From Phycisphaerae bacterium (GTDB taxonomy: Bacteria; Planctomycetota; Phycisphaerae; Phycisphaerales; UBA1924): a DNA stretch of 64,000 nucleotides. The notes under the pieces are model-generated. The model was not told the origin of the DNA. It did not search any database and was given only the letters and a program-made list of their open reading frames with translations. Positions 1 through 64,000 of this stretch are shown in pieces. Position 1 is the first letter of the stretch; each line of letters opens with the position of its first letter. The translations under genes were made by a program, and so were the position numbers. The stretch is from positions 62,001-126,000 of the forward strand of contig JAUIHS010000009.1 of assembly GCA_030432255.1 (NCBI GenBank). The letters run 5' to 3'.

Positions 1-328
1 GGGCCATGCCGACGAGGCCGACGACCCACATCCAGAAGACGGCACCGGGGCCACCCACTGCGACGGCGACAGCCACGCCGCCGATGTTGCCAAGCCCGAC
101 GGTCGCGGAAAGCGCGGCGGAGAGGGCCTGGAAGTGGTTGATGGCGCCGGGGTCATCCTTGTCGTCGTACTTGCCTCGCACGACTGCTGTGCCGTGCGTC
201 AGTGCGCGGTACTGGCCGAAGAAACTCCAGATGGTGAAGAGCAGTCCGACCGCGAGCACGGTATACAGGACCCACTCCGCCCAGATCACGCCGTTGATGG
301 CGTTGATGACATTCCACACCGCGTCCAT
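1..328 (-). CDS. Sodium:alanine symporter (AGCS family), 3' part missing
   Basis: Only the first 109 residues are inside the window; the gene runs off the left edge. A hydrophobic helix spans about residues 15-37, and the hallmark GLGNIGG sequence is at 78-84, followed by an Ala/Val/Gly-rich helix ending in FWMW. This matches the N-terminus of AGCS (alanine or glycine:cation symporter) proteins, which import small neutral amino acids with sodium across the inner membrane. The start is well fixed: GGAGG lies 7 bases before the ATG. The next gene (529) is divergent. Substrate specificity cannot be told from this fragment. Confidence 0.85.
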   Translation of the reverse strand, partial: MDAVWNVINAINGVIWAEWVLYTVLAVGLLFTIWSFFGQYRALTHGTAVVRGKYDDKDDPGAINHFQALSAALSATVGLGNIGGVAVAVAVGGPGAVFWMWVVGLVGMA

Positions 329-516
329 AAAAGTGCCTCCGATGGGGGGGTGCACCGGGCGAGTCGGGTTGGGGTCGGCGCCCGATATCAGATGCCGAAC
401 GTAACGTGTGAACTGGTTGGAGTCAAAGGGTGCCGGACCCTTGTTCGATGCCCTCAAGCAGCCCGTACGTTTGATGAGAGGCATCTTGAGGCGTCGACGC
501 CCCGCAAGCGGCATGG

Positions 517-528
517 TCTAATGTCACG
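517..528 (+). promoter_or_regulatory. -10 hexamer of a putative leaderless promoter
   Basis: TCTAAT at 517-522 is followed by six bases and then the ATG at 529. There is no Shine-Dalgarno sequence. The spacing places the expected transcription start at or next to the start codon. No clear -35 box is visible. Confidence 0.5.
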
Positions 529-1572
529 ATGCCGAGAGTGACCATTGACCACACGATTGAGCGTCGCGAGACGAGTGGGTTTGCGTTTCCGCTGGGTGTC
601 TACCCGGTGGAGCCGCTGGCTCCGGTCTCGGGTTTTGTTTCGGAGTTTGAGGCCGCGGACTCCGGCGACACCTTCGGGTTCCAGGGTGACATGGCGGAGG
701 ACTGGGAGGAGTGGCCCGATCGGTTCATGTTCGACGTGGCGATCACTTCGACGCGTCTGCGTTCGCTGGCGCGTCTGCTCTTCACGCTGCTGCCGGGGCG
801 GGTGTATCCCATTCTGGACATCATCGGCACCGACGCTTACCGGGAGATCGATCCCTTCATCGCGTATGAACTGGTGGGTATCGAGCGTTTTTACGATGCG
901 TTGCGGATGTACGGCGACTGGCTTTTCGAGGACGGGCTGGTGGGGTTCGGGGCCATGTCGGTGGACCCGTTCATCTACATCTTCATCGATGAGCACAAGC
1001 TGGTCACCATCCGTTCCCAGCTTGACATCAAGGAGCGCATCGAGCGGATGCTCGCGGCTTTCGAGTTGAGCGAGGTTGCTGAGATCCGGGGGCCGGACGC
1101 GGCGGAGCACGAGCATCGCTCTGTGCTCTACACGCCGATTGACGAACCGGAGTACCTGTCGGGTGAGGACATTCTCCATCGGCTGCGATATTCGTGGCGT
1201 CTCCAGTTGAACATTGATGCGTCGGTCAATGTTGACGACTCGGGCAAGGACCTGGGCGTCACGGCGTGGCGGTGTCTGACGCGGTGCCTGAAGGATGAGG
1301 ATGGCCCGGACATCTATGCCGACCTGCTGCTGACGGCGGACTGTCTGGATACGGCCGAGACGCTGGTCACGGAAGCGATCGTGGCACAGGCGCCGGATGG
1401 CGAGCACTGGCTGGAGATCGAGGTGCTGGCATCGGAGCGCGTGACGCCGGAGCGTTTCGCTGAACTGCTTCAGCAGGACCCGAAGGGCATCGACATGGAG
1501 AGTTCCCGCATCCACTCGCTGCGCTGGGTGCAGGGAAGCGAGGAAGAGGGGGCGGAGGAGGAGAAGGGGTGA
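529..1572 (+). CDS. Conserved-looking hypothetical cytoplasmic protein
   Basis: A 347-residue protein that I do not recognise. It has no signal peptide and no clear membrane segment. It is rich in acidic and aromatic residues and ends in a Glu-rich tail (about residues 336-347). The middle part (about 55-160) is rich in Phe, Tyr and Trp and reads like a compact folded domain. Its reading frame is supported by codon composition and by a leaderless-type start: TCTAAT six bases before the ATG and no Shine-Dalgarno. It stands alone, divergent from the symporter and convergent with the DAACS transporter, so context gives no functional clue. Confidence 0.75.
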   Translation: MPRVTIDHTIERRETSGFAFPLGVYPVEPLAPVSGFVSEFEAADSGDTFGFQGDMAEDWEEWPDRFMFDVAITSTRLRSLARLLFTLLPGRVYPILDIIGTDAYREIDPFIAYELVGIERFYDALRMYGDWLFEDGLVGFGAMSVDPFIYIFIDEHKLVTIRSQLDIKERIERMLAAFELSEVAEIRGPDAAEHEHRSVLYTPIDEPEYLSGEDILHRLRYSWRLQLNIDASVNVDDSGKDLGVTAWRCLTRCLKDEDGPDIYADLLLTADCLDTAETLVTEAIVAQAPDGEHWLEIEVLASERVTPERFAELLQQDPKGIDMESSRIHSLRWVQGSEEEGAEEEKG

Positions 1573-1573
1573 G

Positions 1574-1594
1574 CGGGGTGCGGGGTGCGGGGTG
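1574..1594. repeat. Heptanucleotide tandem repeat (CGGGGTG)3
   Basis: Three perfect head-to-tail copies of CGGGGTG begin directly after the stop codon of the gene at 529. They fill most of the short gap to the convergent transporter. Two other 7-base tandem repeats occur in intergenic gaps of this window (36959 and 53169). Confidence 0.85.
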
Positions 1595-1605
1595 CGAGTT
1601 TGGCT

Positions 1606-3018
1606 TCAGCCGAATGCGGCTTCCCGATCCTCTTCGGTATCGGGTGCCAGTCTTGAGATGATTCTCGTGCCGACGGAGTCGCCCCAGACATTGACGCTGG
1701 TGCGGCACATGTCGAGGAAGCGATCGACGCCGAGGATGATGGCGATGGCGCCGGCGGGGAGGAGGACGACGCCTTCCATGCCCTTGAGGCTGGTGTTGAC
1801 CGCTCCGATGATGATCATGATGGTCGCGATGGAACCACCCGGGACACCGGCGGCGCCGACGGCGGCAAGTGTGGCCGTCAGGACGATGACGAGGTACTGG
1901 GTGAATCCCAGGTCCGTCCCGAAGAGTTGGAAGAGGAAGATGACCGCGATGCCCTGATACAGCGCGGTGCCGTCCATGTTGACGGTGGCGCCGAGGGGGA
2001 GGACGAGGCTGGTGGCGCGACGGGAGCAGTTGCCGGAGTCCACGCATGTTTCCATCGTGACGGGCAGCGTGGCGAGACTCGATGCGGTACCAAAGGCCAT
2101 GAGCAGGGCCCGGCGCATCCGCCACATGAACCGATATGGATTGCAGCGCCCGATGATGGCGAGGATCACGGGCAGGCTCAGGAACATGTGGATCGCGAGG
2201 CCTGCGATCACGACGAGCACGAACTTGCCGAGGGAGCCGGCAAGGTTGCTGAGCCCGTACCGCCCCACTGCCCACGCGATCAGGAAGAAGATGCCGACGG
2301 GAAGCAGCCAGAGGAAGACGCGGATGAGCAGCATCAGCGCTTCGTGGAGTGCCTCGATGGCATCCACGAATGGCTTGCCTCGTTCGTCGATGATCGTGAA
2401 AGCGACGCCGAGCACCATGGTCGCCGTGATGATGCTGAGCATCTGCTGCTCGACGGCGGCGGCCAGGAAGTTCCTCGGCACCAGCAGGTGCAGGATGTTG
2501 AGCCACGCCGCACCGAGTCCCCCGTCCGGCCCTGTTTCGGCTGCTGCCGTTGTCGCGACGTCCGCGGTAAGGAGTGCGGCGACATCGGCGGGCAGTGCGC
2601 CGGGCTGAAAGACCATGGCGAGCACGACACCCACAGTTCCGGCAAGCGCCATCGTGACGACGTAGAAGACGAGTGTTGCCGACCCCAGGAATCCGAGTTT
2701 CATGGGATCGCCGATGGAGACGATGCCGAGGAAGACACTGGTGAAGACCAGTGGCACGATGAGGAGCATGAGGGGACGGATGAGGACGACATCGCCGGCG
2801 GTGCGCCAGGGCGCGAGGCGTTTTTCAGTTCTTTCGTTTTCTTCGGCGAGTTTCGCCTGGCGCTCGGCACGGGCGGCATCGAGTGCTTCCTGCGAGTCGT
2901 ACTGCTCGGCGACGACTTCGGCGACCTGGGAGGTGCGATAGAGGCTCATCTGGCCGACGGCCGCGCCAAGCACCAGCGCCACCAGGATCAGGAGAGTGAG
3001 GAGTGTTTCCTTCTTCAT
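1606..3018 (-). CDS. Dicarboxylate/amino acid:cation symporter (DAACS family)
   Basis: A 470-residue member of the sodium:dicarboxylate (SDF) family, related to GltP/GltT/DctA, which imports C4-dicarboxylates, glutamate or similar substrates with Na+ or H+. Visible signatures are AFGTASSLATLPVTM (308-322, the serine-rich hairpin) and NMDGTALYQ (347-355, the NMDGT substrate/ion motif). An unusual feature is a charged, probably helical stretch at about 31-70 between the first and second membrane helices; most relatives have a short loop here. The start is supported by AAGGA about 8 bases upstream. It lies 41 bases after the epimerase gene on the same strand, so trxB, the epimerase and this gene may form one transcript. 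Confidence 0.9.
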   Translation of the reverse strand: MKKETLLTLLILVALVLGAAVGQMSLYRTSQVAEVVAEQYDSQEALDAARAERQAKLAEENERTEKRLAPWRTAGDVVLIRPLMLLIVPLVFTSVFLGIVSIGDPMKLGFLGSATLVFYVVTMALAGTVGVVLAMVFQPGALPADVAALLTADVATTAAAETGPDGGLGAAWLNILHLLVPRNFLAAAVEQQMLSIITATMVLGVAFTIIDERGKPFVDAIEALHEALMLLIRVFLWLLPVGIFFLIAWAVGRYGLSNLAGSLGKFVLVVIAGLAIHMFLSLPVILAIIGRCNPYRFMWRMRRALLMAFGTASSLATLPVTMETCVDSGNCSRRATSLVLPLGATVNMDGTALYQGIAVIFLFQLFGTDLGFTQYLVIVLTATLAAVGAAGVPGGSIATIMIIIGAVNTSLKGMEGVVLLPAGAIAIILGVDRFLDMCRTSVNVWGDSVGTRIISRLAPDTEEDREAAFG

Positions 3019-3059
3019 GATCCGATTCCTTTGTGAGACCTCAGGGGCGTCTCAGGCGT

Positions 3060-4031
3060 TCAGAGTTCAGCGACGTAGGACTTCAGCCCGGCGCGGAAGG
3101 GGCTGGGTGTGAAGCCGAAGTGGCGGATGGCCTTGTCGTTTGAACAGGTGGAGTCCTCGGTGGCCATGAGAGCCTCGGAGGGGCCGAAGGGGATGGCTTC
3201 CGCGAGACCGAGGGGGCGGGCCACTGTCGCCACTGCCCAGCCCAGTTGGGCGGGGACGGGGCAGGTCCGCTTCTTCTTCGTGGCGAGCGGGTGCTCGTCG
3301 CGGACGGCCTCCATGATCTCGGGCCACGTCAGTGACTCGCTTCCGCCGAGGGGATACACCTCACCGATCGTTGCCGGACGGTCGAGGCACGCGGCGGCCG
3401 CGGCGGCCACATCATCGACAGCGACGGGTTGGACTCGCGCGGAAACGGGCTTCGGGACGGGCGGCGTGATCTCAACGCGTGCGAACCAGGGCATGCAGAC
3501 GAAGGGTGCCTGGCGTCCGATGGCCATGTCACGCACCATCTGCATGAATTCGCCGTCGGGACCGTGGATGAGGGACGGGCGGAGAATGGTCCAGTCGAGG
3601 CCGCTCGATCTGACGAGTTTCTCAGCCGCGTACTTGGACTGCTGATAGCCGGTGGGCGCGTTGGCTCGCACGCCGAGGGCGGAGATGTGAATGACGCGGC
3701 TGACGCCATTGCGTCCCGCGGCTTCGAGGATGGCGCGGGTGCCGTCCACGTGGATCTTGTCGAAGTCGCCGGGGTGCGGCTCGCGGATGATCCCGACGGT
3801 ATGGACGACGGCCTGGCAGCCTTCGAGCAGGGTGTCGAGGCTCCGGCGGTCGTTGAGGTCGCCCTGCACGGTGTGCACGTTGCCGACGGGCAGCGTGGTG
3901 CGTGCCTTGTCGGGGTCTCGGATCAGTGCCCGGACGGTACAGCCCCTGTTGACGAGGGTTCGAACGATGTGTCGACCGACGAATCCGGTGCTGCCGGTGA
4001 CGGCCACGGTCATCGTGTGATCTTCTGACAC
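3060..4031 (-). CDS. NAD(P)-binding epimerase/atypical SDR protein (NDUFA9-like)
   Basis: About 323 residues with an N-terminal Rossmann dinucleotide site, GSTGFVG (residues 13-19), and a YQQSK segment corresponding to the YxxxK of short-chain dehydrogenases. The overall pattern (TGSTGFVGRHIV, then ILRPSLIHG) fits the atypical SDR group that includes NDUFA9-like and NmrA-like proteins, often linked to quinones or NAD(P)H sensing. The exact substrate is unknown. I chose the GTG at 4031 because GAGGAG sits 6 bases upstream; ATG codons at 4064 and 4013 are alternatives. It follows trxB closely, and with the 4064 start the gap is only 2 bases, suggesting a shared transcript. Confidence 0.8.
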   Translation of the reverse strand: MSEDHTMTVAVTGSTGFVGRHIVRTLVNRGCTVRALIRDPDKARTTLPVGNVHTVQGDLNDRRSLDTLLEGCQAVVHTVGIIREPHPGDFDKIHVDGTRAILEAAGRNGVSRVIHISALGVRANAPTGYQQSKYAAEKLVRSSGLDWTILRPSLIHGPDGEFMQMVRDMAIGRQAPFVCMPWFARVEITPPVPKPVSARVQPVAVDDVAAAAAACLDRPATIGEVYPLGGSESLTWPEIMEAVRDEHPLATKKKRTCPVPAQLGWAVATVARPLGLAEAIPFGPSEALMATEDSTCSNDKAIRHFGFTPSPFRAGLKSYVAEL

Positions 4032-4066
4032 GGTGGGCTCCTCGGGGGTGAGTCGGAGTGACATGA

Positions 4067-5044
4067 TCAGACCAGGCCCTTGGCGCCGAGCCATCGCTCC
4101 GCATCCAATGCAGCCTGGCAGCCCATCCCCGCGGCGGTGATGGCCTGACGATACTCGGCATCGGCGACGTCGCCCGCCGCGAAGACGCCATCGATGTTGG
4201 TGTGTGAATGACGGGAATTGAGCTTGATGTATCCCTTGTCATCGAAGTCGAGGCCGGAGTCCTGGAGGAACTCGGTTGCGGGTGTGTGTCCGATGGCGAT
4301 GAAGAGTCCGGCGACATCGAGTCGTGACTCCTCGCCGTTGACGGTGTCCTTGAGTTGCACGCCATCGATCTTCTCGTCGCCGTGGACATCGACGACGACC
4401 TTGTTCCACAGCACCTCCGCGTTGGGCTTGCCGGTGAATCGTTCGCGCATGATCTTGCTGGCGCGCAGTTCATCGCGGCGATGGATGACGTAGACGGTGG
4501 AAGCGAACTTGGTGAGGTATGTGGCTTCCTCCATGGCGGTGTCGCCGCCGCCGACGACAGCGAGTGGCTTGTCGCGGAACATGGGGAGGGCGCCATCGCA
4601 GACGGCGCACGCCGAGACGCCGCCGCCGGACTGCGCGAGTCGCATTTCGTTGTCGAGTCCGAGCCAGTTGGCGGTGGCTCCGGTGGCGATGATGACAGCG
4701 TGCGCCTTGATTTCGCCGTTGTTGGCTGTCTGAAGGACGAAGGGCCTCTGCGAGAAATCACAGGAGGTGATGTCGTCGTTTCTGACCACGGTGCCGAAGC
4801 GTTCGGCCTGGGCCTGGAACTTCTGCATCATGTCCGGGCCCGTGACGCCATCGGGGAAACCCGGGTAGTTTTCGACGTCGGTGGTCAGCATGAGTTGTCC
4901 ACCGGGGAGGACGATCGAGGGGTTCTGCTTGGGAATCCCGACGAAGCAGACGGGATCGAGGTTGGCGCGGGCGACGTAGATCGCCGCGGTCCATCCGGCG
5001 GGTCCGGACCCGATGATGACGAGGTTATGGATGGAATCGCTCAT
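4067..5044 (-). CDS. trxB: Thioredoxin-disulfide reductase
   Basis: A 325-residue low-molecular-weight flavoprotein that reduces thioredoxin with NADPH. The FAD site GSGPAG is at 12-17, the redox-active CAVC pair at Cys146 and Cys149, the NADPH-binding GGGDTAMEEA segment near 165, and the second FAD motif (GVFAAGDVAD) near 287. Length and motif order match bacterial TrxB. The ATG has GGAG five bases upstream. It is probably the first gene of a run with the NAD(P)-binding protein and the DAACS transporter. Confidence 0.95.
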   Translation of the reverse strand: MSDSIHNLVIIGSGPAGWTAAIYVARANLDPVCFVGIPKQNPSIVLPGGQLMLTTDVENYPGFPDGVTGPDMMQKFQAQAERFGTVVRNDDITSCDFSQRPFVLQTANNGEIKAHAVIIATGATANWLGLDNEMRLAQSGGGVSACAVCDGALPMFRDKPLAVVGGGDTAMEEATYLTKFASTVYVIHRRDELRASKIMRERFTGKPNAEVLWNKVVVDVHGDEKIDGVQLKDTVNGEESRLDVAGLFIAIGHTPATEFLQDSGLDFDDKGYIKLNSRHSHTNIDGVFAAGDVADAEYRQAITAAGMGCQAALDAERWLGAKGLV

Positions 5045-5128
5045 GCGTGCTCCGATGGTATCTGGGGTTCACAGTCGTGTTCTTTGAAGTGAGGGGTCAC
5101 GCGGAGGTGAACGATTCGGAAGTCGAGT

Positions 5129-7429
5129 TCATTCCTCGCCATCTTCGATGGCGTTGATGCCATTGAGGTGCATCCTGGTGAGGGAGAGCACGGGCGGCCA
5201 GATGAGGATGTCCCCTTCGAGGGGATGGACCACGCTGGCGCGTTCGCCTTCGCCGTCCCAGCCGTAGCTGTAGAGGATGAATTCGGAGTCGTCGATGGAG
5301 AATGGGAAAGATGTCGGGACCTCGAGATCGAGACTTCCGCCGGACTGCAGTTGACTGATGATCTCCGTCACGAACGGCTCTCCGTTCTTCAACTGCGCAT
5401 AGACCTCTTTCACCTTTGCCCAGACCGGTTCGGTGAAGAGTACGCGAGCACCAGCCCGGTAGATGTCCTTCACTTCAGCTGGAGTGAAATGACTCCTCTC
5501 GTTGATGTGTTCGAACATCATGGCCAGTTCAGGCTCTTCGGCGAATCCAGCCGCGAACGCCTCGACGAGATCGTCGATCGCATTGATGGTGACGCCCACG
5601 CTGGGGAGCACGCCGCTAGCAAGGACCATCGGCCGGGCACCGCGATTCCAGATCCCCTCCGTGATGAACTGACGCCTGATCTCAGGGGTGAGATCTTCGG
5701 GTGAGGCGGATGGTCCGCCTGGCCGGATGTTGTTGATCCCGGCATTGAAAGACCGCGGGTCGCCATCGGACGCATCGATCTGCTGATTGACCAGATCGAG
5801 CATGACATCGAAGTCGACATCGAGTGTCTGCCAGTCAATCGCGCCTTCCGGAAGGGCTGAGAACCTGTCGCTGACCATCTGCGGTGTGACTCCCATCGCC
5901 GCCATCTCCGCGAGAAGAAGTCCGGAGGCGCTCCCGCCGGCCATCGCTTCCAGTCCGGGCCCCGAAGGGCCATTCGGGAGTCGCACCGGGAAGGTGGTGT
6001 AGCGCACGTTCTCCAGCAGGATCATGGGGTCGAGGTAGTAGCTGTGCACGATCAGGTTGTGCGGGCCGGGGATGTCCCGGGGGCCCCAGTTCACGTCCCT
6101 GATCGGTACGAAGAAGCCGAAGGGCAGGTCGCGCTTCTGGCGGGTGTCCCAGTCGAAGGGATCGCCGTCCACGATGCGCCGGTAGCGCGGCTGGATGGCC
6201 TTCGAAGTTCGCGGGATCGAACCGTTGTCGTAGCGGAAGGCCGCGAGGCCGAGCGCGGTGCGTGTGCCGCCGACCTCGGTGTACAGCAGGAGGCGCATCC
6301 AGAACAGGTTCTCGACGGCGTCGATGACGGGTTCGAACATGGCGTACTGTGCCTTGTCCGAGCGCTGGTAGTCGGTGATCCTGGCATGGAACGGGTCGCG
6401 AAGGAGCGAGATGGTCCATCGCTTCACCCAGTCGCCCTCGATCTTGTCGACCTCGTCCTGCACGTCGTACCAGCCGGCGTGGCCGGCCGCGAGATCGCGC
6501 CAGCGTGCTGCTTCCTGGAAGATCCTGAGCGGCCGATCGCGCGTCGTGACCCGCGCCATGTAGAGCGGGAACTGCTCGTTGGGACCGCCTCTGAAGGTGA
6601 ACGTCTGCTGAATCAGTTGGCGCAGCGCCATGACATCGCCGAGCGCGATCCGGATCTGCTGCTCCTCAAGCGCCCGCTCATCGAGTTCATCCGCGATGAA
6701 GTCTTCGAGATCCTCGTCCGACATCAGGTCCGGATAGGTGAAGACGATGTCCCGTGTGCGCTCGAGGGCGTAGATGATCTGCATGATGCCGCGGATCTTC
6801 TCGGCGGCGAAGTGGCGCCGGGTCCACATGCGCGCGAGTCGGATCCAGTCTGCGAGCACTTCGGCGGCGCCCTCGCTGTCGTCTTCGAGTGCACGGCGTT
6901 CAGCTTCGACGCTCAGCAGGTAGAAGACCGTTTCGAGCCGACTGCCGTAGATGAATTCCATATCGGCCAGCAGTTCGGGTTCGCCGATGTCGATCCACAG
7001 CCCGGCATCGATGTACTTCTGCTCCGAAGCGTTGCGGCCGAGCGGGATGCCCAGTTCGTACTTCTCTTCCGGATCGGTGATGGTTGCCACTGCTTCCAGC
7101 ACCGCCTGCTGCGATTCGGCCGCTGCCCACTCCGCCGCCTTTGACCACTGCGGTGAATCGGCACCGACGAGGAGCAGTCGGGTCATCTCGGAGTGCTCCA
7201 GGAAACCGTTGCCGACCACGCTCGGGTACTCCATGTCGATCATGGCGTCGAAGAGCACGGGGAGTGCGTCGATCGTGCCGGAGACGGGCGCGACCATCGC
7301 GTTGGCCCGGGCGATGTAGTCCTCCGTGTCCTGGGCGCTGGCCGGAGTGATGACGCCGAGGGTGGCCGCGAGAAGCGAGGCTGCGGCGGCAAGGCTGCGT
7401 GAAAGGCGTCTCATTCGCTGTCGATTCAT
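5129..7429 (-). CDS. Secreted protein of unknown function, planctomycete type
   Basis: A 766-residue protein beginning with a clear signal peptide (basic start, hydrophobic core of Ala/Leu, cleavage likely after the ASA of TPASAQ near residue 32). The mature part is soluble and rich in acidic residues. A segment near the middle (an FRYDNGSIPR-type stretch leading to DPFDWD) and the C-terminal ILYSYGWDGEGERA...DILIWP pattern resemble large secreted planctomycete proteins in which a PxSLxxLVP / DPF / LYSxGxDG series recurs. I know of no assigned function for them. A TAGAAT at 7485-7490 on the minus strand is a plausible -10 site, giving a leader of roughly 50 bases. It may be transcribed separately from trxB. 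Confidence 0.75.
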   Translation of the reverse strand: MNRQRMRRLSRSLAAAASLLAATLGVITPASAQDTEDYIARANAMVAPVSGTIDALPVLFDAMIDMEYPSVVGNGFLEHSEMTRLLLVGADSPQWSKAAEWAAAESQQAVLEAVATITDPEEKYELGIPLGRNASEQKYIDAGLWIDIGEPELLADMEFIYGSRLETVFYLLSVEAERRALEDDSEGAAEVLADWIRLARMWTRRHFAAEKIRGIMQIIYALERTRDIVFTYPDLMSDEDLEDFIADELDERALEEQQIRIALGDVMALRQLIQQTFTFRGGPNEQFPLYMARVTTRDRPLRIFQEAARWRDLAAGHAGWYDVQDEVDKIEGDWVKRWTISLLRDPFHARITDYQRSDKAQYAMFEPVIDAVENLFWMRLLLYTEVGGTRTALGLAAFRYDNGSIPRTSKAIQPRYRRIVDGDPFDWDTRQKRDLPFGFFVPIRDVNWGPRDIPGPHNLIVHSYYLDPMILLENVRYTTFPVRLPNGPSGPGLEAMAGGSASGLLLAEMAAMGVTPQMVSDRFSALPEGAIDWQTLDVDFDVMLDLVNQQIDASDGDPRSFNAGINNIRPGGPSASPEDLTPEIRRQFITEGIWNRGARPMVLASGVLPSVGVTINAIDDLVEAFAAGFAEEPELAMMFEHINERSHFTPAEVKDIYRAGARVLFTEPVWAKVKEVYAQLKNGEPFVTEIISQLQSGGSLDLEVPTSFPFSIDDSEFILYSYGWDGEGERASVVHPLEGDILIWPPVLSLTRMHLNGINAIEDGEE

Positions 7430-7517
7430 CTTGGAGGGGCTCCGAAAGGAAGGCCGATTGGGGTTCCGGATCTCCGGAAGTCGGATTCTAGCAAGTCGGG
7501 TGAGATGGGCAGCCCGC

Positions 7518-7552
7518 GGGCCCCTTCATCGATACGGTTTCTGAAAGGGCCC
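7518..7552 (-). other. Inverted repeat after the ubiD-family gene
   Basis: GGGCCCCTT (7518-7526) can pair with AAAGGGCCC (7544-7552) with one mismatch. It lies between the stop of the UbiD-family gene and the promoter region of the secreted-protein gene. No T-run follows on the minus strand, so termination is only a possibility. Confidence 0.3.
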
Positions 7553-7568
7553 CTGTTCCGTCGATGTC

Positions 7569-9695
7569 TCAGCCATACGTCTGCCGGGCCCGTTCCAGAT
7601 CGTCCTCGAAGCCGTATTCCACCCAGCGTTGGGTGACGCGTTCGCTGATCTCGGGGCTCATCTCGATGACGGGCGGCCACGGGCGGACCGGATGCTCCGC
7701 GAATTCATCGCCCCGTCCCCAGTGTCCCTTGGGTGTGGCATCGAAGGCGACTCTCCCATCGAACCAGACGGCATCGCGTTCGAAGGCGGTGTTGGCGCAC
7801 CAGTGGAAGAGGACACGGTTGATGTCGCGCACATCGAGGTGCTTCTGCGCCAGCACGATGATGAAGCGCGGGTCTCCGCCGCTGGTGGGTATGCTCCGGA
7901 TCCGCTCGACCGTCTCGCGCCCCTGTCCGGCGCGGACCTTGTCGATGTTCACGAAGAGCCACGCATCGCCCAGGTTGGCGGGAATGTAGGCGCCCACGAC
8001 GCCGTCGACCTTCTCCACGGCGGAGACGTAGGCGGTGCGCGCTTCTTTGTGCATCGGACGCATGTCCGGCTGCGGAACATGACTGTGGATGACCTCGTCG
8101 GCCAGTCGCGGCGTGGCGTCGAATCCGAGTTTGGCGCCGACACCGAGGCGCGGCGCGGCGTGATCGAGGATATCGAGGGGACCGAAAACGGTCTCGGTGT
8201 CGCGTTGCGGCACGCAATGGCGTGCGATGGCGCGGAAGACCTCGGTGGCGTCGTGGACATCGACATCCGAGTCCACCACGACGATCATCTTGGTCCACGC
8301 CATCTGCCCGGCGCCCCAGATGGCGTGCATGACCCGGCGGGCCTGCATCGGGTAGGTCTTGCGGATCTGAATGAAGGCGCAGTTGTGGAAGGCGCCGAAG
8401 AGGGGAAGGTGGTAGTCCTCGATGTCGTGGACCACCGTCTTGAGCAGGGGCAGGAAGACTCGCTCGGTGGCCTTGCCGAGGTAGTAGTCTTCCTGCGGCG
8501 GCAGTCCGACGACCGTCGTGGGATAGATCGGGGCGCGGCGATGCGTCAGGGCGGTCACCCGCACCGTCGGGTATCGATCCGGCATGGAGTAGTAGCCGGT
8601 GTGGTCCCCGAAGGGACCTTCGAAGACGGCGCCCGGCCCGAGCGGGCCGTCGGTGTGCGGGTCGTAGCCGATGAATCCGGCATCCGTCGAGACCATGCCT
8701 TCGATGACGATCTCGGCGTTCGCCGGAACCCACATGGGATTCGTCTTGCAGCGGACGAGTGGGATGCCGCCGCGATTCAGGAACCCCGCCATGAGCACTT
8801 CGGAGATTCCGGGCGGGAGGGGCGCCGTGGCGGCGTAGGGGAGCACGGACTCGCCGCCCAGCACGATGGCGACGGGCATCTCTTCGCCGAGATCCTTCCA
8901 GGCCCGCCAGTGCGCGGCGCCGTCGTGGTGCATGTGCCAGTGCATGGCGAGGGTTCGGGGCCCGAGCATCTGGACGCGATACATGCCGATGTTCTGCCGT
9001 GCGGGACTCGGCTTGTGTCGATCGCGCGGATGGATGGTGTAGACACCGGCGAGCGTGATGTAGCGGCCGCGGCCGCCGATGGATTCACCTGTGGCGTCGA
9101 CGCCGGGCACCTCGTCGTTGATACCGGCCGGGTATCCGACGGCCTCGAAGTCGCCATCGAGCGGCCAGCACTTGATGATCGGCAGCATGCGCAGGTCGAC
9201 GTGCTCGTTGAGGTAGATGACCTCCTGGCACAGCGCGTTACGAACTCGTTTGGGGCCGATGCGCAGGAGAGGCAGGAACTCGCGGGCCTTGCCGACGACC
9301 TCGCGGAGCGACTGCGGCGGCTGCAGTTCGACGAGGTCGGCGATCCGGGCGGCGATACCGTCGAAGCCACCGGACGTATGCCCGTCGACCACGAAGCGGT
9401 CGTCGCCGTGACAGCCGAGGGCGATCTCCAGCCGACGGTAGCTGCCGAACTGGTTGATGAGCACCGGGATGTCCGAGCCTTCCACGTTTTCGAAGAGGAG
9501 CGCCTTGCCGCCGGAGTCGGCGTTCTTCGGATCGAAGCGATTGGCCGCTTCCGTCGGATCGGCCCCGGCGAGCGACTTGCTCACGCGGTCGGTGATCTCG
9601 GTGATCTCGAGGATCGGCGAGACGGGGACGCGGATTCGCTGGAGGAGACCGGCCGTATCGAGGGCGGCGACGAATTCCCGAGTGGATCGGTACAT
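7569..9695 (-). CDS. UbiD-family decarboxylase (prenylated-FMN type)
   Basis: A 708-residue member of the UbiD family, whose members use prenylated FMN made by UbiX to decarboxylate aromatic or unsaturated acids. Family signatures include NIGMYRVQ and MHWHMHHDGAAH (the cofactor and metal binding region) and GFIGYDPHTDG followed by EGPFGDHTGYY. It is longer than E. coli UbiD (just under 500 residues) and closer to the long menaquinone-decarboxylase-type members. A role in quinone synthesis is plausible, but another acid is possible. Start choice: the frame stays open to 10649, but homology begins at MYRSTREF. ATG 9695 is preceded by TACCAT at 7 bases, the leaderless pattern seen elsewhere here; ATG 9716 is the alternative. 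Confidence 0.88.
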   Translation of the reverse strand: MYRSTREFVAALDTAGLLQRIRVPVSPILEITEITDRVSKSLAGADPTEAANRFDPKNADSGGKALLFENVEGSDIPVLINQFGSYRRLEIALGCHGDDRFVVDGHTSGGFDGIAARIADLVELQPPQSLREVVGKAREFLPLLRIGPKRVRNALCQEVIYLNEHVDLRMLPIIKCWPLDGDFEAVGYPAGINDEVPGVDATGESIGGRGRYITLAGVYTIHPRDRHKPSPARQNIGMYRVQMLGPRTLAMHWHMHHDGAAHWRAWKDLGEEMPVAIVLGGESVLPYAATAPLPPGISEVLMAGFLNRGGIPLVRCKTNPMWVPANAEIVIEGMVSTDAGFIGYDPHTDGPLGPGAVFEGPFGDHTGYYSMPDRYPTVRVTALTHRRAPIYPTTVVGLPPQEDYYLGKATERVFLPLLKTVVHDIEDYHLPLFGAFHNCAFIQIRKTYPMQARRVMHAIWGAGQMAWTKMIVVVDSDVDVHDATEVFRAIARHCVPQRDTETVFGPLDILDHAAPRLGVGAKLGFDATPRLADEVIHSHVPQPDMRPMHKEARTAYVSAVEKVDGVVGAYIPANLGDAWLFVNIDKVRAGQGRETVERIRSIPTSGGDPRFIIVLAQKHLDVRDINRVLFHWCANTAFERDAVWFDGRVAFDATPKGHWGRGDEFAEHPVRPWPPVIEMSPEISERVTQRWVEYGFEDDLERARQTYG

Positions 9696-9708
9696 GGGGC
9701 GAATGGTA
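9696..9708 (-). promoter_or_regulatory. -10 hexamer of a putative leaderless promoter (ubiD-family gene)
   Basis: Reading the minus strand, TACCAT (9708-9703) is followed by seven bases and the ATG at 9695. No Shine-Dalgarno sequence is present. The site decides between the two possible ATG starts. Confidence 0.45.
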
Positions 9709-9812
9709 GCGGTCATCGGAGGAAATGTCGCTGCGCTTCGTCCTCGATGTCGCCCGGGAGAACCGTTGACGCATGATTCCGTACAATGCGTCCGAACCGA
9801 AGGGAGGCGTGC

Positions 9813-10841
9813 GTGGTAGCTGACGGGAGCGCCGGGATGGCGTTGCAATTGAAGGACGTCGCGAAGGTGTATCGCGGCCGGGTGCATGCGCTGCGCGGGA
9901 TCGACCTGGAGGTTGGCCGGGGCGAGGTCTTCGGACTCCTGGGTCCGAACGGCGCCGGCAAGTCGACGCTGATCAAGATCCTGATGACGGTGATCCGTCC
10001 GACGCGTTGTTCGGGTCACATGCTGGGGCGTCCGGTGGGCGACAAGTCGACGCTTCGCCGCGTCGGGTACCTGCCGGAGAATCACAAGTTCCCGCCTTAC
10101 CTTTCGGGGCGCAAGGCTCTGCACTTCTACGGGGCGATGTCCTGTGTTCCGCGGAACGAATGCAAGCGACGGGCGGAACAACTCCTGACGATGGTGGGCA
10201 TGGCCGACTGGGCCGACAAGAAGATCGGCGGCTACTCGAAGGGGATGCGCCAGCGGATCGGTATTGCGCAGGCCCTGATGAGCGATCCGGATCTTGTCCT
10301 GCTGGACGAGCCGACGGACGGGGTCGACCCGGGGGGCCGGCGCGACATCCGCAACATGCTGGAGTACATCAGCGACCAGGGGAAGACGGTCTTCCTGAAC
10401 AGTCACATCCTGAGTGAACTGGAGCAGGTGTGCGACCGTGTCGCGATACTCGTGCAGGGGGAAGTCCGCCAGCAGGGAACCATCGACTTCCTGACCGAAG
10501 ATCGCGCCCGTTTCGAGATCCGGGTGGCGCGGCCGGGTGGCCAACCGCCCACGGCCCTTGCCAGTGCGCTGGAGGACCTGGTCAAGACGGGTGAAGACGG
10601 CAAGCCGGGCCTGGCTGACGGCAGTCTCGTGGATATCGAAGGGGACCACGTGAGCGTGCTGACGGAACAGGCCGAAGCGGTCCAGCCCATCGTCGATTCC
10701 ATTCGTCAGCGTGGACTGCTCCTGACATCGCTGCGTCTGGCGCGCCCGTCACTGGAGGATCTCTTCATGGAAGCGGTTCAGGACCCGACGACGGGCCGGC
10801 AACTCGGACCCGGCGCTGCGCGGAAGGGGAAGACCTCATGA
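9813..10841 (+). CDS. ABC transporter ATP-binding protein (ABC-2 type exporter)
   Basis: About 342 residues. Walker A GPNGAGKST is at 44-52, the signature in the form YSKGMRQRIG at 141-150 (the SKGM variant typical of ABC-2 and drug or lipid exporters), and Walker B LVLLDEP at about 161-167. The last 100 residues form the extra C-terminal domain of this subfamily. It powers the membrane protein encoded next, which it overlaps by 4 bases. The GTG at 9813 is preferred because GGGAGG lies 5 bases upstream; the ATG at 9786 has no such signal. TACAAT at 9782-9787 is a possible -10 site, giving a short leader. The substrate is unknown. Confidence 0.9.
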   Translation: MVADGSAGMALQLKDVAKVYRGRVHALRGIDLEVGRGEVFGLLGPNGAGKSTLIKILMTVIRPTRCSGHMLGRPVGDKSTLRRVGYLPENHKFPPYLSGRKALHFYGAMSCVPRNECKRRAEQLLTMVGMADWADKKIGGYSKGMRQRIGIAQALMSDPDLVLLDEPTDGVDPGGRRDIRNMLEYISDQGKTVFLNSHILSELEQVCDRVAILVQGEVRQQGTIDFLTEDRARFEIRVARPGGQPPTALASALEDLVKTGEDGKPGLADGSLVDIEGDHVSVLTEQAEAVQPIVDSIRQRGLLLTSLRLARPSLEDLFMEAVQDPTTGRQLGPGAARKGKTS

Positions 10842-12160
10842 TCGGTCAGACGCTTGCCATCTTCGTTGATGCCTATCGCGAGTTGAACTCGAAGAAACTG
10901 TTCTGGATCGTCATGGTGCTCTCCGGACTCGTCGTGGCAGCCTTCGCGACGATCACGCTGACACAGACCGGTATTCGATTCGTGGTCTGGGACGTCGACA
11001 CCGAATTCAACCTGCAGAACATTCCGCCGCGGGTCTTCTACTACAACATCATCTTCGTCGAGCTCGGGGTGAAGTGGTGGCTGGGTTTCGCGGCGACGAT
11101 CCTCGCGTTGATCTCAACTGCGGGGGTGTTTCCGGATCTGGTGAGCAGTGGCTCCATCGAGGCCATGCTGGCTCGTCCGATCAGCCGGACGCGGCTGTTC
11201 CTGACCCGGTACGTCTCCGGCCTTCTCTTCGTTGTGCTTCAGGTGGGCGTCTTCTGCGTGGCGAGTTTCCTGCTCATCGGCATCAAGGCGGACCTGTGGG
11301 ATCCGAAGATCCTGCTCGGCATCCCCATCATCGCGCTTTTTTACAGTTATCTTTTTTGTCTCTGCGCCCTGATCGGGCTGTGGACCCGTTCAACGATTGC
11401 CGCCTTGCTGCTGACGATTCTCTTCTGGCTGCTGGTCTTTGCGGTCCAGGCATCCGAGAACTTCTTCTTCATTGCGAAGGTCGATCGAGACCTGGGAATT
11501 GCGCGTCACGTCGTGGCCCAGGAGGTGCTCGACAAGCAGATCTCCGCGCTTGAGGACCTGAGCGAAGAGGCCGATGACCTGTCCATCACTGATGCCCGTG
11601 AGAAGATCCGACGGATCGTGCGCTGGAGTTATGGCGACGACACGGGGCGTTCGGCCAAGTTCGCTGATCGGATTGCCGCGAGGGTGCCGAACGGAGAGGA
11701 GATCGAGACGGCTTCGGCGTTGGTGAGCGCCCGACTGGAGGAGCGTCGCGAGAGCCGCGAGTTGCTGCAGACGTATACGGAGCACGCGGAGACCTCCGGC
11801 CAGTGGGTTGTCCGCTGGCACAACATCATGCATGGCGTTGCCACGGTCCTGCCCAAGACCGGCGAGACCAAGGAACTGCTCAACCGCTACCTCGTTCGCC
11901 AGGAGGATGTCGAGGACCTGAATGAGGGCACGGGCCAGGATGAGACAGGCGGTCTCTTTGGTACGAGTCGACCGGAGGGCGCGCCCCAATTGCCGGCTGA
12001 CATCGAGGGGACCCGACAACCGACATCAACCGAGTTGTCGGTGACGCTCGACCAGGAGTCGCGGGACCGTCCGTTGTGGTGGATCGTGGGAACGTCGCTC
12101 GGCTTCGAGGCCTTCATCCTGCTGCTTGCTTCGGTCTATTTTGCACGCCGGGACTTCTGA
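10838..12160 (+). CDS. ABC-2 type transporter permease
   Basis: A 440-residue membrane protein overlapping the ATPase gene by ATGA, so the two are translationally coupled. Hydrophobic helices occur near residues 20-40, 80-105, 125-150, 160-180 and 185-205 and at the C-terminus (about 413-433). Between the fifth and last helices lies a hydrophilic, charged region of about 200 residues, long for a simple ABC-2 permease, presumably facing the periplasm. The usual pattern of this family, with a final helix close to the end, is kept. The gene is convergent with the BNR gene, with only nine bases between stops. Confidence 0.82.
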   Translation: MIGQTLAIFVDAYRELNSKKLFWIVMVLSGLVVAAFATITLTQTGIRFVVWDVDTEFNLQNIPPRVFYYNIIFVELGVKWWLGFAATILALISTAGVFPDLVSSGSIEAMLARPISRTRLFLTRYVSGLLFVVLQVGVFCVASFLLIGIKADLWDPKILLGIPIIALFYSYLFCLCALIGLWTRSTIAALLLTILFWLLVFAVQASENFFFIAKVDRDLGIARHVVAQEVLDKQISALEDLSEEADDLSITDAREKIRRIVRWSYGDDTGRSAKFADRIAARVPNGEEIETASALVSARLEERRESRELLQTYTEHAETSGQWVVRWHNIMHGVATVLPKTGETKELLNRYLVRQEDVEDLNEGTGQDETGGLFGTSRPEGAPQLPADIEGTRQPTSTELSVTLDQESRDRPLWWIVGTSLGFEAFILLLASVYFARRDF

Positions 12161-12169
12161 CCCGTCGCA

Positions 12170-13252
12170 TCACACGAAGCGAACGGAGTACACCGGCGGC
12201 AGGTTGCGGCCCAGCGGGCGCCACGAGTCGCCGCGATCGTCTGACGTGTAGACGTTGCCGGTGGTGGAACCGAAGGCGAGCCGATCGCCATCGAGGTCCA
12301 GCGCGTGTCGGAAGACGATGTCGTAGGCGTGTTCCTGGGGCAGCCCCTCGCGCAGGGCCTCCCACGACGCACCGCCATCCTGCGTCCGGCACACGCACAG
12401 TGCGCCGTCGCACGCCATGCGCACCTCGTCGGAGATCGCCGGCACCACCCATGCGGTGTCCGGGTCGCGGGCGTCGACCGCGGCGGCGAAGCCGAAGTTC
12501 GCGAGTCCGTCCTTCTGTGTCACATCGGTCCAGTTCTGTGCGCCGTCGGTGGAGCGAAAGATGCCGCAATGGTTCTGCTGCCAGAGCGCATCGGGTTGTC
12601 CATCGCACATCACGACGATGTGGGGATCCTGTCCCACCTCGGCGTTGGGATCGGGCAGAAAGTCAGCGCGCATGCCCTTGTTGCGAAGGGCCCACGATGA
12701 TCCGCCGTCGGTGGTCTCGTAGACGCCGGCGCAACTGATGCCGATGAGGATGCGTTGTGAATCGCGTGGGTCGATGAGGATGGAGTGGATGCCGGCGAAG
12801 TCGCGTCCGCCGCCGAACCAGCCTTCCATCCGCTCCGGTACGTTCCAGAGCGGCTCGTTGAGATTCCAGGATGCGCCATCATCATCCGAGATGAAGAGGC
12901 CGCCGGGTTCGGTCCCGATGTAGAGGCGCCCGTCCTGGTCCGCGGCACCGGGCTGGAAGACCCAGAGGTACCGGCACGTCGCGGGGACGTCCGGCTTGAC
13001 CAGTGCATCCTCGGGGTACTTGGGCGCGGTGACTTCGTTCCAGGTGCGGCCCATGTCTTCGGAGCGGCTGAGTTTCTGTCCCCAGTGGCCATGATCGAGC
13101 GTCGCCCAGAGTGTTCCGGTGCGCGGATCGAGCGTCGCAAAGGGAACCGGAATGCCAGGGAGTGCATCGTACGTGATGCGCCAGTCACTCCCCTTGCGCT
13201 CGGCAACGATGATGCCCTTGCGAGTCCCGAGAACCATGTGATCCTTGCTCAT
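12170..13252 (-). CDS. BNR/Asp-box beta-propeller protein (sialidase-like fold)
   Basis: A 360-residue protein with six Asp-box-like turns of the SxDxGxxW type: SEDMGRTW, SDDDGASW, TTDGGSSW, STDGAQNW, TQDGGASW and SDDRGDSW. These mark the blades of a beta-propeller as in sialidases and photosystem assembly factors. No signal peptide is visible (it begins MSKDHMVLGTRKG), so it is probably cytoplasmic and need not be a glycosidase. The ATG has GGAG 8 bases upstream. It lies 39 bases downstream of a MoaD/ThiS-like gene on the same strand, and the two are likely co-transcribed. Function unknown. Confidence 0.8.
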   Translation of the reverse strand: MSKDHMVLGTRKGIIVAERKGSDWRITYDALPGIPVPFATLDPRTGTLWATLDHGHWGQKLSRSEDMGRTWNEVTAPKYPEDALVKPDVPATCRYLWVFQPGAADQDGRLYIGTEPGGLFISDDDGASWNLNEPLWNVPERMEGWFGGGRDFAGIHSILIDPRDSQRILIGISCAGVYETTDGGSSWALRNKGMRADFLPDPNAEVGQDPHIVVMCDGQPDALWQQNHCGIFRSTDGAQNWTDVTQKDGLANFGFAAAVDARDPDTAWVVPAISDEVRMACDGALCVCRTQDGGASWEALREGLPQEHAYDIVFRHALDLDGDRLAFGSTTGNVYTSDDRGDSWRPLGRNLPPVYSVRFV

Positions 13253-13291
13253 GCGAGTCTCTCCATCGTGCGTGCGAGGGTGAGTGGCCGT

Positions 13292-13567
13292 TCAACCGCC
13301 AGAGAGAGCCTGCATGATGCAGACCTCGTCCGCGTTGCCGACGCTGTCCGACAGGGTGGTGCGGTCGGTGATGACGCGGCCGCCGACGAAGATGTTCACG
13401 TGCTTGCGCACGGCGCCGTGATCATCGAGGACATAGTCCGCGAGTCCGGGATGACGATCGTTGACGGCCGAGATGACATCGGCAACTGTCGCGGCGTCAT
13501 CGACGGTGAGCGACTCAAGATCGGGAAAGTAGCGTCGCAGGTGATGCGTGAACCGGACCTGGGGCAT
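13292..13567 (-). CDS. MoaD/ThiS family sulfur-carrier-like protein
   Basis: A 91-residue ubiquitin-fold protein. The C-terminus ends in Gly-Gly, the residue pair that is adenylated and thiocarboxylated in MoaD and ThiS, and the VNIFVGGRVI stretch near residue 60 is typical of the fold. Family members donate sulfur for molybdopterin, thiamine or other products. No partner synthase or E1-like activating enzyme is adjacent; the neighbour is the BNR propeller gene. The start has no Shine-Dalgarno but TACAAT 7 bases upstream. Confidence 0.82.
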   Translation of the reverse strand: MPQVRFTHHLRRYFPDLESLTVDDAATVADVISAVNDRHPGLADYVLDDHGAVRKHVNIFVGGRVITDRTTLSDSVGNADEVCIMQALSGG

Positions 13568-13580
13568 GGCATGGATTGTA
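13568..13580 (-). promoter_or_regulatory. -10 hexamer of a putative leaderless promoter (MoaD-like gene)
   Basis: On the minus strand TACAAT (13580-13575) is followed by seven bases and the ATG at 13567. No Shine-Dalgarno sequence is present. Confidence 0.5.
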
Positions 13581-13666
13581 CTGGCGGTCGCACCGGCGAT
13601 GCGCAGAAAAAAGCGGCGACCCGGTGGGCCGCCGCGACGTTCCTGTTGAATTCCCCGACCAGCCGG

Positions 13667-15148
13667 TCAGTTGTCGATGGGTTCCTGTGTCATGGGATCG
13701 CGGAGGGGCAGATGTTCCGCCTCGCCGAACTCCGACATTGATGCGCGTCCGCCGAGGTCGCCGGGAGCGATCTCGTCCCACTTGCCGACGACGAGAATGA
13801 CCAGGTTCTCGGGAGACAGGTATTCTTCGGCCACGCGGCGTACTTCGGAGGTCGTCACGCTGCGAACACGATCGCGATAGTTGTCCCAGTAGGTGGTGTC
13901 CCGGCCGGTCATTTCGTCATCGACGAAGACCCCGAGCATGGCGCCCTTGGACTCGAAGGTGCGTGGGAAGGTCTCGATGAATGAGTTCTGCGTGGTCTCC
14001 AGTTCGTTGGCGCTGACGGCCTCGTCCTGGATTCGGTGCATCTCGTTGACCATGAGTTTGATCGCGAGTGCCACGGTCGCGTTCTTGGAGGCCGTTGATG
14101 CCGTGAACTCGCCGGGGTAGTGGACGCCGTGGCTGAAATTGGACCCGGCGCCGTAGGCGAGGCCTTCGTCCGAGCGAACCTTGGTGACGATGCGGCTGGT
14201 GAAGCCGCCGCCGCCGAGGATGTCGTTCATGACGTCGACTGCGACCTGGTCCGGGTCATCGCGCATCAGGCCGCGGGTACCCATGCGCACCTTGCCCTGC
14301 GGGATGTCCTTCTCGACGTGGTAGACGCCCGGCTTGACGGTGTGGGTCGGGGCGGGCGGATCGGCGGCGCGTTCGCGGACCTGCCATCCGGAGCAGGCTT
14401 CTTCGAGTCTCCGAAGCATGTCCTGTGCGTCGAAGTCGCCGCTCGCCGCGATGATGAGGTTTCCGGGATGGAAGATCTCGGCATGCAGTTCGCGCATGTC
14501 GTCGGTACTGATGTTGCCGACGGTGGCTTCGGTGGCGACGCGCGCCTCGAAGTGATCACGTCCATACATGAGGGCGCGCCATTCGCGTGCGAGGATTCCA
14601 TCGGCCTGGTCATTGCGCTGTGCCATGCCGGTCAGCATGTCATCGCGTTCGACGCGGAAGCGTTCGGAGTCGAAGGCGGGTCGGCGCACCATCTGCATGA
14701 AGAGATCGAAGCTCTCATCGAAGTTGGTGCTCAGGCTGTTGAGGCGTGCCCCGGAACGGGTGCTGCCGATGAAGGTGTTGGCGTTGGCGGCGAGGAAGTC
14801 GAAGCGTTCATCGACATCGGAGGGCGACAGTTCACCGGCGCCGCCGGTGCGGATCAGTCCGCCGGTCAGGCGCGAGAGGCCGACCTTGTCGGCGGGTTCC
14901 ATGTACGCGCCACCCTTGAAGCTGAAGCTGAGACTGATGAGGGGAAGTTCCCGCGATGGTGCGAGAAAGACCGTGACGCCGTTGGAGAGCGTGTAGCGGT
15001 AATCCTGGGACGCCGGGGGTTCGAAGTTGAGTTCCTCGAAGGTCAGGCCATCGGGGTGGTCGGGGATGACGCCGGCGTGGGCGCCGGTGAGGGTCGCAGT
15101 CACGGCTGAGAGGCCCGCCGCGATCGACATGATGCTGAATCGGTTCAT
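13667..15148 (-). CDS. M16-family peptidase-like protein, catalytic motif absent
   Basis: About 493 residues with an N-terminal signal peptide. It has the two-lobed M16 (insulinase/processing peptidase) pattern, for example LISLSFSFKGGAYMEP near residue 70 and a VRSDEGLAYGAGS-like substrate segment in the second half. The HxxEH zinc motif is missing; the corresponding stretch reads GLSRLTGGLIRTGG. It therefore looks like the non-catalytic partner of an M16 heterodimer. It follows the active M16 gene by 25 bases on the same strand. I chose ATG 15148 because AAGGAG lies 9 bases upstream; the ATG at 15154 is too close to that site. Confidence 0.85.
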   Translation of the reverse strand: MNRFSIMSIAAGLSAVTATLTGAHAGVIPDHPDGLTFEELNFEPPASQDYRYTLSNGVTVFLAPSRELPLISLSFSFKGGAYMEPADKVGLSRLTGGLIRTGGAGELSPSDVDERFDFLAANANTFIGSTRSGARLNSLSTNFDESFDLFMQMVRRPAFDSERFRVERDDMLTGMAQRNDQADGILAREWRALMYGRDHFEARVATEATVGNISTDDMRELHAEIFHPGNLIIAASGDFDAQDMLRRLEEACSGWQVRERAADPPAPTHTVKPGVYHVEKDIPQGKVRMGTRGLMRDDPDQVAVDVMNDILGGGGFTSRIVTKVRSDEGLAYGAGSNFSHGVHYPGEFTASTASKNATVALAIKLMVNEMHRIQDEAVSANELETTQNSFIETFPRTFESKGAMLGVFVDDEMTGRDTTYWDNYRDRVRSVTTSEVRRVAEEYLSPENLVILVVGKWDEIAPGDLGGRASMSEFGEAEHLPLRDPMTQEPIDN

Positions 15149-15173
15149 GTGCATATGCTCCTTGCGCGGTGGG

Positions 15174-16919
15174 TCAGTTGCCGGCTTCCGCTTCGAGTTC
15201 CTCGATGCGTTCCCTGGTTTTGTTCATGATGTAGTCAAACGCCGGTCGGAACTCTTCGGGGACCCGGTCCCGATTGGCTTCGGCCATCTGGACCTCCTGG
15301 CGGAGTGCTTCGACGTCATCGATGCCCTCCAGTTGCTTGAGCTGCATGATGACCATCTGGCGCATCTGGGGATCGAGGGCCGCCAGTTCCGCCTGCATGT
15401 CGCTGGTGCCTTCCTTGCGGAGGTAGATGGCGACGGCGCGATTGGTGGGTTCGAAGTACTTCTTCGCAACGCGCTGGATGTCCTCCGGCGTCACGGCCCG
15501 CAGTTTCTGCGGCCCTTCGTTGATGTACTCCCATCCGCCGAGGGCTTCGTAGTAGCCGAGTTGCAGCATGATGAAGAAGTTCTGCTCCAGGGCGCGGTAG
15601 GAGTCCGCCAGCACCTGGTTCTTGACCTTCTGGAGTTCGTAATCGGAGACCAGTTCGTCCTGCAGCACCTTGAGTTCGCGATACCAGGCCTCTTCGAGGT
15701 CAGTGGGCGTCGCTTCCTTCTTGGTCTCGCCGCTGAAGGAGAAGTAGCCGCCGTAGCGTCGATGGTCGACGCCCGCCCGTCCGAACGACGCGATCTCGGC
15801 GCCCTCCACCATCGACTTGTAGAGGCGTCCGGTGCGGCCGTTGAGAATCTGCGACATCATCTCCAGCGCGAAGCTGTCGGCGTGGTTGAAGGGCACGGTG
15901 TGATAGCGCACCTCGATCTGCGGCTGGGCTTCCACCTCGGCGTTCATTCGGATCTCGGCCCGCTGCTCCATCTCGAGCGTGACGACCGGCGGCACCTCCG
16001 TGGTTCCCGGCTGGAGGCGCCCGAAGTAGCTCTCGATGACCTGGCGAACTTCCTCGACATCGAAGTCGCCGACGATGATACCGACGAGGTTGCCGGGCTG
16101 GTAGTAGGTGTCGAAGTAGCGCTGCGCTTCTTCGAGGGTGTAGCTGTTCAGATCGCTCGTCCAGCCGATCACCGGCCAGTTGTAGGGTGAGCTGATCCAG
16201 AACATGGAGTCGAACTGCTCCTGGAAGACGCCGGTCGGCGTCGACTCGGTGCGCAGGCGGCGCTCCTCGTGCACCACATCGCGCTCCGAGAAGAACTCGC
16301 GGAAGACGGAGTCGTCGAGACGGTTCGACTCCATCCATGCCCACAACTCGAACTTGTTGCTCGGCACGTTGATGAAGTAGAAGGTGACGTCGTGGGAGGT
16401 GAAGGCGTTCATGCCGGAACCGCCGCCCTCGGTGTACACCCGGTCGAACTCATCCTTGACGATCACGTCACGGTGCTCGTCCATGGTGTCCTTCAGCTTC
16501 TGGCGCAGAGCCGCCATCTCCGGTGAGTCGTTGGCCTGGTCCCACGGGTCGTCGATCTCGCCACGCCGCCAGCGCTCGTAGTGCTCGCCCAGCTGCAACT
16601 CGAGCAACTGGTTGCGGATCCGGCGCTCCGACTCGCGGTACATCCTGTCCGCTTCCGGGTTGCTGGTCCCGATGGTGTTGGTCCCCTTGAACATCATGTG
16701 CTCGAAGAAGTGGCTGATGCCCGTGATGCCGGGACGCTCGTTCACACTGCCGACCCGGGCCATCCAGCCCGCGGCGATGATGTTCGGTTGTTCCGACCTC
16801 GGGTAGAGGAGGAACTCCATGCCGTTGTCGAGCTTCAGGGTCTCGACTTCGATCTGCTGAGCCGTTGCGCTCATGCATGAGCACGCTACGGCACAGATCG
16901 CCAGGACAAATCGACGCAT
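15174..16919 (-). CDS. M16-family zinc metallopeptidase (catalytic member)
   Basis: A 581-residue exported protein: signal peptide over about residues 1-20 (ending SATA), then the M16 zinc site HFFEH at 70-74 and a likely third ligand Glu near 218 in the SERDVVHEER segment. A helical, charged insertion (about 85-160) separates the motifs, so the usual distance is longer than in classic pitrilysin or mitochondrial processing peptidase. It probably degrades or processes peptides in the periplasm together with the inactive M16 partner encoded just downstream. AAGGAG precedes the ATG. The frame is open further upstream, but that part has no signal-peptide character. Confidence 0.9.
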   Translation of the reverse strand: MRRFVLAICAVACSCMSATAQQIEVETLKLDNGMEFLLYPRSEQPNIIAAGWMARVGSVNERPGITGISHFFEHMMFKGTNTIGTSNPEADRMYRESERRIRNQLLELQLGEHYERWRRGEIDDPWDQANDSPEMAALRQKLKDTMDEHRDVIVKDEFDRVYTEGGGSGMNAFTSHDVTFYFINVPSNKFELWAWMESNRLDDSVFREFFSERDVVHEERRLRTESTPTGVFQEQFDSMFWISSPYNWPVIGWTSDLNSYTLEEAQRYFDTYYQPGNLVGIIVGDFDVEEVRQVIESYFGRLQPGTTEVPPVVTLEMEQRAEIRMNAEVEAQPQIEVRYHTVPFNHADSFALEMMSQILNGRTGRLYKSMVEGAEIASFGRAGVDHRRYGGYFSFSGETKKEATPTDLEEAWYRELKVLQDELVSDYELQKVKNQVLADSYRALEQNFFIMLQLGYYEALGGWEYINEGPQKLRAVTPEDIQRVAKKYFEPTNRAVAIYLRKEGTSDMQAELAALDPQMRQMVIMQLKQLEGIDDVEALRQEVQMAEANRDRVPEEFRPAFDYIMNKTRERIEELEAEAGN

Positions 16920-17065
16920 TGGGCAGTCTCCTTCCGACTGATCTTCAGACTTCACTGGTCGCCAACGGGCACGCCGGGGTCGCCAGTCCGATTCAACTCT
17001 CTCAACCGACCGGATCGGCGTCGGCGCGCTGACACCCCCCGTGCCGACGCGGCAGTATACACGCG

Positions 17066-19258
17066 TCAGCCCGATGTCCCGGCCCGCACCGGATCCAGCG
17101 AATCCATGCGCCAGCGCAGACGGAGGCTGTTCATCACCACCGTGATGCTGCTGAGCGACATGGCCGCCGCCGCCAGCGCCGGGTGCAACACCCCCACCGC
17201 CGCCAGGGGCACCAGCACCATGTTGTAGATCAGGGCGAAGAAGAGGTTCTGGTGGATCACGCGGCGCGTCTCGCGGCTGATCCTGATGAGCCGTCCCAGC
17301 GGCGCGACGCCGTCAGCCAGCATGATCACGTCCGCCGCATCGATCGCGATGTCCGTCCCGGCCCCCACGGCAACCCCGACGTCTGCCGTCGCAAGCCCCG
17401 GCGCGTCGTTGACCCCATCTCCGACCATCGCCACCCGCTCGCCGCGAGATCTGAGCGCCCCAACCTGCGCGACCTTGCCGTCGGGAAGCACTTCCGCGAT
17501 CACCTCGTCGATGCCCAGTTCGGTTGCGACGCGATCGGCGGCGGCCCGGTGATCACCGGTCAGCATCACCACCCGGGCACCGTCGCCGCGCAGTCCGCGG
17601 ATGACCGGAAGCGCATCGGTGCGCACCTCGTCAGCCAGTCCGATCACCGCGACCAGGCGGCCGTCCATGCCGAGGCCCACGGCCGTCAGGCCTTCGTCTG
17701 CGGCTCCGTCAAGCGCCGCACGGAGCGTATCGGAGACGGCCATTCCGCGATCCGCGAAGACTCCGGGCCGCCCGATGACCAGGCGGCAACCTTCGACGGT
17801 GCCCTCCACACACATTCCGTGAGTCGTGCGAAAGTGCTCCACCTCGCTGAGCGTCAGACCTCGGGCCCGCGCTTCGTTGACGATGCCGATGCCGATCGGA
17901 TGGGCGCTCGCGGCCTCCAGTGACGCCGCGAGACGAAGTGCCTCGCGTTCCGACATGCCAGCGTCCACGGCGATGCCGACCACATGAAACGTGCCGGTGG
18001 TCAGTGTGCCCGTCTTGTCGAGGACCCATGTATCGATGCGGCTGACGTCTTCCAGTGATCGCGCATCTCGCACGAGGATGCCCCGGCGTGCGGCCAGTCC
18101 CGCACCGACCGTCACTGCGGTCGGCGTCGCGAGACCGAGCGCGCATGGGCAAGCGACCACAAGCACGGCAACCGCGGCGCGGACGGCATCCTCCACGCCG
18201 TGACCCAGGAGCAGCCAAGCGCCGCCGGTCAGCGCGGCGATCGTCATGATGGCTGGCACAAAGACGGCTGCCACGGCGTCCGCGATGCGCTGGAGACGGG
18301 CGGGCGTTGATCGCGCGGTTTCCACCAGTTCAACGATGCCGGCCAGTACCGTGTCACCGCCGACTCGCTCGGCGCGGTAGCGGATACGTCCGTCGAGACT
18401 CAGCGTCCCTGCGATCACCGGTTCGCCTGCCGATCGCGCGACGGGCGCGGACTCTCCGGTGAGCATGGACTCATCCACGCTTCCTGCACCGGACTCCACC
18501 GATCCATCGACCGCGAAGCGCTCGCCGGGCCGAGCCTCCAGCAGCCATCCGGGTTCGACGTCCCGCGCTTCGACTTCGACCAGTTCGCCATCATCCAACA
18601 GGCGCCGTGCGCGTTCCGGTGTGAGGTCGAGGAGTCCCCGGACGGCATCCCCCGCCCGACGTCGGCTTCGCGCTTCCAGCCACTTGCCGATGGAGATGAA
18701 CGCGATGATGAACGCCGCTGTTTCGAAGAAGCCGTGGCCGTGGCCGCTGATGAGTTGGTAGAGGCTGTAGCCGAAGGCCACCAGCGAACCGCCCGCGACC
18801 AGCGTGTCCATGTTGGCACGACCGCCGCGCGCAGCGCGCCAGCCTCCAACCAGGAAAGGCCAGCCCACCAAGAACTGCACCGGCGCTGCCAGCGCCAGTT
18901 CGATCCAGCCCCGCCCCGGAATCTCGATGAACATGATCACCATGAGCGGCGTTGCAAGCAGCAGGCCGGCGGCCGCGCGGCGACCCCATGCGACACCCTG
19001 CGCAGCCTCGTCTCCCCCACCGGTGTCGGGGGCTTCGTCACGGAATCCGGCCGACCGGATCGCCTCGCCGATGTGGCGTCGCAATTCCCCATGATCGACT
19101 GCTGGTTCGGGAACCACGGATGCCGTACCCGCATCGAAATTGACGGAGACCGCCTCGACCCCCGTCACACCTTCGATCGCCCGCCGAACCGCGGCCGCGC
19201 AGCCGCCGCAGTTCATGCCGGATACCGGTATTCGGATGGGTGAGGTCGCTTTCTGCAC
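17066..19258 (-). CDS. Heavy-metal P-type ATPase, copper-exporter type
   Basis: A 730-residue P1B-type ATPase that pumps monovalent copper (or silver) out of the cytoplasm. It has one N-terminal metal-binding domain with CGGC (Cys17 and Cys20), the SMLTGES phosphatase loop (264-270), the intramembrane CPC motif (370-372), the phosphorylation site DKTGTLT (414-420), the HP pair (453-454) and a GDGVNDAP hinge near residue 625. The CPC motif together with the CxxC domain points to CopA-like copper specificity. The GTG start has no Shine-Dalgarno but has TAGGAT 6 bases upstream. It diverges from the GspL-like operon. Confidence 0.93.
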   Translation of the reverse strand: MQKATSPIRIPVSGMNCGGCAAAVRRAIEGVTGVEAVSVNFDAGTASVVPEPAVDHGELRRHIGEAIRSAGFRDEAPDTGGGDEAAQGVAWGRRAAAGLLLATPLMVIMFIEIPGRGWIELALAAPVQFLVGWPFLVGGWRAARGGRANMDTLVAGGSLVAFGYSLYQLISGHGHGFFETAAFIIAFISIGKWLEARSRRRAGDAVRGLLDLTPERARRLLDDGELVEVEARDVEPGWLLEARPGERFAVDGSVESGAGSVDESMLTGESAPVARSAGEPVIAGTLSLDGRIRYRAERVGGDTVLAGIVELVETARSTPARLQRIADAVAAVFVPAIMTIAALTGGAWLLLGHGVEDAVRAAVAVLVVACPCALGLATPTAVTVGAGLAARRGILVRDARSLEDVSRIDTWVLDKTGTLTTGTFHVVGIAVDAGMSEREALRLAASLEAASAHPIGIGIVNEARARGLTLSEVEHFRTTHGMCVEGTVEGCRLVIGRPGVFADRGMAVSDTLRAALDGAADEGLTAVGLGMDGRLVAVIGLADEVRTDALPVIRGLRGDGARVVMLTGDHRAAADRVATELGIDEVIAEVLPDGKVAQVGALRSRGERVAMVGDGVNDAPGLATADVGVAVGAGTDIAIDAADVIMLADGVAPLGRLIRISRETRRVIHQNLFFALIYNMVLVPLAAVGVLHPALAAAAMSLSSITVVMNSLRLRWRMDSLDPVRAGTSG

Positions 19259-19270
19259 AGATGCATCCTA
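19259..19270 (-). promoter_or_regulatory. -10 hexamer of a putative leaderless promoter (copper ATPase)
   Basis: On the minus strand TAGGAT (19270-19265) is followed by six bases and the GTG at 19258. No Shine-Dalgarno sequence is present, which supports this GTG as the true start. Confidence 0.5.
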
Positions 19271-19374
19271 GCTGCCAAATGGCCGGCCTTGCTCTTCGCC
19301 CGCTCACCTCTCCAAGGGGCGGATGCGAGCCGCGGCCTCGGGAAGCACGTCCGCAAATGAAGAGAGGGACCCAT

Positions 19375-21081
19375 ATGGCCGATGTCCGAGGTGGCGAACC
19401 CCCGGAGCAGCAGACACGGCCAACGATGAGACGTCCGCATATCGAGATCCTGTTGACGCCTTCCCGCCTGGAAGTGGCCTCCCGCCGCGCCGGTGTCGCC
19501 ATGCACCTCGATCCTGCTCTCTGGCAGGCCAGTTGGCGAGAGGGACTCGCGCCGATCGCCCAACCGCTGCGCGATGCGCTGAACCAACTCGGCATGGATC
19601 GTGGCGAGGCCCGGGTGCATTACGTCAGCCCGACGCTCGCCGCGCACACCTCGACGATCCGGGGCGCTGGTCCTGCTGCGTGTCGGGCCGCGACGCGTGC
19701 GCTGCGCGACGCCACATCGCTCGATGTGAAAGTCAATCCGAGCGGACTGCACGAGATGCACGCATGGACTGGAAAGCGGTCGCGATCGCTGTGGGGCATG
19801 GCGGCGGAGTGTGACAGCAGCGCTCGCACGATCGTGCAATGGTTGTCGGAGCAAGGCGTCTCGACGCTGTCGCTCTGTCCGCTGGATCTGGCCCTGGATC
19901 GCGCCGTTGTGCACTCGCTGACCGCACATCATCGGTCAGGCCCGGTCGTCGTGCTCCATCTCGGCGAGCATGTTTCGCGGCTGGCGTGCGGTATGGGTCG
20001 TCAGGTGCACTTCGTGCAGCCGGTCTCGCTGACACTCGAATGCCTCACCGAGGCACTGACCCAGCCACTCAGGACCAGCGGCGGTGATGAACCGTCGACC
20101 ACGCTCGATGCACTCGCGGCCCGCATGCTGCTCTTCCGAACCGGAGTGCCTCTACCGACCGAGATGGTGGACGAACAGCAGTTCCTTCGCGGGGATGCCG
20201 TCATCCATGCGCTGCGCGGGCCGGTGCAGCAGTTCCTGATCGAAGGCAAGCATGCGATCAGCGATGCACTGTCAGAGAAGAGACGGGGTGAGGGCCACCT
20301 TCTCGTGACAGGGCCGGGGGCTGACATCCCGCGGCTCCAGGAGACGCTGGCCGGGCAACTGGGACTCGAAGAACTGCTGCTGCTTGAGGATCCCGAAGAT
20401 CGCTACGACCCGTTTGTCGACGTGTCTCCGGTCGGTGACCTTGATATCGCGCGTCGCTTTGCGCCGCCGGGGGTCAACCTGCTCCCGGTCTCGACGCGGG
20501 TCGAGCGAAGACGTCGGCACTCACGGAATCTGGTCGCTGTCGGTGCGGCGCTCGCGTTGCTGGCGGGTGGCGCACAGTTCATTTCCACATGGATGTCCAG
20601 CGCATCATTGCGCACCCAACTTGACGCTCTGAACATGCGGGCGGCTGCGTTGGAAGCCATCCGTGTCGAGCACAACACGACCAACGAGCGCGCCAATGCA
20701 GTGCGATCGGTGCAGCGCGACATCCGGGAACTCACGAGCGGTCAGCCTGCATGGGATGCACTCCTCACTGAAGTCATGCTGCGGACACCAGCCAATGTCC
20801 GGCTGTCCTCGCTTGACGGCACAGCACCCTCGGGTACCGACGTCGCCGAACTTCATATCTCAGGCCTCCTCTTCGACCAGACCCCCGGTACGCGGCAGGA
20901 GGCCACAACCCTGGCCAGTTGGATGAGTGACCTCGAGAGTTCGCCACTCATTGATCACGTGTCACTGCGCGCGACCCATCGGACAACCGTCGAGGGGCGA
21001 GCCGCTCGACACATCGAACTGCGCCTCCGCGCGGCATCTCATCGGCCCGCCGTCGCCCGCACCGAGGGGCCCCCGGCATGA
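19375..21081 (+). CDS. GspL-like protein: actin-like PilM domain fused to PilN-like domain
   Basis: About 568 residues. The first 360 form a soluble domain with the weak strand/helix pattern of the actin-like PilM/GspL cytoplasmic domain (for example VVVLHLGEHVSRLACG and LLVTGPGADIPRLQETL, like the phosphate and adenosine loops). Residues 368-371 are NLLP, the conserved cytoplasmic motif of PilN, followed by a basic patch and one membrane helix at 385-405. A coiled coil and a small extracytoplasmic domain end the protein. This order equals PilM+PilN, that is, GspL. The ATG at 19375 has GAGAGGG upstream; ATG codons further 5' are possible. It overlaps the next gene by 4 bases. Sequence similarity is faint, so the assignment rests mainly on architecture. 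Confidence 0.65.
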   Translation: MADVRGGEPPEQQTRPTMRRPHIEILLTPSRLEVASRRAGVAMHLDPALWQASWREGLAPIAQPLRDALNQLGMDRGEARVHYVSPTLAAHTSTIRGAGPAACRAATRALRDATSLDVKVNPSGLHEMHAWTGKRSRSLWGMAAECDSSARTIVQWLSEQGVSTLSLCPLDLALDRAVVHSLTAHHRSGPVVVLHLGEHVSRLACGMGRQVHFVQPVSLTLECLTEALTQPLRTSGGDEPSTTLDALAARMLLFRTGVPLPTEMVDEQQFLRGDAVIHALRGPVQQFLIEGKHAISDALSEKRRGEGHLLVTGPGADIPRLQETLAGQLGLEELLLLEDPEDRYDPFVDVSPVGDLDIARRFAPPGVNLLPVSTRVERRRRHSRNLVAVGAALALLAGGAQFISTWMSSASLRTQLDALNMRAAALEAIRVEHNTTNERANAVRSVQRDIRELTSGQPAWDALLTEVMLRTPANVRLSSLDGTAPSGTDVAELHISGLLFDQTPGTRQEATTLASWMSDLESSPLIDHVSLRATHRTTVEGRAARHIELRLRAASHRPAVARTEGPPA

Positions 21082-21677
21082 GCAGACCCCTGACTCATCG
21101 ACGCTTCGTCATGCAACTCGTCCCGCTCCTCGGGTTGCCCGCCACTCTCGGCCTGCTTCTGCTGGCGCCGATGCACAAGGAACACCGCGCCGTTCGTGGG
21201 CAGGTTGATCGTGCGGTGGAAACGGTGCGCATCGGCACAGCGGTCGCGCGGATGCCGCGTGTCGACCCGGAGGTTGAACCCGCTCGGCAGGCGGAGGCCA
21301 TCATGCTCGGGAGCGACCTTGCGCGCGAGGTTGATGTCCTGGTGGGAACCATCCAGTCGCTCGCGGATGAAGCCGGCATCGACATCGTGGAGCTGGATGC
21401 TTCAGGTGCGCCGGCGGTTGATGCGACCGATGACGTCGGCAACCTCTCGCGTGCCATCGAGTGCACTATCGAACTGATGGGTGACCAACCCAATCTGATC
21501 GAGTTCATCTCCGCACTTCACCAGAGAGGTGGCATCCTGGCCATTCGACGCTGCACACTCGAACCGACTCTCGATGACGACCAGAACCGCACGCGTCTGC
21601 TGCTGCGAACGGAGCACTTCCACTTCCACCACTGCGGCCTGACTCAGGTGGCAGAGTACGACGAGGGAGCGGACTGA
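21078..21677 (+). CDS. GspM/PilO-like bitopic membrane protein
   Basis: A 199-residue protein: short cytoplasmic tail, one membrane helix (about 12-30), a helical segment (about 33-100) and a C-terminal alpha/beta domain. This is the shape of PilO and GspM, which pair with PilN/GspL in the inner-membrane platform of type IV pili and type II secretion. It overlaps the GspL-like gene (ATGA) and the following small gene (TGATG), so all three are coupled. There is no strong residue signature; the call depends on topology and neighbours. Confidence 0.6.
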   Translation: MSRPLTHRRFVMQLVPLLGLPATLGLLLLAPMHKEHRAVRGQVDRAVETVRIGTAVARMPRVDPEVEPARQAEAIMLGSDLAREVDVLVGTIQSLADEAGIDIVELDASGAPAVDATDDVGNLSRAIECTIELMGDQPNLIEFISALHQRGGILAIRRCTLEPTLDDDQNRTRLLLRTEHFHFHHCGLTQVAEYDEGAD

Positions 21678-21961
21678 TGGGACGTCGCCAGCGCCGGTTC
21701 GTCGACACCACACTCACGCTGCTGCTTCCACTGCTGGTGATGCTGCTGGCCATGCAGGTGCGCTTCATCGGAGAGCCTGCCGCGGCTTCCGCCACCGTGC
21801 CGCCGGAGCCGGGGCGTGTGGTTCACCTGGTGCCGATGCCCGACCCAGATCCGGGGAGCGGTGCTGTGGATCAGCGAGTTCGAGAACTTCGTCGAACGGT
21901 CCCGCCGCAGGATCACTGGCTCAGTCGGTCGACTTCTTCGGCTTCGCCGACACACCCTTGA
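21677..21961 (+). CDS. Small single-span membrane protein, third gene of the GspL/M-like operon
   Basis: 94 residues: basic N-terminus, one membrane helix at about 11-30, then a proline-rich extracytoplasmic tail. The start codon overlaps the stop of the PilO-like gene (TGATG), which argues that it is real. It occupies the position that PilP or GspC/GspN would have in pilus or secretion operons, but it is too short to be called either. Its 3' end overlaps the convergent HslV-like gene by 41 bases. Confidence 0.6.
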   Translation: MGRRQRRFVDTTLTLLLPLLVMLLAMQVRFIGEPAAASATVPPEPGRVVHLVPMPDPDPGSGAVDQRVRELRRTVPPQDHWLSRSTSSASPTHP

Positions 21962-22523
21962 CTCGCACGGTCTTGACGGTGGCCGGGAGCGCGCTGGCAT
22001 CGTCGAAGTCGCACGCCGCCGCGAGCGCCGCCATAGCGATCTGCTTTGGCGAGCGTAAGCGTTCGTAAATGGCATGGAGCGCCCCGAGGGCATACTCGCT
22101 GCCGCTTCCGAAAGCGAAATAGCGGCTGTACTCGTGGACGGTGCGAAGCGCGTACACCCCGAAGATCCCCGAGGGGTTCACCACGAGGCAGTGGAACCGG
22201 GAGGACTCAAAGGGGTCGTCCGATTCCTCCGAGGGATTGAGGAAGTAGTCGTCTTTGAGCTGGCGGTGGAGTTTGCCAAAGGCGGTGAAGACGGCATCCA
22301 CGCTGTCGAGCACTGGCGGTTTGTCGAGGGATCCGAAGTGGTTGCGGAGCAGCGTCTGCATGACCGCGGGCCCCACGGTGGCGATGTAGTTGGATCCGAA
22401 CTTCCCGAGTTTCTCGTGGTTCCTCACGATCTCGGACGACAGGCGGGTGGATCCCCACATCGTCAACGTGTCCGCTGCGACGCAGATCTGATCACCCTTG
22501 CGTACGGCGACGATGGTTGACAT
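21921..22523 (-). CDS. HslV-like proteasome-family (Ntn-hydrolase) peptidase
   Basis: A 200-residue protein starting MSTIVAVRKG. This aligns with the start of HslV (MTTIVSVR...), where removal of Met exposes the catalytic Thr1. Here the exposed residue would be Ser1, and the conserved Asp17 is present (VAADTLT). A Lys at about position 37 could be the catalytic Lys if a short insertion is allowed. No HslU ATPase gene is nearby, so the partner is elsewhere or the enzyme works without one. I chose the ATG at 22523 because the nucleophile must follow Met directly and TAGAAT lies 7 bases upstream; the ATG at 22532 would fall inside that hexamer. Confidence 0.72.
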   Translation of the reverse strand: MSTIVAVRKGDQICVAADTLTMWGSTRLSSEIVRNHEKLGKFGSNYIATVGPAVMQTLLRNHFGSLDKPPVLDSVDAVFTAFGKLHRQLKDDYFLNPSEESDDPFESSRFHCLVVNPSGIFGVYALRTVHEYSRYFAFGSGSEYALGALHAIYERLRSPKQIAMAALAAACDFDDASALPATVKTVRVKGVSAKPKKSTD

Positions 22524-22536
22524 GCGCGGCATTCTA
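22524..22536 (-). promoter_or_regulatory. -10 hexamer of a putative leaderless promoter (HslV-like gene)
   Basis: On the minus strand TAGAAT (22536-22531) is followed by seven bases and the ATG at 22523. No Shine-Dalgarno sequence is present. Confidence 0.5.
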
Positions 22537-22550
22537 CATCCGCGGGGCGT

Positions 22551-23225
22551 TCAGGAAGCGTTGTACAGGCCGCTCTCATCGATGATGTCGCGCACGGACG
22601 CCGAAAGGGCCTCCACCACCACCGGCTCATCGGTGCCTCCCCTGCGCAGGGCGTCACGCACCGCGGTGGCGCTCACATCCACGAGGGGCGCATCGACCAC
22701 CCGGCCGAGCCACGCGGCGACCTCCCGTTCATTCCAGTTCTGCTTCAGCGCGTCGGCAAGCTCTTCGCGAGTGGACCAGGGCGCCCGAAGCAGGACCACA
22801 GGCTCCGCCAACTCGATGACCTGCGGCGCTTCGGCCCAGCGATGAAAGGCCACCGCCTGATCGGAGCCGATGAGCAGCCGCATCTCGACGGGTGCCGCGA
22901 GATCATCGCGCAGTCGCCTCAGCGTATCGACCGTCCGCACCGCCGCGCCGGCGCCGGAAGCGAGGTCTTCCTCGATCGTGGTGACGGAGCAATGTGCGCT
23001 GGGAAGCGCGGAGGCGAGCATCCTGGCGCGGTCCGCCATTGGGGCCTCAGGCCCGACGTCCCGATGCGGCGACCGGGCCGCCGGGATAAAGAGCAGCCAG
23101 TCGGCTTCAGTCGCACAGCGCGCCGTCTCCGCAAGTTCCATGTGCGCCCGATGAGGCGGATCGAATGTTCCGCCGTACACCAGCAGCCTCCGGACGCTCT
23201 CGGGCACCCCATGCCGGTCAGTCAC
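22551..23225 (-). CDS. nadD: Nicotinate-nucleotide adenylyltransferase
   Basis: A 224-residue enzyme of NAD synthesis that joins nicotinate mononucleotide and ATP to form deamido-NAD. It shows the nucleotidyltransferase motif GGTFDPPHRAH near residue 19, an RSPHRD segment (substrate site) near residue 55, and the C-terminal SxTxxR motif in SATAVRDALR. The GTG at 23225 is preferred: GGAG lies 8 bases upstream, and extending further would run into tRNA-Phe. It lies 57 bases downstream of tRNA-Phe on the same strand, so it may share that promoter. Confidence 0.92.
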   Translation of the reverse strand: MTDRHGVPESVRRLLVYGGTFDPPHRAHMELAETARCATEADWLLFIPAARSPHRDVGPEAPMADRARMLASALPSAHCSVTTIEEDLASGAGAAVRTVDTLRRLRDDLAAPVEMRLLIGSDQAVAFHRWAEAPQVIELAEPVVLLRAPWSTREELADALKQNWNEREVAAWLGRVVDAPLVDVSATAVRDALRRGGTDEPVVVEALSASVRDIIDESGLYNAS

Positions 23226-23282
23226 AAGCCGTACTCCAAAAACGAACAGGATCAGCCACCAAGCGGCTGATCCCTGATCGAA

Positions 23283-23355
23283 TGGGCAGACCCGGACTTG
23301 AACCGGGGACACCGGCATTTTCAGTGCCGTGCTCTACCAACTGAGCTACCTGCCC
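23283..23355 (-). tRNA. tRNA-Phe(GAA)
   Basis: A 73-base cloverleaf reading on the minus strand from GGGCAGG to the discriminator A. The acceptor stem closes with one G-T pair, the T arm is CCCGG-TTCAAGT-CCGGG, and the anticodon loop CTGAAAA gives anticodon GAA. CCA is not encoded. Confidence 0.97.
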
Positions 23356-23466
23356 GACTACCACGCCCGAAGGCGAGAGGGGAACGATACCAGAGTCTGC
23401 CAAAGGGGGTCAAGCACACTCTTCCCGACATTCCAGCCTCCGACGCAACGGTCCGGAGGGCCTACC

Positions 23467-23481
23467 ATGGCAATCCCATGA
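23467..23481 (+). CDS. Possible four-codon leader ORF ahead of the ketoacyl synthase
   Basis: ATG GCA ATC CCA TGA (peptide MAIP) has an excellent Shine-Dalgarno, GGAGGG, 6 bases upstream. Its stop overlaps the start codon of the ketoacyl synthase (ATGA). The main gene itself has no Shine-Dalgarno at proper distance. This could be a coupling mini-cistron, or the arrangement could be chance. Confidence 0.35.
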   Translation: MAIP

Positions 23482-24620
23482 AAGGCGCCGTTGCCATCAC
23501 CGGACTCGGACTCGTGACCCCGCTCGGGGTGACGCCCTGGTCCACGTTCGCCGCGCTCCTTGACGGGCGGACCACCGCGGATCGCCTCGACGAGATTGAC
23601 GAGACGATCGATGCCACGACCCTCGCACAGGCCACCGGGGGCTGCGGCCGGGCCCGCTTCTCTCCGGTCGATCCGGCGATCGAGATCGCGGAGCGGGCGG
23701 CGCGTGATGCCCTGTTCGAGGCGTTTCCAGAGGGAGCGCCCGAGCCCGTCCGGACCATCGTCGCCTCCAGCAAAGGGGCGGTTGTCGCGCTCATCAATGC
23801 TCTCAGCCGGGCGCCGCATGAGCATCACGAACCGGCGGCGCTGGGTCCGCATGGCTGGCTCTGCGACCAGTTGCGCCGACGTCTGAACCTGGGTGCGACG
23901 ACAAGTGTCGTTGCCGCCTGCGCGACAGCCGCGGCGGCCCTGCACCAGGCCAGGATGGAGATCGTGTCGGGCGAGCATGAGACGGTTCTGGTCGTTGCGG
24001 TGGAAGCGGCTCTGCATCCCATTTTCGTGGAGAGCTACCGGCGGCTTGGCGTGCTGGCGCCGATCGATCCGCCGGCATTGCATCGTGCGAGGCCGCTGGA
24101 CGCGGAGCGGTGCGGCTTCACGCTCAACGAGACGGGAGCGGCGGTTGTCCTGCAACGCGAGGGCGTCCACCCCCGGCCACAGGCGGCTCTGACGGGCTCG
24201 GCGCTGGCCGCTCAGGCGGAGGACATCGTGCGCCCGACGGGCGGTTTCCGGGTACTCCAGCGCCTGATTCGCGAAGTGGCTGCAGGCCCGATCGCGGCCG
24301 TGCACCCGCATGCACCGGGCACGGACGCGAACGACGCGGCGGAGTTGGCGGCGATCGGTGAAGTGCTCGATGCCGGAGCGCCGGCGTACGCCCTGAAGGG
24401 TGCGATCGGGCACAGTCTCGGTGCCTCGGCGTTGGTGAGTTCGGTGATCGCCGTCATCGCCGGGCGGGCCGGCCGACTGCCGCCAATGCCGTGGATCCGG
24501 AAGCCGGTTGACGGCCTGCCGGTCTCTCCGGGCGGGACCGCGATCGAAGGTGGGGAACACCTGGTCCTCGCGGCGGGCTTCGGTGGCCACGTCGGGGCAC
24601 TGACGATCAGCGTCCGATAA
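23478..24620 (+). CDS. Beta-ketoacyl-ACP synthase family protein
   Basis: A 380-residue condensing enzyme of the FabF/KAS-II type, forming carbon-carbon bonds between an acyl chain and malonyl-ACP. All catalytic residues are visible: Cys149 in VVAACATAA, His278 in HAPGTDAND, Lys307 and His312 in LKGAIGHSLGA. It stands alone, without acyl carrier protein or other fatty-acid genes nearby, so it may be a specialised synthase rather than the housekeeping FabF. The frame is open back to 23298, but that part overlaps tRNA-Phe on the other strand and does not look coding. Confidence 0.85.
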   Translation: MKGAVAITGLGLVTPLGVTPWSTFAALLDGRTTADRLDEIDETIDATTLAQATGGCGRARFSPVDPAIEIAERAARDALFEAFPEGAPEPVRTIVASSKGAVVALINALSRAPHEHHEPAALGPHGWLCDQLRRRLNLGATTSVVAACATAAAALHQARMEIVSGEHETVLVVAVEAALHPIFVESYRRLGVLAPIDPPALHRARPLDAERCGFTLNETGAAVVLQREGVHPRPQAALTGSALAAQAEDIVRPTGGFRVLQRLIREVAAGPIAAVHPHAPGTDANDAAELAAIGEVLDAGAPAYALKGAIGHSLGASALVSSVIAVIAGRAGRLPPMPWIRKPVDGLPVSPGGTAIEGGEHLVLAAGFGGHVGALTISVR

Positions 24621-24739
24621 GATCATGTTTTCTGAGAATGAAACGCCGTTTTGCCGCCCTCTCGGTTGATTTCGGGGTCATTCGGGCTGGTTACCCGATG
24701 AAGCCGCAATCAGAGGCTTGAACAGGCGTTGTACTGGAG

Positions 24740-25342
24740 ATGACGGCGATGACGGCGGACATCCCGTTTGAATCCGAGGCTGGCGGTGACCTTGCCGCGT
24801 TGCTGCGGCTGGCCTCCACGGGGTGCGACGACGCCTGGCGGCGTGTGATCGGGCTGTACGCTCGTCGGGTGCATGCGATGGCCCGCTCGCGTTGTCGCGA
24901 CGATGACCTGGCCGAGGAAATCACGCAGTCCGTATTCGTCACGGTTTCCGCCAAACTGACTGGGGCGGGACAGGGGGCATACGAGGAGCAGGGACGCTTC
25001 GAATCCTGGCTCTTTCGCATCACGATGAACCGGATCCGGGACGAGATGCGTCGGCGGAAGCGACAGGCCAGTACGGCGGACCCGTCGACTTTCGGGCACA
25101 TCGCCGCGGGAAGCGAACCGGATCGGGCGGCTCCCGAAGACCTCCAGGCGCTGCGGAACGCCCTGAACGAACTGACCGAGTCCGAGAGAGAGGTGGTGGA
25201 GATGCGGCACCACGGCCAGATGAGTTTCAAGTTGATCGCCGAGACGCTGAAGCAGCCGATCGGCACCGTCCTCGCCCGTCACCATCGGGCGCTGAAGCGA
25301 ATGAAAGAGACCCTCGAATCCAGGAGGGGAGTGACGTCATGA
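24740..25342 (+). CDS. RNA polymerase sigma factor, ECF-type (sigma-70 family)
   Basis: A 200-residue sigma factor with only regions 2 and 4. Region 2 includes RDDDLAEEITQSVFVTV (core binding and -10 recognition) and FESWLFRITMNRIRDEMRR; region 4 is the helix-turn-helix at about 143-190, with LTESEREVVEMRH and IGTVLARHHRALKRMK. It redirects RNA polymerase to a specific promoter set. It overlaps the next gene (a membrane protein, probably its anti-sigma factor) by 4 bases. ATG 24749 is an alternative start with GGAG 8 bases upstream. Confidence 0.9.
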   Translation: MTAMTADIPFESEAGGDLAALLRLASTGCDDAWRRVIGLYARRVHAMARSRCRDDDLAEEITQSVFVTVSAKLTGAGQGAYEEQGRFESWLFRITMNRIRDEMRRRKRQASTADPSTFGHIAAGSEPDRAAPEDLQALRNALNELTESEREVVEMRHHGQMSFKLIAETLKQPIGTVLARHHRALKRMKETLESRRGVTS

Positions 25343-25788
25343 ATGAAGAACGCAAACAGCACGATGGCCTCGACCCGGAACTGGCGTCCATTTCCGATGC
25401 GCTTGATGAACTCGGCCGCGTGGAGAGGCGCGCGGCGCCGGGCGGACTGGAGAGTCGGATCTTCGAACATACTCGTCCCACGGCGCCTGCGTCCGGAGGC
25501 GTGCTGGCCCGCATCGGCCCCGGCTGGCGGCTCGCCGCGGCGGTGGGAATCGGCGCGATCGCGGTAGCCGCGACGTGGTACGCGGTGCAACGAGGTTCGC
25601 CATCCGCACCGGGTCCGTCGTCGGACTTCGACATGGTGGCGTTCGAGGCGGAGTTTGAGACATGGCTGGCTGAACTGGAAGAGCCGATGGACGACATCGA
25701 ATCGGTGGATTCGGGCTTCTCGACCGTGGAAGCAGCGTACGAGAACTTCTGGACTGACCCCCTGGCCCTTGGCGAGGAGTCCCTGTGA
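25339..25788 (+). CDS. Putative anti-sigma factor (single-span membrane protein)
   Basis: 149 residues: a cytoplasmic N-terminal region of about 60, one membrane helix at 63-83 and an acidic extracytoplasmic tail. The helix-rich N-terminus (ELASISDALDELGRVERRAAPGGLESRI) and the position directly after an ECF sigma gene, overlapping by ATGA, are typical of anti-sigma factors. The HxxxCxxC zinc motif of the ZAS class is absent. The role is inferred from context. Confidence 0.6.
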   Translation: MNEERKQHDGLDPELASISDALDELGRVERRAAPGGLESRIFEHTRPTAPASGGVLARIGPGWRLAAAVGIGAIAVAATWYAVQRGSPSAPGPSSDFDMVAFEAEFETWLAELEEPMDDIESVDSGFSTVEAAYENFWTDPLALGEESL

Positions 25789-26627
25789 TGCGAACGCGAA
25801 TCATGATCATCCTGGTGTGTCTCCTCTCGGCCGGTGGCCTGGTGACTGCGCAGCAGGGCGGCCCCGGCGCGTCTGACCGCCGTCCCGGCAACGATCGATT
25901 TGATCGGCCCGGAGATCGGCCGGGCATCGGCGAGGACCGACGCGAGGACATCGCGCGGCGGCTCCGCGATCACCTCGAACGGATCCGGAAGCAGGAAGAG
26001 GCGCTGGCCAGGCTGATCGAGCGCGTGGAGGGTGATGAGCCGCTCCCCGAGATCCTCCGGGAGATCCCGGAGCAGTTCCGCGAGCATGGTCTTGCGGGGA
26101 CTGAAAGCCGAGGGGCACGGCGCGGCTTCGGGCGCCCGGGTCCCGAGGGGGCGGGCCCGATGGACCGTCGTCCCGACCCCGAGCGCATTCTGCAGGCGAT
26201 TGAGAAGATTGATCCGGAGATGCATGAGAAGCTTGTGGCGCTTCGTGATCGGGATCCGAAGCTTCTTCGCGAGTTTCTCGATCGCCATCGCGAGCGTCTG
26301 GCTCCCATGGTTCTCGACAACCCGGACGTCTTCAGAGATCGGGCCAGGGCTCGGCAGCTGGACCGAGGCATTCGGCGTGCGGCCCGCACCGGTGATCGGG
26401 ATCGGGTGCGGGAACTGGTCGAAGAACTGTTCGAGGTCCGGGTCAAGCAGATGAGCGGTGAGATCGAACTCCTCGCGGGCAGGCTTGAGTCTTTGCGCTC
26501 TCACGCGGCTGGCATCGAGGATGAGCGTGAGTCGTTCATCGCCGAGCGGATCGAGGAGGCCATGTCGGCTCCCGAGGAGGATGAGCGGCGGCCCCATCCC
26601 CAACGGGATCCCGACACACGGCCGTAG
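25785..26627 (+). CDS. Secreted charged helical protein in the sigma-factor operon
   Basis: 280 residues with a signal peptide (cleavage likely after VTA, near residue 22). The mature part is extremely rich in Arg, Glu and Asp with long predicted helices (about 50-85 and 125-260), and ends in a basic, proline-rich tail. The start overlaps the preceding stop (ATGA). The shape is similar to periplasmic envelope-stress sensors or chaperones such as CpxP/Spy, but no LTxxQ motif is seen. It is probably an envelope component controlled with the sigma/anti-sigma pair. Confidence 0.65.
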   Translation: MMRTRIMIILVCLLSAGGLVTAQQGGPGASDRRPGNDRFDRPGDRPGIGEDRREDIARRLRDHLERIRKQEEALARLIERVEGDEPLPEILREIPEQFREHGLAGTESRGARRGFGRPGPEGAGPMDRRPDPERILQAIEKIDPEMHEKLVALRDRDPKLLREFLDRHRERLAPMVLDNPDVFRDRARARQLDRGIRRAARTGDRDRVRELVEELFEVRVKQMSGEIELLAGRLESLRSHAAGIEDERESFIAERIEEAMSAPEEDERRPHPQRDPDTRP

Positions 26628-26636
26628 GGTGCCCGC

Positions 26637-26648
26637 TATGCTGACCGA
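26637..26648 (+). promoter_or_regulatory. -10 hexamer of a putative leaderless promoter (importer operon)
   Basis: TATGCT (26637-26642) is followed by six bases and the ATG at 26649. No Shine-Dalgarno sequence is present. It would start the transporter operon separately from the sigma-factor genes. Confidence 0.5.
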
Positions 26649-28109
26649 ATGAGTGAGCCTTCGGTGCCGGCGATGGCCGGCACGGACTACCATCGCGACC
26701 ATCCGCTGACCCGCTCCCTCGCAGGGATGATCGGCTTCGGCGTGCTGTTGACGCTGGTCCTGCTCTGTCTGCTCACGATTCCGTATACGTTCGGGAAGGG
26801 CCGCGGCGAGTCCCCTCGCTATGACGACCAGCGTCTGTCGGCGTTCATGCTGCCGCCGTCATGGGCGTCTCACACGGAGGACGAGGCACGGCGGCGTTCG
26901 AAGGCGGCGTCGGAGATCGCCTCGGAGCGGATCCTGCTGAGCTATCTTGAGGACAACGGCGTGACTGAGGTGCCGGACGGCGTTGACCTGCCGGCCCCCA
27001 CCGACGCCCAGGTTGCCGACGCGATGCCCTTCTACTGGATGGGCACAGATTCGCTGGGCCGACCGCTGCTGACCCGGTGCCTGGCCGGCGGTGGCATTTC
27101 GATCGGTATCGGCCTGTCAGCGGCGGCGATCAGTGTTTTCATCGGCACGCTCTACGGTGCGCTGGCGGGCTATCTCGGCGGCAAGGCGGATGCGCTGATG
27201 ATGCGAATCGTCGACATCCTCTACGGTCTTCCGTACATCCTGCTCGTGGTACTGCTTGCGGTCGCCGGTGAGGCGGTGCTGGACGAAGTGATTTCGCGAT
27301 CGAGTGCGCGGCGGGCGTTTGCCGAGGAGCAGACGAGCATGGTCGTGGCGTGGCTGGGCACCGAGCGACTCGGCGTCAGCGAGGACGCGATTGCATCCCA
27401 GATTGACCAGGACGCGAGCGAAGTCCGGGCGGGATCTGCAACGATTTCGGAGTGGGCGGCTGACGATGCGGACTTCAGTGAAGTGCTCGCTCAGATTGAG
27501 GCTGCAGCGGTTCCGCTGCTTGAGCGGGAGACGACGGCGTCGGGTCGAGCGGCGGTGCTTGAGAACGTGGCGTCGAACGATGATGGGTTGGCGGCGTGGG
27601 TCAACGTCCGGGCGGACCAGGTGCCGCGGCTGAAGAAGCTGCCCGTGTCGGCGACTCAGCAGAAGCTGTTTGAGGTTGGGATTCTGCTGGTTGCGATTGG
27701 CGGGGTAAGTTGGCTGACGATGGCTCGTGTGATTCGTGGGCAGGTTCTGAGCCTGAAGGCGCAGCCGTTCATGGAGGCGGCGCGAGCGATCGGGGTGCCG
27801 GTCCAGCGTCAGTTTGCGCAGCACCTGCTTCCGAATCTTCTGGGCCCGATCATTGTGTATACGACGCTGACGGTCCCGCAGGCGATTCTGCAGGAATCGT
27901 TCCTGAGCTTCCTGGGGATCGGTGTTCGTCCGCCGCTGCCGAGTTGGGGGAATCTGGCGGCGGAGGGTCTGATCCAGCTGAATCCGGTGGTTGTTCGCTG
28001 GTGGCTGATTCTGTTTCCGTGCCTGTTACTGGGCGCGACGTTGCTGGCCCTGAATTTCGTCGGCGAGGGCCTGCGGGAAGCGTTTGATCCCAAACGTGCG
28101 AAGAAGTAG
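26649..28109 (+). CDS. Peptide/nickel-type ABC permease (DppC/OppC-like) with extracytoplasmic insertion
   Basis: 486 residues against about 300 for typical DppC. Membrane helices: about 25-46, 147-172, 187-207, 340-360 and further C-terminal ones. The family motif GTDSLGRPLLTR (about 132-143) and the ATPase-coupling EAA loop (EAARAIGVPVQRQF, about 376-389) are intact. An extra segment at about 208-338 sits between the third and fourth helices, on the outer face by topology, and is acidic and helical. It is the first gene of the importer cluster; the solute-binding protein follows after 98 bases. Confidence 0.88.
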   Translation: MSEPSVPAMAGTDYHRDHPLTRSLAGMIGFGVLLTLVLLCLLTIPYTFGKGRGESPRYDDQRLSAFMLPPSWASHTEDEARRRSKAASEIASERILLSYLEDNGVTEVPDGVDLPAPTDAQVADAMPFYWMGTDSLGRPLLTRCLAGGGISIGIGLSAAAISVFIGTLYGALAGYLGGKADALMMRIVDILYGLPYILLVVLLAVAGEAVLDEVISRSSARRAFAEEQTSMVVAWLGTERLGVSEDAIASQIDQDASEVRAGSATISEWAADDADFSEVLAQIEAAAVPLLERETTASGRAAVLENVASNDDGLAAWVNVRADQVPRLKKLPVSATQQKLFEVGILLVAIGGVSWLTMARVIRGQVLSLKAQPFMEAARAIGVPVQRQFAQHLLPNLLGPIIVYTTLTVPQAILQESFLSFLGIGVRPPLPSWGNLAAEGLIQLNPVVVRWWLILFPCLLLGATLLALNFVGEGLREAFDPKRAKK

Positions 28110-28136
28110 CCTGACGAGCTGTCACGCTCCGGCGGG

Positions 28137-28159
28137 GTGCTGCATGTGAGTTGCAGCAC
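28137..28159 (+). other. Intercistronic stem-loop before the solute-binding protein gene
   Basis: GTGCTGCA (28137-28144) pairs perfectly with TGCAGCAC (28152-28159) around a 7-base loop. No T-run follows, so it is more likely an mRNA-stability element than a full terminator. Confidence 0.5.
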
Positions 28160-28207
28160 GATCGTCCCCGGTAGCAGCAGCCGAGAATCGAGGAAGGCAA
28201 GTACGCC

Positions 28208-30202
28208 ATGCAGAATCGTTTTGGTCTGAAAGACTTCGTGTTGATGGCCCTGGTCATCATCGTCGGCACCATTTCGCTGTTGTCGATGATGCAGGCGGAT
28301 CGGCACTGGAAGGAGATGTTCATCACGAAGGATGATCTCCAGACGATCAAGACCCAGACAGGTGACATCCGGCGTGACATGAGTAACACCGCCGTGGAGT
28401 TGAACGAGCAGCTTGCGAAGCAGGCCGCCCGCCTGGAGCAGCAGCAGACGCTGATTGCAGACCTGTCGGCTCGTATCCAGTCGGGTTCCATCTCCATCGT
28501 GGGCGGTGGCGAGGGCGGTTCGACGGGGCTCCCGGTCCAGGACGAGCTTGAAGTCCTGGCGGACTGGACCCGCTCGGGCGTCGAGGTCGTCGAGTTGCCG
28601 CAGGTGGCATTCAAGAGTGACCCGACTCAGTTCGAGGACTTCCAGCGAGGCGGCGAGTTCACGGAAATCTTCGAGGCCCAGCTTCCGAAGATCACGCCGT
28701 ACCTCTACTCGGACGTCTATGGCCGGCGCATCACGGACATTGTGCTCCAGAGCCTCGCGGACTTCGACCCGGTCAACCTCGGGGAGTGGCGTGGCAAGCT
28801 CGCGGATGCCTACCAGTATGACCCCAACGGTCTCTGGGTTCGCGCCCACATCAACCCACGAGCCCGCTTCAGCGATGGCAAGCAGGTGACGGCGGAGGAC
28901 GTGCGCTGGACGTACGACGACTTCCTCTTCAACCCGGAGATCGAGGCGGAGCGTTTCCGCAGCGTCTACAACGTCATCTCCGGCGTGAAGGTGATTGACA
29001 AGCTGACCGTCGAGTTCCACTTCGATGAACCGATGTTCAAGAACCTTGAGTCGGCGTTCCTCATGCCGATCGTCCCGAAGCACTTCTACTCGCGCTTCAC
29101 GCCGAGTCAGCTCAACAGTGCGACCGGCCTGCTGATGGGCTCCGGTCCGTATCGCGTGGAGAACCTGAACCCCAACAACCAGTGGGCGCCGCCGAACGAT
29201 GTCATCCTCGTGCGCAACGAGAACTTCTGGATGGACGACCAGCCCCCCATCGAGCGCCTGCGGTTCCGTGCCATCTCGGACAACCTGGCCCGCCTCACGT
29301 CCTTCGAGAATGGCGAGGGCGACATGATGCGCGGCACGTATGAACAGTTCGAAGACAAGGCCAACGACCCGAGCTTCCTTGAGGAAAACGATGCGCATCA
29401 GTGGACCAACATGCGGTCCGGCTACAGTTTCATCGCGTGGAACTGCGGCGACCGCAACGGGCGACTGACGCCCTTCGCGGACAAGCGCGTCCGCCGCGCG
29501 ATGACGCACCTGCTGGACCGCAACCGCATGCGGCGCGACTTCTTCAAGGGTCTGGGTCGGGTCTGCACGGGGCCGTTCAGCCCGGCGACGCCGCAGTCGA
29601 ACCCCAACATCAAGCCGTGGGAACAGGACATTGACCTGGCCCGCGACCTGCTCAAGCAGGCGGGCTGGATCGATCGTGACGGCGACCAGAAGCTTGAGAA
29701 CGAGCGTGGTGATGAGTTCACGTTCGAGTTCACCTACTCGACGGGCAGTTCCACTGCGGGTCTGACCGCGAAGTATCTGCGTGACATGTGCGCCGAGGTG
29801 GGCATCACCTGCAGCGAGCGCAAGGTGGACTGGTCGATCTACCAGCAGTTGCTCGACAACCGCGACTTCGATGCGATCACGATGGCGTGGTCGGCTTCCG
29901 TCCCCGAGGGTGATCCCAACCAGTTGTGGCATTCGAGTTCGATCAGGAACCAGGGCGACAACTTCGCCCAGTGGAACAACCCCGAAGCGGACCGCCTGAT
30001 CGAGGCGGGGCGTCGGGAGCTGGACTTCGACAAGCGCATGGCGATCTGGCATGAGTTCCACGCCCTGATTCACGAAGAGCAGCCCTACACCTTCATGATC
30101 AACCCGCCCTGGATTCGTTTCGTCAAGAACCGTGTCGGGAACTTCCACCCGTACCCGAAGGGCCTCTACAAGGATGAGATGTACATCAAGAGCGCGATGT
30201 AG
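28208..30202 (+). CDS. Extracellular solute-binding protein, family 5, membrane-anchored
   Basis: A 664-residue peptide/nickel-type binding protein. Instead of a lipobox it has an N-terminal membrane helix (about 9-27) with no obvious cleavage site, then a coiled coil (about 45-90, QLAKQAARLEQQQTLIADL) and a Gly-rich linker before the binding domain (about 110-664). Family 5 features include WVRAHINPRARFSDGKQVTAEDV, GSGPYRVE and RRAMTHLLDRNRMR. It delivers its ligand to the permeases encoded beside it. The stalk would hold the protein away from the membrane, which is unusual for this family. Confidence 0.88.
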   Translation: MQNRFGLKDFVLMALVIIVGTISLLSMMQADRHWKEMFITKDDLQTIKTQTGDIRRDMSNTAVELNEQLAKQAARLEQQQTLIADLSARIQSGSISIVGGGEGGSTGLPVQDELEVLADWTRSGVEVVELPQVAFKSDPTQFEDFQRGGEFTEIFEAQLPKITPYLYSDVYGRRITDIVLQSLADFDPVNLGEWRGKLADAYQYDPNGLWVRAHINPRARFSDGKQVTAEDVRWTYDDFLFNPEIEAERFRSVYNVISGVKVIDKLTVEFHFDEPMFKNLESAFLMPIVPKHFYSRFTPSQLNSATGLLMGSGPYRVENLNPNNQWAPPNDVILVRNENFWMDDQPPIERLRFRAISDNLARLTSFENGEGDMMRGTYEQFEDKANDPSFLEENDAHQWTNMRSGYSFIAWNCGDRNGRLTPFADKRVRRAMTHLLDRNRMRRDFFKGLGRVCTGPFSPATPQSNPNIKPWEQDIDLARDLLKQAGWIDRDGDQKLENERGDEFTFEFTYSTGSSTAGLTAKYLRDMCAEVGITCSERKVDWSIYQQLLDNRDFDAITMAWSASVPEGDPNQLWHSSSIRNQGDNFAQWNNPEADRLIEAGRRELDFDKRMAIWHEFHALIHEEQPYTFMINPPWIRFVKNRVGNFHPYPKGLYKDEMYIKSAM

Positions 30203-30247
30203 TCCGTATTCTCGCCCTGTCTCCCTTCGATGGATTGACGACGAACC

Positions 30248-31831
30248 ATGATCAGCTACATCACCCGCCGCCTGTTCCTCATGATCCCGACCCTGATCGG
30301 GATCACATTTCTGGTTTTCCTGATTGTCGCCATGAGCCCCGGCGGTATCGGAGCGGCGCTCAAGGGTTCCGCGGGCGCTGTTGAATCGGATGCGGGTGCC
30401 AACGCCCGCGCCGTTCAGGAAGCGTACCTCGAAGATCGCTACGGCCTCGATGACCCGGTGATCGTGCAGTACGGTCGCTGGCTCGCACGTATCTTCCCCG
30501 TGCAGTTCGGGACCCGCGACCAGCGTGATCCGACGGGCGAGGTCATCCGCTATCCCAAGGATCTCAAGGTGCCGGTCCTGGCCGGTGAGTGGTACGGGAG
30601 CGAGGCGGATCTCGAACTCCCCGACCGCATGCCCGACTACATCTTCGACCACACGTGGGATGAGATCCACGCCGCCGGTGAGGAAGAACAGGAGGCGATG
30701 CGGGAGTCGAGAAACCTCGCGTACCGCGCCGCCGCCAACGAGTATGCCGGCGCCCGTGCCGCGTACATCACCGCGCGCACCAACATCGAGCAGACCCTCG
30801 TCGAGTACGCGAATGCGGAAGGCCTCAAGAAGGCGGTCACCAAGGACAACAAGCCTCGACCGGGCGTCCTCCGACGGACCGGCATCAACACGCAGAATGA
30901 GTTCTACGAGAAGGTGCAGTCGGATGGAGCCGAAGCCATCCGGGCCCTGCAGGAGGCCCGCATCGCGCGGGAGCGCGTCGGCGCCATCTACCGTGCCAAG
31001 CCGTATCCCGAAGTCGGCCTCGCTCTCGGGCCGGTGGCCATTGTGCCGCCCGACTTCGGCCGGTCGTTCACACGCGGCCAACCGGTCTTCAAACTGATCG
31101 GTGAAGCGCTGCCGCGAACGCTCCTTCTGAACCTGATTGCCATCCCGATCATCTACTTCATCGCGATTCCGTCCGGCATGCTCGCAGCGACGCGTCAGGG
31201 CACTTGGATTGACGTCGGTTCGGGTGCGCTCTTTGTTGCCCTGTGGTCCATCCCGATCGTGTGGGCGGGTGTGCTGGCCTTGGGCTACCTGGCGCACAAG
31301 GACTACCTGGGCGCGTTCCCCGTAAGCCAGTTGCACGCCCCGGAGGCGAACTCGTTCACGTTTCTGCCGTCCGTTGATGCCAACGGCAACTGGAGCCGGG
31401 GCTACGCGCTGGACACGCTGTGGCACGTCTGCCTGCCGGTTGCCTGCCTTGTCTATGGCGGCTTCGCGGTACTCTCGAAGCAGACTCGTGCCGCGATGCT
31501 GGACAACTTCAATGCCGATTATGTCCGGACCGCCAAGGCGAAGGGCGTGGCCGGGCGTGACATTGTCTACAAGCATGTCTTCCGCAACAGCCTCCTCCCG
31601 CTGATCACGATGTTCGCATCCCTCTTCCCCGCCCTGCTGAGCGGCTCGGTTGTGATCGAGCGCATCTTCACGGTGCAGGGGATGGGGCACCTGATCATCG
31701 AAGCGATCAATCTCCGGGACCGTGAACTTCTACTCGCCAACGTACTCATGATCAGTACCGTGAATCTCATTGCGTTGCTGATCGCCGACATTCTCTACGC
31801 GCTCGCGGATCCGCGCATCACGTACGACTGA
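30248..31831 (+). CDS. Peptide/nickel-type ABC permease (DppB/OppB-like) with extracytoplasmic insertion
   Basis: 527 residues against about 310-340 for typical DppB. The first helix is at 9-29. The conserved YGLDDPVIVQY (65-75) is split from the normally adjacent PDFGRSF (268-274) by an insertion of about 180 charged, helical residues. The normal core follows: LPRTLLLNLIAIP, five more helices and the EAA loop (VRTAKAKGVAGRDIVYKH). By topology the insertion is extracytoplasmic. It lies between the binding protein and a second DppC-like permease. Confidence 0.88.
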   Translation: MISYITRRLFLMIPTLIGITFLVFLIVAMSPGGIGAALKGSAGAVESDAGANARAVQEAYLEDRYGLDDPVIVQYGRWLARIFPVQFGTRDQRDPTGEVIRYPKDLKVPVLAGEWYGSEADLELPDRMPDYIFDHTWDEIHAAGEEEQEAMRESRNLAYRAAANEYAGARAAYITARTNIEQTLVEYANAEGLKKAVTKDNKPRPGVLRRTGINTQNEFYEKVQSDGAEAIRALQEARIARERVGAIYRAKPYPEVGLALGPVAIVPPDFGRSFTRGQPVFKLIGEALPRTLLLNLIAIPIIYFIAIPSGMLAATRQGTWIDVGSGALFVALWSIPIVWAGVLALGYLAHKDYLGAFPVSQLHAPEANSFTFLPSVDANGNWSRGYALDTLWHVCLPVACLVYGGFAVLSKQTRAAMLDNFNADYVRTAKAKGVAGRDIVYKHVFRNSLLPLITMFASLFPALLSGSVVIERIFTVQGMGHLIIEAINLRDRELLLANVLMISTVNLIALLIADILYALADPRITYD

Positions 31832-31859
31832 TTCCCAGCCCCGGAGTGGCCTGCCAGGC

Positions 31860-33551
31860 ATGAACGCCAAGACGAAGTCCAACGAAGAAGCGATCACCGG
31901 CATCCAGGCGATGCAGGGCGAAGGTGTGCACCAGTCCCTCGGTTTCTGGGCGGATGCATGGTCCCAGGTCATCAAGCGCCCCGGCGCCGTGTACGGCCTG
32001 GTCTGGATCGGCATTGTCGGTTTCTTCGCGGTCTTCGCACCGCTGCTTGCCAGCGGTCACCCCCTCGTCTTCCGGGTCACCGATGACGACGGCACCGTGA
32101 CCACCACCTACCCGATCTTCACCTACCTCAGTTCGGCGGACTGGCTGCTGCTGCTTGGCACGGTCATCGGGATGGCCTGGGTGCTGCTTCCATTGCGGCG
32201 ATCCCGGTGGTCCCGGGTGGGGAACATGATCTGGGCGGGCACGCAGGCCGCGCTGATCTCCGTGACCGTGCTGATCGTCGCCGGCCTGACCGGGCGTCGC
32301 GATGCTCCGGACTGGGTGCGTTCCATGGAACAGTGGCCGCACTTTGTCGTCACCGCAACAGCCGTCATTTCCCTTATCTTCACCATCATCTTCGCGGCGC
32401 TGCCGGCGGTGCACGGCTTGACGCGTCGCATCACGCTGGCGGTCATCACCGGTGGGATCGCCTGGGCGGTTGCCGCCGGAACATGGTCGCAGCCGCCTGA
32501 GACGTGGTCCTATGCGCGTGACATTTACGCGGGGAAGGCGGAAGCGATCTTCACGGTCGTGCCGTGGTCGCCGCAGCAGAACCTGAATGACCGCGACAAC
32601 AAACTTGCCCCTCCCGGCGCGCGGAGCAACGACTCACTCGCCCGAGCGGTCACGGTCGAAGCCACCATGATCATCGACCGCGACCCCGCCACGCCCCTCC
32701 AGAAGACGGACATCACGGCAGCGATCAATCGCCTTCCGCTGGCGGCGGAGGACATCGAACGACTTCAGACCGTATGGGCCGGTATCAAGGATCAGGATCC
32801 GCTGTACCGCGCCGACATCGAGGCGGCCCTGGCGCCCGAGTTGAAGAAGATCGGGGGTCATCCCTTCTACCTGGGCACGGATTCGAGTGGCCAGGACGTG
32901 ATGAGCCAGATGCTGCACGCATCCCGGCTTGCGATTTCGATCGGCCTGGTCTCGACCGGCATCGCGGTGATCATCGGTGTCAGTATCGGAGCCATCATGG
33001 GCTACTTCGGTGGCCTCATCGACCTGGTGCTGTATCGCATCGTCGAGGTCTTCATGGCGGTGCCGGTGCTCTTCCTGCTGATCGTGGCCGCGGGTGTCTT
33101 GCCGCCGGAGATGCGAAGTACGTACGTGATGATGGCGATCATCGGAGTGTTCACGTGGCATGGTGCTGCGCGCTTCACCCGTGCTGAGTTCCTCAAGCTT
33201 CGCAACCAGGACTTTGTGCAGTCGGCGCGGGCCGTCGGTCTTCCGCTGCCTTCGATCCTGTTCCGGCACATGCTTCCCAACGGCGTCGCCCCGGTGCTCG
33301 TCGATGCCTCGTTCCTGATCGCCGGTGCCATCCTGTTCGAGACGATCCTGAGCTATCTCGGTCTGGGCCCGCCCGACCAGGCTTCGTGGGGTCGCCTGCT
33401 GGCGGATGCGACCAGTGACAGCGGCGACTTCAAGTGGTGGCTGGCCATCTTCCCCGGCCTCGTCATCTTCCTGACCGTGCTCGCCTACAACCTCATCGGC
33501 GAGGCATTCCAGATGGCGATTGATCCCAAGCTCCGCAAGGCGCGCGTCTGA
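31860..33551 (+). CDS. Peptide/nickel-type ABC permease (DppC/OppC-like) with extra N-terminal membrane region
   Basis: 563 residues. The usual first helix (about 40-60) is followed by extra hydrophobic segments near 95-112, 120-142, 160-182 and 188-206, then a hydrophilic part (about 210-335). The normal core begins at LGTDSSGQDVMSQM (near 338), with the EAA loop VQSARAVGLPLPSILFRH near 455. It thus has four more helices than a standard DppC. It is 28 bases after the DppB-like gene and 11 bases before the ATPase gene, clearly one operon. Confidence 0.88.
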   Translation: MNAKTKSNEEAITGIQAMQGEGVHQSLGFWADAWSQVIKRPGAVYGLVWIGIVGFFAVFAPLLASGHPLVFRVTDDDGTVTTTYPIFTYLSSADWLLLLGTVIGMAWVLLPLRRSRWSRVGNMIWAGTQAALISVTVLIVAGLTGRRDAPDWVRSMEQWPHFVVTATAVISLIFTIIFAALPAVHGLTRRITLAVITGGIAWAVAAGTWSQPPETWSYARDIYAGKAEAIFTVVPWSPQQNLNDRDNKLAPPGARSNDSLARAVTVEATMIIDRDPATPLQKTDITAAINRLPLAAEDIERLQTVWAGIKDQDPLYRADIEAALAPELKKIGGHPFYLGTDSSGQDVMSQMLHASRLAISIGLVSTGIAVIIGVSIGAIMGYFGGLIDLVLYRIVEVFMAVPVLFLLIVAAGVLPPEMRSTYVMMAIIGVFTWHGAARFTRAEFLKLRNQDFVQSARAVGLPLPSILFRHMLPNGVAPVLVDASFLIAGAILFETILSYLGLGPPDQASWGRLLADATSDSGDFKWWLAIFPGLVIFLTVLAYNLIGEAFQMAIDPKLRKARV

Positions 33552-33562
33552 GAGATTCGTTC

Positions 33563-34705
33563 ATGAACACAGCAACCACAACGCACCCCGACGCCGCATC
33601 AAGGAAGCCGACCGCCGAGGAACCGATCCTGCAGGTCAAGGACCTGGCCGTGTCCTTTGACAACGGCAAGGGGCCGCGGATCCAGGCTGTCGATGGCGTC
33701 CGCATGTCCGTGTATCCCCGGCAGACGCTGGCAGTCGTCGGCGAGTCCGGATGCGGCAAGTCCGTGACGGCCATGTCGGCCCTGCGCCTCGTTCCCACTC
33801 CGCCCGGGCGCTACGACCGGGGCGAACTGCTCTACAACGACGGCCGGAGTGTCGTCAATGTGCTGGAACTCAGCGACAAGCAGATGCAGCGCATCCGGGG
33901 CGACGAGATCGCCATGATCTTCCAGGAGCCGATGACCTCGCTGAACCCGGTCTACACGATCGGTGACCAGATCCTTGAAGCCATCCTGCTGCACCAGCAC
34001 GTCAAGGTGAAGGAGGCCGTGGAGATCGCGGTCAAGGCGATGGATGACGTCGGCATCCCGCAGCCGCGGGAGCGCCTGAAGGCGTATCCCCACCAATTCT
34101 CGGGCGGCATGCGGCAGCGCGTGATGATTGCGATGGCGTTGGCGTGCCAGCCGCGGCTGCTGCTGGCGGACGAACCGACCACCGCGCTGGACGTGACGAT
34201 CCAGGCGCAGATTCTCGAGTTGCTCAACGATCTTCGTCGCACGCGTTCGATGGGCATGATGCTGATCACGCATGACCTCGGCGTGGTGGCGGAGAACGCG
34301 GACGTCATCTGCGTGATGTATGCAGGCCGCGTGGTTGAGTACGCGAACGTCTTCGAGTTGTTCGAAAATCCGCTGCACCCGTATACGCGGGGGCTGTTCG
34401 CTTCGATTCCCAAGATGCACCAGAAGCGGCATCGCCTCGTGACCATTTCGGATGTGGTTGATGACGAGGAGCAGTTCCGCAAACTGCCGGGCGCTGAAGA
34501 TGGCGTGCGGCCGTGGTGGCCGTGGCATGACCCGCCCAAGGATCTGCGATCGCGCGATTATGCTGCGGGCGACTATTATCTCCAGGAAGTCAAGGAAGAT
34601 CACTGGGTGGGTGTCTGGCGGACGGAGGCGGTCTCGGAACACGAGTCGCGCCCGCCGGATCTCACCTACCGCATATCGGATGATCCCACCCGACAGAAGG
34701 AATGA
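33563..34705 (+). CDS. Peptide/nickel-type ABC transporter ATP-binding protein (DppD/OppD-like)
   Basis: 380 residues. Walker A GESGCGKS is at 60-67, the signature FSGGMRQRVMIAMAL near 178-192, Walker B LLLADEP, and the switch His in ITHDLG. The family-specific C-terminal motif NPLHPYTRGLFASIP is present near 270. It normally pairs with a DppF/OppF ATPase; none is encoded here, so it may work as a homodimer or use a partner from elsewhere. A tail of about 90 extra residues follows the oligopeptide motif. Confidence 0.93.
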   Translation: MNTATTTHPDAASRKPTAEEPILQVKDLAVSFDNGKGPRIQAVDGVRMSVYPRQTLAVVGESGCGKSVTAMSALRLVPTPPGRYDRGELLYNDGRSVVNVLELSDKQMQRIRGDEIAMIFQEPMTSLNPVYTIGDQILEAILLHQHVKVKEAVEIAVKAMDDVGIPQPRERLKAYPHQFSGGMRQRVMIAMALACQPRLLLADEPTTALDVTIQAQILELLNDLRRTRSMGMMLITHDLGVVAENADVICVMYAGRVVEYANVFELFENPLHPYTRGLFASIPKMHQKRHRLVTISDVVDDEEQFRKLPGAEDGVRPWWPWHDPPKDLRSRDYAAGDYYLQEVKEDHWVGVWRTEAVSEHESRPPDLTYRISDDPTRQKE

Positions 34706-34714
34706 GCACCGCAC

Positions 34715-35872
34715 ATGCGTGTCTGCCTCATCTCAGATCGATCCTTCACGAACCGCGAGTACCGGCTTGTCCGGCGTCTGAAGGTTGGTCTGCTGGATGA
34801 AGGTGTGCAGGTGGTGCACGCGATTCCCGCCGAGGGACTCAAGAATGCGCCCTCCGACCTGACGCAGGTGGTGCAGTGGGATGACCGCGGGCGCTACTTC
34901 TCCCGGAAGGGGCAGGCCGCATCCTGCATTCGTGCGCTGCAGCGCATCAACCTTCCGGAGAGTCAGCAGCCGACGACCGGTCCCATTGACGTCATCGAAG
35001 TCTGGGGCGATACGGCGTGGCCGATGTCGCTGGAGATCGCCGTGGAGACGGACGCCGTCCTGGTCCTGCACGCCTGGCGTGCCCGCAGCCTCGAGATGAT
35101 CCCGAAGATCGAGAGGATGGCGGAGCGCGACCACCCGGACCTGCGCGCGGTCTGGATCACGCCCGATGACACCTTCCTCGCTTGCGCCCGAAGCGTGGCA
35201 CATCGCTGGCCGGTCCGCTGCATCCCGTGGGGGGTGCATGCACCGCAGGGCCCCCGCGGTTTCCCCCGCGGCAACCAGCCGATCGCGGCGTGCATCATCG
35301 CAACGGGAGACGACGCCGATGCCTGTTGCCGAGCGATCCGGGGCATCGCACCGGTTGTCACCGGCTCGGCCCGTGACTTCCTGGTCTTCCTGGACGAAAT
35401 GGCAGTCGAGCGTCATCCGCGCGTCTGGAAGACGGCTGAACAGGCGGGTCTGCTTGAGCGACTTTCTGTCATTGCTGACATGGAGAGCCGGCGTGACCTC
35501 GTGCTTCGATCGGACCTGCTGATCGTCCCGGAGGTCCTGCACTCGCACAGGTCGTTCCTGCTGGACGCACTGGCCACCGGCATGGTCGTGTTGACTCCGG
35601 AGACGCCGGACGTCGACGCCATCCGGGATGAGACGGTGATACGGCTCTCTTCGACCGCGTCTGCTGCCTGGGAGGACGCGCTGCGGCGCGTGGTCGAGCA
35701 TCCCGAGCAGGCGGACGAACTGACGCGCAGCGCGCACGAATGGGTCACGCGGAGCCGGCGGGTTCACGAGCAGATCTCTCGGACGCTGGAGACGTACGAG
35801 GCCCTGTTCTCCCAGGAGCCGATCGAGTTTCCTGCCGGTGCGGGGCCGAAATCGGGGCGTTCCATCCCATAA
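34715..35872 (+). CDS. Glycosyltransferase-like protein (GT-B fold)
   Basis: 385 residues beginning MRVCLISDRS, the typical Rossmann-like N-terminus of GT-B enzymes, with a C-terminal segment HSHRSFLLDALATGMVVLTPETPDVDAI (cited here by its ends, about residues 271-300) in the place of the nucleotide-sugar loop of GT4 enzymes. The acidic residue pair of the EX7E motif is not evident, so activity is uncertain. It starts 9 bases after the ATPase gene and may be part of the transporter transcript. Substrate unknown. Confidence 0.6.
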   Translation: MRVCLISDRSFTNREYRLVRRLKVGLLDEGVQVVHAIPAEGLKNAPSDLTQVVQWDDRGRYFSRKGQAASCIRALQRINLPESQQPTTGPIDVIEVWGDTAWPMSLEIAVETDAVLVLHAWRARSLEMIPKIERMAERDHPDLRAVWITPDDTFLACARSVAHRWPVRCIPWGVHAPQGPRGFPRGNQPIAACIIATGDDADACCRAIRGIAPVVTGSARDFLVFLDEMAVERHPRVWKTAEQAGLLERLSVIADMESRRDLVLRSDLLIVPEVLHSHRSFLLDALATGMVVLTPETPDVDAIRDETVIRLSSTASAAWEDALRRVVEHPEQADELTRSAHEWVTRSRRVHEQISRTLETYEALFSQEPIEFPAGAGPKSGRSIP

Positions 35873-36057
35873 TGTCGTCCGTCGCAGCGGTGGGCGCCTG
35901 ACTTGGCTTGCAATCTCCGCTTTGTCGTTGCGAACTGACCTTCCTTGACGCACATTTGTCACAGGTCGCTCAAGTCGCGGCCTGCTCGTTCCGGACTCCG
36001 GCTCGAAAGCCTGACGAAGGGACTTGCGGTGCACATCCAAGTCAGAGAGGTGATTCC

Positions 36058-36819
36058 ATGGGACTGATCGTCCTGAGCGCTGTTGTTGCAGCTTCACTCC
36101 ACACCGGTAATACATACACGCTGGAACTGAGCCATGAGACTGCTGAGCGGGACCGCCTGCTCTTCACTCCGGCGCCGTATCCCGCGAACCGTGTCGACGA
36201 TCCCGCCCGCGAGGAACTGGGCCGTGTGTGGCACAGCCGCTCGCCTGTCGGTTCTCGCACTCCCATCGCGGAGCAGGTGTATGGATCGCCCGGTGCCGCC
36301 GCGTTCGGCGCACCGATCGGTGCATCTGATGACCTGATCGAGGTTCGGGCTGACGTCGTGCCGGTGCTGATCAGTCCGTGGGAAACGATCGGCGACGTTG
36401 ATGAGCATTACCTGCGTCGCTATCGCCCCTGGGTCAAGCTCACCGAGCGTGAGGAGATGATCCACAACATGCGTCGGGCCCAGCACCTTTGGCTGAAGGA
36501 GCAGGGTTACATCGGCGGCGTGCGCACGCACGTCAATGCATCTGCACGTCGGAGCGCCCCGGCCGCCGGAATCCAGGACGTGAAGTCGAACAATGGACCG
36601 ATCCGTCCTCGCGGCGTGATCCGCAAGCATCCGCAGGAAGAATCGGCGTACCCGATGAACGTCAGTCTCCCGAATGACGACACCATCATCCGCGTCTCGC
36701 TTCCGGATCATGCCCAGCGGGATGTGACCCCGATTGAGGTTGTCCGTGAGTCGGCCTCTGAAGCGGACACGGTCAGCGTCAATGACATTGTGGAGGAGCA
36801 GGACGCTTCGGCGTCCTGA
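36058..36819 (+). CDS. Hypothetical secreted protein
   Basis: 253 residues with a short hydrophobic N-terminus (about 1-15) that could be a signal peptide. The rest is hydrophilic with a basic middle and an acidic end, and no recognisable motif. The ATG at 36058 is chosen because GAGAGG lies 7 bases upstream; the frame is open back to a TTG at 35908, but that part looks non-coding. Convergent with queD. Confidence 0.6.
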   Translation: MGLIVLSAVVAASLHTGNTYTLELSHETAERDRLLFTPAPYPANRVDDPAREELGRVWHSRSPVGSRTPIAEQVYGSPGAAAFGAPIGASDDLIEVRADVVPVLISPWETIGDVDEHYLRRYRPWVKLTEREEMIHNMRRAQHLWLKEQGYIGGVRTHVNASARRSAPAAGIQDVKSNNGPIRPRGVIRKHPQEESAYPMNVSLPNDDTIIRVSLPDHAQRDVTPIEVVRESASEADTVSVNDIVEEQDASAS

Positions 36820-36906
36820 CAACCAAGCGACGACGGTTCACTCGCTCATCACCTCGGGGTCGTCCCAGAGCAGCCATCCTCACACGACCCTGGCGAGTCA
36901 CCGAAC

Positions 36907-36941
36907 GCCGGATCGGAGCAATCGCACCGCACCGATCCGGC
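36907..36941. other. Strong inverted repeat between convergent genes
   Basis: GCCGGATCGG (36907-36916) and CCGATCCGGC (36932-36941) form a perfect 10-bp stem with a 15-base loop. It lies between the end of the gene at 36058 and the end of queD. There is no T-run on either side; it could act as a bidirectional terminator or an mRNA end-protecting structure. Confidence 0.4.
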
Positions 36942-36958
36942 TCGTCGCGTTGTGGGAA

Positions 36959-36979
36959 GGTGTTGGGTGTTGGGTGTTG
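36959..36979. repeat. Heptanucleotide tandem repeat (GGTGTTG)3
   Basis: Three perfect head-to-tail 7-base units in the gap between the convergent gene ends at 36819 and 37026. Confidence 0.85.
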
Positions 36980-37025
36980 GGCTGGGGAGCCGGCACCCGG
37001 GGACGGGACCGCTCGGGCCACGGTC

Positions 37026-37385
37026 CTACCCGCAATAGTGGCATCGCGAGGTACATGTCTCGTAGACGATGATTTCGGAGAGGAGCGGGAGTGCGGGGCG
37101 GAGTCGGTCGTAGATCCAGCGTGCGATCATTTCGCTGGTCGGGTTCTCGAGACCCTCGATTTCGTTCAGCAGGTGATGGTCCAGTTCTCGCTCGACGGGT
37201 GCGATCGCCTGCTTGATGTCGCCGTAATCCATCAGGTACCCGTCCGACTCCGGGGCGTCACCCTCGACGATCACGTCCACCTTGAACGAGTGCCCGTGCA
37301 TGCGCCGGCACTTGTGCCCGTCAGGAAACGTGGGCAGCCAGTGTGCCGCTTCAAATGTGAAGGTCTTGACGAGTCGGACGTGCAT
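37026..37385 (-). CDS. queD: 6-carboxytetrahydropterin synthase
   Basis: A 119-residue T-fold enzyme of queuosine synthesis, converting dihydroneopterin triphosphate to 6-carboxytetrahydropterin. The zinc ligands are visible as AAHWLP (His near 15) and HGHSF (His near 30 and 32), the catalytic Cys is just before in CRRMHGH, and LDHHLLNE follows near 70. It lies 37 bases downstream of queE, which makes the next intermediate in the same pathway, so the two form an operon. Confidence 0.93.
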   Translation of the reverse strand: MHVRLVKTFTFEAAHWLPTFPDGHKCRRMHGHSFKVDVIVEGDAPESDGYLMDYGDIKQAIAPVERELDHHLLNEIEGLENPTSEMIARWIYDRLRPALPLLSEIIVYETCTSRCHYCG

Positions 37386-37422
37386 CGTGTTTCGCTCGTT
37401 TGGAAGAGGGCCGGATCCAGGG

Positions 37423-38115
37423 TCACACGCCGCGCATCGCCGGATCCCAGATGAACTTGTGCAGTTGTGCCTGCATGCGCACGGGCAGGCCGTCTTCGAT
37501 GATCCACTCCGCAAGGTGCCGCATCGGCAGTCCCGCCTGTCCCAGGATTTCGAGGCCGGCCGGCTGCTCGAAGACGGGCCCCATGAGGACGGCGTGCACG
37601 CGATCCACGAGGTCGTGGTCAACGATGAATGCCTTCGCCCACTCGTAATCCGCCCGGTCGCAGATGACGAACTTCACTTCGTCCGAGGCACGCAGACGGG
37701 GGATGTTCGCGAGATCATTCCGCTCGTGCTCGCCTGACCCGGGTGTCTTGATGTCCATGATCCGGATCACCCGCGGATCACACAGACCCCCGGCATCGAT
37801 GTCGCACGCCCCGCTCGTTTCGATCAGGACCGTCCTCCCCGCATCCAGCAGCCGACGCATCAGGTCGTGCACCCGATCCTGGAGCAGCGGTTCGCCGCCG
37901 GTCACCTCCACCAGTTCACAGGGGAACGCGAGGACCTCCGCGGCGATGTCATCGATCGTGCGAGTTTGGCCTTCCTTGAAAGCGTACTCCGTGTCGCAGT
38001 AGCGGCAGCGCAGGTGGCACCCCGTCAGGCGCACGAAGACGCAGGGGACGCCCGCCCGGGTCGACTCGCCCTGGATGGAGAAGAACACCTCGTTGATGCG
38101 CAGAGTTTCGGCCAC
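37423..38115 (-). CDS. queE: 7-carboxy-7-deazaguanine synthase
   Basis: A 230-residue radical SAM enzyme that rearranges the QueD product to 7-carboxy-7-deazaguanine on the way to queuosine. The iron-sulfur motif is CHLRCRYCD (CX3CX2C, near residues 33-40), preceded by FSIQGESTRAG and followed by TGGEPLLQ, all typical of QueE. The GTG at 38115 is chosen: homology begins at once (INEVFFSIQGE), and TATACT lies 6 bases upstream with no Shine-Dalgarno. A longer frame to 38289 exists but has no family character. Confidence 0.93.
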   Translation of the reverse strand: MAETLRINEVFFSIQGESTRAGVPCVFVRLTGCHLRCRYCDTEYAFKEGQTRTIDDIAAEVLAFPCELVEVTGGEPLLQDRVHDLMRRLLDAGRTVLIETSGACDIDAGGLCDPRVIRIMDIKTPGSGEHERNDLANIPRLRASDEVKFVICDRADYEWAKAFIVDHDLVDRVHAVLMGPVFEQPAGLEILGQAGLPMRHLAEWIIEDGLPVRMQAQLHKFIWDPAMRGV

Positions 38116-38127
38116 CGGGGGAGTATA
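38116..38127 (-). promoter_or_regulatory. -10 hexamer of a putative leaderless promoter (queE-queD)
   Basis: On the minus strand TATACT (38127-38122) is followed by six bases and the GTG at 38115. A leaderless transcript would leave no room for a preQ1 riboswitch. Confidence 0.55.
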
Positions 38128-38314
38128 TCGCGGGGCCGGAAGTGAGGCGTCTGGCTGCCCGTCCGGATAAGTCGCTTTGCGTGGCCAGGTCCGAGAGTTG
38201 CGAGAGCTTCGGGAAGCGGATCCTCCCGACCGTTCCAACCCGAGCCCGGGACAGGAAATTCCGTTCGGATCAGGAGGCACGAGTCTCAATCCGATCCGGG
38301 GACAGACCGATGGA

Positions 38315-38362
38315 ACCCTCAGCGGAGGGTAGACCGGTCCAGGGCACGCCCGGCTGGCCCTG
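38315..38362 (+). other. Two small stem-loops upstream of the PilZ gene
   Basis: ACCCTC/GAGGGT (38315-38320 with 38325-38330, 4-base loop) and CAGGGC/GCCCTG (38340-38345 with 38357-38362) are adjacent hairpins ending 38 bases before the PilZ start codon. They could belong to a structured 5' leader. No known riboswitch consensus was recognised. Confidence 0.3.
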
Positions 38363-38400
38363 AATCACCTTCATGACCAGTAAGCAGAGACACGACCCCG

Positions 38401-39042
38401 ATGATGAAGACACCCATTCGTAACGGGCAGGACATCTTCTTCCAGTTTCCTGACGAGAGCGATCAGCGAATTCTGCACCCTGCCACGGTCCTCGAACGCT
38501 CGACCAACAGCATCACCGCGCACTTTCTCGATGCCGACCTGAGCGTTGAGCCTGCCAGCACCCTGCTTGTCTACTTCGAGGACAAGCGCGAGTTCATGCA
38601 GCAGGCGGCCCAGATCGAAGCACTGCTCGAATCAGATGAGGGCGCCGACACACCCAGCACGTTCGGATTTGTCGCTGTCGGCGAACCCGTGTCGGCCGAG
38701 AGCCGTGAGTGCTATCGCGTCTCGCTCGTGCTCGCCAGCTACCAGGCGGACTTCAGCAAACAGAAGTCCTGCAAGCTCACCGACGTCAGCGCGACCGGCT
38801 TCTCCGTCATCAGCAGTCAGAAGCATGCCATCGGCGACATCGTTCCCGCGAGTCTCTACCTCGAGAACGAGGTCTTCTCAGGCTCGGTCAGCGTACAGAG
38901 CGTCAAGGAAGTCGCTGACGGCTTCCGCTACGGCGTCCACGTGATCAGTGGGCGTGATGGTGGAAACATTGACAAGGGCGTGCAGCGCATCAGCATCGTT
39001 GCCCAGCGTGAGCAGTTGAAGCGGCTTTCGGGCAGCGCCTGA
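38401..39042 (+). CDS. PilZ-domain protein (putative cyclic-di-GMP receptor)
   Basis: 213 residues. The C-terminal half has both parts of the PilZ ligand motif: RECYR (RxxxR, near 100-104) and DVSATGF (DxSxxG, near 128-134). Such proteins bind cyclic di-GMP and control motility, adhesion or secretion. The N-terminal half resembles the YcgR-like beta-barrel domain found ahead of PilZ in flagellar brakes. It is a single gene with a hairpin terminator downstream. The first or second ATG could be the start; no good Shine-Dalgarno is visible. Confidence 0.85.
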   Translation: MMKTPIRNGQDIFFQFPDESDQRILHPATVLERSTNSITAHFLDADLSVEPASTLLVYFEDKREFMQQAAQIEALLESDEGADTPSTFGFVAVGEPVSAESRECYRVSLVLASYQADFSKQKSCKLTDVSATGFSVISSQKHAIGDIVPASLYLENEVFSGSVSVQSVKEVADGFRYGVHVISGRDGGNIDKGVQRISIVAQREQLKRLSGSA

Positions 39043-39074
39043 CCCCACTGTGTCCACACTCCTGAGTCTGCCAG

Positions 39075-39112
39075 CGCCGCGATCCGCTCCCGGGTCGCGG
39101 CGTTGTCGTTTC
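39075..39112 (+). terminator. Hairpin terminator after the PilZ gene
   Basis: CGCCGCGATCC (39075-39085) pairs with GGGTCGCGGCG (39092-39102), an 11-bp stem with one T-G pair and a 6-base loop, followed by TTGTCGTTTC. It lies between convergent genes. The T-tract is interrupted, so it is a moderate terminator. Confidence 0.5.
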
Positions 39113-39122
39113 ATCACCCGCC

Positions 39123-40172
39123 TCAGCCGTCTTCGACCGAGTCTCTTCGGGCCAGCCATCGCGACGCTCCCTCATGCCCCATCGAGGCGGCCCGCTCGCA
39201 GTAGGCGACCGCGCGGTCCGCACGACCGTCCCGCTCCAGCCAGACAGCGCACTGGTACTGGACTTCGGCGTCATCCGGCCGCTCGGAGGCGGCTTTCACG
39301 TACATCGCCGCCGCCTCGCCCGGTTGATCCAGCAATCCGTAGCATGACGCCAGTTCAAAGAGCAATGCGTTTGAGGCAAGGCGGGTCTGCTCCGGTGCCG
39401 CGAGAAGCACATCCAGCGCCTCCTCCGGACGGTTCTGGCGGCGCAGGACCTTGGCCTCGACCACGCGCCACTCGGTGCGGTAGGGTTCGACTTCGCGTGC
39501 CCGGGCGATCATCGTCGCGGCGACCGAGAGGTTGTTCTCATCGAGTGCGAGTCCGGCAAGGCTGGCCCATGCGACGCCTGATTCGGGCTCGAGATTGGCA
39601 GCGAGGAGCAGGTTCTTCCTTGCTTCTGCCCGCTTGCCGAGCCTGACCTGCGTGTGACCGAGGAAGAGCGGGTACTTGGCGCTGGTCGGATCCATGATCT
39701 GTGCTTTGGCGAAGTGAGCGGCGGCATTGTCCAGTCGTCCGAGGTCTTCGGCGATCATTCCTGCGGCATGGTGATGCTCGGGGTGACCGGGTCCGATGAG
39801 GATGGCCTGTTCGTACTGCCGCAGGGCATCGAGTTTGCGTTCGCGTGCGACGTTTTCATCATCGGAGGCGAGTGCGAGTTGGAGCATCGTCTCGCCGTAG
39901 AGGAGGCAGAGGCGTTGGTCTCCGGGCCATCGCTCGATGGCCTTTGCGAGGATGGCACGCGCGGTTTCGGGTCGGTCCTCGTTCAGATTCTGTGATGCGA
40001 TCTCGATGGCCGTCTCGATCTCATCGACTGGTGTCTCGGGTTCCGGCTCGGGCGCGGGTGTGATCAGCCCGACCGCGGTGAACCCCCCCCACGTCAACAG
40101 TGCTGCGAGTGGGATTCCGATGACCAGGAGCGTCAGCGTGCGTCGAGAACCGCCATTGTCTTTGGGACTCAT
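39123..40172 (-). CDS. Membrane-anchored tetratricopeptide-repeat protein
   Basis: 349 residues. A single N-terminal membrane helix (about 11-36) is followed by a Pro/Glu-rich linker (near 39-50) and then seven or so TPR-like helical repeats (about 50-345), for example ALRQYEQAILIGPGHPEHHHAAG and AAHFAKAQIMDPTSAKYPLFLG regions. TPR arrays mediate protein-protein contact, here on the outer face if the single helix is an anchor. The codons for the helix contain a run of eight G (40083-40090 on the plus strand as C8). The start has TATGGT 6 bases upstream and no Shine-Dalgarno. Confidence 0.82.
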   Translation of the reverse strand: MSPKDNGGSRRTLTLLVIGIPLAALLTWGGFTAVGLITPAPEPEPETPVDEIETAIEIASQNLNEDRPETARAILAKAIERWPGDQRLCLLYGETMLQLALASDDENVARERKLDALRQYEQAILIGPGHPEHHHAAGMIAEDLGRLDNAAAHFAKAQIMDPTSAKYPLFLGHTQVRLGKRAEARKNLLLAANLEPESGVAWASLAGLALDENNLSVAATMIARAREVEPYRTEWRVVEAKVLRRQNRPEEALDVLLAAPEQTRLASNALLFELASCYGLLDQPGEAAAMYVKAASERPDDAEVQYQCAVWLERDGRADRAVAYCERAASMGHEGASRWLARRDSVEDG

Positions 40173-40184
40173 AGAGACACCATA
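40173..40184 (-). promoter_or_regulatory. -10 hexamer of a putative leaderless promoter (TPR gene)
   Basis: On the minus strand TATGGT (40184-40179) is followed by six bases and the ATG at 40172. No Shine-Dalgarno sequence is present. Confidence 0.4.
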
Positions 40185-40214
40185 TCGGCCGAACCGACCC
40201 CGGGGCCACACCCG

Positions 40215-40243
40215 TTACCCGGTGCGTTGCCTCGGTGTACACT
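40215..40243 (+). promoter_or_regulatory. Possible sigma-70 type promoter of valS
   Basis: TTACCC (40215-40220) and TACACT (40238-40243) are separated by 17 bases. The -35 match is poor. It would give a leader of roughly 38 bases containing the valS Shine-Dalgarno. Confidence 0.35.
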
Positions 40244-40286
40244 GGCCGTTTCCCAATCAGACCCCTTTGTCCAAGAGGAAGTGACC

Positions 40287-43200
40287 GTGTCCCTGCCAGA
40301 CAAGACCTACCGTCCGGACCAGCACGAACCCCGCCTCGTGGAGGCGTGGGCCGATCCCAGCCTGACCGGCGCTGATCCCGCCCGGGTCCTTGAGGGCGGA
40401 GCGACCCCCTACACGATCCTGATGCCCCCGCCGAACGTCACGGATCGCCTGCACCTCGGACATGCGCTCAACAACACCCTCCAGGACATCATGATCCGTG
40501 CCCATCGCATGATGGGAGATGAGACGCTCTGGATGCCGGGCACCGACCACGCCGGCATCTCGACCCAGACCAAGGTCGAGAAGCAACTCATCGAGAAGGA
40601 AGGCAAGCGGCGCACGGACTACGAGCGCGAGGAATTCATCGCGATCGTCCAGTCATGGAAGGATGAGTACGAGGCCACCATCACCGACCAGTTGCGTCGG
40701 ATGGGCTGCTCGGCGGACTGGCGCCGCCAGCGATTCACCATGGACACCACCTGCGCCCGCGCGGTGCGCGAGGCGTTCTTCCGACTCTTCAACGACGATC
40801 TCATTTACCGGGGCAAGCGTCTGGTGAACTGGGATCCAGTCACATGCACGGCCCTCGCCGATGACGAGGTGGAGATGAAGGAGATCGAGGGTGGATTCGC
40901 CTACCTTCGTTACCCGCTCACTCACCTCGAGGGCGTCGCCAAGGGACAGCCCGTGACCTGGTCCGAACTCGCCGCCCGAGGCTACCCGGTGCCGCGCGAC
41001 CGCGCCCACGATGATGATGAGCAGGCCTGGGTCACCGTCGCGACGACTCGACCCGAGACCTACCTCGGAGATACCGCGGTCGCCGTGAATCCCAACGATC
41101 CGCGTGCCGCGGCACTCGACGGGCTCGCGGCCCAGCTCCCGCTGGTGGGTCGTTGCATTCCGATTCTGCAGGACGACTACGTGGTATTGCCGGATGCGGA
41201 GAGTGACGATCCGAAGGCGCGTTATGCCACCGGCTTCCTGAAGGTCACGCCGGCGCACGACCCCAACGACTGGGAGATCGGCCAGCGTCACAGCCTGCCG
41301 ATCATCAACGTCATGGCGGAGGACGGCAGCATCTCTGACCAGCATGGCTGGGAGGACGTCGGCGATGCGCATCTCTTCGTGGGCCTGTCGCGCGAAGAGG
41401 CGCGGAAGAAGGTGCTGCACGAGTTTGATGCTCGCGGCCTGCTCGAGGAGGTCAAGCCCTACCGTCACAGCGTGGGCCACTCATACCGCTCGCATGTCCC
41501 GATCGAGCCGTGGCTCTCCGACCAGTGGTACGTCCGCGTGACGGACGACCGCCTCCGCGGCGCAGCGTTGCGCGCCATGGCGCCGGAACAGCGATCGACC
41601 GACTCATTCCCGGCGCAGCCTGACAATCCGGATGATGGTCAGCTCCGTTTCTACCCGTCCCGGTATGCACGCACCTTTGAGCTGTGGCACGAAGGTCTGC
41701 GTGACTGGTGCATCAGCCGCCAGCTCTGGTGGGGTCACCAGATTCCGGTCTGGTGGGCGCCGGAGGGATCGGCCGCGTCGCTCCCGCCGGATCTTCACAG
41801 CGACGAGGATCGGTTCATCCTGCGTCAGTTCGACGATCGTGTCTGCGTCTGCATCCGGCGTGAGGAGGACGATGAGATCGTCCGCATCTTCGAGGGGGCG
41901 GGCTGGGTGCGCGATCCGGACGTGCTGGACACCTGGTTCAGCTCCGGCCTCTGGCCGTTGAACACCATGGGCTGGCCTGAACCGGATGCGGAGACTGCGG
42001 GTCTGCTGGAGGCTTTCAACACGACCTCGGCGTTGTTCACAGCGCGCGAGATCATCACCCTGTGGGTCTCGCGCATGGTGATGTTCAACCGCTACTTCCT
42101 GTCGGCGGATCAGGGCCACACGCCGGCGCGTCTGCCCTTTGAAGACGTCTTCATTCACGCGATGATCCAGGACGGTGAAGGGCGCAAGATGTCCAAGAGC
42201 CTCGGCAATGGCGTCGATCCGCTCGACATCATCCACAGCCACGGCTCCGATGCGATGCGCTTCGTCCTCTGCCAGATGACAACGCAGACCCAGGACGTTC
42301 GCATGCCGGTGCAGCGGGACGAGGAAACGGGGAAGAACACCTCCACCCGCTTCGACATCGGACGCAACTTCTGTACGAAGCTCTGGAACGCAGCCCGCTT
42401 CGCGATGATGACGCTTGATCAGTCGGAGACGGATCCCGACCACAAGGTGGACTTCACCCAGCTCACGGTGACGGATCAGTGGATCCTGTCGAGGCTGGCG
42501 CATGCCATCGACACGATCAACACTGCTCTTCGCCACTACGAGTACAGCACGTACGCCCAGATCATGTATGACCTGCTCTGGCGCGACTTCTGCGACTGGT
42601 ACCTCGAAGCGATCAAGCCGACGGTGAGGACGCAGCCCGCACAACAGGCCATCCTTCGGACTGTTCTGGACTGTATCCTGCGGCTGCTCCATCCCCTCTG
42701 CCCCTTCGTGACCGAGGTGCTCTACGAGAACCTGCAGGAGTACCGTTGCGGCAGTGTCCGATCGCTGCCGCTCACCGACGCGGCGATGCTCTGCCGAGCG
42801 TCGTGGCCTGTCCCGGCGGACGATCTCAGCAACACCACGGCCGAAGAGACCTTTGATGATCTGCGGAGTTTCATCGAGGCGATTCGCGGCGAGCGCAACC
42901 GGCAGAACGTCAAGCCGAAGCAGGCTGTGACTCTGCACGTTGACGAGGCGATGCACGACCTGATCAGGCAGGGGGCGGGGCTTGTCGAGACGATGGCCAA
43001 TGTCGAGCATGTGACCACGGAGTCGCCGGATGGTTCGAGCATGGCCGTGGCATTCACGCATGCGGGTCGACAGTTCGGACTCAGTGGGCTGGCGGATGCG
43101 AGTGCTGAGGGGGATGCCCTGCAGGCGAACATCGAGAAGCTGACCAGGGACATCAAGGTGCTCGAGGGTCGACTCGCCAATCCCGGCTACACCCAGAAGG

Positions 43201-43298
43201 CGCCTCCGGCGATGGTCGAACAGACCAGGGAGCAACTCGGTCTGAAGCAGGCGGAGCGGGATGCCGCACAGAACCGGCTCAGTGAACTCGGCGGATGA
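40287..43298 (+). CDS. valS: Valyl-tRNA synthetase
   Basis: A 1003-residue class I aminoacyl-tRNA synthetase charging tRNA-Val. The HIGH motif appears as HLGH after PPPNVTDRL (near 50-65), the KMSKS motif as GRKMSKSLGNGVDP (near 635), and the CP1 editing domain lies between them. The C-terminal coiled coil (about 945-1003) ends the protein. A GTG start at 40287 is chosen because AGAGGAA lies 7 bases upstream. The DUF1570-like lipoprotein gene overlaps its stop (ATGA). Length is slightly above the common 880-950, mainly from small insertions in the editing region. Confidence 0.96.
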   Translation: MSLPDKTYRPDQHEPRLVEAWADPSLTGADPARVLEGGATPYTILMPPPNVTDRLHLGHALNNTLQDIMIRAHRMMGDETLWMPGTDHAGISTQTKVEKQLIEKEGKRRTDYEREEFIAIVQSWKDEYEATITDQLRRMGCSADWRRQRFTMDTTCARAVREAFFRLFNDDLIYRGKRLVNWDPVTCTALADDEVEMKEIEGGFAYLRYPLTHLEGVAKGQPVTWSELAARGYPVPRDRAHDDDEQAWVTVATTRPETYLGDTAVAVNPNDPRAAALDGLAAQLPLVGRCIPILQDDYVVLPDAESDDPKARYATGFLKVTPAHDPNDWEIGQRHSLPIINVMAEDGSISDQHGWEDVGDAHLFVGLSREEARKKVLHEFDARGLLEEVKPYRHSVGHSYRSHVPIEPWLSDQWYVRVTDDRLRGAALRAMAPEQRSTDSFPAQPDNPDDGQLRFYPSRYARTFELWHEGLRDWCISRQLWWGHQIPVWWAPEGSAASLPPDLHSDEDRFILRQFDDRVCVCIRREEDDEIVRIFEGAGWVRDPDVLDTWFSSGLWPLNTMGWPEPDAETAGLLEAFNTTSALFTAREIITLWVSRMVMFNRYFLSADQGHTPARLPFEDVFIHAMIQDGEGRKMSKSLGNGVDPLDIIHSHGSDAMRFVLCQMTTQTQDVRMPVQRDEETGKNTSTRFDIGRNFCTKLWNAARFAMMTLDQSETDPDHKVDFTQLTVTDQWILSRLAHAIDTINTALRHYEYSTYAQIMYDLLWRDFCDWYLEAIKPTVRTQPAQQAILRTVLDCILRLLHPLCPFVTEVLYENLQEYRCGSVRSLPLTDAAMLCRASWPVPADDLSNTTAEETFDDLRSFIEAIRGERNRQNVKPKQAVTLHVDEAMHDLIRQGAGLVETMANVEHVTTESPDGSSMAVAFTHAGRQFGLSGLADASAEGDALQANIEKLTRDIKVLEGRLANPGYTQKAPPAMVEQTREQLGLKQAERDAAQNRLSELGG

Positions 43299-44344
43299 TG
43301 CGGCACGGATCCATCGGGTGCATGCTGCTGGCCGCGACTGTCCTGTCCGGTTGCACCGCCCCGCGCGGGGGCGAGGGTAACGATTCGATTGTCCGGACCG
43401 AGGCGTCGACGACTGCGATCATCGAGTCCAGCGAGCCGTGGCGTTACGGCTCGGTTCCCGGGCAGATCATCCGCACCGACCACTACCGCATCTACACCAC
43501 CGAGAAGAGTGATGTCCTGACGCGCAGGCTCGCGACATTTCTCGAGACGGCGCTGGAGCGCTACCGGACGGCCTTCACCGATCTCCCGGCACCGGCCCAG
43601 CGCCTGGATACGTACCTGATGGACAACCGGTCGCAATGGGAGCGCGTGTCAAAGCAGTTGATGGGCGACGCTTCGGACCAGGTCATCCGGATCCGGCGCG
43701 GCGGCTATGCGTCCCGCGGCATCGGCGTCTACTACGACCTCGGGTTGTTCGACACCTTTGCGATTGCATCCCACGAGGGATGGCACCAGTACACGCAGCG
43801 CATCACGATGGATCGTGACGGCATTCCGCTGCCCATCTGGCTGGAGGAAGGCATTGCGACGTGGATGGAGGGCTTCCGGTGGGAGCAGGATCGCCCGGCG
43901 TTCAACCCGTGGATCAACGTGGAGCGATTCGACCAGCTCCGCCGCGCTCACAGAGCGGGCCGCCTGGTGCCGCTGGAGGACCTGCTGCACAAGCGCCCGC
44001 AGGACTTCCTCGACAGCACAGGCGAGGGGATGCTCGACTACTACGCTCAACTCTGGGCGCTCGTGCACTTCCTGAACGAGGGTGACGAGGGCAGGCATTC
44101 GGAGGGTCTGCGAAGGGTGCTGCGAGAGTCGATGGATGGCTCGATGCACCGCACGCTTCTGAACTCCGCTCCGCAGAATGAACTGCTTCGAGCGACGCTG
44201 ACGCGCACCGGCACGCTGGTCTTCGAGGTGTACTTCGACGAGGACCTTGAGGGTGTGAATACGCGCTACCAGGCGTTTATCGCAGCCCTGGCCCGGCCGG
44301 GCTCGCGTGAGGCGATCGTCGCCGGCCGGTCGCCCCAGGAATGA
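43295..44344 (+). CDS. Lipoprotein with HExxH zinc-metallopeptidase motif (DUF1570-like)
   Basis: 349 residues. A lipoprotein signal ends at LSGC (Cys20). The motif HEGWH is at 160-164 and is followed about 20 residues later by PIWLEEGIATWMEG (183-194), whose Glu would be the third zinc ligand; this is the gluzincin arrangement of DUF1570-type planctomycete proteins. The enzyme is probably anchored in the periplasm or outer membrane and cleaves unknown proteins or wall peptides. The start overlaps the valS stop by ATGA, an odd partnership that suggests only shared expression. Confidence 0.82.
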   Translation: MMRHGSIGCMLLAATVLSGCTAPRGGEGNDSIVRTEASTTAIIESSEPWRYGSVPGQIIRTDHYRIYTTEKSDVLTRRLATFLETALERYRTAFTDLPAPAQRLDTYLMDNRSQWERVSKQLMGDASDQVIRIRRGGYASRGIGVYYDLGLFDTFAIASHEGWHQYTQRITMDRDGIPLPIWLEEGIATWMEGFRWEQDRPAFNPWINVERFDQLRRAHRAGRLVPLEDLLHKRPQDFLDSTGEGMLDYYAQLWALVHFLNEGDEGRHSEGLRRVLRESMDGSMHRTLLNSAPQNELLRATLTRTGTLVFEVYFDEDLEGVNTRYQAFIAALARPGSREAIVAGRSPQE

Positions 44345-44404
44345 CGCGGAAGTGCAGGAGCCGTGCACTTCGGTTCCGGCGCGGCCAAGTCTGCCGGCTC
44401 GGTG

Positions 44405-44416
44405 TATCCTGAGCCC
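44405..44416 (+). promoter_or_regulatory. -10 hexamer of a putative leaderless promoter (GNAT gene)
   Basis: TATCCT (44405-44410) is followed by six bases and the ATG at 44417. No Shine-Dalgarno sequence is present. Confidence 0.5.
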
Positions 44417-44926
44417 ATGAGCGGTCCCTCCGAATCCGTACTCCATCCGAACCCCGGTGACATATCGATCCGCCTTGCCACGGCTGACGACCAGGGGCCG
44501 ATCAATGGCATCTTCATGGAGGACACGATCACCGAGGGTGTCACGGTGATCGATGCCTCGGGCCTGGTTGATGAGTACTTGGGCAACGAGGACTCGCGGC
44601 TTTGGATCGCGGAGCACACGGAGTCCGGCGAGCCGGTGGGCATCGTCGGCGTCTGGCATGCGGACGACCACATTGCCGAGTTGCGCCGGCTCCGGGTGAT
44701 GACGCGGTATCGAAAGCGGGGCATCGGTCGGCGGCTGGTCGAGACAGCGTTGAGCCATTGCCGGGAGCGCGCCTACCTGAAGATCACGCTGGATACGTAC
44801 GTGAACCGTGCCGCAGCAATTGCGCTCTTCGAGGCATTCGGCTTCGAACTCGCGCGGACGCGTGAGGTGGATGGCAAGAAAGTTCAGGATTTCTACCTGA
44901 ACCTCTATCGCGACGTTGTTGAGTAG
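44417..44926 (+). CDS. GNAT-family N-acetyltransferase
   Basis: 169 residues with the GNAT fold. The acetyl-CoA loop is RVMTRYRKRGIGRRLVE (near 95-111, R-x-x-G-x-G/A type), and VNRAAAIALFEAFGFE near 135 is the typical C-terminal helix and strand. It transfers an acetyl group from acetyl-CoA to an amine, either a small molecule or a protein; the substrate cannot be inferred. The start at 44417 is supported by TATCCT 6 bases upstream; an upstream in-frame ATG at 44363 is disfavoured. Confidence 0.87.
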   Translation: MSGPSESVLHPNPGDISIRLATADDQGPINGIFMEDTITEGVTVIDASGLVDEYLGNEDSRLWIAEHTESGEPVGIVGVWHADDHIAELRRLRVMTRYRKRGIGRRLVETALSHCRERAYLKITLDTYVNRAAAIALFEAFGFELARTREVDGKKVQDFYLNLYRDVVE

Positions 44927-45092
44927 CGAAGCGGCCCCGGGGACCTGGGAGTCCAATAACCATCTTGCCCAGATCACCAAAAGACAGACTTTGGGATTCC
45001 GCATGCTTTCGCGCGCACATCGGCAACCGTCCCGGCTCACTCACGTACACATGAGTTGAACGGATTTGCCTGCACTTCCTCGAAAACGAATC
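44927..45092. other. First part of the intergenic stretch after the GNAT gene; no gene seen
   Basis: The gap between the GNAT stop and the convergent MFS stop is about 410 bases. In this first part I find no convincing reading frame, hairpin or promoter. The second part contains the candidate small RNA and its terminator. Confidence 0.5.
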
Positions 45093-45121
45093 TTGCCCGG
45101 AAGTGAAACCAAGGCTATCCT
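45093..45121 (+). promoter_or_regulatory. Sigma-70 type promoter of the candidate small RNA
   Basis: TTGCCC (45093-45098) and TATCCT (45116-45121) with exactly 17 bases between them; each box matches four of six consensus positions. The expected start of transcription is near 45128. Confidence 0.45.
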
Positions 45122-45127
45122 GAGAAT

Positions 45128-45301
45128 TGGAAAAGGGTAACCGTTCCAACTTGAAGTCAGTCACGCCCGGCGATGCTGTTCGTCTGATCTTTGGCGTGTG
45201 ACCCGCAACATGTTTGCGGCGCGTCTTGCTGGCTTCCCCTAACTTTGGCTTCCCTCTTACTCAACGCCCCGGACTTGCAGATCAGCAGGTCTGGGGTTTT
45301 T
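45128..45301 (+). ncRNA. Candidate novel small RNA, about 170 nt
   Basis: The stretch between two convergent genes has a promoter upstream (45093-45121) and an intrinsic terminator at its end. Inside are three possible hairpins: TTGGAA/TTCCAA (45127-45132 with 45144-45149), GTCACGCC/GGCGTGTGAC (45160-45167 with 45193-45202, 2-base bulge) and CCGCAA/TTGCGG (45203-45208 with 45214-45219, 5-base loop). A single-stranded region then carries the same octamer GGCTTCCC twice (45231-45238 and 45247-45254). Repeated C-rich unpaired motifs before a terminator are typical of regulatory RNAs that bind purine-rich ribosome-binding sites. It does not resemble 6S, tmRNA, SRP or RNase P RNA. A 10-codon ORF (45210-45242) is inside but has no Shine-Dalgarno. 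Confidence 0.5.
45267..45301 (+). terminator. Intrinsic terminator, plus strand
   Basis: CCCCGGACTTG (45267-45277) pairs with CAGGTCTGGGG (45286-45296) through 11 pairs including two G-T wobbles; the loop has 8 bases. Five T residues follow directly (45297-45301). The other strand has no T-run, so it serves only plus-strand transcripts. Confidence 0.85.
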
Positions 45302-45336
45302 CCTGCGCGCACTGCCTTTCCGCAGTTCCCCCGGAT

Positions 45337-46557
45337 TCACCCTCTTCTCATGCCGGAACGCCACGCCACCACGCTCAGGAAGATCACCATCACGAACGCG
45401 AGCAGTGTCATCGTGAACCCCCGATGCAGCGCCAGTGATTCGGCGCCCGCCACCGCCGCGAGTCCCACCATCGGACCACCCGCGTAGCCGAGGCCGATCA
45501 GCGCTTCGTGTCGTCCGCCGGCGTCGACCTCCGCTGAACCCACCTCGAGCGCGTAGTAGATGGCGGCCGCGTACACCGCACCGAGTCCCCCACCGAAGAG
45601 CGCGAGCGCGACTGCCAGGCTGAGCGGTGAACCCGCTGCGATGCAACCTGCAAACCCCACGACCATCAGGACGCCGAAGATCACCGGTGCGCTGCGCACG
45701 CCATGCCATCGGTGCGTCCCCTGCATCATCGCGAAGACGACAACCCGACTGATCATCCACGTCGAAGCAAAGATCGTGCGCACGCCTTCCCGGACACCGG
45801 CGGCTTCCACCAGTGAAGGAAGCAAAGGTGTGACGATCGACATCAGCAGGTAACTCATCACGAGCAGGCACCGGCACATGTTCAGAAGACGCCGGAACAA
45901 CTCCAGTTCAGACTCCGAGTGCTCGTGCCCACTGGCACCATGCTCGGACGCATGCGCACCAATGAAGGGAATGAAGAACAGCGTGGCAAGCAGCACACCG
46001 CCGAGCGCCGCCAGGACCGACAACGGATCGTGCGCCAGCAGCGGCTGCATCAGCCAGAAGGAAACCGCGACTGCCGACGCCCACGAGATGTTGAAGACGC
46101 CCGTCGCGCGGCGGAGCGCTGTGCCGCGCCGTCCGCCCGAGACGTAACTCTCCACCAGAGGCCAGAACCACCCACTGAGGATCGAGTTGACAACACAGAA
46201 GATCCAGACCGACGCAGGGTCTCGCCACAGCACCGGCACGAAACACATCGCACCCATGCCCGCGAGCAGCAGCGCCACCGCACCACGATGCGACAGACGT
46301 CCGGCCAGACGCCCGAAGACCCGGCCCGCGGTCAGGGCCGCGGCGACGTACGCGACCCCCACCACCACGGCCAGACCGAGGTTTGCGGCTTCGCCGTACC
46401 CGAACTGCCGCTCGGTGACGAAGTAGATGCCGTTGATCGCGGCCCCGGTAGAAAGGCTCCCGAGCCAGGTGATGGCGCCCACGGCCCAGAGCGGGCTTCC
46501 CCGGTGCGCAGGCGTCTCGTCTCTGCCCCGTTGCTTCACTGTCGATCGGACCGCCAT
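45337..46557 (-). CDS. Major facilitator superfamily transporter
   Basis: 406 residues with about twelve membrane helices and a charged, His-rich central loop near 205-225 (SEHGASGHEHSESE). The family loop motif between helices 2 and 3 is seen as GRVFGRLAGRLSHRG near 80-95. MFS proteins of this size exchange small solutes or export drugs using the proton gradient; the substrate is unknown. I chose the ATG at 46557 (AAAGGGG about 9 bases upstream). Convergent with the small RNA, and divergent from tRNA-Arg. Confidence 0.85.
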   Translation of the reverse strand: MAVRSTVKQRGRDETPAHRGSPLWAVGAITWLGSLSTGAAINGIYFVTERQFGYGEAANLGLAVVVGVAYVAAALTAGRVFGRLAGRLSHRGAVALLLAGMGAMCFVPVLWRDPASVWIFCVVNSILSGWFWPLVESYVSGGRRGTALRRATGVFNISWASAVAVSFWLMQPLLAHDPLSVLAALGGVLLATLFFIPFIGAHASEHGASGHEHSESELELFRRLLNMCRCLLVMSYLLMSIVTPLLPSLVEAAGVREGVRTIFASTWMISRVVVFAMMQGTHRWHGVRSAPVIFGVLMVVGFAGCIAAGSPLSLAVALALFGGGLGAVYAAAIYYALEVGSAEVDAGGRHEALIGLGYAGGPMVGLAAVAGAESLALHRGFTMTLLAFVMVIFLSVVAWRSGMRRG

Positions 46558-46612
46558 CCAATGATCCCCTTTGCCAAACGGCGGCAGAAATCGTAGCATT
46601 GCGTGTTCACGC

Positions 46613-46686
46613 GCGCGTGTAGCTCAATTGGATAGAGCGCTGGCCTCCGAAGCCAGAGGTTGTGGGTTCGACCCCCGCCACGCGTA
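46613..46686 (+). tRNA. tRNA-Arg(CCG)
   Basis: A 74-base cloverleaf. Acceptor GCGCGTG pairs with CACGCGT (first pair G-T), anticodon arm CTGGC-CTCCGAA-GCCAG gives anticodon CCG, T arm GTGGG-TTCGACC-CCCGC. Discriminator A; CCA is not encoded. Confidence 0.97.
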
Positions 46687-46718
46687 TTCTGAGGGGGGAT
46701 CCCGAAACAACAACAGGT

Positions 46719-48221
46719 TCAGGCGGGGGGCAGTTCCAGTGCAGTGCGCAGGGGACCGAGGTGCGATTCGTATGCCTTCCACCGCCCCACTGACGACTTG
46801 TAGATGGGCTGCCGTACCTGGTCATAGCTTGCGGTCGCGATGTGGTGTTCCGACTCGTGGTACCTGAGGCATGCATCGTCGAAGGGCAGACCGAGGAACT
46901 CAAGGAGTCCACGGACCTGACCATCGAGGTCCGAGACGAGGTCTTCGTAGACGACATCGATCATCGGGACCTCCAGGACCGACGACCAGTGCGCCATGAG
47001 ACGTTCGTATGACCTGTAGTACCGACCCAGGTCGGTCAGGTCGGTATTGAAGTCGATCGCATCGGTCAATTCCTGGAAGTAACAGGACAAGCAGGTGTCG
47101 AACGGATTGCGCCGGCAGTGTACGACGTGCGCTTCGGGAAACAGGATCGATATCAGACCGAGGTGCAGCAGGTTCTGCGGCATCTTGTCGACGACCCGGT
47201 CCGCTCTGCGCGCCACCTTCTTCAGGCGCTTCACGTAGCCATTGGCGGCCCGATCAAGCTGGTGCTGCTTCAGGCCATCCAGCAACTCGGCGTACGGCGC
47301 GGACCCCGAGAGCAGGTCCATCGAAATCTCGGTCATCCACATCAGTTCGCCGGCGCCCGCGGCCTGCGGGTGCGCGGCGATGATCTTCTCGACGAGGCTC
47401 GTCCCTGAGCGGGGCATCCCGACCACGAAGATCGGAAGTGATGCGCTGCGCCCGAGGGCTGACGTCACCCGGGGAAGGCTCGCGAGTCGGTCAGCGTTCC
47501 AGACTCGAATGAGATCGTCGATCGCGGCATCGTGTGCATCCGCATCGAATGCCGATCCCTTCAATCCATTGGCAGTGACGAAGACCTGCCATGCCTCATC
47601 GTGTCGGTTGATCCGGTCGAGGAGGCGTCCGAGGATGAAGCCGCACGCCGCGCGGGCGTCCTCGGGTTGGGACTCGCTGTCGACGAGGGCGCGCAGGCGC
47701 GTGACGGCCTCCTCGGTCCGACCGGCGCCGGGTGCCGCGTGCCCGAACTCGAAGAGCACGCCGGCGTGCTCCGTTCCGGTATCGACGATGGGCCTCAGCG
47801 TCTCCCACGCCTCGGACTTGTTTCCTGCCAGGCGAAGTACCCGCGCCCTCTCCGCGACGTAGTCCGCCTCCCCGGGGAGCAGTTCGAGAGCCCGGTCCAG
47901 CGACTTCAGCGCCAGATCAAGCCGCCCGAGCATGCGACGAGTCCGACCCAGTTCGAAGTGGAAGTCGCTGATGGAGTCATCGAGCCGGATCGCGTCCCGG
48001 AATCCGGACTCCGCCAGTTCCAGTTGACCGGCTGCCAGGCAGGCCCGACCACGATGGAATCGTGGCACCGGATGGCGGCGGTTTGCCCGACCTGCCCGAT
48101 CGTAGGCTGCCGCGGCTGCCTCGAAGCGACCTTCGTTCATCAGGCGTCCCGCTTCGGCCATGGCCGCATCGAACGCCGCGGCGTCCCCGGAGTTCTGACC
48201 TGATCGTGCCTTCGCAGCCAT
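46719..48221 (-). CDS. TPR-sulfotransferase fusion protein
   Basis: 500 residues. The first 200 are TPR-like helical repeats (for example FHFELGRTRRMLGRLDLALKS near 90). The rest is a PAPS-dependent sulfotransferase: the 5'-phosphosulfate loop is VVGMPRSGTSLVEKI near 265-277, and the 3'-phosphate site is the CRRNPFDTCLSCYF stretch near 372-385. Such enzymes move a sulfate group from PAPS to a sugar, protein or lipid. No signal peptide is seen, so it acts in the cytoplasm. Multi-gene families of this architecture occur in planctomycetes. The start has TAGACT 6 bases upstream and no Shine-Dalgarno. Confidence 0.9.
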   Translation of the reverse strand: MAAKARSGQNSGDAAAFDAAMAEAGRLMNEGRFEAAAAAYDRAGRANRRHPVPRFHRGRACLAAGQLELAESGFRDAIRLDDSISDFHFELGRTRRMLGRLDLALKSLDRALELLPGEADYVAERARVLRLAGNKSEAWETLRPIVDTGTEHAGVLFEFGHAAPGAGRTEEAVTRLRALVDSESQPEDARAACGFILGRLLDRINRHDEAWQVFVTANGLKGSAFDADAHDAAIDDLIRVWNADRLASLPRVTSALGRSASLPIFVVGMPRSGTSLVEKIIAAHPQAAGAGELMWMTEISMDLLSGSAPYAELLDGLKQHQLDRAANGYVKRLKKVARRADRVVDKMPQNLLHLGLISILFPEAHVVHCRRNPFDTCLSCYFQELTDAIDFNTDLTDLGRYYRSYERLMAHWSSVLEVPMIDVVYEDLVSDLDGQVRGLLEFLGLPFDDACLRYHESEHHIATASYDQVRQPIYKSSVGRWKAYESHLGPLRTALELPPA

Positions 48222-48233
48222 GGGGGCAGTCTA
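48222..48233 (-). promoter_or_regulatory. -10 hexamer of a putative leaderless promoter (sulfotransferase)
   Basis: On the minus strand TAGACT (48233-48228) is followed by six bases and the ATG at 48221. No Shine-Dalgarno sequence is present. Confidence 0.5.
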
Positions 48234-48338
48234 AAGCAGTTTCAATTCATCTGGGCACGTTGCGGCCGGAGACGACATTCGAGATTCGGGAATTGGGGTG
48301 GAGCGCTCCAGGTTCAGATGCGAAGCGTCGGGCTCCCT

Positions 48339-48351
48339 TATAATCCCGGCC
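48339..48351 (+). promoter_or_regulatory. Consensus -10 hexamer of a putative leaderless promoter (xseB)
   Basis: A perfect TATAAT (48339-48344) is followed by seven bases and the GTG at 48352. No Shine-Dalgarno sequence is present. Confidence 0.6.
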
Positions 48352-48618
48352 GTGAGCAACGCACCGGAACAATCGAGTGGCCCCGAAGAACTGACCTACG
48401 AGCAGGCGATTGCACAGGTTGAGGGGATCATCGAGCGCATCGAGGCCGGCGACGTCGGGCTTGAGGAGTCGCTGACCCAGTATGAACAGGGCATGGCGCT
48501 GCTGAAACGGTGTCGAACCATTCTCGATCGAGTCGATCAGAGGATCACGGAGTTGACGGGCTCCGACCTGCGAGCCAAAGCGAACGATGACGAAGAAGAC
48601 GGAGATCTCCCCTTCTGA
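48352..48618 (+). CDS. xseB: Exodeoxyribonuclease VII small subunit
   Basis: 88 residues matching XseB: the helical hairpin TYEQAIAQVEGIIERIEAGD followed by LEESLTQYEQGMALLKRC, and an acidic C-terminal tail. It joins the large subunit XseA to degrade single-stranded DNA into oligonucleotides; xseA is not in the window. The GTG at 48352 is taken as the start because a perfect TATAAT lies 7 bases upstream. The stop overlaps the start of the prepilin peptidase gene (TGATG). Confidence 0.9.
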   Translation: MSNAPEQSSGPEELTYEQAIAQVEGIIERIEAGDVGLEESLTQYEQGMALLKRCRTILDRVDQRITELTGSDLRAKANDDEEDGDLPF

Positions 48619-50150
48619 TGCCGAACCTTCTGCTCCTTCAATGGGCCGCGTCCCTGGTCGGGACGATCTTCGCCTTCATGTTCGGCGCGGTTGCGGGCTC
48701 ATTCATCAACGTCCTGGTGTACCGGCTGCCCCTGGGGCTGAATGTCATCACGCCCCCGTCCGCATGTCCGCGGTGCGAGACCAAGCTGACCTGGCGCGAG
48801 AACCTTCCGATTGTCGGCTGGCTCCTGCTGCGTGGTCGGTGTCGATTCTGCCGCGAGCCGATTTCCCCTGAGTACCCGATCGTCGAGACGATCGTGGCGT
48901 TGCTCTTCGCGGTGCTGTATGCGTTGTGGTTCTTCAACGACCAGGCGTTGGCGAGTGTCGGTCTTGACCTGAGTGCATGGCGTCCTCCGTGGCCGATCCT
49001 GGGTGGACGGGCGATGCTTCCGGCGCTGGTTGCGGTCCTTTTGCTGGTCGGGACGCTGGTGGCCATCACGATCATCGATGCGCGGACCTTCATGATCCCG
49101 CTGGCGCTGCCGTGGTTTGCGACGATTGTCGGCCTGCTCCTGCACCCGATCCATGCGTGGTGGGTGTACGGGAGCAAGCGCAACCTGGAATGGGCCTTTC
49201 CGGACTGGGAGTGGGTGATTCCGCCGATCCCGTCGGATCAGCCGGGACTGCTCGCGGGCTGCCTGGCCGGGGCGGTAGGACTCGGTGTCAGCCTGCTGCT
49301 GATCCGCCTCGGTGTGCTGCGGCGTTCATTCGCTGACTATGAGTCGTGGGAGGCGGAGCACGCCGCGGCGTCGAAGCGCGAGCCGACTGGCGGGGACGAG
49401 AATTCGCCCGAGGATCCGGCTGAAGCAGGCGATGACATTGACCTGAAGCCGATACTGATGGGTGTCTTCCTGCTGACGGGTCCGGCGGTGGCCTTGCTGG
49501 GCCTTGGGTATGCGTACGCGTTGTCGGCGCAGTTGAACCCGCTCCCGTACACGCTGGGCGGGCTGGTGATGGGATTGCTGGTGGGCGTGCTGCTGCGACG
49601 GATCGTGTCGCGTGATGATGCGGATGGTGGTGAGCCCATCTGGGTGCAATATCCATTTGCACGCCGGGAAATGGGAATTGAACTGCTTTTCCTGCTTCCC
49701 TGCCTTCTGCTCGGCGGTCTGGCGTGGTTCCTGGCTGAGCAGCCGGGCGGCCTGCGTGAGGTGTTGGTGGAGGCGCCGATTGCGTTGCGTGTGCTTGGTG
49801 GCTCTCTGCTGGGCTATTTCGTGGGTGGCGGTGTGATCTGGGGGGTGCGGATCTTCGGGACGCTCGCTTTTGGCAAGGAGGCGATGGGGTTGGGCGACGT
49901 GCACCTTCTCGGTGCGGTGGGCGCGGTGCTGGGTTGGATCAACCCCCTGCTCGCGTTCTTCTCCGCCCTCTTCCTCGGCATTGGCTGGGCCATGCTGAGC
50001 GTCTTTTCGAGCCGGTTGTTCAAGCGGGAGGGGACGGCCTTGCCCTTCGGCCCCCACCTCGCGGCTGCGGCCCTGCTGACACTGTATCTGCGGCCCCTGT
50101 ACGAGTGGGCCATGACGCAACTCTTCAACACGCCGTTGACGCTTCCCTGA
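48618..50150 (+). CDS. Prepilin peptidase (GspO/PilD family) with large central insertion
   Basis: 510 residues, about twice the usual 250-290. Both catalytic aspartates are present: Asp154 in TIIDARTF and Asp427 in GLGDVHLL. The N-terminal cytoplasmic zinc-type domain has two CxxC pairs (Cys50, Cys53, Cys75, Cys78), which also implies N-methylation activity. The extra part is a segment between the aspartates (about 190-380) with additional membrane helices and a hydrophilic acidic loop (about 250-275). It cleaves leader peptides of pilins or type II pseudopilins at the inner membrane. Translationally coupled to xseB. Confidence 0.9.
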   Translation: MPNLLLLQWAASLVGTIFAFMFGAVAGSFINVLVYRLPLGLNVITPPSACPRCETKLTWRENLPIVGWLLLRGRCRFCREPISPEYPIVETIVALLFAVLYALWFFNDQALASVGLDLSAWRPPWPILGGRAMLPALVAVLLLVGTLVAITIIDARTFMIPLALPWFATIVGLLLHPIHAWWVYGSKRNLEWAFPDWEWVIPPIPSDQPGLLAGCLAGAVGLGVSLLLIRLGVLRRSFADYESWEAEHAAASKREPTGGDENSPEDPAEAGDDIDLKPILMGVFLLTGPAVALLGLGYAYALSAQLNPLPYTLGGLVMGLLVGVLLRRIVSRDDADGGEPIWVQYPFARREMGIELLFLLPCLLLGGLAWFLAEQPGGLREVLVEAPIALRVLGGSLLGYFVGGGVIWGVRIFGTLAFGKEAMGLGDVHLLGAVGAVLGWINPLLAFFSALFLGIGWAMLSVFSSRLFKREGTALPFGPHLAAAALLTLYLRPLYEWAMTQLFNTPLTLP

Positions 50151-50206
50151 CACGCTGATGCGGTTACCATAAGGGCGTTCAATGCAACGCTTTCAGGAGA
50201 ATACAC

Positions 50207-50911
50207 ATGCCACGGATTGGTACACACCTCAAGACTCGGCGCGTCGGCATCGCGTCTGCCGGCGTCCTGGCGCTGCTCGGCGGCTCACTGCTCGGCGGCT
50301 GCCAGTCGGGCAAGAAGCCGGGCACGGCCTCCATCGAGGAGACGATGCTCGAGAACCAGGAGCTGCGGGCCCAGCTTGATCGTGCGGACGAGAATCTTCG
50401 TACGGCGCTTGAGGCCAACAGAGGGCTCAACGAACGCGTCCAGCAACTCACCGGCGAACTCGACCAGGCCCGGCGCGACGCCGAAGAACTGGCCAACCGG
50501 GCGCTCGCAGCGGAGACACCTTTTGACAACATCGAGGGCATCACGGTGTCCCGTCACGCCAGCGACATCATCGTGGAGGTCGCGGGTGACGTGCTGTTCG
50601 ACTCCGGCCAGACCTCGTTGAAGCAGTCATCGAAGGCCACGCTCGACCAGGTCGCACGCGTCATCAACTCGACATACGGCTCGAACATGATCCGCGTTGC
50701 CGGTCACACCGACAACGATCCGATCAAGAAGAGCCCGTGGAAGACCAACGAGCGACTCAGTTCAGAGCGGGCGCTCGCGGTTGAAGAGTACCTCTCGCAG
50801 AAGGGCGTCGAAAAGGAACGCATTGAAGTCGTGGCCTACGGCTCGGCGTTCCCGCGCGGCACCAAGCGCGAGAGCCGTCGGGTTGAGATCATCGTTCTCG
50901 GCGCCGGCTGA
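50207..50911 (+). CDS. OmpA-family lipoprotein (Pal-like)
   Basis: 234 residues. A lipoprotein signal ends at LLGGC (Cys32). A coiled coil (about 42-105) leads to an OmpA C-terminal domain (about 120-234) with the peptidoglycan-binding signature GHTDND near 166, followed by NERLSSERALAVEEYL. It links the outer membrane, or whatever membrane holds its lipid, to the cell wall. The ATG has AGGAG 8 bases upstream; TACCAT near 50165 is a possible -10 site. A single gene. Confidence 0.9.
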   Translation: MPRIGTHLKTRRVGIASAGVLALLGGSLLGGCQSGKKPGTASIEETMLENQELRAQLDRADENLRTALEANRGLNERVQQLTGELDQARRDAEELANRALAAETPFDNIEGITVSRHASDIIVEVAGDVLFDSGQTSLKQSSKATLDQVARVINSTYGSNMIRVAGHTDNDPIKKSPWKTNERLSSERALAVEEYLSQKGVEKERIEVVAYGSAFPRGTKRESRRVEIIVLGAG

Positions 50912-51048
50912 GTCGTCGAGCACGAATCGCGTCGGAAGATCATCGGCGGACGGCAGAGGGTACCACCCGCGCACACGCGCCGGCGCCTCCTGCCGCCCGC
51001 CGCTTTGTTTTTGAGACTCACGCATCACCTCTCTCCGGGGGACCGTAC

Positions 51049-53166
51049 GTGGAATCCGCAATCGATCCATCTCGCCAGAGCATGACCCTCCTGACCCCGA
51101 TCGACCATGTCAGCGGCGTGGGAGCACGCCGCGCCAGCGCGTTTCGACGCCTCGGCATTCCTTCGGTGGCGCACCTCGTTCATCACATCCCGGCGCGCTA
51201 TGAGCACCAGGAGGCAGAGGCAAGCGTCAACGATCTGCCTGCGGGGAGTATCGTGTCGGTTCGCGGCGAGATCACGCATACCCGCGTCGTGACCTATCGG
51301 AAGCCGCGCTTCCATGCCACGCTGGCCGACCACACGGGCACGATCGACCTCGTCTGGTTCAACCAGCCATACCTGTCGCGGCGGCTGTACCCGGGAGCCC
51401 GCATCCGCGTGCAGGGCAAGGCCAAGCGCATGGGCCGCAGTGGACTCCAGATCGCCAATCCCACGTGGGAACTGCTGCCAGCGGACGATGAGCGGGGACC
51501 CGAGCGTCGTGATGAACGGTTGCGCCCGGTGTATCCGGCGACGGAAGATCTCACGTCCGATGCCATTGAGAAGACCGTGGAACAGGTGCTTGACGCCGCG
51601 CTCCCGCTGATCAGTGATCACCTCGATCCCGAGTACTGTTCGGCGCGCGCGCTGCCGTCACTGGCAGACGCCTATCGCTCGCTGCATCGGCCGGAATCGC
51701 GGGTGGAGATCGAGCATGCGCGCCGGCGCCTCATCTACGACGAACTGCTGCTTCTGCAACTGGGCGTACACATGAAGCGCGAACACATCCGGCGCACGAT
51801 GCGCGCACCGGCGCTGCGGTTTAATGAGGCGATCGATCGGCACATTCGCGATCGCCTTCCATTCCAGTTGACCGAGGGGCAGGATCAGGTCGTGCGGCAG
51901 CTTGCGCAGGATCTCAGCCGCGATACACCTGCGAACCGTCTGATCCAGGGTGACGTCGGCGCGGGCAAGACGGTGGTCGCGCTGTATGCGATGCTGCTGG
52001 CCGTGGCGACGGAGCACCAGGCGACCCTGATGGCGCCGACGGAACTGCTGGCTGAGCAGCACTACCTCTCGATTCGCGACATGCTCAAGGGGTCCGCGGT
52101 CAAGGTGGAACTGCTCACCGGAAGCGTGACAGGCGCCGCGCGCAGCGGAATCCTGGAGAAGACGGCGCGGGGTGACATCGATATCCTCATCGGTACGCAT
52201 GCCCTGCTGACCGATGATGTCCGGTTTGCGCGCCCTGCCGTCAATGTCATTGACGAGCAGCACCGTTTCGGCGTGCACCAGCGGGCACGGATGCGGAGCA
52301 AGTCGGATGATGAGACGCTGATGCCGCACACGCTCGTCATGACCGCCACGCCCATTCCACGAACACTCTCGCTGACTATCTTCGGGGACCTGGATGTCTC
52401 GACGATTCGCGGCCTGCCACCCGGACGCCAACCGGTAACGACCCGCGCGATCACTCCCGCGGAGGCCGGGGATGCGTATGCCGCGATCCGCGCGCGCATC
52501 GATCGCGGCGAGCAGGCGTACGTGATCGTTCCTGCGATCGAGGATGGAGCGGCCTCGGGTCTGCGCGATGTGGGGACAGTGGTGCGCTATCTGCAGTCCG
52601 GGCCGCTCGAGGGCAAGCATGTCGCCGCGCTGCACGGGCGCCTGAAGTCGAAGACGCGTGAGCACATCATGGAGCGTTTTCGGCTGGGCCGGATCGATGC
52701 CCTGGTGGCGACGACAGTGATCGAGGTGGGCGTGGACGTGCCGAATGCAACGGTGATCGTGATCGAGCATGCTGAGCGCTTTGGCCTGGCGCAGTTGCAT
52801 CAGCTGCGCGGCCGGGTCGGCCGCGGCGACAAACCGTCGGAGTGCATTCTAGTGACCGATCCGACGACGCCGGACTCCGAGGAGCGCATCGGAGTGATGA
52901 CGCGGACAACCGACGGGTTCCTCCTTGCGGAGGAGGACCTGCGGATTCGCGGGCCGGGTGAGGTCTTCGGTGCCCGTCAGTCCGGGGCCGCTCCGTTCCG
53001 GCTGGCCGAATTCCCGCGCGACATGGAACTGCTGATGATGGCCCGCCGGGATGCCGCCGAGTGGATTGAGCGTTCGCCCGCTCTCGATGGCGACCAGGAG
53101 GAACTCATCCGAAAGCGGCTGATGAAGGCCCACGGCGAGGCACTGGGCCTGGTGGATGTAGCGTGA
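51049..53166 (+). CDS. recG: ATP-dependent DNA helicase RecG
   Basis: A 705-residue branch-migration helicase that processes stalled replication forks and Holliday junctions. An N-terminal wedge/OB domain (about 60-160) is followed by helicase motifs: Walker A GDVGAGKT (about 302-309), the DEQH box in VIDEQHRFG, TATPIPRTL, and the C-terminal QLRGRVGRG. Length is as expected. The start is a GTG with a GGGGGA stretch upstream; an ATG twelve codons later (MTLLTPI) is an alternative. Followed by a 7-base tandem repeat and polX. Confidence 0.95.
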   Translation: MESAIDPSRQSMTLLTPIDHVSGVGARRASAFRRLGIPSVAHLVHHIPARYEHQEAEASVNDLPAGSIVSVRGEITHTRVVTYRKPRFHATLADHTGTIDLVWFNQPYLSRRLYPGARIRVQGKAKRMGRSGLQIANPTWELLPADDERGPERRDERLRPVYPATEDLTSDAIEKTVEQVLDAALPLISDHLDPEYCSARALPSLADAYRSLHRPESRVEIEHARRRLIYDELLLLQLGVHMKREHIRRTMRAPALRFNEAIDRHIRDRLPFQLTEGQDQVVRQLAQDLSRDTPANRLIQGDVGAGKTVVALYAMLLAVATEHQATLMAPTELLAEQHYLSIRDMLKGSAVKVELLTGSVTGAARSGILEKTARGDIDILIGTHALLTDDVRFARPAVNVIDEQHRFGVHQRARMRSKSDDETLMPHTLVMTATPIPRTLSLTIFGDLDVSTIRGLPPGRQPVTTRAITPAEAGDAYAAIRARIDRGEQAYVIVPAIEDGAASGLRDVGTVVRYLQSGPLEGKHVAALHGRLKSKTREHIMERFRLGRIDALVATTVIEVGVDVPNATVIVIEHAERFGLAQLHQLRGRVGRGDKPSECILVTDPTTPDSEERIGVMTRTTDGFLLAEEDLRIRGPGEVFGARQSGAAPFRLAEFPRDMELLMMARRDAAEWIERSPALDGDQEELIRKRLMKAHGEALGLVDVA

Positions 53167-53168
53167 GT

Positions 53169-53203
53169 GGCTTCTGGCTTCTGGCTTCTGGCTTCTGGCT
53201 TCT
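53169..53203. repeat. Heptanucleotide tandem repeat (GGCTTCT)5
   Basis: Five perfect head-to-tail copies start two bases after the recG stop, in the gap before polX. It is the longest of three 7-base intergenic tandem repeats in the window. Confidence 0.95.
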
Positions 53204-53255
53204 GGAGAGAGCGTATGATCGCATTCCATCTTCTGCGAGGTTCGTCTGACGCGTG

Positions 53256-55019
53256 ATGTCCAGTTCCAACGCCCATCTTGCCCAGATCTTCGAGGACATG
53301 GCTCACCTGCTTGAACTGCAGGGCGCCAGTCGGTTCCGTGTCAATGCGTATGCTCGTGCAGCGCGCACCATCAAGGGGCACGGCGATGACCTCGTTTCGC
53401 TCGCTGAGGATCCGAAGTCGCTCAAGGCGATCGACGGGATCGGGGACTCGACGGCGGACAAGATTGTCGAGTTCGCGGAGACCGGACGTATCGAGGCGTA
53501 CGACAAACTCCTCAAGGATGTGCCCTCGGGGCTCCTTGATGTGCTGCGCATCCCCGGTCTCGGCCCCAAGACGGTCAAGCTCATGTGGGATGACATGCAG
53601 GTCGAATCGCTCACCGATCTTCAGCGCGTCATTGACGATGGCTCGATCCTGAGCCTGCCGCGAATGGGCAAGAAAACGGTCGAGAACATCCGCTCCGCGA
53701 TCGCTTTCGTATCCAGCGCGGACGACCGCACACCGATCGGCATTGCCCGGCCGATCGCGGACACCATTGTTCGTCGGCTGAAGAGGCTCAAGTCCACGAA
53801 GCAGGTGCAGTACGCCGGTTCGCTTCGGCGTGGTGCGGAGACGATCGGTGATATCGACGTGCTCATTGCGACATCCAATCCGGAGCAGGCCCGCGAGACG
53901 TTCACCACCATGGCCGAGGTCACGCAGATTCTCGCGAACGGCGAGACGAAGGCATCTGTGCGCACGGAGTTCGATGGTGTCGCCATCCAGGCCGATCTGC
54001 GATTGGTTCCCGAGGCGTCCTTCGGTGCCGCGCTGATGTACTTCACCGGCTCCAAGGAACACAATGTGCGCCTGCGGGAGCGCGCCCTGAGGCAGGATCG
54101 CACACTCAACGAGTACGGCCTGTTTCCCGATGATGACAAGGAGTCACCGCCGCAGTCCCGCGGCGTCAAGCCCGTTGCTTCGCAGACGGAAGCGGAGATC
54201 TACACCGCTCTCGACCTGCCGGAGATTCCTCCCGAACTGCGTGAGGATCGGGGTGAACTGAAGCTGGCCGCGGCAGACATCGAATCGCTCGTGACGGTCG
54301 CCGGCATCAGGGCCGAGCTTCATGCGCATACAACCGAGACCGACGGCAAGCTCACGCTTGACGAGTTGATCGAGCACGCCATTGAGCGCGGCTGTCACAC
54401 GCTCGCTGTCACGGATCACTCGCAGTCGTCCGCGCTCGTCAACGGCCTCTCTCCCAAGCGACTTCGGGCACAGATCAAGGCTGTTCGCCAAGCGAACGAT
54501 CGCTACCGTGAGATCACGGTGCTGGCCGGGAGTGAGGTTGACATCCTTCCCGACGGATCGCTTGACTACGACGATGACCTACTCGATGAACTCGATGTCG
54601 TCGTCGCATCGCCGCATGCATCGCTGCGGCAGACGCCGGCTGAGGCGATGAAGCGCATGATGGCGGTGGCGACGAATCCGCGCGTGAACATCATCGGCCA
54701 CCCGACCGGGCGACGCTTCGGCACGCGTCCCGGGCTCGAACTGGACATGGCGGAGATTGCGGCGGCGGCGGCGGCTCACGACATTGCCCTGGAGATCAAC
54801 GCGCACTGGCGGCGACTCGATCTTCGCGACACGCACGTCCGAATCGCACTGGAGGCTGGCGCGCTCATCGCGATTGACTGTGATGTGCACAGCAGGGAAC
54901 ACTCGGACAATCTCATCTACGGTGTGCAGACGGGTCGGCGCGGCGGCCTCCCGGCGTCACGCTGCATTAACACGTGGTCGGCATCGAAGCTCCACAAGTG
55001 GCTCGGAGTGACCACGTGA
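53256..55019 (+). CDS. polX: DNA polymerase/3'-5' exonuclease PolX
   Basis: 587 residues. The N-terminal part is a family X polymerase: helix-hairpin-helix elements (AIDGIGDSTADKI near 60 and RIPGLGPKTVKLM near 95), then the palm with YAGSLRRGAETIGDIDVL near 190-207, whose aspartates bind metal. The C-terminal part (about 350-587) is a PHP exonuclease domain with HAHTT near 356, the later TDHSQSS and DCDVHSREH motifs. It works in base-excision repair. A GTG at 53253 directly precedes this ATG. The stop overlaps the start of the Kdo transferase gene. Confidence 0.95.
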   Translation: MSSSNAHLAQIFEDMAHLLELQGASRFRVNAYARAARTIKGHGDDLVSLAEDPKSLKAIDGIGDSTADKIVEFAETGRIEAYDKLLKDVPSGLLDVLRIPGLGPKTVKLMWDDMQVESLTDLQRVIDDGSILSLPRMGKKTVENIRSAIAFVSSADDRTPIGIARPIADTIVRRLKRLKSTKQVQYAGSLRRGAETIGDIDVLIATSNPEQARETFTTMAEVTQILANGETKASVRTEFDGVAIQADLRLVPEASFGAALMYFTGSKEHNVRLRERALRQDRTLNEYGLFPDDDKESPPQSRGVKPVASQTEAEIYTALDLPEIPPELREDRGELKLAAADIESLVTVAGIRAELHAHTTETDGKLTLDELIEHAIERGCHTLAVTDHSQSSALVNGLSPKRLRAQIKAVRQANDRYREITVLAGSEVDILPDGSLDYDDDLLDELDVVVASPHASLRQTPAEAMKRMMAVATNPRVNIIGHPTGRRFGTRPGLELDMAEIAAAAAAHDIALEINAHWRRLDLRDTHVRIALEAGALIAIDCDVHSREHSDNLIYGVQTGRRGGLPASRCINTWSASKLHKWLGVTT

Positions 55020-56257
55020 CGTGGCTCCTGAACGCTGCCTACCTGCTCCTCGCCCTGCTCAGCGCGCCGTGGTGGTTGCGCAAGAAGCGTGCGGACTGGA
55101 AGGAACGCTTCGGGCACATCGCTCCCCTGCCACCTTCGAAGGGACGGCGCCTGCTGATCCATGCGGTTTCGGTTGGTGAAGTCAACCTGATCCGACCGCT
55201 CGTCGACGACCTGCTGTCGCGGGAGATCGACCTGGTGATCGCGGTGACCACCGATACCGGGATCGCTCGTGCGCGCGCCCTCTACGCTGATCGATGCCCC
55301 GTGGTGCGGTATCCGCTTGATGCGTCATGGGCGGTAACGCGGTTCCTCGATGCGGTACGTCCGACGGCCGCCGCACTTGTTGAACTGGAACTCTGGCCCA
55401 ACTTCATCTCGCTGTGCAACAAGCGCGGGATCGAGGTCGCGGTGATCAATGGACGGCTGAGCGCGCGTTCATTCCGGAACTATCGCAAGGGCCGCTTCTT
55501 CATCGGTCGCTGCTTTCGCTCCCTGACCTTCGCCGCCGTACAGGACCATGCGTATGCGCATCGGTTTCTGGAGATGGGCGTCGCGGAGGAGCGTTGCCAT
55601 GTGCTGGGGACGATGAAGTGGGACTCCGCGAACACGGGTGCTGTCGCGGACGTCGACGTCTTCGCAAACGCGATGGGCATCGATCCCGATCGGCCGCTTG
55701 TCGTGGCTGGAAGCACGGCTCCCGGAGAACATGAGTTGCTGCGGGACTGCGTTCCCGACGACGTGCAACTCCTGTGTGCGCCCCGGCGTCCGGAGTGGTT
55801 TGACGAGGCGGCAGCAGTCTTTCCCGACTGTGCGCGCCGAACGAACCGTCCTGATGGTGCGAATGCCGAGGTGCCGGCCGGCGGTCGCTTCATCCTCGAC
55901 ACGATCGGTGAACTGCGCAAGGCTTATGCACTCGCCGACATCGTGGTCGTCGGGCGCTCATTCGGTGACCTGTACGGATCCGATCCCATGGAACCGGCAG
56001 CGCTCGGCAAGCCCGTCATCATCGGACCGGCCGTTGAGGACTTCCGGATGACCGTCGATGCCATGCTGGAGGCGGATGCCATCATCCAGTGCGACCGCGG
56101 CTCGCTGCGGGACCACCTCGGCCGCATGCTTGCCAGCGAAGATGAGCGCCGGCAACTCGGAGCGCGTGCGTTACGATGTGTCGAGGACCATCAGGGTGCC
56201 AGCCGGCTTCACGCCGAGAAACTCGTTCAGTTGCTTGACTCATCTCACCACTCCTGA
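55016..56257 (+). CDS. waaA: 3-deoxy-D-manno-octulosonic acid transferase
   Basis: A 413-residue GT-B enzyme that adds Kdo to lipid A precursors, anchored by an N-terminal membrane helix (about 1-17). The motif HAVSVGEVNLIRPL near 48 and the region VELELWPNFI near 122 are characteristic, as is the C-terminal SFGDLYGSDPMEPAALGKPV. This implies lipopolysaccharide or a related Kdo lipid. The GTG start overlaps the polX stop (GTGA), and GGAG lies 7 bases upstream. proB follows after 11 bases, so polX, waaA and proB are likely one transcript. Confidence 0.93.
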   Translation: MTWLLNAAYLLLALLSAPWWLRKKRADWKERFGHIAPLPPSKGRRLLIHAVSVGEVNLIRPLVDDLLSREIDLVIAVTTDTGIARARALYADRCPVVRYPLDASWAVTRFLDAVRPTAAALVELELWPNFISLCNKRGIEVAVINGRLSARSFRNYRKGRFFIGRCFRSLTFAAVQDHAYAHRFLEMGVAEERCHVLGTMKWDSANTGAVADVDVFANAMGIDPDRPLVVAGSTAPGEHELLRDCVPDDVQLLCAPRRPEWFDEAAAVFPDCARRTNRPDGANAEVPAGGRFILDTIGELRKAYALADIVVVGRSFGDLYGSDPMEPAALGKPVIIGPAVEDFRMTVDAMLEADAIIQCDRGSLRDHLGRMLASEDERRQLGARALRCVEDHQGASRLHAEKLVQLLDSSHHS

Positions 56258-56268
56258 GCGTTTCGATC

Positions 56269-57402
56269 ATGGAACCCGACGCCGACAACCAGCGCCAGAA
56301 CCGGGCCGCCTTCCGGGATGCCCAGCGCATCGTGGTCAAGCTCGGTACAGCCGTGCTCACGAACCAGACTGACAGCATCGATCGAGGTTACCTCCACGAC
56401 TTCGCCGCCGTCACCGGTGAGTCCATGGCCGACGATCGCCAGATCATCATCGTCAGCAGTGGATCAGTCGCCGCCGGCGTCGATGCGCTGGGACTCGACA
56501 GCCGTCCCAGCGATGTCAGTGAACAGCAGGCCGCCGCCGCCGCGGGGCAGCCGCTGCTGATGTCGCACTGGCGCGAGGCGTTTGACGTTCGGCAGCGGCG
56601 CGTCGCACAACTGCTGGTCGGGCGAGGTGACTTCGATTCCCGTGAGCGGTATCTCAACATCCGGAACTGCCTGGCCGCCCTGCTGGATCGCGGCGTCGCT
56701 CCCATCGTCAATGAGAATGACACGGTTGCAACGGATGAGATTTCGCTCGGGGACAACGACATTCTCGCATCAAAGCTCGCCGTTACGGTCGCGGCGGATG
56801 CCCTGATCATCCTCACGACGGCGGCCGGCGTGCTGGACGCCGATGAGCAGATCGTCAGTGAAGCATCAACGACACAGGAGCTCGCGGGACTTGTTCGACA
56901 GGAGAAGTCCCGGCAGGGACGCGGCGGGATGGGCACCAAGGTGGAAGCAGCGCGGATCGCATCGCTCTCCGGCATTCCGACCATCATTGCCCCGGGTCGC
57001 CCCGCATCGAATCTTCGCGCCATCCTTGACGGTGAAGACATCGGCACCTTCATTCACGGAGCCCGCGCTCGCCATGCCGGGCGGCGGCTCTGGATCTCCA
57101 TGACCGCGACGCCAACGGGCACGATCGAGATCGATGAAGGTGCCGCGGACGCAGTCATCCACCGCGGTGCGTCACTGCTTGCACGCGGGGTCTGCGGTGT
57201 GACGGGTCGCTTCGAAGTTGGCGATGTTCTGCTGATCCGCGACCGACAGGGTCGTGAGATCGGCCGAGGCCTTTCGAACCTGAGTGCGGATGAGCTGCGT
57301 CAGGTCGTCGGTCGAGACTCTCGGGAGTTTGAAGCGGTCCTCGGGCGGCAGGCTCACGAAGAGGTCATTCATCGCGACAACCTCGCGGTGACCGAGCATT
57401 AG
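56269..57402 (+). CDS. proB: Glutamate 5-kinase
   Basis: 377 residues. The amino-acid kinase domain (about 1-265) phosphorylates glutamate as the first step of proline synthesis; it shows VVKLGTAVLT near 22-31, IVSSGSVAAG near 61 and PIVNENDTVATDE near 145. A C-terminal PUA domain (about 285-365) is present, as in E. coli ProB. The partner proA is not in the window. No strong Shine-Dalgarno is seen before the ATG; it is probably translated from the upstream transcript. Confidence 0.95.
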   Translation: MEPDADNQRQNRAAFRDAQRIVVKLGTAVLTNQTDSIDRGYLHDFAAVTGESMADDRQIIIVSSGSVAAGVDALGLDSRPSDVSEQQAAAAAGQPLLMSHWREAFDVRQRRVAQLLVGRGDFDSRERYLNIRNCLAALLDRGVAPIVNENDTVATDEISLGDNDILASKLAVTVAADALIILTTAAGVLDADEQIVSEASTTQELAGLVRQEKSRQGRGGMGTKVEAARIASLSGIPTIIAPGRPASNLRAILDGEDIGTFIHGARARHAGRRLWISMTATPTGTIEIDEGAADAVIHRGASLLARGVCGVTGRFEVGDVLLIRDRQGREIGRGLSNLSADELRQVVGRDSREFEAVLGRQAHEEVIHRDNLAVTEH

Positions 57403-57431
57403 CGCCGCTCTGACTGTGGCGGGAATCGACG

Positions 57432-58448
57432 CTACCCCATCATCTCGCGCGGCCGCTTCGCCGGATCCAGGAACTCCCCGATGAGTCCCTCGTACTGCAC
57501 ATGGCGGCGGAGATCCTCGACGCCGCCGTCAAAGTGACCGAAGGCCGTCACGAATCGCCACTTGCGGCCCGGGTCGCTTCCCAGAGCGTTGAAGATGGCC
57601 GCCGCGGTCGGCGCGGGGACGACCTCGTCCTTGAGGGCCAACTTGCAGACCACGGGGCAGACGACGCGGCGCGCGTGGACCACGGCGTCAAACTGGCGCA
57701 GCAGTTCGCGTGTTCGATCACGGAGTTGAGGATGCGCCTCGATGAAGCGGGCCATGTCGTAGCCCGAACCGGATGTCACGCGCTGTTCCATCCGCCAGTG
57801 CCACCCGCCCAGGGTCGGCACCCCGAGCGCCATACGATGGACGTTGTCGGTTCCGAAGACCTGGGATGCCGCGAGAACCGCGATACCCCCGCCGTACGAC
57901 TCCCCGTGAATGGCGATTGGAACATTCCTGCCGTACATGAGCCGTGCTGCCCGGAAGACATTGAGCAGGTCTGCGGTGGATCCGCTGATGGACCAGTCCA
58001 GCTCGGGCTCCGAGGAATCCAGTCCCGCGCAGATGTGCCCGAAGGGCGCGCCGGTGAGATCGCCCGTGACGCCATCTGATCCCGGGAAGCCGCGCAGCCG
58101 GATCTTGATCACGGCCATGCCATCGCGCACGGTCCACGGATCGCGATCATCCATGGGCTGGTCGGGCACACCGTAGCCATGTGACGTGATCACGACGCCC
58201 CGCGCTGCGCCGGGTGCTGCACCGCTCAATCGGCAGCCGACGTAGACGCCGCCGAGTGACCGGACCACGTGCGTCACACCGTGCTGCGTCAGCCCGGAGG
58301 ATGCGGTGGGCTCCAGTGCCGCGGGCTCCGCCCAGACCAGGTCACGCCAGCGACTCCAGTGCTGGGTGAATCCTGGAGGCGGTGTCGAATCCAGCACGAA
58401 TGCCAGCGTCTCTTTCGAATTGAACCCGAAATCTCTTGGTTCCTGCAT
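57432..58448 (-). CDS. Alpha/beta-hydrolase, acetyl-xylan-esterase-like
   Basis: 338 residues. The nucleophile Ser is in GESYGGG near 191-197, with a catalytic Asp in LKDEVVPA and His in FGHFDGG near the end, matching the AXE1 (cephalosporin-C/acetyl-xylan esterase) family, which removes acetyl groups from sugars or small molecules. No signal peptide is visible, so a cytoplasmic enzyme. The ATG at 58448 is chosen because AAGGA lies 7 bases upstream; TATGAT before it gives a plausible -10. Divergent from thiL. Confidence 0.85.
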   Translation of the reverse strand: MQEPRDFGFNSKETLAFVLDSTPPPGFTQHWSRWRDLVWAEPAALEPTASSGLTQHGVTHVVRSLGGVYVGCRLSGAAPGAARGVVITSHGYGVPDQPMDDRDPWTVRDGMAVIKIRLRGFPGSDGVTGDLTGAPFGHICAGLDSSEPELDWSISGSTADLLNVFRAARLMYGRNVPIAIHGESYGGGIAVLAASQVFGTDNVHRMALGVPTLGGWHWRMEQRVTSGSGYDMARFIEAHPQLRDRTRELLRQFDAVVHARRVVCPVVCKLALKDEVVPAPTAAAIFNALGSDPGRKWRFVTAFGHFDGGVEDLRRHVQYEGLIGEFLDPAKRPREMMG

Positions 58449-58485
58449 AGGTCGTCCTTCGACGGACATCATAAGCTCACAGGCG

Positions 58486-58497
58486 TATCCTGTTGCA
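58486..58497 (+). promoter_or_regulatory. -10 hexamer of a putative leaderless promoter (thiL)
   Basis: TATCCT (58486-58491) is followed by six bases and the ATG at 58498. No Shine-Dalgarno sequence is present. Confidence 0.5.
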
Positions 58498-59406
58498 ATG
58501 CCCAACGAATCGGAACTTCTTGGCCACATCTACCGGCGATCGAGCGACATCGGGGCCTTCCCGCACGTCACCCTCGGTCCCGGAGATGACGCCGCACTTC
58601 TCGATGACCTGCCGCCCCGCACCCTCATCACCGTCGACCAACTGGTGGAGGGGCGTCATTACACGACCGCCCTCCCGATCGACCTGGTCGCTCGCAAGGC
58701 GGTTGCTCGAAGTGTGTCGGACATCGCGGCGATGGGCGGTCTCCCGCTGGCGGGGCTGGCGACGGGATGCCTGAACGACCGTTTCGCAGCTGCGGATGAA
58801 CTCTTCGACCGGATGTCGCACTGGGGGCGCCACTGGAATGCGCCCCTGATCGGCGGCGACATTGCGTCATCCGACGGTCCCACCTGTCTCACCGTGACCG
58901 TCCTCGGGCGCCTCCCGGATGGTGCGCCGCCTTTCAGACGCTCCGGTGCACGTCCCGGTGATCGCGTGGTGGTCACGGGTGCACTGGGTGGCTCGATGCT
59001 GTCCGGCCGGCACGCCACGTTCGAGCCACGGCTGGCCGAGGCGGGCTGGCTCCGTGCCAACTTCGCCCCCACTGCCATGATGGACATCTCCGACGGGCTG
59101 GGTCGGGATGCCGCCCGGCTCGCGGCCGCTTCGGGCGTCCACCTTGCCATTCGAGCCGACTGTATTCCGTGCCATCCCGAAGTGGACAAGTGGAAGCAGG
59201 CTGCATCAGAGGGCGAGGACTACGAACTCCTCTTCACGCTCAGCCCGACTGATGCGGCGGCCCTGCCATCAGCGTGCCCCGAGACAGGAACCGCGTTCAC
59301 AGTGATCGGCGAGGTTGACTCCGGATCCGGGTGCGTGATCCATGACTCGGATGGTGGACACGATGCATCCGGACTTGGCTGGGAGCACGGTGCAGATGAT
59401 GCTTGA
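58498..59406 (+). CDS. thiL: Thiamine-monophosphate kinase
   Basis: A 302-residue ATP-dependent kinase making thiamine diphosphate. Metal-binding GPGDDAALL is near 27-35, SVSDIAAMGGLPLAG near 75-89, and ISDGLGRDAARLA near 197-209, in the order of the AIR-synthase-related ThiL family. The start at 58498 agrees with the family N-terminus (MPNESELLGHI) and with the leaderless -10 signal. tsaE follows 54 bases later on the same strand. Confidence 0.94.
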   Translation: MPNESELLGHIYRRSSDIGAFPHVTLGPGDDAALLDDLPPRTLITVDQLVEGRHYTTALPIDLVARKAVARSVSDIAAMGGLPLAGLATGCLNDRFAAADELFDRMSHWGRHWNAPLIGGDIASSDGPTCLTVTVLGRLPDGAPPFRRSGARPGDRVVVTGALGGSMLSGRHATFEPRLAEAGWLRANFAPTAMMDISDGLGRDAARLAAASGVHLAIRADCIPCHPEVDKWKQAASEGEDYELLFTLSPTDAAALPSACPETGTAFTVIGEVDSGSGCVIHDSDGGHDASGLGWEHGADDA

Positions 59407-59460
59407 ACCGGAGTGCCGGTCGGCGGTAGCTTGTGCGTGCTGTCGCGCGTTTCGTGCACA

Positions 59461-59916
59461 GTGAGCCTGACCACCGTGATCACATCGACTAGCGAATCAG
59501 AGACCATTGCCGCCGGCCGGGAGTTCGTTCAGACGCTGAAGCCCGGTGCTGTCGTCGCGCTCCGCGGCGATCTCGGTGCCGGCAAAACGCGTTTTGTTCG
59601 CGGGATGGCTGAGGGACTCGGTCACGATGCTTCACTCGTCTCCAGCCCGACGTACACGCTCGCCAACGAGTACGACACGCCGGACGCCGTCTGCCCCCTC
59701 ATTCACATCGACGCCTATCGACTGCCGGCCGGGGATGACCTGTCATCCATTGGCTGGGACCACATGACCGACGGGGCGAGCATCATCGTCATCGAGTGGG
59801 CCGAGCGGGTTGAGTCTGTTCTGCCACCCGCGCACATGAATGTGCGCATCGAGCATACCGGTGACACACAGCGTCTCATCTCGATTGAGGCCACGGAGTC
59901 CGGCCGGACGCCGTAG
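59461..59916 (+). CDS. tsaE: tRNA threonylcarbamoyladenosine synthesis ATPase TsaE
   Basis: About 151 residues. Walker A is RGDLGAGKT near 36-44, the SPTYTLANEY segment near 66, and the EWAERV motif near 113, all typical of TsaE (YjeE), the ATPase partner of TsaB and TsaD for t6A37 modification of tRNAs. The start is uncertain: GTG 59461 is used because homology begins there; GTG 59413 is in frame upstream. Its TAG stop forms the first three bases of the -10 hexamer of yacG. Confidence 0.9.
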   Translation: MSLTTVITSTSESETIAAGREFVQTLKPGAVVALRGDLGAGKTRFVRGMAEGLGHDASLVSSPTYTLANEYDTPDAVCPLIHIDAYRLPAGDDLSSIGWDHMTDGASIIVIEWAERVESVLPPAHMNVRIEHTGDTQRLISIEATESGRTP

Positions 59917-59925
59917 AATTCCGAT
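59914..59925 (+). promoter_or_regulatory. -10 hexamer of a putative leaderless promoter (yacG), overlapping the tsaE stop
   Basis: TAGAAT (59914-59919) is followed by six bases and the ATG at 59926. Its first three bases are the TAG stop codon of tsaE. Confidence 0.5.
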
Positions 59926-60117
59926 ATGAGCGACGAATCGACCAGCACGAACGCAACACACGCGTGTCGGACCTGCGGCAAGACGATCAGTGAGTCCGAG
60001 AAGAGCTTCCCTTTCTGCTCCCCTCGGTGCCGGATGGCGGATCTTGGCAAGTGGTTTGATGGCGAGTACAAGATCAGCCGCGAGATCAAGGACAGCGACA
60101 TCGAAACGGTCGACTGA
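59926..60117 (+). CDS. yacG: DNA gyrase inhibitor YacG (zinc-binding)
   Basis: 63 residues with the zinc pattern CRTCGK (near 14-19) and [14 protein letters not shown] (near 30-43), the YacG signature CxxC...C...C. E. coli YacG binds and inhibits GyrB. The gene directly follows tsaE. The start has TAGAAT 6 bases upstream and no Shine-Dalgarno. Confidence 0.92.
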
Positions 60118-60157
60118 GTCGCCGGGAAATTTGTGTGTGAGAGTCGAGCGCGACGCT

Positions 60158-60169
60158 TAGAATCGTCGT
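60158..60169 (+). promoter_or_regulatory. -10 hexamer of a putative leaderless promoter (dockerin-like gene)
   Basis: TAGAAT (60158-60163) is followed by six bases and the ATG at 60170. No Shine-Dalgarno sequence is present. Confidence 0.5.
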
Positions 60170-60811
60170 ATGCGTCACCCCCGGTCGTTTGTCGTTGCAT
60201 GCCTGCTGTCTGCGGGAGTTCCTGTTCACGCCGGCTTCGTCGGATCGTTGATGCATGGGGCTCACTACTACCCCAATCCGTCGACGGTACTCGGGGGCGA
60301 GGCCCAGGAACTGATTGAGCCTGCCGGGACCACGCTTGACAATGCGTTCGGCACCGCCGGAGATGAGGGCTACTACGTGGCGCACGTCTTCGATAGCCGG
60401 ATCGACATTGAGTTCGTTCGCTTTGCGGGGTCCTGGGCCTCTGCCTCATTCAACGGCTTCATCCTGCGTGAGGTCGGCGACAGCGCGCCGGACATCGTGC
60501 AGGTCGAACTCATGACCGCCTTCGACATGGCGGGACTGGTGCAGTCGGACATCACGTGGGGACCGGATGAGATCCGCGTGAACATCGCGGGCATCTCCAC
60601 GTCGCTCGACTCGTCCTGCTCACTCATCGTGACGTTTGCCCCGGCGTGCGAAGGGGATGTGACGGGTGACGGGCTGGTCAACTTCGAGGATCTGAATGAG
60701 GTCCTCGACAACTGGAACACGGCCGGCCCTGACGGTGACGCCAACGGCGACGGCGCCGTCAACTTCGAGGACCTCAACGAGGTGCTCGACGCCTGGGCCA
60801 CCAGTTGCTGA
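60170..60811 (+). CDS. Secreted protein with C-terminal dockerin/EF-hand-like repeats
   Basis: 213 residues with a signal peptide (about 1-21, ending VHA). The middle is a beta-rich domain of unknown function. The C-terminus has two repeats beginning GDVTGDGLVNFEDL (near 162) and GDANGDGAVNFEDL (near 187), each with the calcium-binding DxxGDG loop and a following helix (LNEVLDNW, LNEVLDAW). Pairs of such repeats are the hallmark of secreted planctomycete proteins and may anchor or sort them. It is convergent with the Fur-like gene, 18 bases apart. Confidence 0.85.
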   Translation: MRHPRSFVVACLLSAGVPVHAGFVGSLMHGAHYYPNPSTVLGGEAQELIEPAGTTLDNAFGTAGDEGYYVAHVFDSRIDIEFVRFAGSWASASFNGFILREVGDSAPDIVQVELMTAFDMAGLVQSDITWGPDEIRVNIAGISTSLDSSCSLIVTFAPACEGDVTGDGLVNFEDLNEVLDNWNTAGPDGDANGDGAVNFEDLNEVLDAWATSC

Positions 60812-60829
60812 ACGCCTTCGGCCTCAGGA

Positions 60830-61315
60830 TCACTTGCCGGTGGACGGCGCCTTCTCCGCGAACACCTGGAAGCGATGCTCCTGGGCGACGAGTCCGTGCT
60901 CTGCGCAGATGCGATCGCGGATCGCGGCGAGTTCTGGAACATCGATCGGGATCACTTCGTTGGTGTCGACCAGGATCAGCAGTTCCTGGGGGCGTCTCCC
61001 GTAGGCGAGTTGATAGTGGGCCTGTTCCGCATCGACGAGCACCTGTTGGATGATTCCAGCTTCCTGGAGGAGTTTGAGCGTGCGGTAGATCGTCGCCTTG
61101 CTGACCCGGCGTCCCTCACCGCGGAGCGCATCCTGCAACTGCTCCACTTGGAAGAGATCGTCCATCCGCACCAGCGCATCGAGAATGAGCGCCCGCTCAG
61201 GCGTGTACTTCTGCCCCAGTGAGCGGAGATGTCTTCGGAAGACGGCGCACAGCGGCTCGAAGATCGTGATGTCTTCGAGATTCGAGCGTGCCGAAGAGGC
61301 GGGGCGCAGATCCAT
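60830..61315 (-). CDS. Fur-family transcriptional regulator, altered metal site
   Basis: 161 residues. The DNA-binding part is typical of Fur: LRSLGQKYTPERALILDALVRM, then the recognition helix RRVSKATIYRTLKLLQEAG near 76-94. The metal-sensing part is degenerate: where Fur has HHHHLICxxCG, this protein reads RRPQELLILVDTNEV, and the second CxxC is also missing. Only one His near the end (EHRF) remains. It is therefore Fur-like but unlikely to bind structural zinc the normal way. GGAG lies 9 bases before the ATG. It may be transcribed with tRNA-Val just upstream. Confidence 0.85.
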   Translation of the reverse strand: MDLRPASSARSNLEDITIFEPLCAVFRRHLRSLGQKYTPERALILDALVRMDDLFQVEQLQDALRGEGRRVSKATIYRTLKLLQEAGIIQQVLVDAEQAHYQLAYGRRPQELLILVDTNEVIPIDVPELAAIRDRICAEHGLVAQEHRFQVFAEKAPSTGK

Positions 61316-61398
61316 AGGCGAAACTCCAGCACGGCGCGGGGCACCTGCCCCGACTTGAGAACCACTTCCCCCACCCCCCCACACACACCCGGTCAGAA

Positions 61399-61471
61399 TG
61401 GGCATGCCCGGACTCGAACCGGGAACCCCTCGCTTGTAAGGCGAGTGCTCTAGCCATTGAGCTACACGCCC
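61399..61471 (-). tRNA. tRNA-Val(TAC)
   Basis: A 73-base cloverleaf on the minus strand from GGGCGTG to the discriminator A. The anticodon arm CTCGC-CTTACAA-GCGAG gives anticodon TAC (UAC), the T arm is CCCGG-TTCGAGT-CCGGG, and the acceptor has one G-T pair. CCA is not encoded. It lies 83 bases upstream of the Fur-like gene on the same strand. Confidence 0.97.
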
Positions 61472-61492
61472 CCATTCCGCTGGATATTGTAG

Positions 61493-62962
<1,470 letters not shown>

Positions 62963-62985
62963 CCGAACCAGTTCCGGAGACGGCA

Positions 62986-63846
62986 TTGCCGAATGACTCC
63001 ATGTCGATCAGCGTCGCGCTCGAAACCACGCTTCTTGTTCACGGCATCCCTGTCGCGGAGGCGCCTGCGCTCAACCGGGAACTGGGTGAGATCATCCGTG
63101 CCAACGGGGCCGAACCGGCGCTCATCGGTGTGCACCATGGAACACCCGTTGCGGGCATGACTGATGGGCAACTCGACGACCTGCTCGCCGCGGATCATGT
63201 ACCCAAGCTGAACTCCGCGAACCTGGGCGTGGCGCTGCATGGAGGCGGGCATGGTGCGACGACGGTCAGTGCCACCATGGAGATCGCGGCGGGGCACGGC
63301 ATTCGTGTCTTCGCGACGGGAGGACTGGGCGGCGTGCACTCCGGCTTCGGCGAGCACCTCGACATCAGTGCCGACCTGGCTGCGTTCACGCGCTTTCCGG
63401 TCGCCGTGGTGACGGCGGGCGTCAAGTCCATCCTGGATGTCGCTTCAACGCGTGAGGCGCTGGAGACACTCGGCATTCCCGTGATCGGCTGGAAGACGGA
63501 GTCCTTTCCCGCGTTCTATCTGCGCGAGACAGACCTCGCTGTCGATGCCACCTTCACGGACATCGACGATCTCGCCGGGTATGTCGCTGACGAGTTGGAG
63601 CGGACCGGCCGCGGCATCGTGATTGCGAATCCGGTGCCTGAGGCGGATGAACTGGCGCGGGGCGACTGGGAGCGCTGGCTCGCCGAGGCGCGGGAGCGGG
63701 CGGCGGGTGCGGCGGGGCGCGATGCGACGCCGGCCCTGCTGGCGGCCCTTCATGAGCTGTCCGGGGGCGAGACGCTGCGTTGCAATCTGGCGCTGGTGCG
63801 TCACAACGCCGCCGTCGCGGCCCAGCTCTGCAAGTCCTTACAGTAA
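62986..63846 (+). CDS. psuG: Pseudouridine-5'-phosphate glycosidase
   Basis: 286 residues. PsuG cleaves pseudouridine 5'-phosphate reversibly to uracil and ribose 5-phosphate. Family motifs: ALETTLLVHGIP near 11-22, HHGTPVAGM near 49, FATGGLGGVHSG near 108-119, VTAGVKSILDV near 143 (the catalytic Lys region) and the late IANPVPE. The TTG at 62986 has GGAG 6 bases upstream; ATG 63001 is an alternative. No psuK kinase is next to it. The last gene of the window. Confidence 0.93.
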   Translation: MPNDSMSISVALETTLLVHGIPVAEAPALNRELGEIIRANGAEPALIGVHHGTPVAGMTDGQLDDLLAADHVPKLNSANLGVALHGGGHGATTVSATMEIAAGHGIRVFATGGLGGVHSGFGEHLDISADLAAFTRFPVAVVTAGVKSILDVASTREALETLGIPVIGWKTESFPAFYLRETDLAVDATFTDIDDLAGYVADELERTGRGIVIANPVPEADELARGDWERWLAEARERAAGAAGRDATPALLAALHELSGGETLRCNLALVRHNAAVAAQLCKSLQ

Positions 63847-64000
63847 CCTGATTTATGCTTTTTTCTTGACAACCGGTGCCTTTCTCCACTTTGACGTGCG
63901 CATGAATGGGTGACGTTGTCTCTCTGACAGTGCACAGGGCATCCGTGTTCAGAAAGGACGCCCGAAAAATTCCATCTCGAAAGCTTCCCTCCTACCGATC
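63847..64000. other. Right-hand end, no gene seen
   Basis: A TTGACA-like hexamer (63866-63871) is present, but there is no acceptable -10 at 16-18 bases. A T6 run at 63859-63864 follows the psuG stop without a stem. A purine-rich AGAAAGGA near 63952 has no start codon close by. Confidence 0.5.

Follow-up and report, generated by a model that had tools for sequence, protein, structure and literature searches.

A probable small RNA gene of Phycisphaerales with an invariant 22-nt segment and a candidate RNA partner encoded elsewhere

In the window, i.e., the whole stretch of 64,000 nucleotides that was analysed, an intergenic gap separates a GNAT gene, whose stop is at 44926, from a convergent MFS-like gene, which ends at 45337; Pfam backs both names. 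Within this gap, on the plus strand, we find a −35 element (TTGCCC, 45093–45098, as read from the sequence) and, after a 17-nt spacer, a −10 element (TATCCT, 45116–45121), followed by the predicted 5′ part of a small RNA (45128–45230, its start placed from the −10 element), a first copy of the octamer GGCTTCCC (45231–45238), the 22-mer GGCTTCCCTCTTACTCAACGCC (45247–45268), which is the predicted pairing site for a partner RNA, and an intrinsic terminator (45266–45303) made of a GC-rich stem of 13 pairs (45266–45297) and a T-run. The promoter and the terminator are located where a preliminary description of this DNA had placed them. The gap probably encodes a previously unlisted sRNA gene of Phycisphaerales, whose product would be an RNA of approximately 175 nt (about 45128–45303, plus strand), with transcription starting at a sigma70-type promoter and stopping at an intrinsic terminator, both belonging to the locus itself.

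When 41 genomes were searched at the DNA level, six homologues were retrieved in addition to the window itself, and in each of them the match is confined to the 3′ part; their common core is formed by GGCTTCCCTCTTACTCAACGCC and the terminator hairpin, and the DNA upstream is not alignable. Altogether we identified 20 distinct copies, one per genome (the source genome included), in 20 Phycisphaerales genomes, of which 19 belong to the family of the window (one genus being represented twice) and one to another family of the order. The 22-mer is identical in all 20 and stands directly before the covarying terminator stem. Its exact sequence occurs at 18 loci in 84,980 species genomes, all labelled Phycisphaerales, Phycisphaeraceae, Phycisphaerae or Planctomycetota, and is absent from the viral contigs searched. 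A search of 301 genomes of the order that tolerated three mismatches recovered 17 true copies, every one with no mismatch, and three further sites, each with three mismatches and lacking a terminator (L033, L044 and L045), were attributed to chance. A covariance search in relatives, which the preliminary description had proposed, gave 19 matches of 74–93 bits among the 163 genomes of the family, the next best reaching 34 bits; the matches below 35 bits that were inspected (L065–L075) are mostly ordinary terminators. Some of these ordinary terminators of relatives (L066, L072 and L074) also start with CAACGCCCC and, therefore, the AACGCCCC block does not by itself identify the sRNA. With the same model, no clear copy was found outside the family in a class-wide sample; a match of 32 bits was observed in another family of the class (L106, G576:C187:7526–7573). 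As anticipated, no known RNA family was recognised, since Rfam 15 gave no match either at the gathering threshold or at a relaxed E-value; a weak similarity to NsiR1 (15 bits, against a cut-off of 39) was taken as chance. A stretch of 22 nt frozen over some 19 genera is unusual for an sRNA.

The promoter of the window falls below the 9-of-12 cut-off of a generic scan and its support is comparative. Of the 20 homologues, 19 have a strict TTGNNN-17-TANNNT site 113–150 nt before the 22-mer, against 0.12 expected from dinucleotide shuffles, with no other such site within the 200 nt scanned per homologue; in 17 of these 19 the −35 element begins with TTGC. The terminator stem has a covariation score of 0.279 (0.211 after shuffling, with none of 500 shuffles scoring as high), 98.9% of its cells are paired, and four of its pairs are altered on both sides. 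Terminator-like sites number three, compared with 0.9 in shuffles, by itself a modest excess. Downstream, the neighbour in most homologues is the convergent MFS-like gene and, upstream, the nearest gene on the same strand is GNAT, a DUF1570-like gene or a further gene (a 2′-5′ RNA ligase by inspection). Since the identity of the upstream gene varies, a 3′ UTR of the GNAT gene is unlikely, in agreement with the preliminary description. More generally, the RNA could be a 3′ UTR or a read-through product of whichever gene precedes it, or a cis-antisense RNA to the convergent MFS-like gene, given that it usually lies downstream of a same-strand gene and near the 3′ end of the convergent one; we consider this very improbable, because 19 of the 20 homologues have a promoter for the RNA itself and the upstream gene changes, and because a cis-antisense RNA pairs perfectly by construction and would have no need of an invariant 22-mer. 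A stand-alone, trans-encoded sRNA, as had been suggested, is thus strongly supported by comparative sequence data: the locus has a conserved promoter of its own, the invariant 22-mer and a covarying intrinsic terminator, and its conservation is independent of its neighbours. We give next to no probability to the 22-mer being a short coding sequence (MASLLLNAP...); an ATG precedes it in one relative (L007), but there is no conserved start codon, the third positions are invariant, and loop lengths vary by 1–3 nt, which breaks the frame.

The predicted fold of the window transcript is better than that of shuffled sequences (z −3.7). When the 5′ part was folded for the 20 homologues, strong folding was observed in a sequence unconserved outside close relatives, so that, of the three local hairpins described earlier, the structured character is retained and the sequence is not. 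In two members of one genus (L013 and L049) compensating changes were noticed, by inspection, in two hairpins. The 22-mer is only partly open in the predicted folds of the homologues. As to the octamer GGCTTCCC, both copies reported before are present (45231–45238 and 45247–45254, 16 nt apart), but only the second, within the 22-mer, is conserved; the first is private to the source genome and is paired in the predicted fold. The working part of the sRNA would then be the invariant 22-nt segment preceding the terminator hairpin, and the 5′ part may serve as a structured scaffold of free sequence.

A pattern search for complements of the 22-mer, followed by reading of the matches, led to a candidate partner, an RNA of about 350 nt whose sense strand bears the complement of the 22-mer. 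By covariance models and sequence reading, it was identified in 13 of the 20 genomes that carry the sRNA, including the source genome, and in none of 20 non-carriers; these counts treat genomes as independent, and the carriers may be one clade, in which case co-occurrence could reflect shared descent. In the remaining seven carriers, some of whose genomes are incomplete, the partner was not detected. Its core, GGGGCGUU-hairpin-GUAAGAGG..AAGC, lies in the source genome at G000:C13:115081–115167, outside the window. The best-conserved blocks are a 5′ GCACAGG and the core with its continuation (GGGGCGUU-hairpin-GUAAGAGG-AA(n)GCACCCC), and the hairpin between the two core blocks, variable in sequence and length, is predicted in all 13. 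The RNA starts near the conserved GCACAGG and ends at a strong terminator. The promoter scan was correctly anchored at the GCACAGG start in six genomes, and in these a TTGC-16/17-TANNNT promoter precedes the start by 19–26 nt; for the remaining genomes it took an unrelated GCAC as its anchor and is uninformative. A first model of the partner matched seven genomes in the family of 163, all of them carriers, four of the seven being training sequences. For five of the 13 partners, that of the source genome among them, the score was weak (E 0.02 to 0.25); we retained them after reading the sequences, as they have the same blocks, hairpin, 5′ start and terminator. Four other matches of the partner models (L180, L190, L194 and L195) were judged false. 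There is no Rfam match for the partner, and RNase P, tmRNA and 6S RNA were dropped as identities for this reason; inspection showed no conserved small ORF in it, and so gave no evidence of a type I toxin mRNA. The partner usually follows a same-strand gene coding for a protein of about 270–370 amino acid residues, several of these proteins being lipoprotein-like (L196, 3605–4657, with equivalents in L197–L202 and L205–L207); the four that were tested had no Pfam match. In some genomes a Na/Ca exchanger or a FlgM-like gene is found near the partner RNA.

The 22-mer and the partner are complementary in three antiparallel blocks (AACGCC-GGCGUU, CCUCUUAC-GUAAGAGG and GCUU-AAGC). Predicted duplex energies range from −21.8 to −33.9 kcal/mol in the 13 genomes (mean −29.3), the duplex of the source genome being the weakest (−21.8 kcal/mol), and 400 permuted 22-mers gave a mean of −20.0 kcal/mol (sd 1.2, best −25.4), which places the real duplex at z −7.9. 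In seven of the eight partners obtained first, no more than one of 200 dinucleotide shuffles equalled the duplex. These values have to be read knowing that the partner was first found through complements of the 22-mer and that five of the 13 copies were picked on an 11-nt match; the flanking GGCGUU and AAGC blocks lie outside this 11-nt selection, and the complementarity holds in the eight partners that came from covariance models and not from complementarity. At the level of sequence, complementarity to a trans-encoded RNA is thus conserved in 13 genomes. Part of the partner core pairs internally (GGGGCGUU with AAGCACCCC) and, therefore, the conservation of the core may be due in part to something other than pairing with the sRNA. 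The 22-mer never varies and the partner shows small insertions and changes that preserve G-U pairs (GUAGGAGG in the source genome); as no compensatory change occurs in the 22-mer, the case for pairing rests on conservation and not on covariation. A frozen 22-mer facing a drifting partner suggests that the sRNA has other partners besides this RNA, and the same asymmetry leads us to read the partner as a sponge or a target.

We propose that the sRNA and the partner RNA probably bind each other. The 22-nt segment would pair in trans with the non-coding RNA of about 350 nt, the hairpin of the latter being looped out between the first two paired blocks. Such pairing, which we infer to take place in the cell, might sequester or destabilise one of the two RNAs, the direction and the outcome being likewise our inference, and the partner would most likely act as a sponge or antagonist of the sRNA. 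Overall, we regard a trans-acting, base-pairing sRNA with a separately encoded RNA partner, whether sponge or target, as the likely explanation, at odds of roughly two to one. The absolute conservation of the 22-mer without compensatory change would also be expected of a protein-binding site or of part of a ribonucleoprotein, the complementarity to the partner then being secondary, and such a possibility has been considered for Yfr1 as well (PMC2190773); we hold this to be quite unlikely, since it leaves the three antiparallel complementary blocks of the partner unexplained.

The preliminary description had pointed instead to repeated C-rich motifs that block purine-rich ribosome-binding sites. 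By this account the C-rich segment would act on several mRNAs and the partner would be a sponge or incidental: there are known precedents for an unpaired C-rich segment preceding a terminator, a frozen 22-mer suggests several targets, and a second C-rich RNA, with GACGTGTTTCTTCCCTCC and a C-rich loop, co-occurs with the sRNA. However, the octamer repeat is not conserved, and the search for such targets, carried out on 543 start regions from about 744 kb of the source genome sampled as stretches, showed no excess of complementarity to the unpaired segment: 75 start regions paired at or below −14 kcal/mol, compared with 65 controls inside genes, and shuffled queries averaged 79, in a comparison blurred by gene starts called with a simple rule. 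Hfq was also not found above the cut-off in any of the 20 carrier genomes, control genomes being positive, which speaks against an Hfq-dependent sRNA. We consider ribosome-binding-site blocking rather unlikely as the main function, and a specific RNA partner better supported by the sequence comparisons; it is possible that the sRNA additionally blocks a few mRNAs.

None of the known systems that we compared is a family match. The nearest design is that of the cyanobacterial Yfr1, an sRNA of 54–69 nt with an ultraconserved unpaired 11-nt stretch, ACUCCUCACAC, and two flanking stem-loops, conserved across its lineage for a cause at first unknown (PMC2190773). In both RNAs a GC-rich terminator hairpin comes after an unpaired, C-rich stretch that is ultraconserved, but the sRNA described here is about 175 nt long, has a different 22-nt motif from which ACUCCUCACAC is absent, gives no Rfam match, belongs to Phycisphaerales and has a candidate RNA partner. 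In the actinobacterial 6C/B11 sRNAs, two C-rich hairpin loops act on a G-rich 5′ UTR (PMC10470900); both have unpaired C-rich segments that can base-pair with G-rich targets, whereas here the motif is a single linear segment before the terminator. In the E. coli pairs ChiX/ChiZ and RybB/FtsO the sponges derive from mRNAs (PMC7815308). A regulatory RNA pairing with a titrating RNA is also what we propose, but the partner looks like a separate RNA gene of about 350 nt with its own promoter and terminator, and the predicted pairing spans a looped-out hairpin. In the literature covered, from which most subscription papers are absent, comparable planctomycete RNAs are not described. Catalogued sRNAs are scarce in this part of the tree; for the PVC group as a whole, eight sRNA families were counted in a 2022 review (PMC9029176). 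The second RNA gene, with its matching conserved blocks, makes for a readily testable partner and, if the proposal is correct, a conserved RNA-RNA regulatory pair would exist in a lineage without detectable Hfq.

While the 20 carriers were searched for pairers of the 22-mer, the second C-rich RNA candidate was met on the opposite strand. It consists of a TATNNT-like box, exactly 6 nt, the invariant 18-mer GACGTGTTTCTTCCCTCC and a terminator hairpin of at least 12 pairs, usually with a C-rich loop (CUUCCCC), for a predicted length of about 58 nt, and it shares CUUCCCUC with the sRNA. It was identified in 16 of the 301 genomes of the order, 14 of which carry the sRNA, the other two, from one genus, lacking it; in the source genome it is located at G000:C2:61333 (L113, local position 2334). 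It has no Rfam match, and its computed pairing with the partner RNA is not special. A bolder proposal, which we put forward tentatively and at somewhat less than even chances, is that the two unlinked and unlisted genes are inherited together and that their RNAs make up a dedicated pair, in a planctomycete lineage without detectable Hfq. The 22-nt segment would bind both sides of the partner hairpin, giving a three-way junction; the pair would function as a regulatory switch made of RNA only or as a complex of two RNAs, and the C-rich RNA of about 58 nt would belong to the same network. The sRNA, its partner and the 58-nt RNA would be three new RNA families for curation. In the window, at 63985–63995, we also noticed TTCCCTCCTAC, after which come a strong terminator-like hairpin and T6 (running beyond the window, in L145), possibly a further C-rich RNA with the same motif in the source genome.
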